Virus record (IMG/VR): IMGVR_UViG_3300002137_000182
Coordinates: 1 to 42,069 of that record
Direction: 5' to 3' (one strand)
DNA: 42,069 nt
Source: a virus
The notes under the pieces are model-generated. The model did no database searches. It was given only the letters and a program-made list of their open reading frames with translations, and was not told where the DNA came from. The translations under genes and the position numbers were made by a program. Below, piece after piece: positions 1 to 42,069 of this stretch. Position 1 is the first letter of the stretch; each line of letters opens with the position of its first letter.

Positions 1-596
1 CGTTCTTGTCGTTCAATTTCCTTTGGATGGTAGAGTGACAATTCCTCGGTCCATGGTAGGTTTGATATAGTATCGTATCCAACGAGTTTCTCGTGTACTT
101 TATTTTCCCAACGAATGGATTTTGAATTTCTATAGATTCTCCACTGCGGGTCTGGAAAGTTTACCCATCCTTTATCGTTTACATTCCAACCCCATTTCTG
201 AATGTGGTCTTGTGTTAATCCTTCAACTGTATTTACTCTTGGTACAAGTATAATATCCACATCATTTGCTTCAATGATAGCGTGGATGTTATCCATTAGG
301 GTTTCGTGTGGGTGTTCGTCTGCGTCAATCTGAAAGATGTAATCACCATTACAATATTCAGTAAGTTTGTTTTTCATATCACCAAAGTGACCATCAAACT
401 CATATGGGTACCAGAGAAAGTACGTCTTCTCTACATTCATTTTTCTAAGATATGTTTCAATTGTTTTATCTCCATTCTTAGAATCCCACAATATTACTAT
501 TTCGTCTTGTGGTTGTTTTAATGTAATGAGTTTCTGAAGTAGTCGTTGAATTTCAACGAACTCATCTTTAACTGTAATTGCGTAACTGATTTTCAT
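1..596 (-). CDS. Glycosyltransferase family 2-like protein, 3' end cut by window edge
   Basis: The first 198 or so residues of a GT-A fold glycosyltransferase are visible; the C-terminus lies beyond the left edge. The protein begins MKISYAITVKDEF, the usual first beta strand of family 2 enzymes. A DADE motif at residues 91-94 (context FQIDADEHP) fits the DxD signature that binds the metal and nucleotide sugar. Residues around 125-190 (KWGWNVNDKGW, VHEKLVGYD) resemble the acceptor half of short phage and bacterial GT2 proteins. It lies 6 bases after the preceding gene and ends a run of three glycosyltransferases and one unknown protein. The donor sugar and acceptor cannot be read from the sequence. 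DNA, virion protein or host surface glycan are all possible targets. Confidence 0.8.
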   Translation of the reverse strand, partial: MKISYAITVKDEFVEIQRLLQKLITLKQPQDEIVILWDSKNGDKTIETYLRKMNVEKTYFLWYPYEFDGHFGDMKNKLTEYCNGDYIFQIDADEHPHETLMDNIHAIIEANDVDIILVPRVNTVEGLTQDHIQKWGWNVNDKGWVNFPDPQWRIYRNSKSIRWENKVHEKLVGYDTISNLPWTEELSLYHPKEIERQE

Positions 597-601
597 AATT
601 C

Positions 602-1102
602 TTAACCTGTTGAGAGTGAGTCAGCGTCGTTGTCGTCTCTACGAACTGCTTCGGTTCGAGCTTGTTCGGCTTTTGATGGAATCTTATCAAAGACCCCATA
701 ATCATAGTTGTATAATATAATTGAACTTATGTTTTTTTCGATTAAAGTTCTATACCCAACTTGTAACTTCTTATGTCTGATTTCTGAGATGTAGAATCCC
801 TTTGAACTCTCGTCAATACGAAGTTTAGTTAGGTCTAATTTCTTTACTCTTGAAGATGTACTAGCAACCTCATTGAGGTCTTCCGCAAGTTTAACCATTA
901 ATAGTGGTTGGATGTATTTTAAATCCAAACAATGAAAATATCCTTTGTATTTTGATTGTAATATAAATACATAATAATCACCACGGGTCCCATCTGCTTT
1001 TTTGTAAGCAATTTTGGCTATCTGACCACGTTCCACTTGATTTTTTGTAATCCGGGTCGGGTCTGACATTTTACTACGGTGGCTTGATGTAAAATTAGGC
1101 AT
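602..1102 (-). CDS. Conserved-looking protein of unknown function, 166 aa
   Basis: I do not recognise this gene. It has no signal peptide, membrane segment or cysteine motif. Residues 12-60 (start MSDPTRITKNQ, then GDYYVFILQSKYKGYFHCLDL) look like a small beta barrel, and the C-terminal tail after about residue 145 is charged and probably disordered. Start choice is uncertain: the first ATG overlaps the previous stop by 8 bases, while an internal ATG at 1069 opens the more conserved-looking part. It sits between two glycosyltransferase genes and is translated with them. By compactness and position it may be a small virion or accessory protein, but no function is claimed. Confidence 0.6.
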   Translation of the reverse strand: MPNFTSSHRSKMSDPTRITKNQVERGQIAKIAYKKADGTRGDYYVFILQSKYKGYFHCLDLKYIQPLLMVKLAEDLNEVASTSSRVKKLDLTKLRIDESSKGFYISEIRHKKLQVGYRTLIEKNISSIILYNYDYGVFDKIPSKAEQARTEAVRRDDNDADSLSTG

Positions 1103-2417
1103 TATCTCCTACTTTCTTTAACGTTGGTAACTTTAGTTCAATTGGGTCTCCTACTTTCTTTAACGTTGGTAACTTTAGTTGAACTTGTTGTGGACCATCA
1201 CCGACTTTATGATTTTGTAAAATTTCACCAAGTAATTCGGTCATTTTCCGAATTGTGAAGTTATCTTTTACATATTTACGATTCTTACGAGACTTCTCAA
1301 GTGATTTTTTATAATTCTCGTAAATCCATTTCATAATACCGACCCCTTCACCATAATTTACTGTAAACCATTGGGTGTCTTTTAAAATCCAATTGTTAAC
1401 AGCGGATGGGTCTACGTTTTCAAGTTTACCACCAAGTAAAAAGTTATAATCGGAATGTAAGAAATCTAAGTGGCCGGACCAATTTGTAGCAATAATTGGT
1501 TTACCACTCACACAAGCTTCTAACAATGGTCTACCAAATCCCTCACCTCTTGTAAATGAAACATGAGCCTTTACTTTTGGGTGATTGTATAATGAGTTCA
1601 TTTCTTCATCTGATAAGTCACCATCCAAAATATACACATTAGGTAGATTTTTAGAATCAACCATACCTTTAATCACTTCAATTCGTTTTCGTAATTCATG
1701 AACATTTGTAATGCCAGGAGATACAATCGACGCCTTGAGGATTAACGCTGGTTTTTTACTTTTATTTTTGAATGCATTTAAGAACGAGCTAATTAAACCA
1801 CTTACATTTTTTCTATCATGACTGAAGTTACCTTGCAACCAATGACCTACAAATAAGAATGAAAAGTCTTCTTTAACTACACTAAGTACATCATCTACTG
1901 ATTTTAAAATAGGTAAATTATTATTGTAAATTTCATCGTCAAATCCTTCAAACAAAACTTCAATTGGTTTCTCAAGTTTTAACTCACCAATTTTTTGTTT
2001 GGTGTTATCATCAATTTTATCATAAGATATCCCAAGTGTTGATTTGGAGTGAGTTGATGATACTATGTTTAAATCCATACGGTTACACCCTTCTATAAAT
2101 TGAGCGGATGCTTGTGTAGTTTCAATCACAGCCGATACGCCAATATTAAAATGACCCATAGCTTTAAATTCGTTTGGAATTGTAATCTGAATCCAAATAT
2201 CTGGCTTTGTTGATACTGTTGCTATAATTCGTGATGTCAAATCTGAGTCTACTTCCGATAACGCAGTTTGGGCTGTATTTCCCCATCGTTGTGGTAGGAT
2301 TTTGATATCCCACTCATCACTTTTGACATCAATCAAAGACCTTACAAAATCTCTACTACGAGAGCCATATCCACTTCGTGTTGCTATAGGGCAACTAATT
2401 ACACATAACTTTTTCAT
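1095..2417 (-). CDS. Glycosyltransferase family 4-like (GT-B) with duplicated C-terminal tail motif
   Basis: This is a retaining GT-B fold glycosyltransferase of 440 residues. The N-terminal domain begins KKLCVISCPIATRSGYGSRSR. The C-terminal donor domain carries an EX7E motif at E292/E300 (GEGFGRPLLEACVSGKP), the catalytic and nucleotide-sugar-binding signature of GT4 enzymes. The last 28 residues are unusual: LKLPTLKKVGD occurs twice, 14 residues apart, encoded by two identical 34-base stretches. The next gene upstream, also a glycosyltransferase, starts with a related motif. The start ATG overlaps the stop of that gene (ATGA), so the two are translationally coupled. The acceptor is unknown. 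Confidence 0.85.
   Translation of the reverse strand: MKKLCVISCPIATRSGYGSRSRDFVRSLIDVKSDEWDIKILPQRWGNTAQTALSEVDSDLTSRIIATVSTKPDIWIQITIPNEFKAMGHFNIGVSAVIETTQASAQFIEGCNRMDLNIVSSTHSKSTLGISYDKIDDNTKQKIGELKLEKPIEVLFEGFDDEIYNNNLPILKSVDDVLSVVKEDFSFLFVGHWLQGNFSHDRKNVSGLISSFLNAFKNKSKKPALILKASIVSPGITNVHELRKRIEVIKGMVDSKNLPNVYILDGDLSDEEMNSLYNHPKVKAHVSFTRGEGFGRPLLEACVSGKPIIATNWSGHLDFLHSDYNFLLGGKLENVDPSAVNNWILKDTQWFTVNYGEGVGIMKWIYENYKKSLEKSRKNRKYVKDNFTIRKMTELLGEILQNHKVGDGPQQVQLKLPTLKKVGDPIELKLPTLKKVGDNA
1105..1180. repeat. Direct repeat, two identical 34-base copies
   Basis: Identical 34-base copies lie at 1105-1138 and 1147-1180, a period of 42 bases or 14 codons. They encode the repeated LKLPTLKKVGD tail of the glycosyltransferase gene. 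Identity down to third codon positions suggests a recent in-frame duplication. Confidence 0.95.
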
Positions 2418-3823
2418 GTTGTATATATTTCAAATCGTTTACGAGGTGCCCAATTTTGAAAACACCCATCAATTGCTTCAATAAATCTCCCACCCATATT
2501 TTCAGAAGCCATACCGGAATCACTACAAACCCACTCACTTCCTTCAAGACCCACTTTTTCAAGATGGTCTCTTCCGGCTTCAAATGTATTACATAATTGT
2601 TGAGCGACTTCCATGTAATCACATCTATCATCAAATATATATGGTGTTTGTGGTGACCCTTGAAGTGATAGATTGGATGGCCATATTGGAAACGCCCATC
2701 TACCATGACCAAGTGTATCGAGTTTCATCCATTCTCTTCGATTATGGAGTGACCCAATTTTTATATAATCATCAGCGGTCACCTCTTTACCATCTAAATC
2801 AAAACCGCATTGGTCTTGTAACCCACCAGTTACGTTTACAATAATTGGTGTTCCAGCTCTCAATGCTTCACATGATGCCAGACCAAACCCCTCATTAGAT
2901 GCGATGTTTAAAATGATATCACCTGAATTATAGTATAGGTTTAAGTCTTGTGTTGAGAAGTGAGTATCGGTAAACTTATAATCACCATGGGTGGTGTTCC
3001 ATTTAATCACCTCCATTAAATCAGTTCCATTTTCATCACTCCGTTGGGTATGTAAAAATAAACATACTTTTTTATCTTCGTGTTGTTTAGCGAACTCATT
3101 GAATGCAATAATTGTATCAGCTGGTACTTTTCTACGAATATTTCGGTTATTCCACAAAACTACAAAATCATAGTCAGTTAGACCAAATTTTGTTTTAAAG
3201 TCAACAAGCGATTGGTCATTAGATGGTAATGGGGTGAAGTATTTTGAGACACCATGTGGTATGTATTTGTATGCCCAATCTTCCTTTGGGGCTCCGTACT
3301 TTTCTAATACTCGTTTGTTGATACCATATGTTTGTTTTGAAATTCCCATCAGTAAATCACAACTTGCGTAGAATGGAGCATTCCACATTGGGTCTGGTAA
3401 TGAGTCCCATATGTTATAATACATAATAGGAACAAACTGACGTACTTCTAATTCCATATCATACAACCACCGCCAGAATCTTGGGTCAGTAAAGTGTATG
3501 ATTGCGTCAGGCTTTTCAAGGTTGATTAGTTCACGGAGAACATCAGGATTACCATACCCAGTATGAGCATAGATTTTTAAAGATGCGTCTTCAACGCCGG
3601 TTTCTTTTGCAACATCAACGGAAACATCATACACTTTACCTTGGTCTGGATGTTTTAACGCTGCTCCTAATTGGACCCAATCATATTTATGGATTGTGGA
3701 CAATACTATTTCTTTGGATTGGGTCGCGATACCACTATGGAGTCGCAGGTCATCCGATAACAAAAGTATCTTTTTTTTCTTTGGTTTGGTCGGGTCGACC
3801 TTTTTTAACTTAGGTAATTCCAT
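2414..3823 (-). CDS. Glycosyltransferase family 4-like (GT-B) with LPKLKKV N-terminus
   Basis: This GT-B glycosyltransferase has about 469 residues from the preferred start at 3823 (MELPKLKKVDPTKPKKKK). A longer reading from 3859 would add 12 residues translated from sequence that looks like promoter or leader, so it is less likely. After the basic N-terminal tail comes the first Rossmann strand (KILLLSDDLRLHSGIATQ). An EX7E motif (NEGFGLASCEALRAGTP) lies in the donor domain. The N-terminal motif resembles the duplicated tail of the next glycosyltransferase, with which it overlaps by ATGA. The two may work as a pair or bind a common partner. Donor and acceptor are unknown. Confidence 0.82.
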   Translation of the reverse strand: MELPKLKKVDPTKPKKKKILLLSDDLRLHSGIATQSKEIVLSTIHKYDWVQLGAALKHPDQGKVYDVSVDVAKETGVEDASLKIYAHTGYGNPDVLRELINLEKPDAIIHFTDPRFWRWLYDMELEVRQFVPIMYYNIWDSLPDPMWNAPFYASCDLLMGISKQTYGINKRVLEKYGAPKEDWAYKYIPHGVSKYFTPLPSNDQSLVDFKTKFGLTDYDFVVLWNNRNIRRKVPADTIIAFNEFAKQHEDKKVCLFLHTQRSDENGTDLMEVIKWNTTHGDYKFTDTHFSTQDLNLYYNSGDIILNIASNEGFGLASCEALRAGTPIIVNVTGGLQDQCGFDLDGKEVTADDYIKIGSLHNRREWMKLDTLGHGRWAFPIWPSNLSLQGSPQTPYIFDDRCDYMEVAQQLCNTFEAGRDHLEKVGLEGSEWVCSDSGMASENMGGRFIEAIDGCFQNWAPRKRFEIYTT

Positions 3824-3893
3824 TCGTAACTTTCTTGTTTTGTGTATATAAATATACAAAAATATTTAATAAATTGTGTTTGAAATAGATAAA

Positions 3894-4289
3894 TTATGAT
3901 ATGAATTTAGCAGATTTTCCGTAACGAGATAATACTCTATTAAAGTGGTTATATTCATTTTTGAAAATTTCACCAAAGTAAATAAGCTTGTCCGAATTCT
4001 CTACAATACAATTATACTGATGTAATGGCTGGGTTGGGTGGAATGGTTTTTCATAATATGACTCATTCATACCACTATATAAATTCATAGATGTTGATGC
4101 TGAATTGTATTCGATATATTTGCATCCTAACTCTAATGCGTATTTACGAACCCACTTCTCTACACCATTCTTATTACCTCTTGTGATTAAAATTAAATCA
4201 TCACCATATTTTTGAAGTAGTTTAAATACTAAGTCTTTTATTTCAGCACGGCTTTCATATTTTTCACTACCAATCAAAGCCACTCTCAT
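3894..4289 (-). CDS. Small SLOG/DUF2493-like Rossmann protein
   Basis: The preferred start at 4289 gives a 131-residue protein beginning MRVALIGSEKYESR. A longer reading from 4367 would overlap the endolysin gene and add a basic, low-complexity leader. The opening beta strand with its G-S pair, followed by LILITRGNKNGVEKWVRKYALELG and IEYN, matches the layout of the SLOG superfamily (YspA/DUF2493 type), which binds nucleotide-derived ligands or processes nucleotides. A later segment (NSDKLIYFGEIFKNEYNH) fits the strand before the last helix. Family membership is inferred from pattern only. The physiological ligand is unknown; related phage copies may act in nucleotide signalling or counter-defence. 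Confidence 0.55.
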   Translation of the reverse strand: MRVALIGSEKYESRAEIKDLVFKLLQKYGDDLILITRGNKNGVEKWVRKYALELGCKYIEYNSASTSMNLYSGMNESYYEKPFHPTQPLHQYNCIVENSDKLIYFGEIFKNEYNHFNRVLSRYGKSAKFIS

Positions 4290-4326
4290 ATGTTTATCTT
4301 TTTTAAATCGATAATTAACCTTCACT

Positions 4327-4899
4327 TTATTGGAATTTTTTCCGTAATTGTTCTTTTTCAATAACATTCTTTAAACTTGTAACATAATTAGGGTCTTCTG
4401 CGTAACTTTTTGATAAATATTGAAAATACTCTTGTTCATTGTTGATTGTACTTAAATATCTACATTGATAAAATGCGTAATCATAAACAGACTCTTCCCA
4501 ACTTTCGTAGAACGCGTGGTTGTGTTGAGTTCCCTTAGCAGTATTAACTCGCCTATAGGCTTGTTTCATACCAAATAAATTATTATTTTTTCGGAAAACT
4601 TTTGATGTCCAATGTCCCGTTTCAATAATAGATTGTGCCATTACAATGTGTGGGTATTTTACATTCAACTCATTCAATAGTGTAATGAATTGGTCAGATT
4701 CAAATGCCTTACGGCCTTTGTTAATAATAATAAGTCGTTCTTCGGGACTCAAATCATTTAAAACTTGCTCTCGTGCAATTTGTGTTGTATACTGATAGGT
4801 TACAAATGATGTAATTGCTAATACAGTAATGACAATTGTCACTAATCGTTTGGTTACTTTTTTAAATTGTAACTCTGCTTTTGAATACGTATATATCAT
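4327..4899 (-). CDS. Membrane-anchored glucosaminidase-type endolysin (GH73-like)
   Basis: This 190-residue protein has a hydrophobic segment at about residues 20-36 (LVTIVITVLAITSFVTY) after a short basic N-terminus, then a glucosaminidase domain. Diagnostic segments are VMAQSIIETGHWTSKVF, with the presumed catalytic Glu in IETG, and NNLFGMK, followed by the AFYESWEESVYDYAFY region. The family cleaves the beta-1,4 bond between N-acetylglucosamine and N-acetylmuramic acid in peptidoglycan. The N-terminal segment looks like a signal anchor, perhaps of signal-arrest-release type, which would let it reach the periplasm without a holin. It lies 10 bases after the nuclease gene and probably shares its transcript. 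A virion-associated lysin is the alternative. Confidence 0.82.
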   Translation of the reverse strand: MIYTYSKAELQFKKVTKRLVTIVITVLAITSFVTYQYTTQIAREQVLNDLSPEERLIIINKGRKAFESDQFITLLNELNVKYPHIVMAQSIIETGHWTSKVFRKNNNLFGMKQAYRRVNTAKGTQHNHAFYESWEESVYDYAFYQCRYLSTINNEQEYFQYLSKSYAEDPNYVTSLKNVIEKEQLRKKFQ

Positions 4900-4909
4900 A
4901 TTTTATTTA

Positions 4910-5857
4910 TTATTCTTTAATTCGTTCTTTTTTGTTACACAAGTCACTATCTTTGAATGGGCACCATTTACAATTTTTACCATTCTTCCCAGCGAGTGCA
5001 AGGAATTGTCCATCAAGGTTATATGTACCATCTTTATTAAAACCTTCTTCAATAAATTGATTGAAACTTTTTAAGATAGTTCTCATAGTTGGAACACCAT
5101 GTGCGGGTACAAATTCTTGAACTCGTTTTTGAGCGAACATAGCTTCTTCCCACAATTTTCGTTTTACAATGAAATACCGAACTTGAATTTTGTCAAGTGG
5201 ATATCCATACTGGTCAGCAAAGAACTTTTTATAAAGTACCAACTGAGCAGTTTTAGTTTTATCATCTTTCTGATATTTGTTCCATCCATTTGTAGATGTT
5301 TTAATATCCCAAATTTCAATACTACCATCTTCGATGATTTCAAACACAAGGTCAAGGAACCCCTTCATCATTATGTTTTCATTTGATTCAGAAGCAGGGT
5401 AGTAAATGGGTAACTCGACCCCAACTAACCTCATCTTACGAGTTGAAAAATAGTCTGACCGATTCTTACGAAGAAAATCTAATATTTCAACACCATCAGC
5501 ATAGAATTCATTCATTGCATCTTTGGTGGTAAACTTGACTCCATAAGCATCCATTGTTTTTTTGTACTCTTTCGCCATCTCATCCAATAGGATTTGATTT
5601 AAGTCCATTGTATCAGCAGCCGTAACGCTCTCACCATAGACAACCTTCAACCATCCTTGAATAGTCTCGTGCATTGCAGTACCAAATATAAGATGTATAG
5701 ATGGGTCAAAGTCACGATTACCATCTACATATGATAATTTCCATTGTTTAGGGCAATTAGCATACATCGTATATTGTGAATACGAGATTTTCACATCACC
5801 TTCCTTTTCAACATGCGATGGAAAGTTGAATATGTTTGATACTACTGACTTTTTCAT
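4910..5857 (-). CDS. PD-(D/E)XK nuclease of the RecB/Cas4 type with Fe-S cysteines
   Basis: This 315-residue protein carries the full RecB-family layout. It shows an N-terminal cysteine in YANCPKQWKLSY, the His motif in FGTAMHETIQGW, the metal-binding Asp in KGFLDLVFE, the EIWDIKT motif with its catalytic Asp and Lys, and the downstream AQLVLYKKFF (QxxxY-like). C-terminal cysteines CKWCPF and DLC would complete a 4Fe-4S cluster with the first Cys, as in AddB and Cas4. A 5'-3' or end-processing exonuclease role in phage recombination or host DNA degradation is likely. A phage promoter ends only 4 bases before its ATG, so the mRNA may be nearly leaderless. Confidence 0.85.
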   Translation of the reverse strand: MKKSVVSNIFNFPSHVEKEGDVKISYSQYTMYANCPKQWKLSYVDGNRDFDPSIHLIFGTAMHETIQGWLKVVYGESVTAADTMDLNQILLDEMAKEYKKTMDAYGVKFTTKDAMNEFYADGVEILDFLRKNRSDYFSTRKMRLVGVELPIYYPASESNENIMMKGFLDLVFEIIEDGSIEIWDIKTSTNGWNKYQKDDKTKTAQLVLYKKFFADQYGYPLDKIQVRYFIVKRKLWEEAMFAQKRVQEFVPAHGVPTMRTILKSFNQFIEEGFNKDGTYNLDGQFLALAGKNGKNCKWCPFKDSDLCNKKERIKE

Positions 5858-5861
5858 ATTA

Positions 5862-5893
5862 CTAATATACGATTTTTATTTGGATTTACCAAA
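5862..5893 (-). promoter_or_regulatory. Bacteroidota-type promoter for the RecB-like nuclease
   Basis: Read on the minus strand, a TTTG box (5890-5893) and a TATATTAG box (5862-5869) are separated by 20 bases. TTTGG and CCAAA form a small inverted repeat beginning in the -33 box. The ATG of the gene follows the -7 box after 4 bases. Confidence 0.8.
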
Positions 5894-5908
5894 TTGTTTA
5901 TGTTAATA

Positions 5909-6133
5909 TTACTCATACGATGGAAACATATCTTCCCACCCATCAACGGCATTATTGTTATAATACCTAACCTCGTTGGGCTCTACATACTCATCTATGT
6001 GGATTGAGTATTGTTCATTTGGAAACATCTCTTCCAAGTTGTTCATTAACTCACGCGCTTCTTCGAGTGTAAGTTGTGTTGTGTGGTCTTCACCATACTC
6101 CGTTTCGTTTATTACTTTGTACAATTCTATCAT
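5909..6133 (-). CDS. Small acidic protein of unknown function, 74 aa
   Basis: I do not recognise this gene. It is acidic, with a helical N-terminal half (LTLEEARELMNNLEEMFPNEQ) and a tyrosine- and asparagine-rich end (VRYYNNNAVDGWEDMFPSYE). It has no cysteine pair, signal or membrane segment. It has its own promoter 23 bases upstream, preceded by a terminator-like hairpin, and is followed by another promoter, so it is transcribed as a short unit. Small acidic proteins in this position are often host-takeover or DNA-mimic proteins, but that is only a guess. Confidence 0.6.
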   Translation of the reverse strand: MIELYKVINETEYGEDHTTQLTLEEARELMNNLEEMFPNEQYSIHIDEYVEPNEVRYYNNNAVDGWEDMFPSYE

Positions 6134-6155
6134 ATCTTTATCTCTTATTATACTA

Positions 6156-6187
6156 CTAAGATACGAAAAAAGCCTGGTATTACCAAG
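6156..6187 (-). promoter_or_regulatory. Promoter with upstream TAACA direct-repeat element
   Basis: The minus strand reads CTTG, 20 bases, TATCTTAG (6156-6163). The upstream element TAACA-N6-TAACA lies at 6193-6210, directly after the stop of the Nmad1-like gene. It drives the 74-residue acidic protein. Confidence 0.75.
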
Positions 6188-6190
6188 CTT
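6168..6190 (-). terminator. Hairpin with T-run overlapping a promoter
   Basis: On the minus strand AAAGCTTGG and CCAGGCTTT pair (one G-U) around a short UAAUA loop, followed by a run of six T. It follows the stop of the Nmad1-like gene by about 23 bases and looks like an intrinsic terminator. Its left arm contains the -33 box of the next promoter, so one short segment could end one transcript and start the next. Confidence 0.6.
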
Positions 6191-6212
6191 TCAATGTTAT
6201 TAAATTGTTAAG

Positions 6213-6626
6213 TTATTTACCCCACTTACCATTTTGTACCAGTTGGGCAATAATACCATATACTGAAAGGTCTGCGAATGTGTCTTGAATTGACTCACCT
6301 ACTTCATCGGGTTGCCCAAAAACTACCAATTGTTTAATTCTCTGAATCTTATCATTCAATCTGAAAAATAGCCCAGTTAATGAGAGTTTAATGTCATCTT
6401 TGGTTTTAAGGTCAGTACCTACTGAAATGTTACCAGGCCCATAGTTACGTTGTTTTTTACAAAAGGTTTCATATTGTTCCCACATGATACGTTTATATTC
6501 ATCCATCATTACAGGATAGGTTGACTCACAAAACTCCCTTGCAGTTTGTTCAGTAGTTTTATTAGTCACAATTCGTTCTCCATTATGGACAACTTTGGTT
6601 TTTGATTCTCTTATTACTTCAGCCAT
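6213..6626 (-). CDS. Nmad1/DUF1599-like nucleotide modification associated protein
   Basis: This 137-residue all-helical protein shows the pattern of the DUF1599 family (nucleotide modification associated domain 1). It has a KKQRNYGPGNI segment, then LTGLFFRLNDKIQRIKQLV, then ESIQDTFADLSVYGIIAQLV. The E..D and DK pairs would bind metal, as in MazG-like helical enzymes. The family is named for its association with phage genes that make or use modified nucleotides; its own reaction is not settled. The ATG overlaps the stop of the clamp loader small subunit gene, and a terminator-like hairpin follows, so it is the last gene of the replisome operon. Confidence 0.75.
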   Translation of the reverse strand: MAEVIRESKTKVVHNGERIVTNKTTEQTAREFCESTYPVMMDEYKRIMWEQYETFCKKQRNYGPGNISVGTDLKTKDDIKLSLTGLFFRLNDKIQRIKQLVVFGQPDEVGESIQDTFADLSVYGIIAQLVQNGKWGK

Positions 6627-7069
6627 TCTTTTATTTCTTTTTCAGTAATACCATATTTTTTCACTATTTGAACCACCTCGGATTTGGGTAAGATTTCAAG
6701 GTATTCTTCAACCTCGCGTGATGATACTTTGAAATCAATACATAGGTATTTCACTATGTTCTTATTCCATTTTGAATCACCACTGCCCTTGATATATTTA
6801 CTAAATGACTTCTTTTTTGGCAGAACGTCTAAATATACTTTGTATAACTCACGATTCTTCAACTGGCCATTGGTGTATTGCTGAATCTCATTAACGAGTT
6901 CGACATACCCCATGTCCATTGAGAGGAATCGATTGACCATATACATATCAAATGATTTCTTATCCATATCCGAAAGGGATTCCCACTTATCTTTTTTAAA
7001 AGTGATTCCCCCTAGGTGGTCAAACAATGACTTTGCCTTTACGACATTTTCACTACTTTTCTTCGCCAT
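6614..7069 (-). CDS. 62: Clamp loader small subunit, gp62-like
   Basis: The start at 7069 (MAKKSSENVVKAKSLFDHL) gives 151 residues, somewhat shorter than T4 gp62 (187). A longer reading from 7120 is unlikely because its extra residues come from the overlapping zinc-ribbon gene. The segment DMYMVNRFLSMDMGYVELVN resembles the gp62 stretch around the conserved MVxxxLS, and SFSKYIKG followed by IVKYLCIDFKVS fits the later part of the family. With gp44 it would form the pentameric ATP-driven loader that opens the gp45 clamp. The gene sits in the same operon as gp44 and gp45, separated by two small genes. Assignment rests on weak similarity plus strong context. Confidence 0.7.
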   Translation of the reverse strand: MAKKSSENVVKAKSLFDHLGGITFKKDKWESLSDMDKKSFDMYMVNRFLSMDMGYVELVNEIQQYTNGQLKNRELYKVYLDVLPKKKSFSKYIKGSGDSKWNKNIVKYLCIDFKVSSREVEEYLEILPKSEVVQIVKKYGITEKEIKEWLK

Positions 7070-7328
7070 TCTCGAAGAATTCTCGTGGTGTGAATTTGGG
7101 GTGTACTGTACCACATTCATTACAAACTACGACCGGAATTGGAAGCATTGACGCTTGCCCATTAGGTGATTGAAGTGCGGGCACTTCTTTATACATTGTT
7201 AGATTATCAAAAAAGATACCTTCACAATTTGGGCAGGTCACCGTTGGTAACTTGAACGGGTCAATCTGCATTTTGGGAGCCGATTGCGTCGGCTGCCCCA
7301 TCTGCACTACTTTGCTTTTCTTAGCCAT
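7053..7328 (-). CDS. Small zinc-ribbon protein
   Basis: This 91-residue protein has two CxxC knuckles, CPNC at about residues 37-40 and CNEC near residues 71-74, separated by about 30 residues. They form a rubredoxin-like zinc ribbon. The N-terminus is glutamine- and proline-rich and looks flexible. It lies between the mini H1-like gene and gp62 in the replisome operon, with its end overlapping the gp62 start by 17 bases. Such ribbons in phages often contact RNA polymerase or replication proteins, but nothing here proves either role. Confidence 0.7.
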   Translation of the reverse strand: MAKKSKVVQMGQPTQSAPKMQIDPFKLPTVTCPNCEGIFFDNLTMYKEVPALQSPNGQASMLPIPVVVCNECGTVHPKFTPREFFENGEEK

Positions 7329-7338
7329 AACTTAGTCT

Positions 7339-7509
7339 TTACTTGTTTTCTTCTACTGAAGCTTTTCTGTATTCAGTAACCAATTTCTTCATTTCACCAA
7401 TTGCTTTTCTAGCTTGAGTTGCTGATTTCTTGGTTGTACCATTATGAGACTCCGTAAAGTCTGTGAATAGTGCTGTCATTTCTTCGAATAATTCTTGTGA
7501 ATTTGCCAT
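7339..7509 (-). CDS. Mini histone H1-like (Hc1-type) protein, 56 aa
   Basis: This 56-residue protein starts MANSQELFEEMTALF and ends EYRKASVEENK. The second half (KKSATQARKAIGEMKKLVTE) and the C-terminal EYRKASVEE resemble the core of the Bacteroidota histone H1-like Hc1 proteins, which end in a similar lysine-rich stretch. The long basic tail of chlamydial Hc1 is absent. In hosts these proteins bind DNA and may compact the nucleoid. Here it is placed directly after gp44 and before the zinc ribbon in the replisome operon. It may organise phage DNA or interfere with the host nucleoid. Similarity is from memory and the protein is short. Confidence 0.6.
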   Translation of the reverse strand: MANSQELFEEMTALFTDFTESHNGTTKKSATQARKAIGEMKKLVTEYRKASVEENK

Positions 7510-7522
7510 AATTTTGTTTTTT

Positions 7523-8440
7523 TTACTTAATTGTTGATATAATATTAATTAACATAGCCATGGTGTTGATTTCTTTATCAACCGCCATAGCATCTTTAAA
7601 TTGACCATCTGCAATATGCAGAATAGTCTGACCTACCTTACCATTTGCGTACTCATCAACCTTCTCATAAAGAGTTTTATATAGAGGAGTAAAATCACGA
7701 ACCTTTGAATCGGCAATGATTTGGCGAATGGTGGTAAACATTGTTTTAGGGTCACTATTATTTTGGAGAGCCATTACAACTTCCTCAGCGTAGTTTGCCT
7801 GAATGTTTGATTGTGAATCAATCACAACCTTACCATTAATAACTTGTCGTTGTGCGGAGTTTAACACTCTACGAATATCAGGGTATCCACTATTTACCAA
7901 TACAGCAAGGTCGGCGTTTTCAAACGTAACACCTTCTTCGGTTAAGATGTGGTGTAGTCGTTTTGCAACATCTTTCTTTGATGGTGGTGTAATAGCGAAT
8001 GTCTGACATCGTGACTGAATCGGGTCAATAACCTTCTCCACATAATTACAAGTCAAAATAAAACGAGTGGATTTACTGAAAGTTTCCATCAAGTTACGAA
8101 GAGCTGCTTGAGCGTTTGGTGTCAAATAGTCTGCCTCATCCAAGATAATAACTTTCCACTTACGGAATCCCATTGATGATGCAAATCCACGAATTTTATC
8201 ACGGACAGTATCAACGTTGTTTTCATCCGAAGCGTTGATGTACATTAAATCACAATCAATTTCATTAGTGATAATTCTAGCGAGGGTAGTCTTACCGGTA
8301 CCTGCTACTCCATAGAGTAATAGGTGAGGTACATCCTCATTCTCAATGTAAATCTTTACTTTCTCAAGAATATGTTCATTTCCAACATACCCTTCTAATG
8401 TGTCTGGTCGATACTTTTCGACCCATAGTGAATTACTCAT
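7523..8440 (-). CDS. 44: Clamp loader ATPase large subunit, gp44-like
   Basis: From the start at 8440 (MSNSLWVEKYRP) the protein has 305 residues, close to T4 gp44 (319). A reading from 8482 adds 14 basic residues out of the overlapping gene and is less likely. It is an AAA+ protein with Walker A GVAGTGKTT, Walker B VIILDEAD, sensor 1 (FILTCNY) and the arginine-finger SRC motif (PIQSRCQTF), as in RFC and gp44. Four copies with gp62 load the gp45 clamp onto primer-template junctions. The ATG overlaps the stop of the DruA-like gene (ATGA), which shows tight coupling. Confidence 0.93.
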   Translation of the reverse strand: MSNSLWVEKYRPDTLEGYVGNEHILEKVKIYIENEDVPHLLLYGVAGTGKTTLARIITNEIDCDLMYINASDENNVDTVRDKIRGFASSMGFRKWKVIILDEADYLTPNAQAALRNLMETFSKSTRFILTCNYVEKVIDPIQSRCQTFAITPPSKKDVAKRLHHILTEEGVTFENADLAVLVNSGYPDIRRVLNSAQRQVINGKVVIDSQSNIQANYAEEVVMALQNNSDPKTMFTTIRQIIADSKVRDFTPLYKTLYEKVDEYANGKVGQTILHIADGQFKDAMAVDKEINTMAMLINIISTIK

Positions 8441-9624
8441 CTTCCTACTTCTTTTAAATACTTTTCTTTTGCATCTTCCCAAGACATACCAATAATGTCT
8501 ACATAGAATAGCGCTTCGGGTTTAATACGACCATCATCGTGTAGTTTTGAATAACGATTAATCGCTTTCTTCCTCCACCATTTCATGGTATAATCGTCAC
8601 CATCTCTGAACTTGTCTTTTAGTACGAGTTGGTCTTCAGTAATCTCATTACGAAGATACTCATTACCATTATCATACATTTGAGCAAAATACACCCCTCT
8701 TTTAAATCCGTGTTGATATTTGGAATTCTTCAACCCAAGCTCTTTAAAAATCATATTAATAATCTTTTGTTTCACTCCAGTCGCAGGACCATCAACACCT
8801 TCCTTTTCAGCGGTTTGTTTGGCGTACTCTTCTACTTTATTTTCTTTCATCCAATGATGCCATACTTCATATACGGAATCATCTGGTTTTGTAGCAACCT
8901 TTCCAGCAGATTCGCCTAAGGTTTTGAAATGTGGGATACCATTATATTGGGAGTGGATACCATACAAAGAAGTGGTGCCTACTGCTATTAGTGTTTGTCC
9001 GTACTTCTCCTTCCAATGTTGACGTACAATTGGGGAGGTTGTCAAGCAAGCAATCAGTTTTCCACCTAAAAAATTATATCCTAATGGTTGAGTACAGACG
9101 ATGGTGGAAGCGATGGTAGTGTGGTTCAACTTACCATGCTTATATTTATTATCCTGAGTCCACCCAATGTAGGTATCTCTAACTCCCAATGAGGTAACAT
9201 CTGAACCAAGTGAAACAAGCCCCAACATTTTACCACTAGCTCGGTCTTTAATGTATAACTTAACATTACGACCTGGGTTAGCGGAGAACGCCATTGTATG
9301 AATCAACTTACGGATTTCAGTCCATCTGGTCGATTCCTTTGAATCTTCAACAATCTCTACATAAGGGTCAAGTGCTTCAATTTCTTGAATTGTTTGTTCT
9401 TTATTATAGATGTCAGTTGGAGCCCAAAGTGTGTCATAGTGGAGTGCCAGCGCAGCTTTCCTCTTCATAGAGGTAACCATGTCTGAATTATACTCCTGCC
9501 ACTTTTTATACAACGTTTGTTCTTCTACTGTCATTGATGAAAGGTAATCCATATTTTCAATGAATTTACCTTTCTCAACATCATAGTTGAATTCTGGCTT
9601 CGTTGGTTCAGTATCCCAAAACAT
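8437..9624 (-). CDS. DUF4338/DruA-like protein inside the replisome operon
   Basis: This 395-residue protein has a core at about residues 105-245 that matches the layout of DUF4338, the domain of the Druantia defence protein DruA. The core runs KMLGLVSLGSDV, then RDTYIGW, then a NHTTIAST-type segment, then VRQHWKEKYGQTLIAVGTTSL and YNGIPHFKTLGESAGK. The C-terminal 150 residues (FKRGVYFAQMYDNGNEYLR and a basic stretch) are not recognised. The final segment also recalls the end of the Mom/GNAT core. The function of DUF4338 is not established to my knowledge. The gene lies between gp45 and gp44 with a TAATG and an ATGA overlap, so it is made together with clamp and loader. Confidence 0.6.
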   Translation of the reverse strand: MFWDTEPTKPEFNYDVEKGKFIENMDYLSSMTVEEQTLYKKWQEYNSDMVTSMKRKAALALHYDTLWAPTDIYNKEQTIQEIEALDPYVEIVEDSKESTRWTEIRKLIHTMAFSANPGRNVKLYIKDRASGKMLGLVSLGSDVTSLGVRDTYIGWTQDNKYKHGKLNHTTIASTIVCTQPLGYNFLGGKLIACLTTSPIVRQHWKEKYGQTLIAVGTTSLYGIHSQYNGIPHFKTLGESAGKVATKPDDSVYEVWHHWMKENKVEEYAKQTAEKEGVDGPATGVKQKIINMIFKELGLKNSKYQHGFKRGVYFAQMYDNGNEYLRNEITEDQLVLKDKFRDGDDYTMKWWRKKAINRYSKLHDDGRIKPEALFYVDIIGMSWEDAKEKYLKEVGR

Positions 9625-10319
9625 TACTTAATCTCTACAAGAAAATAATTAGACTTATAGCCATCGTGTTCAAAGGATGCGTGAGCAAGTCCCTGTGCTG
9701 ATACCTTCAATGATGAAGCTTTAGCATTACGATTAGCGTTCAAAATCTCTTTCAAATATTTAGCAGAGAATGAGATAGGTTCAACATCACTTTCACAAGT
9801 ACATTGAACATTGATAGAAATTCGGTTAGAGTTGATTTTAGAATATCCCAAAACAACTTCACCTTTATTATCCTTACACTTAAAAGTGAAAGTGTCAGAA
9901 TCCGACAATGCTCCCTTCGACTTAATAAACTTACTTACAAACTCTTCATCAAGTGTAATACTTGAACTAAAGTCAGGAAGTTGTTTCAAATCAGGAACAA
10001 CCGGAATAACGGATAAGTCAGCTAACATATAGTTTACTGATGTACCCTTGTCAGAGAATACCAAGGCTGCTTCACCTTCTGTAACGTCGATGTTTGAATC
10101 CAAAACACCAAGTAATCCTTTTAGTTGGGAAGTTGTGTAAACTCCAAACTCACCATTAGGAAATTCTTTGTCCTCACTTGTAACATCACCCAATAGAGTT
10201 TTGTCATCAGAAATAAAACGGACTGTGATTCCTTCATCGGTTGAGTTGATTTTTACGGATTCAACCTCACCCCCCAAGTTGTAACGGGCTACAAACCCTT
10301 CAAACGAACTTTTCTTCAT
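9624..10319 (-). CDS. 45: DNA polymerase sliding clamp, gp45-like
   Basis: This 231-residue protein matches T4 gp45 (228) in length and in its two repeated clamp domains. It opens MKKSSFEGFVARYNLGG, has the SQLKGLLGVLDS segment in the first domain, and ends with YLKEILNANRNA and a hydrophobic strand. It would form the trimeric ring that tethers gp43 to DNA and, in T4, also activates late transcription. It has its own promoter about 33 bases upstream, placed directly after the gp43 stop, so clamp, DruA-like protein, loader and downstream genes can be transcribed separately from the polymerase. Confidence 0.9.
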   Translation of the reverse strand: MKKSSFEGFVARYNLGGEVESVKINSTDEGITVRFISDDKTLLGDVTSEDKEFPNGEFGVYTTSQLKGLLGVLDSNIDVTEGEAALVFSDKGTSVNYMLADLSVIPVVPDLKQLPDFSSSITLDEEFVSKFIKSKGALSDSDTFTFKCKDNKGEVVLGYSKINSNRISINVQCTCESDVEPISFSAKYLKEILNANRNAKASSLKVSAQGLAHASFEHDGYKSNYFLVEIK

Positions 10320-10351
10320 AATTTATATAATTGTTATTGTTTAATGTTCTA

Positions 10352-10383
10352 CTAATATACGAAATTAAATTGGATTATCCAAA
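10352..10383 (-). promoter_or_regulatory. Promoter for the gp45 operon
   Basis: The minus strand reads TTTG (10380-10383), 20 bases, TATATTAG (10352-10359). The -33 box starts immediately after the TAA of gp43. TTGG and CCAA form an inverted repeat (ATTTGG-ATAAT-CCAATT). The leader to the gp45 ATG is about 30 bases. Confidence 0.82.
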
Positions 10384-12903
10384 TTAAAATCCAAAAAATT
10401 GTGATGCCAATTCAAGATTTGGATTTGGTTTCTCCCAATCCATAGCTTTATAAAAGTCATCCAGCTTATTATTCAGTTCTTTTTCCCAAATCAAATCATA
10501 GTCAATGTATTGTTGAATGAATGCGTTGATTTGTGGTGGGTCGTTGTGACCTGTAAATGCGGTGGTTTCTAACCCAAGTGGATTCTTCTTTAGATATACC
10601 CACTTGATTTTATCACCATCCTTCATTGGTTCATATTTAAATGCAACATCAAACTTTTTTAACAAACGATTATAAGTAATAGCTGCCTTAACGTGTGCTG
10701 GTGTTCCTTTTTCAAATTCACCCAACGCATAGTTAGTTCGTTTATTAATATACTTTGACATATCCTTCACAGCTGAATTCTTCGCAATATCAGTAAATGC
10801 CTGAGTACCCATATTTGCTTTGTAATCAATCAACTTAGTGTCGATTTTCTTTTTATCAACTCCTTTTAGAATATCTAACAAAACAGTTTCCATTACTTTC
10901 TTAAAATAAGTTGGAAATGATGACCTACGAACATCCAATCCCTTAACATCCATTTTATCACATGGTACAGTGTTATCGTTGATAATCCATTGAGCGTATC
11001 GTTTCTTTGATACCCAAAACCCACCCTTAGCAATAGTCTCTTGTTTGATGTCAAATCGGTGGGAGTTTACATTGAACATCTTTTTAGCCATTGTATCATA
11101 GACTTTATTGATGTGAGATTGTACCTCTTGTGCAACCGATAGAATCGCAGGAACCATTTGTTCATCAGAGTCTTCATCAATATTAGGGTTTCTAGCCCTT
11201 ACCAATGGAGCTGCCTGATAGAATACAGAATCCGTATCAGTATACACATTATAGTCACCTTCCTTACCAATTATACTTTTGTAATATTGGTTAGCAATTA
11301 GCTCCGTAGTTTTAATTACAGTCTGACCCGTGATGGTAGTAGCTTCAGCATTATCTACGTCATAGAATCTGAATGAGGGTAATCCCAATACTCCATATAG
11401 AGAGTTCAACATAATCTTCTGAACCAATTGTCGCTGAGAGTAGAACTTGTATAGGTCATCATTACCCTCATTACCATATTTCATCATGAGGTCTTTGTAC
11501 TCAACACGTTTATCAAACCAAACATTCAGAATCTCAGGTATTACACCAACCTTGTCTTGAGTATATAATACACCATTTGAAGATAACGAGTAATTTGATT
11601 CCGTAATTAGGGTTTGAAATTCAGCACGTGTTAATGGTGGGAATTCATTTCCTTTATCATCAACAATACAATATGAGTCAATGGTGTCCTTCATATAATC
11701 ATCAGATGTGAACGTCTTCAACTTACCAATTTTGGTTTCCGGTGAGGTATTGAGAGTCATAATAATTGATGGATATAGAGATGTCAAATCTAAGTCAAAT
11801 ACCCATTTGTAAAGACCCGGCTTTGGTTCTTTAACATATGCACCTGTAAACTTACCTTCACCATCAGTACCATCATCGTTCTTAGCAGCTCGACGTGGTT
11901 TGTCTGGCGCTACACGATTTGACCTTCGTAAGAATGTCAAGATAGCCCCCTCTAACCATTTTGATGAGAATACAAAATCTTCATAGAATACATGACCTGC
12001 GTGACAAATTGCCTGAGCTAATTCAATGAACTGAAGTTTCTTGTCCATGTCAACAACTAACTCAACATCCACTAAGTTATACTCAATAAACTTTTCTAAG
12101 TCATCTCTGAACAATTGGTCAAGGTTTCCTTCGTACTCAATCTTACCCCTACCTAACACAATATTAGCAATAGTGTCTAATCGGTAGTTAGGGAATTCTT
12201 GATAGGTAAAGTTCTTGTAAAGTGCAAGATAATCCAAACACGATACCCCTGCTATAATATAACGTTGTCTGTACTTATTCCAAGTAACTTTGTTAATTGG
12301 AGAAAGTTTGTTAGCCAACCGTTCCCCCAACACATTCTTTAAACGATTGTAAAGGTAAGTGATATCAAAGTAGTCGATATTCCACCCCGTGACGATTGTT
12401 GGATTAATTTCCTGCCACTTGTTTAGGAACGCAGTAAGTAGGTCCTCTTCAGTTTTGAATGAACGAACCTGAGCACCTTTAATAGTCTTATCAACATACT
12501 TGTTGCTGACTACATATACAAAGTAATCATTAGTAACCGAATCATGTCCTGCTATTGAAGTGATAGCATTACCTGCTTTCTCAATGCTAGGAAGGCCGGT
12601 GTTCATCTCAACCTCAATATCAAATGTTAATACATTATGACCAACTGACACCTCATCGGTATCACCATACGTGTCAATAAGGAATCGTGTAATCTCATTT
12701 ACATCGGATTCATAAAGTTCAAGATTATCTTCACCCTTCCAATAGCTTATCTTTTTAAGACGTTCTCCGTGAATAGAAGTAAAAGCACCATCACCATCTC
12801 TAAGATAAGCATATCTACGGTACTTACTTGTAAAATACCCCTTTTTATCATCCCAACAATGGATAAGGCCTGCTTCTTTTTCGTAGTATACATTTTGATA
12901 CAT
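10384..12903 (-). CDS. 43: Family B DNA polymerase, gp43-like
   Basis: This 839-residue replicative polymerase is slightly shorter than T4 gp43 (898). The exonuclease domain has Exo I FDIEVE, Exo II GWNIDYFDITYLYNR and Exo III YNLVDVELV. The polymerase domain has motif A DLTSLYPSII, motif B KIMLNSLYGVLG and motif C YTDTDSVF, all with the catalytic Asp residues present. The C-terminus ends ELASQFFGF, similar to the clamp-binding peptide of T4-like polymerases. Its ATG overlaps the stop of the preceding glycosyltransferase (TAATG), so it probably depends on an upstream promoter, the nearest being at 15276. Confidence 0.96.
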   Translation of the reverse strand: MYQNVYYEKEAGLIHCWDDKKGYFTSKYRRYAYLRDGDGAFTSIHGERLKKISYWKGEDNLELYESDVNEITRFLIDTYGDTDEVSVGHNVLTFDIEVEMNTGLPSIEKAGNAITSIAGHDSVTNDYFVYVVSNKYVDKTIKGAQVRSFKTEEDLLTAFLNKWQEINPTIVTGWNIDYFDITYLYNRLKNVLGERLANKLSPINKVTWNKYRQRYIIAGVSCLDYLALYKNFTYQEFPNYRLDTIANIVLGRGKIEYEGNLDQLFRDDLEKFIEYNLVDVELVVDMDKKLQFIELAQAICHAGHVFYEDFVFSSKWLEGAILTFLRRSNRVAPDKPRRAAKNDDGTDGEGKFTGAYVKEPKPGLYKWVFDLDLTSLYPSIIMTLNTSPETKIGKLKTFTSDDYMKDTIDSYCIVDDKGNEFPPLTRAEFQTLITESNYSLSSNGVLYTQDKVGVIPEILNVWFDKRVEYKDLMMKYGNEGNDDLYKFYSQRQLVQKIMLNSLYGVLGLPSFRFYDVDNAEATTITGQTVIKTTELIANQYYKSIIGKEGDYNVYTDTDSVFYQAAPLVRARNPNIDEDSDEQMVPAILSVAQEVQSHINKVYDTMAKKMFNVNSHRFDIKQETIAKGGFWVSKKRYAQWIINDNTVPCDKMDVKGLDVRRSSFPTYFKKVMETVLLDILKGVDKKKIDTKLIDYKANMGTQAFTDIAKNSAVKDMSKYINKRTNYALGEFEKGTPAHVKAAITYNRLLKKFDVAFKYEPMKDGDKIKWVYLKKNPLGLETTAFTGHNDPPQINAFIQQYIDYDLIWEKELNNKLDDFYKAMDWEKPNPNLELASQFFGF

Positions 12904-14042
12904 TAATTAGTCAATTTTTTATGTAGTTGTTTAATCATCTTATCTTCATTCAAAGATAGTTCCATTGCTCTCTGAAGTGACACATTGTCTTGTTCTTTTC
13001 TGAACTCGTCATTATCCAACATTTTATCTAAATATTTAAAGAATTCTTTCTTCGTTTTGAAGAATAACCCATTAGGGTCAATCTCGTGATAACAATCAGA
13101 GTCGTGCCAAATCATAGGAGTACCATTCATCATACAATCCGTACCACTTACCGACCATCCATAATTTGTCTGTTTCATCTGAACACCAACCTTACAATTC
13201 TGAAGTCGTTGGTAGTATTCGTGTTTTGGTACTTTAGTATTGTCTATCCAAGCGAATGGTATCTTACCACTTAATTGTGGAATCCACACCGTAAAATCTT
13301 GTCTTTGAGTACGATACTCTTCCATCATTTCAATAAACTTAGGATACCCTTTGTATGCTGCTGGTCTATGATTGAATACGATGACGTTATCTTTAGTATT
13401 CTTCACTTCACTCACAATCTTATCGTGTGGTACACCCAAGTTCCAAACAGTTAGGATAACATCCAACTTCTGAACGAACTCGTCATTAAACAATTCTTTA
13501 GCCTCAGCAAGAACTCTATTCTTTTGGTCTTGGGTATTTAGGTAACAAGTTTCCATTTGAGAAATACCCAGCAGTTCAATTGGTAACCATAACCACTTTG
13601 CCTTACCATCTCTTCTATCTACGCCATTACAAGGTAAGTGTTTACTTCCCTCAAACCAATGTGAATATCCTATAATTTTAGTTCCCCACTTAGCATATCT
13701 ACCAACTTGCGGCCAATCTGGGAGATGTGAATAAATTACATCATATTCACCATCCTTTAATGTCTTCATCAATTCGACTGATGGGAATGCTCGTTGATTC
13801 ATCATATCACCTGGAATGTGAATCTCAATTTGCTTTACATTTGGTAGATTTAACTTCTTAGTAACCTTACCCTTTGGAACTAATACATTCCAATAGTATT
13901 CACCACACTTATCTAATGCCTTGATATGATTATGTATCACATCAATAAACGAGTCTTTCTCAATATTAGATGAATTTGTAATATTCGGGATTACCAATAC
14001 TTTCCTAGCATTTTTGTAATCCACTGCTTCCCAAAAACTCAT
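12903..14042 (-). CDS. Glycosyltransferase-like GT-B protein
   Basis: This 379-residue protein has two Rossmann-like halves. The N-terminal half opens KVLVIPNITNSSNIEKDSF and contains YDVIYSHLPDWPQVGRYAKWG and GYSHWFEG. The C-terminal half starts VIVFNHRPAAYKGYPKFIEMM and has SVSGTDCMMNGTPMIWHDSD where nucleotide-sugar binding is expected. A clear EX7E motif is missing, so it is a divergent family member. It sits between the ParB-nuclease gene and gp43 with TAATG overlaps on both sides. A DNA glucosyltransferase role would suit this location but cannot be shown; a surface or virion glycosyltransferase is equally possible. Confidence 0.7.
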   Translation of the reverse strand: MSFWEAVDYKNARKVLVIPNITNSSNIEKDSFIDVIHNHIKALDKCGEYYWNVLVPKGKVTKKLNLPNVKQIEIHIPGDMMNQRAFPSVELMKTLKDGEYDVIYSHLPDWPQVGRYAKWGTKIIGYSHWFEGSKHLPCNGVDRRDGKAKWLWLPIELLGISQMETCYLNTQDQKNRVLAEAKELFNDEFVQKLDVILTVWNLGVPHDKIVSEVKNTKDNVIVFNHRPAAYKGYPKFIEMMEEYRTQRQDFTVWIPQLSGKIPFAWIDNTKVPKHEYYQRLQNCKVGVQMKQTNYGWSVSGTDCMMNGTPMIWHDSDCYHEIDPNGLFFKTKKEFFKYLDKMLDNDEFRKEQDNVSLQRAMELSLNEDKMIKQLHKKLTN

Positions 14043-15223
14043 TAATATTTACTTAATTGTAATTCAACCTTACCATTGTTTTCGAAAACATCACCATAGA
14101 TAATTCTGAACCCAGCATCATCTTTGTGGTTGTTCCAAACATTTGAAATTGGTAATGTGTGGCCACCGATACCAGCTGATTTCCAATCATTAGCATCTAA
14201 CTTAGTGAATATTAAACACAGTCTCTCAATATGTTCATCATAAGTCATTAAAATATATTGACCTTCTCTAATCCCCATACCACCTTTCCAAGTAGTAGAA
14301 TTACCCTTAAAGTTAGTAACCTTAATCTCAACCTTATCATCAATATCATTATGATATATATCAGGGTCGGTGGGATGGCCACTAGCACACCTCACATCAT
14401 GTCCCTCACTTTTTAATAATTCAGCACCAATAGTTTCCAGCAAATGAGAAATGTTACCAGCAATAGTACCTTTTGTAAAGTCCATAACTGGAGGATAGTC
14501 TACACCATTGATTTTAACAGTCAAAGCCATCATTTGTTTGATTGTATTAAAAGCTCGATTCACCATATTTGTAAAGAATGAATCTTCATAAATCTCACTC
14601 CAATCTCTATTAGGATTATTAGATGCGACAACCTTAACTTTATTTCTACCTGTGGCTTCTTTCCAAGCAAAATTAACTGCCATTTCACCAGAATCACATT
14701 TTTGTAACAATTCAGGTTTGTTGTTTTTGATATCAATCAACTCTTTTATAGTTTTTCGACAAGTACCCATTTGTTTAAGATGTATATTTTCATCTTTAGC
14801 AGGTCGAGCGATACCAAATTCTGTTACATATGCATTATTGAACTCTATAAATTCACTCAGTCTATCTGAATGTGAAACTTCTCGCCTAACATTACTTACG
14901 GCTAAATCCACTAAAGTACTAAATGGTTTATCATCACTTGGATATTCCGCATCAGTATATTCACACCATAAATCACAGCCTACGATTTTAGCCGCCTCAT
15001 ATCTAGTATGGCCAGAATCAATCAATCCATCTTTATGGATTAACACAGGTTGGATGTTGGGAACTTTTTTATCAGAAATTCGTTCTTTGTAGGTTTCTGC
15101 TATTTCTGCTTGCTTTTTTGATTCCTTCTCTTTGTTACTGTACAAATGAGCATTTTTAGGATTGGGTTTAAGTTGTGATGGATTAATCATCATCTTACCC
15201 TTTTTCTTTTTAACTTCTAACAT
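14042..15223 (-). CDS. ParB/Srx-like domain fused to a PD-(D/E)XK nuclease-like domain
   Basis: This 393-residue protein has two parts. Residues about 12-130 form a ParB/sulfiredoxin-like domain (NPSQLKPNPKNAHLY, then VLIHKDGLIDSGHTRYEAAKIVG, the characteristic GHTRYxAA box). Residues about 260-330 look like a restriction-endonuclease core: a conserved Glu in LLETIGAELLKSEGHDV, then PDIYHN, then VEIKVTNF (PD...EIK), followed by a tryptophan- and glycine-rich stretch. The combination suggests a DNA-binding or DNA-cutting enzyme, perhaps linked to modified bases. The gene follows two Mom-like genes after its own promoter and a possible 12-residue leader peptide. A basic N-terminal tail (VKKKKGK) precedes the ParB part. 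Confidence 0.65.
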   Translation of the reverse strand: MLEVKKKKGKMMINPSQLKPNPKNAHLYSNKEKESKKQAEIAETYKERISDKKVPNIQPVLIHKDGLIDSGHTRYEAAKIVGCDLWCEYTDAEYPSDDKPFSTLVDLAVSNVRREVSHSDRLSEFIEFNNAYVTEFGIARPAKDENIHLKQMGTCRKTIKELIDIKNNKPELLQKCDSGEMAVNFAWKEATGRNKVKVVASNNPNRDWSEIYEDSFFTNMVNRAFNTIKQMMALTVKINGVDYPPVMDFTKGTIAGNISHLLETIGAELLKSEGHDVRCASGHPTDPDIYHNDIDDKVEIKVTNFKGNSTTWKGGMGIREGQYILMTYDEHIERLCLIFTKLDANDWKSAGIGGHTLPISNVWNNHKDDAGFRIIYGDVFENNGKVELQLSKY

Positions 15224-15229
15224 ATTTTT

Positions 15230-15268
15230 TCATTTAAACATTAAATATTCGAGGTACTCCGACCTCAT
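15230..15268 (-). CDS. Possible 12-residue leader peptide upstream of the ParB-nuclease
   Basis: An ATG at 15268 opens MRSEYLEYLMFK and stops 6 bases before the ParB-nuclease ATG. The -7 box of the promoter ends 7 bases upstream, so this ATG would sit at or very near the mRNA 5' end. The first codons form a GC-rich hairpin (15251-15266, GAGGT and ACCTC). A regulatory leader peptide is possible; so is chance. Confidence 0.35.
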   Translation of the reverse strand: MRSEYLEYLMFK

Positions 15269-15275
15269 TGTTATA

Positions 15276-15307
15276 CAAATATACAACATTTAGTTGGGTT
15301 TACCAAC
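15276..15307 (-). promoter_or_regulatory. Promoter with upstream TAACA direct-repeat element
   Basis: The minus strand reads GTTG (15304-15307), 20 bases, TATATTTG (15276-15283), an exact match to the Bacteroidota -7 consensus TAnnTTTG. AGTTGG and CCAACT form an inverted repeat. The TAACA-N6-TAACA element is at 15312-15329, just after the stop of the second Mom-like gene. Confidence 0.82.
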
Positions 15308-15341
15308 TTTTAATGTTATTAAATTGTTAAGTTATCCACAA

Positions 15342-16136
15342 TTACCAAAAATTTACTACATTCTCCGGCGTGTATGTTTCGTGATGTACTACCTCTGATA
15401 GGAACTCACTTGCATCTTTAGGATATGGGCTTACTTTGTGTTTCAATTGTTTAGCCAACTTACGTTTCTCAGATTTGTTCTGACCCAATACTTGGATGTA
15501 TCGGTGTTTAGCAGATTCCTTTTTTCTCCAAAACTCCGTGAGGTTTTCTTTACCCATTACAGTTTTGAGATGTTCCAAATTATGAGAGCCCCAACGTGAG
15601 AATACAGTTCTTGAGTGTATCCACTTATGTGGGTTACTTTGAATTGATATAGAATAGTTCGGCATCAGTTGAATATCACGACAATCTTGGTATAACCAAT
15701 TTGTTGCTTGATATATACCACCTAAATGTAATTGTTCGGGGTCAGCGTAACTGAGTAACATCTTGATATTGGGTGCGTTCTCCTTAATCCATTGAAATGA
15801 TTGACCCATAGCGTATGACTCTATATTAGACCCATACCCATCGTGAATAAACAATCGTGTCAATTCCAAACATTGGTCTTTCTCTAACCCATCTATAACG
15901 GACTTGATTGCTGACCTACCTACTGGATACCCATAGACTAAACATCCGATGAGTTGTTCTGAATTACCTAATACATCATTCTTATTAGTTTCGTAGAATA
16001 CCCCAAGAGCGTATCTACACATGGTCCATGCATGAGAGTAATGATGTGTTACAATCATCTCTTTTGCAGTAGCCTTACCAATCTCTCGAATGGTAACCTT
16101 TGACACATCTACGTAGTGTTTATTCTCCTCTTTCAT
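15342..16136 (-). CDS. Mom-like DNA modification protein, second copy
   Basis: This 264-residue protein is of the Mom type (GNAT-related fold). Characteristic parts are IVTHHYSHAW near the N-terminus, CLELTRLFIHDGYGSNIES, and SYADPEQLHLGGIYQATNWLY. Mu Mom converts adenine to N6-carbamoylmethyl-adenine and so protects phage DNA from restriction. It is clearly paralogous to the preceding gene: the two share the block order, and the ATG overlaps the preceding stop by 17 bases. Differences in the core (LHLGG here, GHCGT there) and in the C-terminal tail suggest they recognise different sites or act as a heteromer. The tail from about 205 is strongly basic. Confidence 0.8.
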   Translation of the reverse strand: MKEENKHYVDVSKVTIREIGKATAKEMIVTHHYSHAWTMCRYALGVFYETNKNDVLGNSEQLIGCLVYGYPVGRSAIKSVIDGLEKDQCLELTRLFIHDGYGSNIESYAMGQSFQWIKENAPNIKMLLSYADPEQLHLGGIYQATNWLYQDCRDIQLMPNYSISIQSNPHKWIHSRTVFSRWGSHNLEHLKTVMGKENLTEFWRKKESAKHRYIQVLGQNKSEKRKLAKQLKHKVSPYPKDASEFLSEVVHHETYTPENVVNFW

Positions 16137-16878
16137 TTGGTTCTAATTTTCTAACTTCCATCTCAAGGATATCCGTTTTCTTTGAATAAGGTAGTATTGG
16201 GTGTTTAATACTTTTTAGAAGTTTCCTACGTTCACCCCCTTTTGTTAGTATATAAACGTATCTATGCTTTCTTGGTTCTTTACGAATCCAAAATGGGCTG
16301 GTTACTTGCTTCTGAATTTCAGATGGGTTATTCGTTCCATAGGTTGGGAATATGGTTCTACCATGTTGCCATTCACCATCTTCACTAAACTTAAAACTCC
16401 AGCTATCATTATATCGTAGTGAATCACCTTGATATAACCAATTGGTTGCTTGATAAATTGTACCACAATGCCCTTCCTTCGGGTCTGAGTATGATATAAG
16501 TGCTTTTATATGTGGTACATTTTCTCTTAACCAATTAAAAGTCTGTCCTAAAAACCAACTTTCAATGTTAGACCCATACCCATCAAAAACAAACAATCTA
16601 ACGAGTTCTAAAACCTCAGTTCTATCCAACTCTTCAGAAATTGATTGACCACTCAATCTCCCAATGGGGTCGCCATAACAAGCAACACCTATCAATTTAT
16701 CAGTAGACTCAAAGAATGAATGTGAATCATCTTCAACATACACACCAATAGCATAAGATACCTTTGTCCATAGATGTGAATAGTGATTTTTCACTATTAA
16801 CTCCTTTGCCACAGACTTAGAAATCTTTCTTACTGATAGTTTTGATGTATCACAATATAACTTTCCCTCTTCTTTCAT
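16120..16878 (-). CDS. Mom-like DNA modification protein, first copy
   Basis: This 252-residue Mom-type protein is a paralogue of the next gene. It has IVKNHYSHLW, VLELVRLFVFDGYGSNIES and SYSDPKEGHCGTIYQATNW, the conserved block of the family, then a WQHGRTIFPTYGTNNP segment and a basic C-terminal region (RKEPRKHRYVYI). Mom proteins carry out carbamoylmethylation of adenine in phage Mu and need no known special nucleotide precursor. Its ATG directly follows the stop of the small HTH gene, so MazG-like protein, HTH protein and both Mom-like proteins form one operon. Chemistry in this phage is inferred from the family. Confidence 0.8.
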   Translation of the reverse strand: MKEEGKLYCDTSKLSVRKISKSVAKELIVKNHYSHLWTKVSYAIGVYVEDDSHSFFESTDKLIGVACYGDPIGRLSGQSISEELDRTEVLELVRLFVFDGYGSNIESWFLGQTFNWLRENVPHIKALISYSDPKEGHCGTIYQATNWLYQGDSLRYNDSWSFKFSEDGEWQHGRTIFPTYGTNNPSEIQKQVTSPFWIRKEPRKHRYVYILTKGGERRKLLKSIKHPILPYSKKTDILEMEVRKLEPNERGE

Positions 16879-17082
16879 TTATTGATAGTCGGTAAATTCC
16901 CCAAATAGGATATGTGTCCAAGTCTCACCCTTTACGATTTTACGAATGTTTGCAGGAGATACACCATTGTTTCGGGCTAATACTCTGGTATTACGATGAC
17001 CAACGGCCCACAACTTACGAATAGCCCTAACTTGGACTTCCGTAAGCTTATGTTGTGGGTGTGATTCTCCTCTTAAAGACAT
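16879..17082 (-). CDS. Small helix-turn-helix protein, 67 aa
   Basis: The start at 17082 (MSLRGESHPQHKL) is chosen because it lies right after the stop of the preceding gene (TAAGATG). A reading from 17112 only adds residues that overlap that gene. The protein is a single winged or simple helix-turn-helix of the kind found at the end of HNH and GIY-YIG endonucleases: KLTEVQVRAIRKL, then TRVLARNNGVSPANIRKIVKGETW. No nuclease motif remains. It may be a regulator of the Mom-like genes, as Com is for Mu mom, or the relic of a homing endonuclease. Confidence in the fold is good and in the role is low. Confidence 0.7.
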   Translation of the reverse strand: MSLRGESHPQHKLTEVQVRAIRKLWAVGHRNTRVLARNNGVSPANIRKIVKGETWTHILFGEFTDYQ

Positions 17083-17083
17083 C

Positions 17084-17503
17084 TTAAACCTCTTCATTAA
17101 ATGGAATTTCAAATTGAGGGGGCTCCTTCAAAAAAATTCCAATATTAGGAGGTGAGTAATTAGGTCCTTTTAATACCTTACCATCTTCTCTGTAGATGGG
17201 GTTACCATCAGCACCTAATTTAGACATATTGGAACGATGTACTTCATCAAAGACATCTTCAATTACATCTTGCATTCCATGAGCAACCATAGTACCCAAT
17301 AGGATATATAATTGGTCCGCAAGAGCATCGGTTACTTCTATGAGGTCGTCATTATTACAAGCCTCTAAATATTCAACCAACTCTTCTTTACCCAATTCGT
17401 ATCTCAACATAGATTCGATAGGACCAATTAGTGTTGGTTTGGTGTTTCGTGTTGAATTGTATGCGCTTTGGAATTCCCAAAGATGTTGTAACTGTTTTTT
17501 CAT
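17084..17503 (-). CDS. MazG-like / phosphoribosyl-ATP pyrophosphohydrolase-like protein
   Basis: The start at 17503 (MKKQLQHLWEFQSAYN) gives 139 residues. This all-alpha NTP-pyrophosphohydrolase-like protein has E..E in YELGKEELVEYLEAC, then DALADQLYILLGTMVAHGM, then EVHRSNMSKLGADG and REDGKVLKGPNYSPP. These fit the PRA-PH/MazG-related family common in phages. The Glu and Asp residues would bind metal and hydrolyse a (d)NTP to the monophosphate. Its role may be to remove unmodified or unwanted nucleotides, or to act on (p)ppGpp-like signals. A promoter places its -7 box 4 bases before the ATG, so the mRNA may be leaderless, and this gene opens the Mom operon. Confidence 0.78.
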   Translation of the reverse strand: MKKQLQHLWEFQSAYNSTRNTKPTLIGPIESMLRYELGKEELVEYLEACNNDDLIEVTDALADQLYILLGTMVAHGMQDVIEDVFDEVHRSNMSKLGADGNPIYREDGKVLKGPNYSPPNIGIFLKEPPQFEIPFNEEV

Positions 17504-17507
17504 ACTA

Positions 17508-17538
17508 CTAATATACAAAATTTATTTTAATATACAAA
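17508..17538 (-). promoter_or_regulatory. Promoter for the MazG-like/Mom-like operon
   Basis: The minus strand reads TTTG (17535-17538), 19 bases, TATATTAG (17508-17515). It overlaps the 3' end of the carbamoyltransferase gene. The stretch AAATTTTGTATATTA occurs twice in tandem here. No inverted repeat is present, unlike at most related promoters. The ATG follows after 4 bases. Confidence 0.72.
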
Positions 17539-19108
17539 ATTTATTTATGATTAAAGCATCCAACCCTGAATTATAGAATGTGTTAATGGCGTCTTCGGGT
17601 GAATCCACCAATGGTTCACTTGCCACATTAAAACTTGTATTCATAAAAACAGGCACTCCAGTTAATTCTTTGAATTTCATAAGAGCTGCGTGGATGATTG
17701 GGTTTTGAGATTTATTGATGGATTGTGGTCTACAACTATTATCGATATGGGTTGTCGCTGGGAGTATACTCCTCCACTCCTCTTTTACTTCACACGCCAT
17801 TAACATAAATGGTGATAGGTGTTTTGATTCAACAATGTCGTGGAAATCTTCCTCAGTCATAACTGGCGCGAGGGGTCTCCAAAACTCTCTATTTTTAATT
17901 GTGTTTACTCTATCAAGATTTTCTTTTTTAGTCGGATTAGCAAGAATTGACCTATGACATAACGCACGAGGGCCTACTTCAGATTTACCTTGAAAATAAC
18001 CCACCACCATATCCTCATTTATAAGATTAGCAAGATGTTCTGATGGGGATACTCTTTGATAGTTTATATCATGTTTTATAAGATAATCTTCAACATACAA
18101 GTCGTCAAACTCACTACCCCAATATGCGGTATCAAAGTCAATATCTGGCCATGTTGCTGTCATTTCTTTATGACATAAAATAGCAGCACCTAATGTACAT
18201 CCGCTATCGTTTGATGCCGGTTGGATAAATAACTTATCAATATCCGTTCGTTTGGATATCTTACCATTAGATGTACAATTTAAAAATGAACCACCAGCTA
18301 AACATAGGTTATTAGACTTACCATTTGACATCAAACTATCCAAATATGAAGATATATATTTTTCAAATAATGACTGAATGGTAGATGCTAAATTTACAGA
18401 ATCAGTTGATAGTATATTCTTATCTATATTAAGTTTTATAGTACTATTCATTTTAGAACAAAAATACTCTTTATATGCATTAGAATCACATTCAATAAGG
18501 CCAACATGGTCTGTATTTGTAATGGAAAGCTCAGGAAGTAATGTAGTATCCACTTCACCATAACAAGCAAGCCCCATGGTTTTACCTTCATGACTATTAG
18601 GTTTAAATCCTAAAAACCAAGTAGCCCACGCATAAAACCCACCCAACGTGTGGTCGCTCTGGATTACACCCAAATTATTTAGTGTTTCACCATCAAAGTA
18701 TCCATATATACCCGCGTTGGAGTCTCCAAATCCATCTGATGTCATATAATTTGTAGTTTCAAACTTAGATGGTATAATAGAACTAATCGCATGGCAATTA
18801 TGGTGTGGATACCACATCAACTTTTCAACTGAGTCTTCTGATAACAAGCTTGATACGAACTCGGTCATACGATTACTGTTATTGTCTTGTATGTTACCAT
18901 CTTGGCCTATTGCTATTTTATCAACGTCAGCTAATGTTATGTTTGCCGTATTTAAGCAAAATTCAATTGCTTTTAGTGGAAACATATTTGGAGCGTGTTT
19001 TATTCTATTAAACCGCTCTTCCTCAGAAAAGGCAACCAGACTACCATTCTTTATTATACAAGCGGAGGTATTTCTACTTGATAAGTAACTTATTCCAAGT
19101 ATTATCAT
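17522..19108 (-). CDS. Carbamoyltransferase of the NodU/CmcH/TobZ family
   Basis: This 528-residue protein has the two-domain layout of carbamoyltransferases: an N-terminal Kae1-like domain and a C-terminal YrdC-like domain. Visible blocks are AFSEEERFNRIKHAPN, WYPHHNCHAISS (metal-binding His pair), TSDGFGDSNAGIYGY, CLAGGSFLNCTSNG, SEVGPRALCHRSILANP, FWRPLAPV and FMNTSFNV. These enzymes move a carbamoyl group from carbamoyl phosphate, through carbamoyl-adenylate, to a hydroxyl. Near the N-terminus the family normally has GHDxSA; here the matching stretch reads SRNTSA, so a His and an Asp are changed. Whether the enzyme is active is therefore open. Neighbours suggest a sugar or modified base as acceptor. 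Confidence 0.85.
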   Translation of the reverse strand: MIILGISYLSSRNTSACIIKNGSLVAFSEEERFNRIKHAPNMFPLKAIEFCLNTANITLADVDKIAIGQDGNIQDNNSNRMTEFVSSLLSEDSVEKLMWYPHHNCHAISSIIPSKFETTNYMTSDGFGDSNAGIYGYFDGETLNNLGVIQSDHTLGGFYAWATWFLGFKPNSHEGKTMGLACYGEVDTTLLPELSITNTDHVGLIECDSNAYKEYFCSKMNSTIKLNIDKNILSTDSVNLASTIQSLFEKYISSYLDSLMSNGKSNNLCLAGGSFLNCTSNGKISKRTDIDKLFIQPASNDSGCTLGAAILCHKEMTATWPDIDFDTAYWGSEFDDLYVEDYLIKHDINYQRVSPSEHLANLINEDMVVGYFQGKSEVGPRALCHRSILANPTKKENLDRVNTIKNREFWRPLAPVMTEEDFHDIVESKHLSPFMLMACEVKEEWRSILPATTHIDNSCRPQSINKSQNPIIHAALMKFKELTGVPVFMNTSFNVASEPLVDSPEDAINTFYNSGLDALIINKFCILK

Positions 19109-19678
19109 TTATTCTAAAATCAGCTTACCCTCAGCAAGACCAGTTGGAGCAGATGCCCAAAGGTTAATTGCAATAGCACTACGTGTACCACGGGTTACTT
19201 CGGTAACTTGATGTGGGAAATTACCAGCTTCAAATATAATTAAACGATTAAATTTAGCCTCAATCCGTTCTAATAAGTCACCCGGTTTACTTTGAATCTC
19301 CAAATAACCACCATCTATGTCCATTTGCAATGGATAGAATACACTACCAATTAGTGGGCTAGAAACTACTTTTTCAGTTTCCCAAAGATGTTCGTCTTTA
19401 TCAACATGAAGTTGTAACTTTGGAGCAACTCCCTTTTCACCATATTGACCTGTCCAATATTCAAACCCTTCTAAAATAATCGGATTATATCTTGGAAAAT
19501 CCCATGGTGAATTTTTTAACCAAATTTCTTCAATTAACTTTTGTTTTAATGTACTTGCAGCTGATAACCAGGGGCCACCCCACCACATATATTCTCCATT
19601 TTTGCTGAAGAATGTTTTGTCTTTTTTAATCTCGTTTAGTAGAGAGTGGTCTTTAATAAAATCGTCAATAATAATCAT
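19109..19678 (-). CDS. 2-oxoglutarate/Fe(II) oxygenase, prolyl-hydroxylase-like
   Basis: This 189-residue protein has the jelly-roll signature. The iron ligands are His and Asp in LQLHVDKDEH and the distal His in FPHQVTEVTRGTRSA, with the following Arg for 2-oxoglutarate. It also has SVFYPLQMDIDGGYLEIQSKPGD. It resembles the phage 2OG-Fe(II) oxygenases that hydroxylate proteins, nucleobases or small molecules. It lies between UDP-galactopyranose mutase (ATGA overlap) and the carbamoyltransferase (TAAATG junction), so it is coupled to them. A hydroxyl made by this enzyme could serve as acceptor for the carbamoyl group or a sugar; that is inference. Confidence 0.82.
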   Translation of the reverse strand: MIIIDDFIKDHSLLNEIKKDKTFFSKNGEYMWWGGPWLSAASTLKQKLIEEIWLKNSPWDFPRYNPIILEGFEYWTGQYGEKGVAPKLQLHVDKDEHLWETEKVVSSPLIGSVFYPLQMDIDGGYLEIQSKPGDLLERIEAKFNRLIIFEAGNFPHQVTEVTRGTRSAIAINLWASAPTGLAEGKLILE

Positions 19679-20769
19679 AATTTGTTTACTTTTGTTAAAG
19701 CTGAAGCTACTACCTGGTGCATATCATAGTATTTGTACTCTGCGAGTCTTCCACCAAAAATTACAGCTTCGTTATCAGCTAATTGTTTATATTTCCTGTA
19801 CTTATCATTGTTAGCCTCATCATTCACAGGGTAGAATGGTTCAGTACCTCGTTTATACTCTTTTGGATATTCTATACTAACCCAAGATACTTTTTGATTT
19901 TGGTCATCAAAGTGTTTGTGTTCAATAATACGGGTAAATGAGGTTTCTTCATCTGTATAATTCATCACAGCACATCCTTGGTAGTTGTCAGTATTTATCT
20001 TCATGGTCTCCCACTCAACTGACTTATATTCCAAATCACCAAACTCATAATTAAAGTATGTGTCAATAGGACCAGTGTAAATTACCTTATCAGTTAAGTT
20101 ATCCCAATATTCTTTATTTTCAAGATAGTTACAATTTGTATATACTTTAATACCATCTAATAACTTATCAAAAATCTGAGTGTATCCTCCAATTGGAATA
20201 CCTTGATATTTATCATTAAAATAGTTATTGTTATATGTAAATCGTACTGGTAGTCGTTTTATGATTGAAGCGGGTAATTCTTTAGGGTCCTTTCTCCATT
20301 GTTTTTGGGTATACCCCTTAATCAACTTCTCGTACACATCCTTACCTACAAGTGAAAGTGCTTGTTCTTCTAAATTAGTAACCTTACCTTTAAATCGTTG
20401 TTTATCAATCTTATTCTCAGCCGCATATGGCGTTGTTACACCCCACATTTGATTGAACGTTGACATATTGAATGGTAAGTTGTATATTTCACCTTTATAG
20501 TTAGCTATTACATTGTGACTAAATGGTCTAAACTCTGCAAACTGATTTATATAATCCCAAACTTTTTTATCATTTGTATGGAATATATGAGCGCCATATT
20601 TGTGTATATGTACACCATCCTTTTCTTCAGTATAACAATTACCACCAATGTGGTCTCGTAATTCTAAAACTACTACGGACTTACCCTTCTTATTGAGTTC
20701 ATGAGCACATATAGCTCCGAATAACCCGCCACCTACAATAACATAATCGTACTTTTTATCCATTGACAT
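19675..20769 (-). CDS. glf: UDP-galactopyranose mutase
   Basis: This 364-residue flavoprotein is of normal length for the family. The FAD-binding segment is YDYVIVGGGLFGAICAHEL and the glycine-rich continuation GGNCYTEE. It also shows HKYGAHIFHTNDKKVWDYI, LPFNMSTFNQMWGV, KGYTQKQWRKDPKELP and the late GGRLAEYKYYDM. It interconverts UDP-galactopyranose and UDP-galactofuranose, the donor for galactofuranosyl transferases, and needs reduced FAD. Start is at 20769 or two codons later at 20763; both overlap the preceding gene. With neighbouring glycosyltransferases it implies galactofuranose transfer onto a phage or host target. Confidence 0.94.
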   Translation of the reverse strand: MSMDKKYDYVIVGGGLFGAICAHELNKKGKSVVVLELRDHIGGNCYTEEKDGVHIHKYGAHIFHTNDKKVWDYINQFAEFRPFSHNVIANYKGEIYNLPFNMSTFNQMWGVTTPYAAENKIDKQRFKGKVTNLEEQALSLVGKDVYEKLIKGYTQKQWRKDPKELPASIIKRLPVRFTYNNNYFNDKYQGIPIGGYTQIFDKLLDGIKVYTNCNYLENKEYWDNLTDKVIYTGPIDTYFNYEFGDLEYKSVEWETMKINTDNYQGCAVMNYTDEETSFTRIIEHKHFDDQNQKVSWVSIEYPKEYKRGTEPFYPVNDEANNDKYRKYKQLADNEAVIFGGRLAEYKYYDMHQVVASALTKVNKL

Positions 20770-21868
20770 ACTTCATAGCGTTTGAATGCAGATGTCCACA
20801 TAAAGTTCCAGTATCATGATACGCCTCATCCTCAATCATGAATACTAATCTTGGAAATGGGTTTGTTCTATTTGGATTAATTATAATAGAAGTAACTTGC
20901 AACATATTTTGATATTGCTTCATCGATTCATATAGTTTAGCTAATTTAATATATGATTCATTTCTATTTTTACTAAATTGGTTAGATTGTGTTAGGTAGT
21001 AGATTTGTAAATCAGATTCACCTAACCACCCATATGCCTCAGCAATCAACATCATAGCATAATATCCCATTTCATCCTGATGACTACATTCTTGAGTTAC
21101 CTCCCAATTATGTTTACGATTTAAATACATTTTAAAATAAAATATACACCTGCGGGCATACTCATTTGAATGGTCGATACCAAATGGGAAATTGGATACA
21201 TCTTTATAACAATCGTTATAAGATTTTGCGATATACCACAAATGATAGTCATCCTCTAATACTTTATTACTTGGAACTTTATCCAATTCTAATTCCAAAG
21301 CATCTGTCAAAAACTTCATTGGTTTAAGCCACGTATCACCATCATTTGTGATTATGTGTCTAAATCCGGATGGTAAAGCTACACGCTGAAACTCCTCACC
21401 CTCAATAGTAAGATGAATGGTTTCGTGTCTTTTATCAAGAGCAAAGAACCATGGTAATTTTGCATTCCACATCCAAGTACGAAAGTACTTACTACTACCA
21501 GGGTCAGCTACGACGTTCCATGACTGAATTGATGTATCGTTGAGAAGATTCCAATCAAAATCAGAATCAATTACTAATTGTTCATCAGCATCCATACGAA
21601 GAATCCAATCACACCCATGGTCTGCTTTTAATGCTTCTTGTAATGTATGATTACGATTCCATCCTGGATAGTCCCATGCGATTTCATAAGTAAACCCAGG
21701 AATTCCACGCTCTTGAAAGAACGTATCGATAATTTGTTTAGTGTTGTCTTTACCATTACATTGGACAACATAATAATCAATATGGGGAGCAACCGATTCT
21801 AACATACGTGTGATAGTAACTTCTTCACTACCCACCATTGCATTCATACAAATTTTAGTTTGTTTCAT
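20756..21868 (-). CDS. Glycosyltransferase family 2 with helical C-terminal part
   Basis: This 370-residue protein has an N-terminal GT-A domain: ICMNAMVGSEEVTITRMLESV, then WILRMDADEQLVID with the DADE metal site near residue 95, then the sugar-binding GWNRNHTLQEALK. The C-terminal third is helical and TPR-like (YYLTQSNQFSKNRNESYIKLAKLYESMKQYQ), the form seen in SunS-like glycosyltransferases that act on proteins or peptides. It precedes UDP-galactopyranose mutase and overlaps it. A galactofuranosyl transfer onto a virion protein is one reasonable reading. The donor is not shown by the sequence. Confidence 0.82.
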   Translation of the reverse strand: MKQTKICMNAMVGSEEVTITRMLESVAPHIDYYVVQCNGKDNTKQIIDTFFQERGIPGFTYEIAWDYPGWNRNHTLQEALKADHGCDWILRMDADEQLVIDSDFDWNLLNDTSIQSWNVVADPGSSKYFRTWMWNAKLPWFFALDKRHETIHLTIEGEEFQRVALPSGFRHIITNDGDTWLKPMKFLTDALELELDKVPSNKVLEDDYHLWYIAKSYNDCYKDVSNFPFGIDHSNEYARRCIFYFKMYLNRKHNWEVTQECSHQDEMGYYAMMLIAEAYGWLGESDLQIYYLTQSNQFSKNRNESYIKLAKLYESMKQYQNMLQVTSIIINPNRTNPFPRLVFMIEDEAYHDTGTLCGHLHSNAMKYVNG

Positions 21869-21871
21869 AAC

Positions 21872-22105
21872 TTATACATTTAAATATTCAGACTCAGGCC
21901 TCACTCCTACAAATCGATTAATTTCCTGTCCGTTTTCTAATAATACAACTGTTGGGACACCCCTAACATTATATTGTTGAGCTAATTCCGGCTGCTCATC
22001 TACATTAACTTTTTGTACTGAAATGGTGTTACCCACTCGTTCCATAACTGGCCCTAGCATCCTACACGGACCACACCAAGGTGCACTAAAATATAAATAC
22101 TTCAT
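21872..22105 (-). CDS. Thioredoxin-like protein
   Basis: This 77-residue single-domain protein has the active site WCGPCRMLGPVM near the N-terminus and the cis-proline region VRGVPTVVLLENG. It is shorter than E. coli thioredoxin (about 109) and lacks the first helix and strand, as in other phage thioredoxins and NrdH/NrdC-type proteins. It follows the ribonucleotide reductase genes and a small membrane protein, so its likely task is to re-reduce NrdA. There is a 3-base gap to the next gene. Confidence 0.92.
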   Translation of the reverse strand: MKYLYFSAPWCGPCRMLGPVMERVGNTISVQKVNVDEQPELAQQYNVRGVPTVVLLENGQEINRFVGVRPESEYLNV

Positions 22106-22133
22106 AATTTTTCAATTATCCAAATTTATTTTG

Positions 22134-22433
22134 TTAAAAATATATAGATAGTAGATTGGCTAGCTTATATCCAATGAACGCTCCCAATGCAGTTGGTACT
22201 GGGAATACTATGAACTTACCTAATGAGGTTACATACTTAGGTCTATTAACTACCTTACCAACAAAGAAGTAATATGACATATATGCAATCAATACCGCAA
22301 TATCAATTCCTAGTGTAATAAACACTACGATGATTGAACCTAAGAATCCATATGTGAAGTTTTCAAATACAGCTTCTAAGATTTCTGACTTTGGAGTATC
22401 TCTATACTCTTTACCAATTTTCTTTATACTCAT
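22134..22433 (-). CDS. Small membrane protein of unknown function
   Basis: This 99-residue protein has one long hydrophobic stretch at about residues 30-62 (two close segments around LGSIIVVFITLGIDIAVLI), then a positively charged loop VVNRPKY and a further segment near the C-terminus (VFPVPTALGAFIGYKL). Two or three membrane helices are likely, with no signal cleavage site. I do not recognise the family. It lies between NrdA and thioredoxin; a lysis or membrane-remodelling role is possible but not supported by more than topology. Confidence 0.7.
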   Translation of the reverse strand: MSIKKIGKEYRDTPKSEILEAVFENFTYGFLGSIIVVFITLGIDIAVLIAYMSYYFFVGKVVNRPKYVTSLGKFIVFPVPTALGAFIGYKLANLLSIYF

Positions 22434-22487
22434 ATAATTAATTTTTTTATTCGCTATCAGAATCGTTATCTATCACAAATACTTTTA

Positions 22488-24275
22488 CTACCCATCGCAG
22501 GATAAGCAGTCGGGGTCGGTAGCACGAATTGCTATGTCGCCACGAAGTACTGACTCTGTTCTCATATAATATAGAGTTTTAATTCCCAATTTCCAAGCTT
22601 CCATATGAACTTGATTAATCCATTTTGGAGTGACTTGTGTTGGAAATGCCAGATTTAATGAAACCGATTGGTCAACATATTGTTGTCTAATACCGGCTTG
22701 TTTTACTAATTCCAATTGATTGATTTCTTTAAAGGTTTTATAAATATCCTTTACCCAATCAACTTCTTTGTTTTCAATGGTAGATTCGGTCATATCTGCA
22801 CGACTTGTCAGTTTACCATTGACATATCCCCAATTATCCAATTCATCAATTCCCTGTACAGACCCAGCATGGTCAATAATTTGGTCCCATGTCTCTTTAT
22901 TATTAAATCCTACTTTACGAAGAACTCGTTCAAGTTCAGCGTTCTTACGAATGAACGTTCCTTTAGCAGTTTGTTCAGTAAAGACATTTGCAGCCCATGG
23001 TTCAATACCCGGCGAAACGTTACCACTTAATTTTGAGTTTGATACTGTTGGAGCAACAGCCATCATATGTGTGTTTCTCATACCTGTACCAACACACCAT
23101 AGTGGTTCACCATATTCTTCAGACAAAGCACGAGATGCTCGTTCAGATTCAATCCTCATTTGAGAGAAGATTCTACGAGTTTCAAATTGAGCAGGAAGAC
23201 CTTCAAATGACATACCTTTTTGTTGTAGATATGTGTGCCATCCAAGTACACCAAGACCCAATGCTCTGCCTTTTTCAGCAGAACGGACTGAGTTTTCAAA
23301 TCCTCTCATATTCTTTGCTCTTTGAATGAATTCTTCTAAGACACCATCTAAGAACCACGTAGCAGTATAGATAAGGTCAGTATCCTTCCATTCATCATAC
23401 TTAGCCAAGTTAACTGATGACAAGCAACATACAAATGAGTGATTCTCATCGGTATGTAACGTAATCTCAGAACAAATATTAGTCATAAAGACTTTCAATC
23501 CATTTTGTTTGTATGCTTCCGGATTAGTCTTATTAACATTCCCTTTAAACATGATATAAGGTTCGCCTGTAGCTTTTCTTTTCTGAAGTACCTTACCCCA
23601 CTTTCTACGAGCATCAGAGTCACCATCCTCAAGTTTTCTCATAAACTTATCCCCAACCACAACACATTGATGTAGATTAAGTGATTGTCTATTTACATCA
23701 CCCTTGGGTTCTCTAATTTCAATCCACTCATCAAAATCGCCATGTTCAATATTAAGATTTACAGAAGAAGCGCCTCTACGAACTGACCCTTGGTTTGTAG
23801 CAAGAATAGTTGAATCGTAAATTTTACAAAATGGAACTACACCATCCGATGTACCATTTCCTGTTATTTTAGCACCAGCTGACCTAATCATATTAATACC
23901 AATCCCAACACCACCACCATGTTTGGCAAGTAACATCATTTCAAGGTTTTTTTGACCAATCTCTTGAATGGAATCACCAACATCAATACCAAAACAAGAT
24001 ATCGGAAGACCCCTATCGGTACCAGTATTAGAAAGTACAGGAGTAGCAAGGTTAAGCCAACCACGCCAAATATAATCAAAAAACTTACTAGCAAGATGAG
24101 GCTTACCCAATCTCCTAGCGACAGCCGCTGAAACCCTCCAATAAGCATCTTTAGGTGTTTCACCGGCAAGTAAATATCCTTTAGAAATAGTTTTAACATA
24201 TATCTCCGTATTTCCCCAAACTGGTAAGTCAGTTCCTAACTCCCAATTAAATTCGTCTCCGTAATTTTTAGCCAT
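22488..24275 (-). CDS. nrdA: Class Ia ribonucleotide reductase large subunit, short form
   Basis: At 595 residues this is shorter than E. coli NrdA (761). The N-terminal ATP-cone regulatory domain is absent, so overall activity control by ATP/dATP is likely lost. It keeps LATPVLSNTGTDRGLPISCF (redox Cys), the MLLAKHGGGVGIG loop, NICSEITL with the Asn-Cys-Glu catalytic set, FVCCLSSVNLAKYDEW, and the C-terminal CLSCDG that carries reducing equivalents. It makes dNDPs for phage DNA. The ATG lies 6 bases after nrdB, and thioredoxin follows after a small membrane protein. The gene order nrdB-nrdA is the reverse of E. coli. Confidence 0.95.
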   Translation of the reverse strand: MAKNYGDEFNWELGTDLPVWGNTEIYVKTISKGYLLAGETPKDAYWRVSAAVARRLGKPHLASKFFDYIWRGWLNLATPVLSNTGTDRGLPISCFGIDVGDSIQEIGQKNLEMMLLAKHGGGVGIGINMIRSAGAKITGNGTSDGVVPFCKIYDSTILATNQGSVRRGASSVNLNIEHGDFDEWIEIREPKGDVNRQSLNLHQCVVVGDKFMRKLEDGDSDARRKWGKVLQKRKATGEPYIMFKGNVNKTNPEAYKQNGLKVFMTNICSEITLHTDENHSFVCCLSSVNLAKYDEWKDTDLIYTATWFLDGVLEEFIQRAKNMRGFENSVRSAEKGRALGLGVLGWHTYLQQKGMSFEGLPAQFETRRIFSQMRIESERASRALSEEYGEPLWCVGTGMRNTHMMAVAPTVSNSKLSGNVSPGIEPWAANVFTEQTAKGTFIRKNAELERVLRKVGFNNKETWDQIIDHAGSVQGIDELDNWGYVNGKLTSRADMTESTIENKEVDWVKDIYKTFKEINQLELVKQAGIRQQYVDQSVSLNLAFPTQVTPKWINQVHMEAWKLGIKTLYYMRTESVLRGDIAIRATDPDCLSCDG

Positions 24276-24281
24276 AATTTT

Positions 24282-25292
24282 TTAAAATATATCATCCCAA
24301 TCTTCACCTTCGCCAGCCTTACTATAATCAGTAGGTCTAACTGCAAAGAAGTCGGTATGTGTTGTACCACCAGTTAAATGATAGAACCACTCTAACTCAT
24401 TAGCTGATTCTATATTATAATCAAAATATTCATCCCCACCGGCAAATGGATTGTATCCAAGTTCGGCTAACTTTTCATTTACTCTTCTTTTAATGAAATG
24501 CTTGAGGTCTTCTTTTTTTAAGTTTTCAAGGTCACCCATTTCGAACATTTTGTCAATGTAATTGAGTTCCAAATCTAACATAACTTTAGCAGCTTCGTAA
24601 ACTGCTGGTTTTACTTGGTCAATTAGTTCAGGATACTCTTCACACATATGTCTGAAAAGTTGACATCCCATTTTTGAATGTAATGATTCGTCACGAACTG
24701 ACCATTTCATTTGTTGGCCAATACCTTTCAATAGATTTCTCATTTGAAATGAGTAAAGGACTGCAAATGATGAGTAAAGAGCAACACCCTCAGCAAACGC
24801 AGAGAATATAGCAAGTGAACGAGCTACCTCAATACGAGCATTAGCATCCCACTTCAAATCCTCATATGTGTAGTTGTTAGAAACTCCAGCAAGATTTTCA
24901 AATCGTTCAGCAGTTGCGGGCTCATGTAAAAATGCTTCAAAGTCATCCAATCCCAATGACTCATTTAAATATGAGTACGCTGTAGCGTGGATTGTTTCTT
25001 GAGAACCAAACATCATAGCCATTTGTTTAATCTCGTGTTTAGGAAACCAATTAGTAACCATGGTTGTCCAATAATCAGAAACAGCACATTCAGTTTGTGC
25101 AAACCCAAGAAGGATATTGCCAACTAAGTTTTTTTCTTCGATTGATAAATATTCATTCCAATCCTTAATGTCACCCTGCATTGGTATTTCGGTGTGTAAC
25201 CAAAAGGCCTGTGCTTGTTTCAACCAACCTTCGGTGTAATATTCTGGGTATTCAAATGGTTTAAATGGTATACGATTATCAAATAGCGACAT
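24282..25292 (-). CDS. nrdB: Class Ia ribonucleotide reductase small subunit
   Basis: This 336-residue protein is a four-helix-bundle di-iron protein. The metal ligands are visible as SQETIHATAYSYL (E-x2-H, and a Tyr four residues after the His at the radical position), AFAEGVALYSS and RDESLHSKMG. The C-terminal peptide GEGEDWDDIF would dock into NrdA. It produces the tyrosyl radical for NrdA. It is the first gene of the nucleotide-supply operon. The 69-base gap upstream holds only a weak promoter-like stretch (TATATTCA near 25336-25343) without a clear -33 box, so regulation here is unresolved. Confidence 0.95.
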   Translation of the reverse strand: MSLFDNRIPFKPFEYPEYYTEGWLKQAQAFWLHTEIPMQGDIKDWNEYLSIEEKNLVGNILLGFAQTECAVSDYWTTMVTNWFPKHEIKQMAMMFGSQETIHATAYSYLNESLGLDDFEAFLHEPATAERFENLAGVSNNYTYEDLKWDANARIEVARSLAIFSAFAEGVALYSSFAVLYSFQMRNLLKGIGQQMKWSVRDESLHSKMGCQLFRHMCEEYPELIDQVKPAVYEAAKVMLDLELNYIDKMFEMGDLENLKKEDLKHFIKRRVNEKLAELGYNPFAGGDEYFDYNIESANELEWFYHLTGGTTHTDFFAVRPTDYSKAGEGEDWDDIF

Positions 25293-25361
25293 ATGACTTT
25301 TTCCGTTAAATTGTTAGTAAAAATTTTAAAATAGGTGAATATAGATAGTATACAATTTGTG

Positions 25362-26720
25362 TTAAAAGTCGACATTTCCTTGCATTTCTTTATATTTTTG
25401 AGCTAATTCCTTTCTTACTAAACTCTCCCCATCTTTCATGTCTTTTTGAGTTTGTCTACCATTTATAGAATCCTCATTATATATGTGAATTTGTCCAGTT
25501 GAAAAGTTAGCTTTAGATGGGAAAGTCATACCATCAGGACCAAATCGATTCTTAATTACATGCCATCTTCCGGTCCCAGCAAGTTTGTCTTCAATCTTAC
25601 GAGATAGAGATACTACAAAATCAGCAGTCATCATTTTTGAGAATGACCCTGCAATTTTTGTACCTGTAATAACATCGTCATCTGCCCCACTTCGGTTAAT
25701 TTGAGATGCCGTATATACCGGCACTTCATATTCACCAGCCATACCACGTAGGTCTTCCATGATTTCCTCTAACTCCTCATATCGTTTCTCTTTTGCCGGA
25801 CCTCTTAAAAGGTCAGCATAATCGACAATAACAACATCGGGTTTTTTGTTTTGAAGAATCATCTTATCCATATGGGCTTTTAGTGAAGTAACACCGGCAG
25901 TTTTGGTTGGGTAGTGTTTTACAACAAGGTCACCTCTAACTCCTTGGACTGCCTTTTTGACATCATCCATATTGTATTTTAGATTTGCTACTGCAATCCC
26001 ACTCAACACCGCGTCGTAACGCTGACCTACATAACCTTCATTTAATTCAAGAGTATAATGAGCTACAGTTTTACCTTGTTTCATCGCAGCGACTCCAATA
26101 TTAATTAAAGACCATGATTTACCAATACCCGGAGGAGCTGCGAACAGAATTAACTCTCCTTTACCAAACCCACCTTGTGTTGCTTCGTCAATCACATCCC
26201 ATCCAGTCGAAACCACATTACGAACACTATCTTCATATCGTTCAGTAATCATTGTTTTGTAATCTAACCCTATATCGGAATCTTGTCCAGCTTTCATGGC
26301 TGTATCAATCATCTTTTTAATAGTGTCATACTTACCATCTTCTAAGAGTGTTACTGAATCGAGAATTGCATTCTTAATAGATTGATTTTTACAAAAGTCA
26401 AGAACTTGTTCTTTTACAAATACCAAATCATCACTTTCGAGGTGATTCCAAGCAAATTTAAGAGTATCAACAACGGAAGTTTTTAAAACATCTCGGTCAA
26501 TAACGTTTATCTTGACTTTGAGAGCATCCAAGGTTGGCATTTTCTGATATTCATTGAAATACTGAAGAATGGTCTTTACCAACCACTCAGCTGCTTCCGA
26601 ATCAAAGTATTCTGGCTTTATGATGTCATACACCTGTCTTGTAAACGGGCGGTCTGATATCAATGCTGATATTACTTTGTTTTGAAATGATGTACCAAAT
26701 TTACTTCCGAACTTTTCCAT
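25362..26720 (-). CDS. 41: Replicative DNA helicase, gp41/DnaB-like
   Basis: This 452-residue protein compares with T4 gp41 (475). The N-terminal helical domain is followed by a RecA-like ATPase. Walker A is FAAPPGIGKSWSLINIG, the Walker B region is PDVVIVDYADLLRG, and YTASQINRSGADD gives the sensor. The arginine-containing VIKNRFGPDGMTF near the C-terminus is typical of DnaB-type helicases. It unwinds DNA 5'-3' ahead of gp43 as a hexamer, normally with a gp61 primase that is not in this window. Its own promoter overlaps the end of the FEN gene, and the ATG follows the -7 box after 6 bases. Confidence 0.92.
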   Translation of the reverse strand: MEKFGSKFGTSFQNKVISALISDRPFTRQVYDIIKPEYFDSEAAEWLVKTILQYFNEYQKMPTLDALKVKINVIDRDVLKTSVVDTLKFAWNHLESDDLVFVKEQVLDFCKNQSIKNAILDSVTLLEDGKYDTIKKMIDTAMKAGQDSDIGLDYKTMITERYEDSVRNVVSTGWDVIDEATQGGFGKGELILFAAPPGIGKSWSLINIGVAAMKQGKTVAHYTLELNEGYVGQRYDAVLSGIAVANLKYNMDDVKKAVQGVRGDLVVKHYPTKTAGVTSLKAHMDKMILQNKKPDVVIVDYADLLRGPAKEKRYEELEEIMEDLRGMAGEYEVPVYTASQINRSGADDDVITGTKIAGSFSKMMTADFVVSLSRKIEDKLAGTGRWHVIKNRFGPDGMTFPSKANFSTGQIHIYNEDSINGRQTQKDMKDGESLVRKELAQKYKEMQGNVDF

Positions 26721-26726
26721 ATGTTA

Positions 26727-26757
26727 CGAATATACGACTTTATTTTGAATTATCAAA
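26727..26757 (-). promoter_or_regulatory. Promoter for the gp41-like helicase
   Basis: The minus strand reads TTTG (26754-26757), 19 bases, TATATTCG (26727-26734). It overlaps the last codons and stop of the FEN gene (26740). TTTGA and TCAAA form an inverted repeat that differs from TTTGG/CCAAA in both arms. Confidence 0.72.
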
Positions 26758-27792
26758 GTGATTTTTCAAATTATTCTCCAATGATGTAAATGAGTTTCGT
26801 AACCACGAATCTACATTTGCAAACGTTGTGTACAATTTGTCATACATAAACATTTTTTTAAACTCAACCATATCCAATTGTGGTTGGTGTAAATCCATAA
26901 GTGTCCGTACATTAGACGTAATAGAAGATGAAATTTCTGGGTCACGGAGTTGCATTAACCTATAGTTTGTTTCAATAGTTGTTGTGTTTTCAATCAACTT
27001 TTGTGACAATTTGTCATCACACTCTGTTTTTATTTTATGGAGGAATCCATCTAATTCAAGAACGTCACCATTCAAGAATGGCATTTTACTAAGAATTGTC
27101 TTTGGACCAACTCCCCGTACACCACCAATGTTATCAGATTTATCACCTTCAATTACACGATAAAACACAAGGTTTTGTGGTATAACCCCATACTCTTCCC
27201 TTACTAAAGCCTCATCATACATTTTCTTCTTTGTAGGGGCCCATACTTTGATTCGTGGGTTTACCAATTGTAAGAAATCTTTGTCTGACGAGAATATTGT
27301 AACTTCTTTTTTAAAGTAATGGTTAGCTAAATATGCAATGATATCATCTGCCTCAACATAATCAATATAGGTAAGAGATATGGGTAGGATTTGAAGATAT
27401 TCAATGAGTCTAGCGAATTGATTTCGCATTGAAACTTGTTGGTCTTCGAGGTCTTCGTAACCAGCCAATCGGTTGATTTTAGTTAACCCAGTTCTACCTT
27501 CCTTATACTCTTTATAATAACTTTTTCTACGATTTGACCCACCTTTACCATCAAATACAATCACAACGCGGGTTGGTTTTAATCTTCGGATGGTAGCAGC
27601 GGTGGACAGTAGAAACCCTGTCACACCACCACAATGTTCTCCATCGTCATTTAAGGCAGGAACTGCCCCAAAGCATCGAATAAATTGATTTAGACCATCA
27701 AGAATTAAAACTCTATCATTAAGACTTTCGTCTTTAGTCTCATTATGTTCTTTACTCACTTCTTTGAGTAGCTCCGTATACCTATTAGTCAT
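26740..27792 (-). CDS. 5'-3' exonuclease / RNase H of the FEN family
   Basis: The ATG at 27792 (MTNRYTELL) gives 350 residues; one codon further upstream is a TTG and less likely. T4 Rnh has 305. The FEN fold is shown by VLILDGLNQFIRCF (first Asp), VVIVFDGKGGSNRRKSYY, YVEADDIIAYLA, FSSDKDFLQLV and the helix-hairpin-helix-like DKSDNIGGVRGVGPKT. It would remove RNA primers from lagging-strand fragments and trim flaps. A 40-residue N-terminal extension precedes the first Asp. The ATG overlaps the stop of the UvsX gene. Confidence 0.9.
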   Translation of the reverse strand: MTNRYTELLKEVSKEHNETKDESLNDRVLILDGLNQFIRCFGAVPALNDDGEHCGGVTGFLLSTAATIRRLKPTRVVIVFDGKGGSNRRKSYYKEYKEGRTGLTKINRLAGYEDLEDQQVSMRNQFARLIEYLQILPISLTYIDYVEADDIIAYLANHYFKKEVTIFSSDKDFLQLVNPRIKVWAPTKKKMYDEALVREEYGVIPQNLVFYRVIEGDKSDNIGGVRGVGPKTILSKMPFLNGDVLELDGFLHKIKTECDDKLSQKLIENTTTIETNYRLMQLRDPEISSSITSNVRTLMDLHQPQLDMVEFKKMFMYDKLYTTFANVDSWLRNSFTSLENNLKNHFDNSK

Positions 27793-28921
27793 CAAAGTCT
27801 GTTAATTCTACGTTATCAATATTTGCACTAGCGCTGGACTCTTTGTATGACATAACGTAAGTCTCACAAATATCTTTATAGATGTTATCTTTCATCACAG
27901 GTCGTTCTAATAGAATTTCCTCGAAATTTTTAGCTTGGAATTTAATTTCCTCACCAGTTTGTTTATCTATATAAGTGTACCATGCCCCACTTTGAGTTAC
28001 AAGTTTGTAGTTCTTCATCATTTCCAACCACGACCCATAATTGTCGATACCACTATCAAAGTAGATATCATAATCAATAGAACGTAGTGGTGGACCCATG
28101 CGATTTTTAATCACTTGAGCACGAGTCTTAATGCCTACAACTTGGTCGATTCCGCCAACTTTAGACTTTAACTGACCCATTTGTTTGAGTCGTAATCTAC
28201 AACTTGAATGGAAAGCGATTGCTTTACCACCACTTGTAGTCCAAGGGTCACCAAATGACACACCCATTCGAGTACGAAGTTGATTTGTAAAAATTAAACA
28301 AATCCGTTCGCGCCCAATTAAATTAGTTACCTTTCTCATTGCTTTTGAGATGATAATAGCTTTTTGAGTTGCGTATCCAGCTTGGTCGTAATCTGCTGCT
28401 AATTCCACTTTAGTGGTAGCCCCAGCAACTGAGTCAACTACAATAGTCACTAATTTTTTCTCTGAGCCATCTGCTGCTCGAATTGACTCAATAATTGAAT
28501 CAATTGCTTCAAAGATGTCTTCTACAGTTTCTAATGGAACATACAACATTTTTTTGATGTCGACTCCAATCGCTGTAAGAAAATCTTGGTTCATTGCGTT
28601 TTCGGTGTCAATATAAACACCATATCCACCTTTCTTTTGTGTATCAGCAATAGCGTGAGCTGCTAATAATGATTTACCACTACCTTCCAAACCAGTAATC
28701 TCTGTGATTCGGCCTACCGGCAAACCGCCATTGGGGCGGTTTGCGATAGCCAAATCCAACATAGGTGAGCCGGTAGACACCCAATCGTCTAAATCGGTGG
28801 GTGTTGATTCCTGCCCATCCAAAAAGAACGCTACTTTGTGAGCGGTTTTGAACTTCTTGTTGAGATTGTTAGCTAAAATAGAAGATAGTTCATCGCGTGA
28901 TGATTCTACTTTCTTAGCCAT
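27785..28921 (-). CDS. uvsX: RecA-like recombinase, UvsX-like
   Basis: This 378-residue protein (T4 UvsX has 391) has Walker A ITGLEGSGKSLLAAH, the catalytic Glu in GVYIDTENAMNQDFL, Walker B VTIVVDSVAGA, LIFTNQLRTRMGVSFG (loop region with the SDK-type Gln), and an acidic C-terminus ending ELTDFDD. It forms filaments on single-stranded DNA for strand exchange and recombination-dependent replication, helped in T4 by UvsY and gp32. It lies 3 bases after gp32. A small AAGG sits close before the ATG. Confidence 0.94.
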   Translation of the reverse strand: MAKKVESSRDELSSILANNLNKKFKTAHKVAFFLDGQESTPTDLDDWVSTGSPMLDLAIANRPNGGLPVGRITEITGLEGSGKSLLAAHAIADTQKKGGYGVYIDTENAMNQDFLTAIGVDIKKMLYVPLETVEDIFEAIDSIIESIRAADGSEKKLVTIVVDSVAGATTKVELAADYDQAGYATQKAIIISKAMRKVTNLIGRERICLIFTNQLRTRMGVSFGDPWTTSGGKAIAFHSSCRLRLKQMGQLKSKVGGIDQVVGIKTRAQVIKNRMGPPLRSIDYDIYFDSGIDNYGSWLEMMKNYKLVTQSGAWYTYIDKQTGEEIKFQAKNFEEILLERPVMKDNIYKDICETYVMSYKESSASANIDNVELTDFDD

Positions 28922-28924
28922 ACC

Positions 28925-29686
28925 TTAGTCTTTAAAAAGGTCGTCGAATGCTTCTTTCACATTAGAAGCGGGTGATGCTGATACTGTTGAGGTGGCAGTT
29001 TCAGCAACAGGTTCTGATTTTTCATCAGATACTTTTCCTGTCTCCAACCACTCTTCCAACATACCACTCATGTCATCATAAGAAACACGCTTGAACATAG
29101 TTGATAGGTCAATTTGTTCTTTAGCTAAGTTTAAGATGTTTTGGTCTTCTGAAATTGCAGTTTGACTTGGTTTTACACGAATGTAAGTTTCAGGATAAGA
29201 TTTACCAACTTCAGCAGCAGTTTTGAATTCTACTGTGATGTCACGACCACCTACTGGGTCAGTTAAATCACCATAATCGGGGTCAGCAAAGAAACCAAGA
29301 AGTTCTTGATACACATTCTTACCAAATCCCCAAAATTTAGGACCTTCGGATTCTTCACCACGAACCAATACAGGAACATAAGTACGCATCTTCGGAGTCA
29401 ATTGACGAGATAATTGGTAATCATCACGATTTCCAGTTGCTTTCAATTTGTCAGCAAATTCTACAAGAGGGTCAGCCTCACCAAACGATATTGGAGAGAT
29501 GACGTTCTTACCACCAAAGTCAAAATGGAAGTAGAGCTCAATAAAGGGGTTTGCTGAATTGTGAACGTAAGGTAGAATCCTTACTTGTTGTTTACCGGGT
29601 TGTGGTTTCCACAAATTGTCGGTTTTTGTTACTTTCGTTTGAAGCGTGTTCAAACGGTTACGGATTGCATTTAAATCAATGGCCAT
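28925..29686 (-). CDS. 32: Single-stranded DNA-binding protein, gp32-like, no zinc ribbon
   Basis: This 253-residue protein compares with T4 gp32 (301). The N-terminal LNAIRNRLNTLQTKV resembles the basic self-association region (LAST motif side). The OB-fold core has QQVRILPYV, FIELYFHFDFGG and KMRTYVPVLVRG, then GPKFWGFGKNVYQELLGFFAD. The end is acidic (EAFDDLFKD), the tail that binds partner proteins. The protein contains no cysteine at all, so the zinc subdomain of T4 gp32 is lost. Two promoters and a hairpin lie upstream, and a good Shine-Dalgarno sequence (AGGA, 6 bases from the ATG) stands out in this window. Confidence 0.9.
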   Translation of the reverse strand: MAIDLNAIRNRLNTLQTKVTKTDNLWKPQPGKQQVRILPYVHNSANPFIELYFHFDFGGKNVISPISFGEADPLVEFADKLKATGNRDDYQLSRQLTPKMRTYVPVLVRGEESEGPKFWGFGKNVYQELLGFFADPDYGDLTDPVGGRDITVEFKTAAEVGKSYPETYIRVKPSQTAISEDQNILNLAKEQIDLSTMFKRVSYDDMSGMLEEWLETGKVSDEKSEPVAETATSTVSASPASNVKEAFDDLFKD

Positions 29687-29726
29687 AATTTTTCCTTTTT
29701 TTATTTATTAATTGTTAAACTTGTCA

Positions 29727-29758
29727 CTAATATACAACATTTGGGTGACAGTGCCAAA
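29727..29758 (-). promoter_or_regulatory. Second (proximal) promoter of the gp32 gene
   Basis: The minus strand reads TTTG (29755-29758), 20 bases, TATATTAG (29727-29734). ACATTTGG and CCAAATGT form an 8-bp inverted repeat with a 9-base centre, the longest perfect arm of the family. The leader to the ATG is about 34 bases. Confidence 0.8.
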
Positions 29759-29790
29759 TGTATTCTTAAATATTTTTTACTTTTTATACG

Positions 29791-29818
29791 TTGGTGGAAA
29801 TTTAACCCCATCCACCAA
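29791..29818 (-). promoter_or_regulatory. Hairpin in the gp32 leader
   Basis: TTGGTGGA (29791-29798) and TCCACCAA (29811-29818) can form an 8-bp stem with a 12-base loop. It lies within a few bases of the predicted start of the transcript from the distal promoter, so it would cap the 5' end. It has no T-run, so it is not a terminator. In T4, gp32 controls its own translation through a structured leader. Confidence 0.55.
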
Positions 29819-29826
29819 TATGGTTA

Positions 29827-29858
29827 CTAATATACGAAAAAGATTTGGGATTACCAAA
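29827..29858 (-). promoter_or_regulatory. First (distal) promoter of the gp32 gene
   Basis: The minus strand reads TTTG (29855-29858), 20 bases, TATATTAG (29827-29834). TTTGG and CCAAA pair around TAATC, followed by CTTTTT, so a weak terminator for the upstream gene could overlap it. Confidence 0.82.
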
Positions 29859-29881
29859 CCATTGTATATAAATATGTAAAA

Positions 29882-30271
29882 TTAGTTATTAACATCAATT
29901 ATTCTGAATAATGATGTCTTCATAATCTTGTATCCCGACGCATCAGTTAAGATGAGAGTGTTTTTGTAGGCATCCCAATTTACTTGGTAATCTCTATCTG
30001 CCACCCCACCATTAATTGTCATGATTAAACGATTCAAAGCGTTAATAGTATACATAGTATTTGATTCCTTTTTACGGTGCACCATAATGGTAGATTGTAA
30101 AAAGCGCTGATGGTCGCTTGGTATAACATTATAACTTATAACCAACTCTTTAGATGGTTCTAATTTTAATATAAAAATCTTGCGGCTAAATAAGTCAAAC
30201 TTTAAAATTTTATCTATAATTGTTTCAAATTCACCTTCATTGGTGAATGTACATAATAATTGTGTTCTCAC
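29882..30271 (-). CDS. Protein of unknown function, 129 aa
   Basis: I cannot assign a function. The protein opens MRTQLLCTFTNEGEFETII and contains IFILKLEPSKELVISYNVIP, MVHRKKESNTMYTINALNR and DYQVNWDAYKNTLIL. It looks like a compact alpha/beta domain. From memory, similar short proteins occur in T4-like phages of marine bacteria, next to virion or replication genes. It lies 14 bases after the 672-residue gene and before the gp32 promoters, so it ends that transcription unit. Confidence 0.65.
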   Translation of the reverse strand: MRTQLLCTFTNEGEFETIIDKILKFDLFSRKIFILKLEPSKELVISYNVIPSDHQRFLQSTIMVHRKKESNTMYTINALNRLIMTINGGVADRDYQVNWDAYKNTLILTDASGYKIMKTSLFRIIDVNN

Positions 30272-30285
30272 GCATTATCTCCGGA

Positions 30286-32304
30286 TTATTTATTATAAAC
30301 ATCAGCCTGCGCTTGTTTAAGTCGTTTTGCAAATGATTTTTGGTTTAACTGCATTTCAAATTTAAATTGACCACCATACCCACGACCATCTTCTCTAATA
30401 ACAATATCAGCTATTGCAAATACTTCACCTGAAGTCTCAATCTTATATCCAATATAAGGTGCTGACATTTTAGGTTTACGATTTTTATCCAATTTAGGTT
30501 TTCCTGTTTTTGGGTCTATAATTGGTTTTGGTGGTTCTGCAACTAAATTTTCTTTTAATTTATTATAATCATCAGTACCAAATATAGCTTTCATTGTTTT
30601 CTTATCTAATGAATTTGGTCCAATTGCCATAGTTTCTTCACCATCACTTACGGCTTTTAATGGAAACTCATTTTTAATGGTATTCAGCATACCCTCTTTC
30701 ATTTTTGGATTTTCAGTAATAGCCTTTATTGAATCAGCTTGAAACTTCAAATGTTCTTTTTCATCTCTATCAACAATTTCCTTTGCAGATGTATCGCCCG
30801 AATTGGCCAATGCATTGATGACAGTCCATAGAACTTTTTGTTTATCTCGTGATGCACCCTTTGTATTCGGGTCTAATATTTGTTCAACACTATCAAACTT
30901 TTTTGATTTTAAAACTGCGGCTATAGCAGCTCCCTCTGGAGTTTTTAGTAATTCGTTAATTTTATCAACATTGTTTGATACATATGATGTGTTTCTTTCT
31001 TTTGCTTTTTTAGCGTATACGTTCTGATTGATTTCATCTGGCAAATTTGGGTCCCATTTTAAAAATGACCCTGCGCCTGAATTCAAGAAGTTAACATACG
31101 TTGATTTTTTTAATGATACCTCATCCAAGACTTCTTCACCATTTGGTAATTTAACTTTTAAGTACATATCAGTTGAGAATCCTTTATTTTCATTGTAATC
31201 GGACATACCCATAGATTCAACATCGGATTTATTATCCCAAGCGCCAGCTACAATTTCAACACCTTCACCATATTGTTTAGTTAATCTATCCTTAATTGCT
31301 TTTCTACTTTGTGTTGCAGCCGTTACCCAAGATTTATCAACTATTTTATGTTTAGCATCTTTCAATTTTGGGTTAGCTTCATTGAATGCCTCATCGTGTT
31401 TAAGGACTGAGTTGGAGAATTCATCCCACTCTTCGTCACTCATAGTTGAACCCATCATAGTCATAAGCTCACCAGCTTGAGCGGATATCTGCCCAGCACC
31501 ACCCTCTATATCAGAAAAGTGCCCCCATTTAGTTGCATCACCTTTTGGTTGTGTATTAAGCATACGTTCTAATGCTTTAGTGTATTTCTTAGGGAACTTT
31601 GGGTTGTCATTTAAGAAATCCGGCATTTTATATGGTTCAGGTGGATTTGGATTTGCAAACTTTTTATTTTTTTCCTCAAATTCAGCATCATCTGGTGGTA
31701 ATTCCATTTGATAAACTTCAGATTCTCGTGGGTCACCTTGCTTTAGTGATTTATCTTTATCACCAACGTAACCATTTGATTGTGGTTCTGATTTTGACTT
31801 AGTTTGTTTTTTATCATCGGTGTTATCATCAGATACTTTTTCAATCTCATCATCAGATACTCCAGCGTCTTTCATCTTTGATTTAGCCGCTTGGTATCCA
31901 CCAGTGTTGTTATCATATGAAAGGCCGGAAGAAACTTTAATTTGACGACCTGTATCTGGATTTGTAACTTTACTATTAAGAACCGATTGTACACCACCCT
32001 TAGCCTCGTCAAGCTCTTCTTGTGATTTTTTCTTTTCTTTATAAGCGTCTTTTTCACCTTGGGTCATCATTCCCCACTTTTCATTCTCAAGCTCTTTTTC
32101 ATCACCCGGAGTTGGCTCGTCACCATCGACACCTTTAGCTTCTAATAAAGACTTAATATATTGTTCGGCAAATTCTTCACCAAAGTCTTCTGATAGAATT
32201 GCATATACTGCCTTTAATGAAGTTTCTGTAGCGATTCCCTCTGTGAGGTCGCTGCCGATTTCATTCCACACTTTTCTAGCTATATAATCAAATAATTTCT
32301 TCAT
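30286..32304 (-). CDS. Large protein of unknown function with possible nuclease-like core
   Basis: This 672-residue protein has an N-terminal domain of about 55 residues (MKKLFDYIARKVWNEIG, SLLEAKG), then a long charged, low-complexity linker (about 60-230) rich in Asp, Glu, Lys and Ser. A folded middle part follows (about 240-480), then a conserved-looking C-terminal part (YIGYKIETSGEVFAIADIV, GYGGQFKFEMQL). In the middle, FSTDMYLKVKLPNG followed by EVSLKKSTYVNFLNSGAGSF resembles the D...ExK pattern of PD-(D/E)XK enzymes, but this is weak. A virion protein carried with the DNA is the main alternative. It lies between the family A polymerase and a small unknown gene. Confidence 0.6.
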   Translation of the reverse strand: MKKLFDYIARKVWNEIGSDLTEGIATETSLKAVYAILSEDFGEEFAEQYIKSLLEAKGVDGDEPTPGDEKELENEKWGMMTQGEKDAYKEKKKSQEELDEAKGGVQSVLNSKVTNPDTGRQIKVSSGLSYDNNTGGYQAAKSKMKDAGVSDDEIEKVSDDNTDDKKQTKSKSEPQSNGYVGDKDKSLKQGDPRESEVYQMELPPDDAEFEEKNKKFANPNPPEPYKMPDFLNDNPKFPKKYTKALERMLNTQPKGDATKWGHFSDIEGGAGQISAQAGELMTMMGSTMSDEEWDEFSNSVLKHDEAFNEANPKLKDAKHKIVDKSWVTAATQSRKAIKDRLTKQYGEGVEIVAGAWDNKSDVESMGMSDYNENKGFSTDMYLKVKLPNGEEVLDEVSLKKSTYVNFLNSGAGSFLKWDPNLPDEINQNVYAKKAKERNTSYVSNNVDKINELLKTPEGAAIAAVLKSKKFDSVEQILDPNTKGASRDKQKVLWTVINALANSGDTSAKEIVDRDEKEHLKFQADSIKAITENPKMKEGMLNTIKNEFPLKAVSDGEETMAIGPNSLDKKTMKAIFGTDDYNKLKENLVAEPPKPIIDPKTGKPKLDKNRKPKMSAPYIGYKIETSGEVFAIADIVIREDGRGYGGQFKFEMQLNQKSFAKRLKQAQADVYNK

Positions 32305-32316
32305 AAGTATAAATAG

Positions 32317-33543
32317 TTATATTGTAACCTTCACCATATCTTTATAGTTATCACCCACTTCGGTTTCAACAGGGAACCCATCCGCTTCCATAACTTGTTT
32401 AATTTTATTTATATAATCAATACCATCCTCAGGGTGAACATCAAACAAAATTGAGTCATATGTGTAAAGGATAGGCAACGATTTTTCAGATTGTATCATA
32501 TTAGATAGTTTCTCCAATATAAGTATGTTTCGTTCTGTTTCAACCGATTGTAATATGTAATTAAATAACTTGTTTTTATTCAAATCTTTGTGAAAAACGA
32601 GTTTTCTTTGTAAAATTGGGGTGCTGACACTTTTATTTGTTAAAAATGAGTGCCAGAGCGAGTCAATATATTCAGATGTCTTACTGAAGAATGGTATGTG
32701 TTTGTATTCATCCTGCACTCCACCATATAGTTGTCGGAACGTGATACCCTTTGCGGTTGCGTCATCTACTCCATATTGATTAGCCAACCACTTGTGTGCT
32801 TTTATGTCTAATGGTATGTCAACCCCAATCAATTTCCCAATCAATCGTAGGTGATACCCATCAAAATCTAATTGATACAATGTACCACCTTCAAATCTTG
32901 ATATAAATCGTTTACGAGCGTCACCATCCTTTGGAAGAGCCGCATAGTTTATACCACCAAATGTATTAGATGGTCGTGATGTGGTAGTTAACATATTATA
33001 TTGTGTATATTCCATACCCGATTGGGTATAAATACCACTCCTTTCTATCCAATTGTACCCTTTCGGGTATAGTTGTGAAAACTTAGAAGTGGTGATATTT
33101 TTCGGCCACTTATTTTTCCACTCTTGGAATTGTTCGTAGTGTTTCCATATGGGAATGAGGTCATTTGCTTTAGGAGCTTTCCTTCTTCTAAAGATTGTAT
33201 ATATAGGTTTCTCATCTACCTCAAAATCAGACGCCTGATGGAATAACTCCATCTCAAGGTCGAACATATTAGATTGATACTGATAGTGGTGTAGAAGGTC
33301 CTTTAAACCGACGACGTGGACTGATTCAAACTTACTGAAGTCTATCTTATCAGTTACACCACTTGCATCTATATTATGATAGTTTACAAACAGGTCCAAT
33401 TCACCATCAGATATCAAAATAGATGATATACGAGAAAGATGCGGGTGTTTCTCCAAACTTGTTAGAATGGGAAACACCAACACCTTACTTGACAGGGCAG
33501 AGGTGTGTTTATATAGTTGTTCGTTTGTATCTACTATCTTCAA
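32317..33543 (-). CDS. Short family A (Pol I-like) DNA polymerase
   Basis: This 408-residue protein has the Pol I palm and fingers motifs: TFGGINYAALP (template contact), motif A QLDFDGYHLRLIGKL with Asp226, motif B AKGITFRQLYGG (K265, F269, Y273) and motif C YTYDSILFDV with Asp363. Both catalytic Asp residues remain. The usual HDE of motif C reads YDS, the Glu of motif A is His231, and the Arg four before K265 is Asp. The N-terminal 150 residues look like a degenerate exonuclease domain (VVGLKDLLHHY, MFDLEMELFH). The gene starts with TTG at 33543. A phage that already encodes gp43 would not need it for bulk replication; repair or translesion synthesis is possible. Confidence 0.8.
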   Translation of the reverse strand: MKIVDTNEQLYKHTSALSSKVLVFPILTSLEKHPHLSRISSILISDGELDLFVNYHNIDASGVTDKIDFSKFESVHVVGLKDLLHHYQYQSNMFDLEMELFHQASDFEVDEKPIYTIFRRRKAPKANDLIPIWKHYEQFQEWKNKWPKNITTSKFSQLYPKGYNWIERSGIYTQSGMEYTQYNMLTTTSRPSNTFGGINYAALPKDGDARKRFISRFEGGTLYQLDFDGYHLRLIGKLIGVDIPLDIKAHKWLANQYGVDDATAKGITFRQLYGGVQDEYKHIPFFSKTSEYIDSLWHSFLTNKSVSTPILQRKLVFHKDLNKNKLFNYILQSVETERNILILEKLSNMIQSEKSLPILYTYDSILFDVHPEDGIDYINKIKQVMEADGFPVETEVGDNYKDMVKVTI

Positions 33544-33548
33544 TTGTC

Positions 33549-33580
33549 GTAATATACGAAATTAATTGGTAATTTCCAAA
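33549..33580 (-). promoter_or_regulatory. Promoter for the family A polymerase
   Basis: The minus strand reads TTTG (33577-33580), 20 bases, TATATTAC (33549-33556). The -33 box starts right after the stop of the 69-residue gene. TTGG and CCAA form an inverted repeat. The TTG start codon follows the -7 box after 5 bases. Confidence 0.78.
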
Positions 33581-33790
33581 TTATCGGTAAAGTGTTACGA
33601 TATCTCCAAAATGTTTATCAAACACTTCTAATAGATTTTCGTAATCTCCAGCCATCATGTCATCTCTAACAGGCTCATAATGATATCCCAATTGTTTACA
33701 TAGATTCTTAGCACTACCTAATAGGTAAAATGCGTTACCATTGGGACCGGTTAGGTCAATTGTGATACCTTTTGGTTTTTGGATTATCAT
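33581..33790 (-). CDS. Small protein of unknown function, 69 aa
   Basis: I do not recognise the function. The sequence is compact and looks well folded: ITIDLTGPNGNAFYLLGSA, then NLCKQLGYHYEPVRDDMM, then NLLEVFDKHFGDIVTLY. The beta-turn-helix order with no signal or cysteine pair resembles widespread small phage proteins of unknown role. It follows the 90-residue gene after 3 bases and ends just before a promoter, so it is probably the last gene of that unit. Confidence 0.65.
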   Translation of the reverse strand: MIIQKPKGITIDLTGPNGNAFYLLGSAKNLCKQLGYHYEPVRDDMMAGDYENLLEVFDKHFGDIVTLYR

Positions 33791-33793
33791 ATC

Positions 33794-34066
33794 TTAATTA
33801 ATTAGCGTAATCATACTTAATGGAACGTTGTAAGAACCTTTACCATTTATCAGTTCACAAATAGCTTTTGCTCTATTAATTTTAGTAATTTTCAGTTCAT
33901 GTCCAGCCATCTTAGGGTGGTCAACTGAAACGATAGCACCAATGTGAAGTTCAGACTTCATTGTCATACTCTCTAATTTTCTTTTTGACCTCAATGTCTC
34001 AACTACCATTTTGTTTAGATTTCTTAAATCCGCAACAGTCATTTTGTTTAATTCTGAATAATTCAT
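33794..34066 (-). CDS. Small protein of unknown function with possible SH3-like barrel
   Basis: This 90-residue protein has a helical N-terminal half (ELNKMTVADLRNLNKMVVETLRSKRKL) followed by a likely small beta barrel (LHIGAIVSVDHPKMAGHELKITKINRAKAICEL), of KOW/SH3 type. Such barrels often bind nucleic acid or proteins. It has a class B promoter about 50 bases upstream and a small GC hairpin (34087-34102, GGGG and CCCC around an AT loop) in the leader, 20 bases before the ATG. No specific function is claimed. Confidence 0.65.
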   Translation of the reverse strand: MNYSELNKMTVADLRNLNKMVVETLRSKRKLESMTMKSELHIGAIVSVDHPKMAGHELKITKINRAKAICELINGKGSYNVPLSMITLIN

Positions 34067-34119
34067 ATTTTTTAATTTTTAATGATGGGGATAAATAACC
34101 CCTCTTTCTTATTACATAA

Positions 34120-34151
34120 TAAAGATACAACAAATATCTTTAATAACCTAA
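34120..34151 (-). promoter_or_regulatory. Promoter with upstream TAACA direct-repeat element
   Basis: The minus strand reads TTAG, 20 bases, TATCTTTA (34120-34127). The -33 box is a poor match and the inverted repeat is missing, but the TAACA-N6-TAACA element (34157-34174) and spacing are kept. It drives the 90- and 69-residue genes. Confidence 0.65.
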
Positions 34152-34189
34152 CTTTCAATGTTATCAAATTGTTAAGCTTTCAATCTTAA

Positions 34190-34915
34190 TTATTTTACAA
34201 AATCCCAATCAGTTACTTTCCAAGCTTTCCAATCACCAACTGAACCAAATTCTACTTTTACTTCAATTAGTTTGTTCTTAACTCGTTTTGCTTTACAACC
34301 TAATATTGGTAAACCATAATCATGTCCGTTGTAACTCATAATAGAATGTTCTCCAAAGTGGTAGTTAATACCATCTATTTGAACAAACCCATAACTATCA
34401 AGGTTCCTAACCATTTGTAGTTGAATAGTTCCAGTCTTTTTTAACCCAGCCTCAATAGTATCTATTTTGGTTATATTAGCTAATTGTTCTGAAGTAACCA
34501 ATATATCCTTATAGATACTATAATCAGAATCCAACTCACAAATACGTTCTGCTACTAACATTAGTTCAGTTTGGCTAAAGTACCACGTTAGATAACTAAT
34601 ATCAGTATTTTCTCTGATATCATCACCCTCATACTTACCATATGTAAATTGATGTAATTCAAATACCTTTTCTATAGGAGTTCTTTTTTCAAAACTTCTA
34701 CCACTTCTACCACGTAACTCATCATTAATACCTAATTGAGTACATCCCTTTTCTTTTGCTTTAGCAATAGCCTTTTCCTCTACTAAAGAAAGGTTCTGAA
34801 TGTATGTGAACTTTGTAACGTTATAAGAATATTGTCCTTCCGAACCAGAATATTCAGTTTCGTTACGAACATCCCATAATGTGAAATACTTTGTTGAAAA
34901 TCCTATTTGTAACAT
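34190..34915 (-). CDS. Protein of unknown function with ExoX-like C-terminal module
   Basis: This 241-residue protein starts LQIGFSTKYFTLWDVRNE. Residues around 86-112 (HQFTYGKYEGDDI, then ISYLTWYF) resemble the small ExoX-like C-terminal domain, a DNA-binding module found in nucleases. A beta-rich C-terminal part follows (NYHFGEHSIMSYNGHDYG, NKLIEVKVEFG). No catalytic exonuclease motif is visible. It lies directly after the 51-residue basic gene and shares its promoter. A DNA-associated early protein is the most that can be said. Confidence 0.6.
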   Translation of the reverse strand: MLQIGFSTKYFTLWDVRNETEYSGSEGQYSYNVTKFTYIQNLSLVEEKAIAKAKEKGCTQLGINDELRGRSGRSFEKRTPIEKVFELHQFTYGKYEGDDIRENTDISYLTWYFSQTELMLVAERICELDSDYSIYKDILVTSEQLANITKIDTIEAGLKKTGTIQLQMVRNLDSYGFVQIDGINYHFGEHSIMSYNGHDYGLPILGCKAKRVKNKLIEVKVEFGSVGDWKAWKVTDWDFVK

Positions 34916-34920
34916 ATTTT

Positions 34921-35076
34921 TTAATTATAAAATTTATTTATTTTAACATTAGCTTTTTTTAAAGTCTTCTTGGCTTTCTTTTGATTACCGGCCATTACTA
35001 ATCCAAATGCTTCAATTAATAATTGACGGTGATTTGGCAATTTACTTTGTGTTTGTTTTTGTTTTATCTTAATCAT
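34921..35076 (-). CDS. Small strongly basic protein, 51 aa
   Basis: A 51-residue ORF, MIKIKQKQTQSKLPNHRQLL to KANVKINKFYN, is supported by a promoter whose -7 box lies 7 bases before the ATG and by tight spacing to the next gene. It is about one quarter Lys/Arg and mostly helical (LIEAFGLVMAGNQKKAKKTLKK has one continuous amphipathic pattern). It may bind nucleic acid. Small basic early proteins of this type are common in phages and usually of unknown function. Confidence 0.55.
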   Translation of the reverse strand: MIKIKQKQTQSKLPNHRQLLIEAFGLVMAGNQKKAKKTLKKANVKINKFYN

Positions 35077-35083
35077 TACTATG

Positions 35084-35115
35084 TAAAGATAACACTTTTA
35101 TTTGGTTTCACCAAA
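35084..35115 (-). promoter_or_regulatory. Promoter with upstream TAACA-like element
   Basis: The minus strand reads TTTG (35112-35115), 20 bases, TATCTTTA (35084-35091). TTTGG and CCAAA pair around TGAAA. The upstream element (35122-35138) overlaps the last codons of the 259-residue gene. It drives the 51- and 241-residue genes. Confidence 0.8.
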
Positions 35116-35124
35116 CTTTATATG

Positions 35125-35904
35125 TTAAGAAATTGTTAAGTTATCAATTTTAATGGTCATCTTCACAATCTTCTTTTTATAATCTTGGATATATCGTTTA
35201 GGTTGGTTAACTTCCCGCTCAATCATAGAAATCACACCTTCTGAAATCAATTGTTGTTGTTCCATTTCCCACTCTTCTTTACCTTTTTTGTAGTAGGTTT
35301 GGTCAATATCTTCCCATTTATATTTTTTGTTAACCCTCCATCCTAAAGAAGGGTGTTTACCCAACTCCACAAGTAACTCCTCGTGGTTCATCGGAGCCAA
35401 GTAGTCAATTCGAGTTTGGTATTTGGCGATACGGAGTTGGTAGCTTTCAATCTCCTTTTCTAATTTCTCAATCTTATTAAGGTTTTTGTACTTCTCTTGG
35501 TATTCTTTAGCCAAATCACTAATGATTCGTGGCATCTTTGTTTTAGTGATGTATCGGAGGTGAAGACGTTGGATGTTATACCCACCGGCGTAAATAGCTT
35601 CGGTAAAGAAATTATAACTAACTCCCTCTCTGAGAATGTTTGCTGAAATCTCAATTCCCTTACCACCCTCACACCATTTCATATTTTCCAACTCATCGGT
35701 TGGTTTAACATAGTTCTGAAGGGTTTTCATTAAATCAATCACTAAACTCAACCGAATCATTTCTTCAGCCCATTTACTAATTATCATCTCTTTGCCAGTT
35801 TTTTTTAAAAACAAGGCCTTCTCTTGGTTAATGATTCGTTCAGCGATTTGGTTCATCGGAACTTCTAACTCATTGAGGATGGCGTCTTTAATTTTATTAC
35901 TCAT
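35125..35904 (-). CDS. Protein of unknown function with coiled-coil segments, 259 aa
   Basis: I do not recognise this gene. The N-terminal half is helical (VPMNQIAERIINQEKALFLKK, WAEEMIRLSLVIDLMKTLQNY). A coiled coil is likely at about 145-180 (KIEKLEKEIESYQLRIAKYQ), with a second one at the end (KRYIQDYKKKIVKMTIKIDNL). A single cysteine (KWCEGG) does not form a metal site. It has its own promoter about 25 bases upstream. It lies just after the structural block in gene order but has an early-type promoter. Confidence 0.65.
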   Translation of the reverse strand: MSNKIKDAILNELEVPMNQIAERIINQEKALFLKKTGKEMIISKWAEEMIRLSLVIDLMKTLQNYVKPTDELENMKWCEGGKGIEISANILREGVSYNFFTEAIYAGGYNIQRLHLRYITKTKMPRIISDLAKEYQEKYKNLNKIEKLEKEIESYQLRIAKYQTRIDYLAPMNHEELLVELGKHPSLGWRVNKKYKWEDIDQTYYKKGKEEWEMEQQQLISEGVISMIEREVNQPKRYIQDYKKKIVKMTIKIDNLTIS

Positions 35905-35928
35905 AATGTATCTATCTCTTTTACTATG

Positions 35929-35960
35929 TAAAGATACGACATGAGTTTGAAATACCCAAA
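35929..35960 (-). promoter_or_regulatory. Promoter with upstream TAACA direct-repeat element
   Basis: The minus strand reads TTTG (35957-35960), 20 bases, TATCTTTA (35929-35936). AGTTTG and CAAACT form an inverted repeat. TAACA-N6-TAACA lies at 35966-35983, next to the stop of the 191-residue structural gene. The leader is about 24 bases. Confidence 0.82.
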
Positions 35961-35988
35961 CTTTTAATGTTATTAAATTGTTAAGCTT

Positions 35989-36564
35989 TTAAGATGAGAG
36001 TCTAGCCCACTCGGTGTAATTTGGTCTATATAATGTAATTCCTGATATTTTAGATTCAGCCTGCATTAATAAACGCTGATTTGTATCGGATACACCAGTA
36101 GTACCATTGGTATCATTTAGAGGACCGGTTAGTTTCCAAACCAATTTAACTTTAATATAAAATTCGTCTTTTGTGTCTTCAAAGGTATCTTTATTCACTT
36201 CTGAAATTAACGTCTGAAAGTATCGTTTTGTAAAATATCTATAATAAAACCCATTAGCGTAATCTTTTTCAGTCGGACCTGGATTTGAATAAACTGTAGG
36301 ATTAAATTGGCTAATTGGTGATTTTAATAAAGAGGTATACTCAAACTTTTTTTGTATTGTACTATCACTTAAATTAACATATGGTATTAACTTTTTAGAA
36401 AGAGTTGCAGAATAGGAGGGTAATGTAAAAATTTCACCATTGGTATATGAATGATATGGGCCGATGAATTCTTTACCATCTTCCAACATCCACTCACTAC
36501 CATTAGTGTATAACCCTCGGTTTATTTGTCCTTCAGGATAATATATTTTATTTCGTATACCCAT
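35989..36564 (-). CDS. Putative tail/baseplate structural protein, 191 aa
   Basis: This 191-residue protein opens GIRNKIYYPEGQINRGLYTNG, then GKEFIGPYHSYTNGEIFTLPSYS, ending LYRPNYTEWARLSS. It is rich in Tyr, Asn, Gly and Ser with few long helices, a composition typical of tail and baseplate proteins of T4-like phages of marine bacteria. Its ATG overlaps the stop of the hub-like gene (TAATG), which places it in the structural operon. It is the last gene of that operon. No enzymatic motif is visible. Confidence 0.65.
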   Translation of the reverse strand: MGIRNKIYYPEGQINRGLYTNGSEWMLEDGKEFIGPYHSYTNGEIFTLPSYSATLSKKLIPYVNLSDSTIQKKFEYTSLLKSPISQFNPTVYSNPGPTEKDYANGFYYRYFTKRYFQTLISEVNKDTFEDTKDEFYIKVKLVWKLTGPLNDTNGTTGVSDTNQRLLMQAESKISGITLYRPNYTEWARLSS

Positions 36565-38279
36565 TATGTATTAACCATCATATATCCAACAACAGTAGTT
36601 TCAAAAGTAGTACCATCTACTTTGTGTTCTATTTCACCAACTACAAAACTCACATTACCACTACCTACTGATGCTGGTATTGGGTCTACTGTAAATTCTT
36701 GGCCAAAGCTTGGGACAAACCCATCAGTAGTAACACTTAAATCTATACTATATCTAACAGATATACCTTTACCTTTGCAGCTATCATTTACATACTCACG
36801 ATTTAGTTTTTTAAGGTCAGTTACAATACCGTTATCATACTTGTTCCCAAGTTCTTGAAGTTTCTTTTTCAACTTTTCTTCTGTTGTTTCTGGGAGTACC
36901 TTAGATTTTCTAGCATCTAAGATTCTGCACCCTCCAAATATGTTATCAGCCATGTCGGTGGCATATTGGCCCGATTTTCCCGAAATAGCAATAGCCATCA
37001 TATCAGGGTCCATATTTGATGACATACTGACAGATTTTACAGGACTATTCACATCTCTTAATTTTAGAGCACTACCACTTCCGGTATAGTTTATATCCGT
37101 TTTTTTATTTATAATTAAAAAAATTTTGTCATCTTTTGGGTCTGTTGTAATAGCAAGGTCCATGGCCCCTCCTGTAAGGTTTGTGAATTCCCCAAATAAC
37201 TTTGATAAGTATTTATTTGCTGAGAATTCACCTTTTGTATTTTTGTCCGATTGTTTACCCAATAGGTCTTCTTCAATCTTTCTTAAAAATTGAGTAGATA
37301 CCCATACATTGTTTGTTATTCCAACCGCACCTGTCAGGCCTGAAAAGTTATTTTTATTGTTCGCGACATCTTCATTATAGGCTGCAGCAGTGCCCGGAAG
37401 ACATAATAAAAGTGGGTCAGCTGAACGTAAACTGGGAAGCGCGAGGTATCTCCCACCTAATAGTTTGTATTTAAATCCTGACTTCAATATGGCGTTATTA
37501 AGCGTAGTAAGGAGGTGTTCGAATCTAACCATAGTTGCATAATTAGAAGTATCGCTAAACCATCCAGATTCTACAAACGCGTTTATAATTCCATAGTCAC
37601 CATTCTGTTTTGCCGACCCATCTTTTCCAGGTATACCCTCCCCAGTAAGCTTACCATCTTTTTCACGATGGACCCCCATTTCTCTCATTGCTTCTATATC
37701 CAATTGTGAAAATATAGAAGAACCCACACGTTCTCCAGCATCGTCTGTGACGGTCTTTGCGTTTTCGGCAGTGGCTATCATAATACCACCAGCACCCCCA
37801 GCAGCACTACCCAATGCTTTTCCAGTACAACTCCATGACCCATTATCTACACTATAATCCCAACTAAAATCAAAAATTTCAGCCTCAATATTAACAGAAG
37901 GACCAGTGTTCCACCCAAATGATATATTAACTTTGGCGTTTGGTATCATAAATGAGGTAGCACAAGCATCTAAAGTTGCTTTATCATAGACTGTGTATTG
38001 AAATTCAATCTCCCACAAAGCAACTTCAGACATATCACCACCACCATGGTTTTTTGTTGTGATTGAGGTTAAGTGAGGTGCTGCTGCATATCTACCACCA
38101 CGTTTCACGTCAGGAGCAGATAAGTCTTGAAAACTTAAAATTTGAGAACCATGGCAAGTGAAGTTTTTATTTCCAACAGCCTTTATAGTCCCATAAGCAC
38201 GTCGTTTGTAGTTTGTTTGTTTACTACTAGCGGGGCCGGATGGCCATGTAACACTACCTGCATCAAATATTCCTGACAT
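36564..38279 (-). CDS. Putative baseplate hub-like protein
   Basis: This 571-residue protein is beta-rich. Its N-terminal region contains KRRAYGTIKAVGNKN and VALWEIEFQYTVYDKATLDA, followed by KVNISFGWNTGPSVNIEAEI and IFDFSWDYSVDNGSWSCTGKA, which recall the gp27/gpD-type hub barrels of contractile tails. A Gly- and Ala-rich link (GSAAGGAGG) separates it from a mixed C-terminal part that ends VVGEIEHKVDGTTFETTVVGY. It lies after the LysM baseplate gene, in the normal order of baseplate genes. Assignment rests on context and general pattern; a related baseplate wedge protein is possible. Confidence 0.6.
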   Translation of the reverse strand: MSGIFDAGSVTWPSGPASSKQTNYKRRAYGTIKAVGNKNFTCHGSQILSFQDLSAPDVKRGGRYAAAPHLTSITTKNHGGGDMSEVALWEIEFQYTVYDKATLDACATSFMIPNAKVNISFGWNTGPSVNIEAEIFDFSWDYSVDNGSWSCTGKALGSAAGGAGGIMIATAENAKTVTDDAGERVGSSIFSQLDIEAMREMGVHREKDGKLTGEGIPGKDGSAKQNGDYGIINAFVESGWFSDTSNYATMVRFEHLLTTLNNAILKSGFKYKLLGGRYLALPSLRSADPLLLCLPGTAAAYNEDVANNKNNFSGLTGAVGITNNVWVSTQFLRKIEEDLLGKQSDKNTKGEFSANKYLSKLFGEFTNLTGGAMDLAITTDPKDDKIFLIINKKTDINYTGSGSALKLRDVNSPVKSVSMSSNMDPDMMAIAISGKSGQYATDMADNIFGGCRILDARKSKVLPETTEEKLKKKLQELGNKYDNGIVTDLKKLNREYVNDSCKGKGISVRYSIDLSVTTDGFVPSFGQEFTVDPIPASVGSGNVSFVVGEIEHKVDGTTFETTVVGYMMVNT

Positions 38280-38282
38280 AAC

Positions 38283-38594
38283 TTAGTTCTCGCTATTATT
38301 TAAATTTAAATATTCAGTTTCTATTTCAAAAATAGAACTTGGGTCTGGTATTCTAATCTGCATACCAAGTGGTACTGTAAAATCACCCTTACCTATATTG
38401 TTTGCTCTTGCAATTATCCACCAAAATGTGGAATCTCCATAATATTTAAAAGATAAGTTATCTAATCTATCCCCTATTTGACCTGTGATGTAAATATCAT
38501 TGTGAGTTGGTTCAATTATAGGTAATATAGTAGTTGCTAGAAATTTCTTTCCATTTTTATCTTTTAGTATGTTTATATTTTTATATCGTTCCAT
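38283..38594 (-). CDS. LysM-type baseplate protein (gp53-like)
   Basis: This 103-residue protein contains a LysM-like module, GDRLDNLSFKYYGDSTFWW, then IIARANNIGKGDFTVPLGM and QIRIP. LysM modules of this kind are found in baseplate proteins of contractile tails (T4 gp53, P2 gpX, extracellular injection systems), where they join the tube and baseplate rather than bind peptidoglycan. The N-terminal RYKNINILKDKNGKKFLATT and the acidic tail complete it. It lies 3 bases after the large tail gene and 3 bases before the hub-like gene. Confidence 0.8.
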   Translation of the reverse strand: MERYKNINILKDKNGKKFLATTILPIIEPTHNDIYITGQIGDRLDNLSFKYYGDSTFWWIIARANNIGKGDFTVPLGMQIRIPDPSSIFEIETEYLNLNNSEN

Positions 38595-38597
38595 AAT

Positions 38598-41327
38598 TTA
38601 TTTCCACTTTGATAATGTAGAAAATGTGTATATATCTTTATCACTACTATAATAATTATCAGTTGGTAGGATTGTTAATCCAATTGATATATCAATTCCC
38701 ATTGGTAATTCAGCAAGTTCTCCATCTTGATTTAAATCCCATCCGATATCGGTAGGAACAGTATAAGTTAATGATGTAATTAAACTTGGAACTCCAACTT
38801 CACCAGTACCCCATAATTGACCCAATCTAAAATAACAAATATGACCTGTGTAAGTGTTACTACCATATGTAGGCATTGTCATTTTACCAAGTTCCGCAAG
38901 TTTATTCCACATCCCCTTCATTTCACTACGAGATAACGCATATGCTTTAAAGTTAAACGAAAGAGTTCGTTCAAATGTATCGTACATATACGATTGGTCA
39001 GCTCTACCTGGGTATTTTATGCCAGACCAAGATGGTGAATACGTTTCTGAGATACCATCCACAGTTCCTCTGAATTGTACTATTTTATTTTCTTTTTGGG
39101 TGCCATTTCCCTTATCCCATGCAAAGAATAAATGAACAAAGTCATTTTCCAATTTGTTATTATACAAACTTGCATTTATAGGGTCAGCATTTTTGAGGTC
39201 ACTATCATATTTAGTAGAATCTGCCCCAAATAATCTTGCAAATGTTTTATTTTCACGTGATAGTGGTTTTGGAAGTTTATACTTTGACTCTCTAGATTGT
39301 TTGTCGTATGAATAATCAGTCCCACCAAGTGGGTTTTGGTTTAAATCGTTATTATCATATTCTTCTCTAAAGTCACGAGCAACTTGAGTAATCTTATCAG
39401 CTCTTTTAGCTATTTTTCCATATGAAATTGCCTGATAATCGGCAATATCCGCTACATCTGGGAGTAGTCCTTCAGATTCATACAAACCTCGCTCTTTAAA
39501 TACTTTATCAATTGGTATTTGGGAGTTTTTTTGAGTTTGTTTAGCTAATGTAGTTTTAGTACCATCTTCATTTTTTCTGATACTATCACTTATTTGAAAT
39601 TCATAACGTTTTCCAGCAAAAAGAACTGGATTATCTTTTTTGTTTCGGGTGTATGGTTGGGTCAGTCCTATCGAAAATCTATTTTCTGCTCCAATAAATG
39701 CTGTGGTGTTACCATATCGTTGACCTTCGTTATCAAATGTATTTGTAAATCTACTTGTAGAAGTTGTACCAATACCATATACCGAATCAAATCCACCTTT
39801 TAAATCTTGATTCAAAGGACCCACATCTATACGTGTTCTTAGTGAAAATTCTGACCATATGTTTTTTAAGGGACTTACATTTATTGAAGCATTGGGGTTA
39901 TATTTCCAAGTCTCATCGCCAATTGGTAGAATTCCAGCCCTATCAAACTTTAGTCCAATATGTTGACCTGCTACGTTAGCAAGTAAATTTATAGGAGTCC
40001 AAACTTTACCAAATTTATTTGTTCTTTGAGCTGCAAATTGACGAACTCCCCAAAGAAGTCCTTTTACTGATAGAAGGAATGACCCAATTCGTGCAACATC
40101 AATTAATGCTCTTGTAGTCGAAGAGACAATACCACCTCTTACAAACCCATCATCAACACCTAATCCAAAATCCCAAAATTGAGGTTCTCCTTTAGATATT
40201 TTCTTACGTTGTATACCACGAAGGATGTAAGGTGCTTTAATTAAATTTAATGAATTTGGTGAATCATCTTTAAGATTGTATTTAGCATACATCTCATCTA
40301 AGAATGATGGAGAGTTACGTTGCTCCATAATATCACCAATACTTTTGTATGTAGCTTCATATAAGCTCTCTGGATTGTATCGTTGAGTGTCTCCAGTAGT
40401 TTTAGATGATTTAAATTGTCGATACCCACTAGCAAATGAAATTCCATTTGACAATTGTTTATAATCACTATAAGCAGACCCCATACTATCAAATTTAGAT
40501 TGAGTTTTGTCTACTGCAGTAAATTGTGATGGGTATTTAGTTTGTTGATATGGTGAAAACCCCTTAGCATCATCGTTAGTTATAAAGTCAACAAATTTCG
40601 GGTCTTTAGCTTGAGTTTCAAGTTGAGGGTTATATTTTATGCCCAATGTGTCGGTCTGACCTTTGAACTTATCACCCTGAATTGTAGGTATCGGTGTCGT
40701 TTCACCTAAAAACTCAGAAGTTAGATTGGATTTGTTTGGTGTCGTTTCACCTAAAAACTCAGAAGTTAGATTGGATTTGTTTGGTGTCGTTTCACCTAAG
40801 AAGTTTTGTACAAATTTAAATTCGGTTGGAGTAGTCTCTCCTTTGAACTTTTCGGCATTGGAGTAGTCTTGAGGAGTCGTTTCACCCTTAAATCTGTCTC
40901 CTTGAGTAATATTTGCCGTTGTGGTTTCACCTTTAAATTTATCCCCTTGTTGTACTGATGTTGTTTCTGTTTGTCCTAAGTATCTTTCTTGTAAGGACAT
41001 TTTACTTGGTGTTGTTTCGCCTATAAACTTTGATGAGTTATCAAATTTAGTTGGGTCAGTTTCGCCTATAAACTTTGATGAGTTATCAAATTTAGTTGGG
41101 TCAGTTTCGCCTATAAACTTTGATGAGTTATCAAATTTAGTCGGCGTTACACCTTGTTTTGGGGTTGTTGTAGTTGACTTGGGGGCAGATGGCGAGTTAT
41201 CCACAAATTGAGATAGTGGAGTCTGATTAGAAGTCTTAGGTACTTCCACTCGCTTTTGGTCTGCGAGGGATTTCTCTACCGGCTTTCTAAACTTAGATAA
41301 GTCTGATTTTAAATCTTTTAATGCCAT
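38598..41327 (-). CDS. Tail tube cap/baseplate-like protein with eleven 15-residue repeats
   Basis: This 909-residue protein has three parts. Residues 1-60 are basic and Thr/Ser/Pro-rich. Residues 61-225 are exactly eleven 15-residue repeats with consensus TPxxxxxxxxFxGET and no length change. Residues about 300-900 are the folded body. The final 200 residues (KIVQFRGTVDGISETYSP, SFNFKAYALSRSEMKGMW, YTGHICYFRLGQLWG, MGIDISIGLTILP) resemble the gp48/gp54-type baseplate and tube-cap domain. The repeats probably are disordered docking sites on another tail protein. The gene follows the tape-measure-like gene and precedes LysM and hub genes, the normal order for tail assembly. Confidence 0.7.
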   Translation of the reverse strand: MALKDLKSDLSKFRKPVEKSLADQKRVEVPKTSNQTPLSQFVDNSPSAPKSTTTTPKQGVTPTKFDNSSKFIGETDPTKFDNSSKFIGETDPTKFDNSSKFIGETTPSKMSLQERYLGQTETTSVQQGDKFKGETTTANITQGDRFKGETTPQDYSNAEKFKGETTPTEFKFVQNFLGETTPNKSNLTSEFLGETTPNKSNLTSEFLGETTPIPTIQGDKFKGQTDTLGIKYNPQLETQAKDPKFVDFITNDDAKGFSPYQQTKYPSQFTAVDKTQSKFDSMGSAYSDYKQLSNGISFASGYRQFKSSKTTGDTQRYNPESLYEATYKSIGDIMEQRNSPSFLDEMYAKYNLKDDSPNSLNLIKAPYILRGIQRKKISKGEPQFWDFGLGVDDGFVRGGIVSSTTRALIDVARIGSFLLSVKGLLWGVRQFAAQRTNKFGKVWTPINLLANVAGQHIGLKFDRAGILPIGDETWKYNPNASINVSPLKNIWSEFSLRTRIDVGPLNQDLKGGFDSVYGIGTTSTSRFTNTFDNEGQRYGNTTAFIGAENRFSIGLTQPYTRNKKDNPVLFAGKRYEFQISDSIRKNEDGTKTTLAKQTQKNSQIPIDKVFKERGLYESEGLLPDVADIADYQAISYGKIAKRADKITQVARDFREEYDNNDLNQNPLGGTDYSYDKQSRESKYKLPKPLSRENKTFARLFGADSTKYDSDLKNADPINASLYNNKLENDFVHLFFAWDKGNGTQKENKIVQFRGTVDGISETYSPSWSGIKYPGRADQSYMYDTFERTLSFNFKAYALSRSEMKGMWNKLAELGKMTMPTYGSNTYTGHICYFRLGQLWGTGEVGVPSLITSLTYTVPTDIGWDLNQDGELAELPMGIDISIGLTILPTDNYYSSDKDIYTFSTLSKWK
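40653..41147. repeat. Eleven in-register 45-base coding repeats
   Basis: The DNA encodes eleven 15-residue units without a single indel. Units 1-3 (about 41013-41147) and units 9-10 (about 40698-40787) are near-identical in DNA, while the others are diverged. That indicates an old array with two recent local duplications. Confidence 0.95.
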
Positions 41328-41338
41328 CTATTTACCTT

Positions 41339-42069
41339 TTATTTCAATTGGTCTCTATAACCTTGCATTCTGGTATTTTTCTTATTCATTGTAGATATCA
41401 CTTTGTCATCAATAACTATCTGAATTGGTTGACTTTGTATATCTCTACGAAGTCCTTGAATTTCTTCAAGTAATGGGTCAGATGAACCGCCATTTGCGGA
41501 TGAAGAGGATGTATCTGACGAGTCTCCCCCAATACCCATTGCCGATGCAATTAAAGGTAACATAAGACCTAATACAAGAACAGTTCCCAAAAATGGAGTT
41601 AACAATGCCAGTCCTAATGCTAATGGTAACATTGATAACCCTAACAACCCAAATGCGCCAGCCAAAGCAATTAATCCCGGAGCTATTTGAACTAAAGCAC
41701 CCAATCCAGTAGCCATCATTGAAATGGCAGGAACTGCAGCTGCCATTACCATCACAGCCATCCCAAATGCTAAAATACCAGGGGTAGCGACTAATAGTCC
41801 AATTCCGAAAATTGCCATAACAGCACCCAGCGAGCCCAATATATAAACTAATGGTATTAACATAGGTGAGATTGTAATCAATCCCGTTAAGGATTCGGTT
41901 AGTTCACCCATCATTCCAAATCCCTTGGCTATTTCTTGAAGCGCTATACCTAAAACAAGCATTGCGGCTGCTATTATTAACATTGCTGCTGCACCGATAA
42001 GTACACCTGCTCCAATAGGACTACTCATAATAAGACCAAGAGCTGCAAGTGCTCCGACAAGAGCAAACA
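41339..42069 (-). CDS. Hydrophobic tape-measure-like protein, C-terminal part (5' end cut)
   Basis: The frame is open to the right edge, so the N-terminus is missing; an ATG at 42028 is internal. About 160 residues are hydrophobic and Gly/Ala/Leu/Met-rich, in several helices (AAAMLIIAAAMLVLGIALQ, VILG-type segments). A Ser-, Gly- and Asp-rich linker (GGDSSDTSSSSANGG) follows, then a charged helical end (LLEEIQGLRRDIQSQPIQIV, NKKNTRMQGYRDQL). Hydrophobic membrane-like stretches next to a short helical tail are typical of tail tape measure proteins. Position before the tube-cap-like gene agrees. A membrane protein is less likely here. Confidence 0.65.
   Translation of the reverse strand, partial: FALVGALAALGLIMSSPIGAGVLIGAAAMLIIAAAMLVLGIALQEIAKGFGMMGELTESLTGLITISPMLIPLVYILGSLGAVMAIFGIGLLVATPGILAFGMAVMVMAAAVPAISMMATGLGALVQIAPGLIALAGAFGLLGLSMLPLALGLALLTPFLGTVLVLGLMLPLIASAMGIGGDSSDTSSSSANGGSSDPLLEEIQGLRRDIQSQPIQIVIDDKVISTMNKKNTRMQGYRDQLK

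Follow-up and report, generated by a model that had tools for sequence, protein, structure and literature searches.

The presence of two mom-like genes beside a putative nuclease gene in viral DNA raises the question of whether such genes form a functional unit, one part of which would mark the DNA of the phage while the other attacks DNA lacking the mark, and which of the neighboring genes should be counted in. The locus lies in a stretch of 42,069 nucleotides (IMG/VR record IMGVR_UViG_3300002137_000182), referred to below as the window, for which the first-pass annotation had proposed a phage-encoded restriction-modification-like system assembled from a MazG-like enzyme, a small HTH protein in the position of Com, two Mom paralogues and a ParB-like/PD-(D/E)XK-like fusion. 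All of these genes were found where they had been placed, and all listed genes lie on the minus strand (Table 1), being transcribed in the order MazG-like, HTH, MomA, MomB, spacer, fusion, GT1, polB, clamp-like, DruA, clamp loader, with the start of GT1 sharing one base with the stop codon of the fusion gene. The unit is larger than had been proposed, since the glycosyltransferase gene GT1 and a DruA homologue belong to it too. Genes for replication and nucleotide metabolism surround the locus, and farther upstream in the window there is a gene cluster of glycan type (GLF, glycosyltransferases, carbamoyltransferase). The reading to which we give an even chance is that the locus serves phage DNA self-marking and attack, with Mom, DruA and GT1 providing the mark and a ParB-regulated nuclease cutting unmarked DNA.

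Table 1. Genes and intergenic spacer of the locus, in the order of transcription, with the evidence for each assignment.
Feature	Position in the window	Strand	Evidence and remarks
MazG-like nucleotide pyrophosphohydrolase	17084..17503	-	PRA-PH PF01503 4.1e-14; not a constant member
Small HTH protein, 67 aa	16879..17082	-	PHROG HTH/HNH-associated 1e-4
MomA, putative Mom family GNAT-type DNA modification enzyme, 252 aa	16120..16878	-	PF25680 8.5e-48; S107; own clade
MomB, second Mom paralogue, 264 aa	15342..16136	-	PF25680 4.3e-48; own clade
Spacer, 118 bp, with promoter-like TAnnTTTG element (GTATATTTG)	15224..15341	-	Spacers compared by eye
ParB-fold + PD-(D/E)XK-like fusion, 393 aa, filling the nuclease slot	14042..15223	-	Alignment, model, fold comparison
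GT1, glycosyltransferase	12903..14042	-	Weak Pfam Glycos_transf_1; directly downstream of slot gene
Family B DNA polymerase (polB), fixed anchor of the locus	10384..12903	-	Family marker
Sliding clamp-like protein, between polB and DruA homologue	9624..10319	-	Position, sequence likeness to relatives; no Pfam match
DruA/DUF4338 homologue with GNAT fold, flanked by the sliding clamp and clamp loader genes	8437..9624	-	PF14236 7.7e-25
Clamp loader	7523..8482	-	Last of the described gene series

Both Mom-like proteins match the Mom family (PF25680) at 163-164 bits (E ~1e-48), the cut-off being 27.1, over positions 2-202 of 202, being 43% identical to each other, while MomA shares 27% identity with Mom of phage Mu. 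S107 (MomA numbering) is invariant among 22 aligned members and aligns with S124 of Mu Mom, the equivalent of which is retained in both proteins (Mu numbering was checked); mutation of S124 inactivates Mu Mom, S124A being named in the title of structure 8bv8. In the tree, the MomA clade (97%) and the MomB clade (99%) are sisters, with a single Mom of a Polaribacter phage outside, and the two genes thus stem from one old duplication, both copies of which have been retained, mostly as a pair. Among 60 distinct relative pairs the two genes overlap by 17 bp in 38 cases, by 14 bp in another 10 and by 11 bp in 2; the overlap, being thus kept in 50 of them, is not a matter of chance, so that both the paralogy and the 17-base overlap recorded at first pass are real. 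Mom of Mu modifies adenine, and the family and residues of MomA and MomB suggest that they would modify a base as well.

The two remaining upstream genes, which had been counted in the possible module, fared differently. The HTH gene is located within 400 bp of 59 out of 69 distinct MomA genes, yet it is also found directly before polB in relatives lacking Mom (in L139 it abuts polB), and its product has 0 cysteines versus 6 in Mu Com. The candidate role of a Com-like regulator was rejected because the protein is cysteine-free and its gene precedes polB in the absence of Mom, and a Mu-type Com zinc-finger translational activator was not found upstream of MomA. MazG occurs in some relatives only and is absent from many, and this patchy distribution led us to reject it as a core part of the unit. 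In its arrangement the locus resembles that of the Mom phage Lifes of Microbacterium, having an HTH gene upstream of Mom and a DNA polymerase gene downstream; with the Mu Mom/Com system it shares the Mom family and the catalytic serine, whereas it has two paralogues in place of one, lacks the zinc finger of Com, and is accompanied by a partner of DruA type, a glycosyltransferase and a slot for nucleases.

Relatives were collected as IMG/VR contigs found with MomA, MomB, the fusion protein, PolB and two other slot families; these are metagenomic fragments with many near-copies among them, and absence of a gene from a fragment is weak evidence. The set of the same PolB family comprises 80 loci among the matches listed. 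The DruA homologue (88 bits versus the cut-off of 27 for PF14236) is a member of the family of Druantia DruA (DUF4338), differing from the latter in being a phage gene gained and lost together with Mom. Among the matches listed, Mom and DruA states agree in 63 of 63 genomes of the PolB family for which both states are known (37 with both genes, 26 with neither), and on the PolB tree six independent changes are all concordant (p 0.031, again among the matches listed). Two Mom-carrying contigs without DruA both end just after polB, and outside this set one exception, a 148 kb contig (L008), has DruA, the ParB-nuclease and GT1, with no Mom found in it. In another virus (L204) DruA overlaps the Mom gene by 11 bp, and where Mom is absent, DruA, also of GNAT fold, is often in its place. 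The structural model of DruA adopts the GNAT fold with Mu Mom as the closest solved structure (Z 9.9), SpeG and AAC(6′)-Ib being on a par with it. Homology of DruA and Mom in sequence was considered and rejected: the profile comparison, with a score of 25.6 where 30 shuffled profiles reached at most 21.0 and unrelated ones 19.6, was not significant, and agreement is in fold only, with Mom tied with other GNATs. For DruA, which forms part of a known defence system, no chemistry has to our knowledge been assigned. DUF4338 was earlier called a GNAT domain (PMC10853773), DruA-like proteins from cyanophages have been reported (PMC12774648), and no paper treating Mom and DruA together with phage was found in the literature searched.

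The protein encoded downstream of the spacer gave nothing above threshold in Pfam, PADLOC, NCBIfam and PHROG profile searches, including GmrSD_N (DUF262, PF03235) in Pfam, and has no relatives among 50,697 phage records and none confirmed in the bacterial genomes searched, neither result implying that it is absent elsewhere. Its modelled residues 9-109 superimpose on ParB of M. xanthus (7bnr; Z 10.8, rmsd 1.7 Å over 78 residues) and the ParB-type motif G-[HN]-T-R is common to nine fusion homologues, which points to the fold of the ParB N-domain with its nucleotide-binding motif. Residues 203-385, modelled with pLDDT of about 40-78, resemble type II restriction enzymes (NaeI, Z 9.4), as the comparison of this same low-confidence half with SfiI (Z 6.7), SwaI (6.3) and EcoRV (5.8) also indicates, and D293, D295, E299 and K301, invariant in 9 aligned homologues down to 21% identity, correspond to the predicted metal-binding D...E-x-K motif of PD-(D/E)XK nucleases. 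Motif and fold together support a predicted nuclease activity and the fusion as described at first pass, with low confidence for the nuclease half. Weakness of the nuclease model and the glycan-type cluster upstream would suit another explanation, namely that the ParB-like protein does not cut and acts as a nucleotide hydrolase, regulator or partition-like factor, while GT1 decorates virions or host glycans in a neighborhood that is only loosely functional; given the D/E-x-K residues invariant at 21% identity, the match to a restriction enzyme-like fold and the strict association between slot genes and GT1 (see below), we regard it as very improbable.

Comparison of relatives reveals that the gene in this position is exchangeable. 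In dozens of them MomA-MomB stands between the HTH gene and polB, and the slot next to it is occupied by one or another of many nuclease-like genes, the co-occurrence of two intact Mom paralogues with a nuclease-like gene thus extending far beyond the window. The case named at first pass as a refutation, in which relatives would never have these genes together, does not hold. The main families of occupants are ParB/GmrSD-type or unknown proteins of 390-680 aa. They include the ParB/PD-(D/E)XK fusion (a diverged version is present in L063), GmrSD_N+HNH proteins (L055, L101, L086, L184 and L198; in the first PF03235 is matched at 2.7e-9 and HNH at 2e-5), a DGQHR-type protein related to the latter and having an HNH-like end (L088), and families S100 and S11, large (~600 aa) and related to each other. 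No homology of S100 to GmrSD was found by profile comparison and no recognised nuclease domain of S100 or S11 by profile searches, so that we call these two putative nucleases from HNH-like residues seen by eye and from position. Other relatives have in the slot a DGQHQ protein (L070), a protein resembling helicases (L022) or small HNH, EndoVII or GIY-YIG proteins (L069, L146 and L126), and for several occupants domain matches support a predicted nuclease role. Slots left empty despite the presence of Mom were recorded in L017, L024-L031 and L056.

Next to the slot proteins counted (54 distinct ones of 350 aa or more), GT1 follows directly in 52 cases; one of the two exceptions is at a contig end and the other, in L008, has GT1 beside DruA elsewhere. 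Upstream of the 54 are Mom (36), DruA (7) or a TAGT glycosyltransferase (1), the remainder representing contig ends, Mom or DruA located farther off, or none in view. GT1 is of two types, 28% identical to each other, type A going with the ParB-nuclease, S101, S55 and S70, and type B with S100, S11, S88 and S63, the only departure from one GT1 type per nuclease family being a distant, intermediate S101 group. The gene tracking the nuclease is GT1, although adjacent genes may co-travel by mere linkage and such pairing is no proof of a functional pair. Similarity searches gave no relatives of GT1 among phage records or solved structures, and its substrate may be glycans rather than DNA.

The polB gene is a usual home of homing endonuclease genes, and it may be asked if the polB-side site is just a point of insertion used by mobile or homing endonucleases, selfish in nature, with Mom acting only against host restriction. 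The small HNH, EndoVII and GIY-YIG occupants, among them the one in L126 matching a homing endonuclease PHROG at 2e-9, conform to this idea; the main families, however, are far larger and have GT1 as a neighbor in 52 of 54 cases, in Mom-less phages slot genes adjoin DruA instead, and the slot families are missing from all 26 relatives in this polB family that lack Mom, among the matches listed, making this origin quite unlikely. ParB/GmrSD or S100/S11 slot genes were found in none of these 26 and in 17 of 32 scored Mom-carrying loci of the polB family (unique-PolB Fisher p 6e-5, both among the matches listed), and slot nuclease families searched alone adjoin Mom or DruA. The association is clear by count, with few independent events behind it, only 3 independent pairs being informative (p 0.25). 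Modification and nuclease genes are adjacent and retained together, as expected for restriction-modification, L004 and L008 being exceptions.

The way in which the slot gene is replaced bears on the relation between its product and Mom. Between the contigs L011 and L015, a stretch of 8.9 kb ending just after MomB is 99% identical, the slot genes are entirely different in DNA sequence, and the 6 kb that follow are again 97% identical; L010, having the ParB-nuclease and a different GT1, matches both in its flanks at 88-98%. Exchange starts at about the spacer, and a similar promoter-like element, compared by eye, precedes the slot gene in relatives. Because MomA and MomB remain ~99% identical where the nuclease is replaced outright, a nuclease tuned to the target of Mom alone is argued against and a simple cognate Mom-nuclease pair is unlikely, a mark that protects broadly, or a specific partnership of the nuclease with GT1, suiting the data better. 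In the restriction-modification-like module proposed at first pass, the company of the Mom pair and a nuclease-like gene is supported, while a nuclease matched to Mom only is unlikely.

The same mode of exchange nourishes the main rival, in which the slot nucleases are Type IV-like, modification-dependent enzymes hitting competitors' modified DNA and ignoring the phage's own Mom/DruA/GT1 mark, their variety following the modifications of competitors. GmrSD is a modification-dependent Type IV enzyme, GmrSD_N domains are present in several slot proteins and nucleases swap fast beside an unchanged Mom pair. A virus-coded modification-dependent endonuclease was, moreover, reported for an archaeal virus (PMC10101028). 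The window protein, on the other hand, has no GmrSD_N match, and coupling to GT1 and GNAT modification genes suggests a role for the mark that the phage itself carries; we consider this rival unlikely. GmrSD and SspE (DUF262/ParB-like NTPase + HNH) nonetheless resemble the present proteins in joining a ParB-superfamily NTPase domain to a nuclease, GmrSD_N + HNH being found in slot genes of relatives, and SspE couples a mark on own DNA to the cutting of foreign DNA (PMC13251355). They differ in that here the protein is phage-coded, is located beside Mom and, in the window, is PD-(D/E)XK-like with no DUF262 match.

Chloroviruses are alike in that a virus-coded gene for DNA modification adjoins one for an endonuclease, which is turned on the DNA of the host (PMC7019647). 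Theirs, however, are a methyltransferase and a cognate sequence-specific enzyme in a eukaryotic host, instead of the GNAT-type enzymes and independently changing nuclease observed here. By the same precedent of enzymes coded beside methyltransferases (PMC7019647), the nuclease might break unmodified host DNA to feed replication while Mom shields the phage genome, and placement of the locus among replication and nucleotide-metabolism genes is in line with this. The slot is empty in many Mom-carrying relatives and rapid nuclease exchange is unexpected for a housekeeping role, and we take degradation of the host genome to be decidedly unlikely. Such degradation to feed replication is carried out by the nucleases of T4.

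Returning to self-marking and attack, MomA, MomB, the DruA-type GNAT enzyme and GT1 would build a base modification on phage DNA, the modified base being adenine by analogy with Mu, and the slot protein would be an NTP-regulated endonuclease cutting host, plasmid or competing-phage DNA without the finished mark and sparing the phage's own marked DNA. Gene families, catalytic-type residues, gene order, co-occurrence, exchange and, in part, folds are computed results; what we infer from them is that a base is modified, that GT1 contributes to the mark, and that the nuclease is under NTP control, cleaves DNA and has unmodified DNA as its target. The shield (Mom, DruA) is constant, and the nuclease, usually with its GT1, is swapped between close relatives. 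A stronger version, possible in our view yet doubtful, is that of a virus-coded self/non-self system of a new class, where MomA, MomB, DruA and GT1 would make a hypermodified base, and GT1 and the swappable ParB-/GmrSD-type nuclease would be a cognate pair, swapped between close relatives and serving as a weapon against other phages. If true, Mom function outside Mu, DruA function and restriction-like nucleases in lytic phages would become jointly testable, the exchangeable slot supplying a catalogue of novel nuclease-like families whose natural backgrounds are matched.

In Mom-less relatives the two positions of Mom and DruA are taken by other DNA-modification genes (TAGT, N6/N4 methyltransferases), examples being L128, where an ATPase-GNAT fusion is found together with a TAGT glycosyltransferase (3e-35), and L157 and L187, which have methyltransferase-like genes (1.3e-4 and 6e-7). 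Their occurrence at the same positions supports the view that Mom/DruA is one among several sets of DNA-modification genes that can replace each other, and this positional equivalence would imply a general DNA-modification site beside phage replication genes. The relatives carrying the cassette constitute a group of marine viruses of bacteria. For the virus of the window a bacteroidotal host is likely, since the closest matches of its MomA and MomB among phage records belong to a Polaribacter phage and the TAnnTTTG element of the spacer resembles the Bacteroidota promoter.

Among other candidate modification genes of the window, the carbamoyltransferase belongs to a family whose phage member makes 5-carbamoyloxymethyl-dC (PMC8670742). 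Since among relatives this gene is confined to the window type and is surrounded by genes for 2OG oxygenase, GLF and glycosyltransferase, its participation in glycan modification appears equally probable as action on a DNA base.

Coordinates of candidate modification genes and related arrangements (L numbers, loci of compared viruses)
Feature	Location	Match or position
NodU/TobZ-type carbamoyltransferase	window 17522-19108	PF16861, 2e-61
DUF1599 ("nucleotide modification associated domain 1")	window 6213-6626	weak, 3.6e-5, slightly below cut-off
ATPase-GNAT fusion and TET-associated glycosyltransferase	L128:7788-8969 and L128:12276-13529	Mom and DruA positions of a Mom-less relative
Diverged third Mom homologue	L124:11523-12134	between polB/clamp and DruA
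DruA and Mom genes, 11-bp overlap	L204:1420-3229	otherwise different virus
HTH - Mom - DNA polymerase	L217:3777-6605	Microbacterium phage Lifes
415-aa protein with HNH-like residues and N6/N4 DNA methyltransferase	L198:2785-4951	methyltransferase 1e-23; between MomA and MomB
TAGT glycosyltransferase	L007:522-1331	1.5e-22; between MomB and ParB-nuclease

The third Mom homologue is also present in a few other relatives (G016, G032 and G046). In cyanophages (L211, L213, L215 and L216) DruA-like genes are flanked or adjoined by the clamp-loader genes gp44 and gp62, and one record names such a product "methylcarbamoylase mom". Phage Lifes shares this gene order with the window group; its polymerase is DNA polymerase I and its HTH protein lacks significant similarity.

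The exchangeable slot following MomB harbors in some relatives proteins of 590-680 aa forming two mutually related families (L011/L104 and L100/L060/L015/L019/L084), for which Pfam, PHROG and PADLOC gave no identity. The insertion separating the Mom paralogues in L198 would resemble a complete restriction-modification pair. In L241, a TAGT-like gene immediately precedes a GmrSD-type nuclease.
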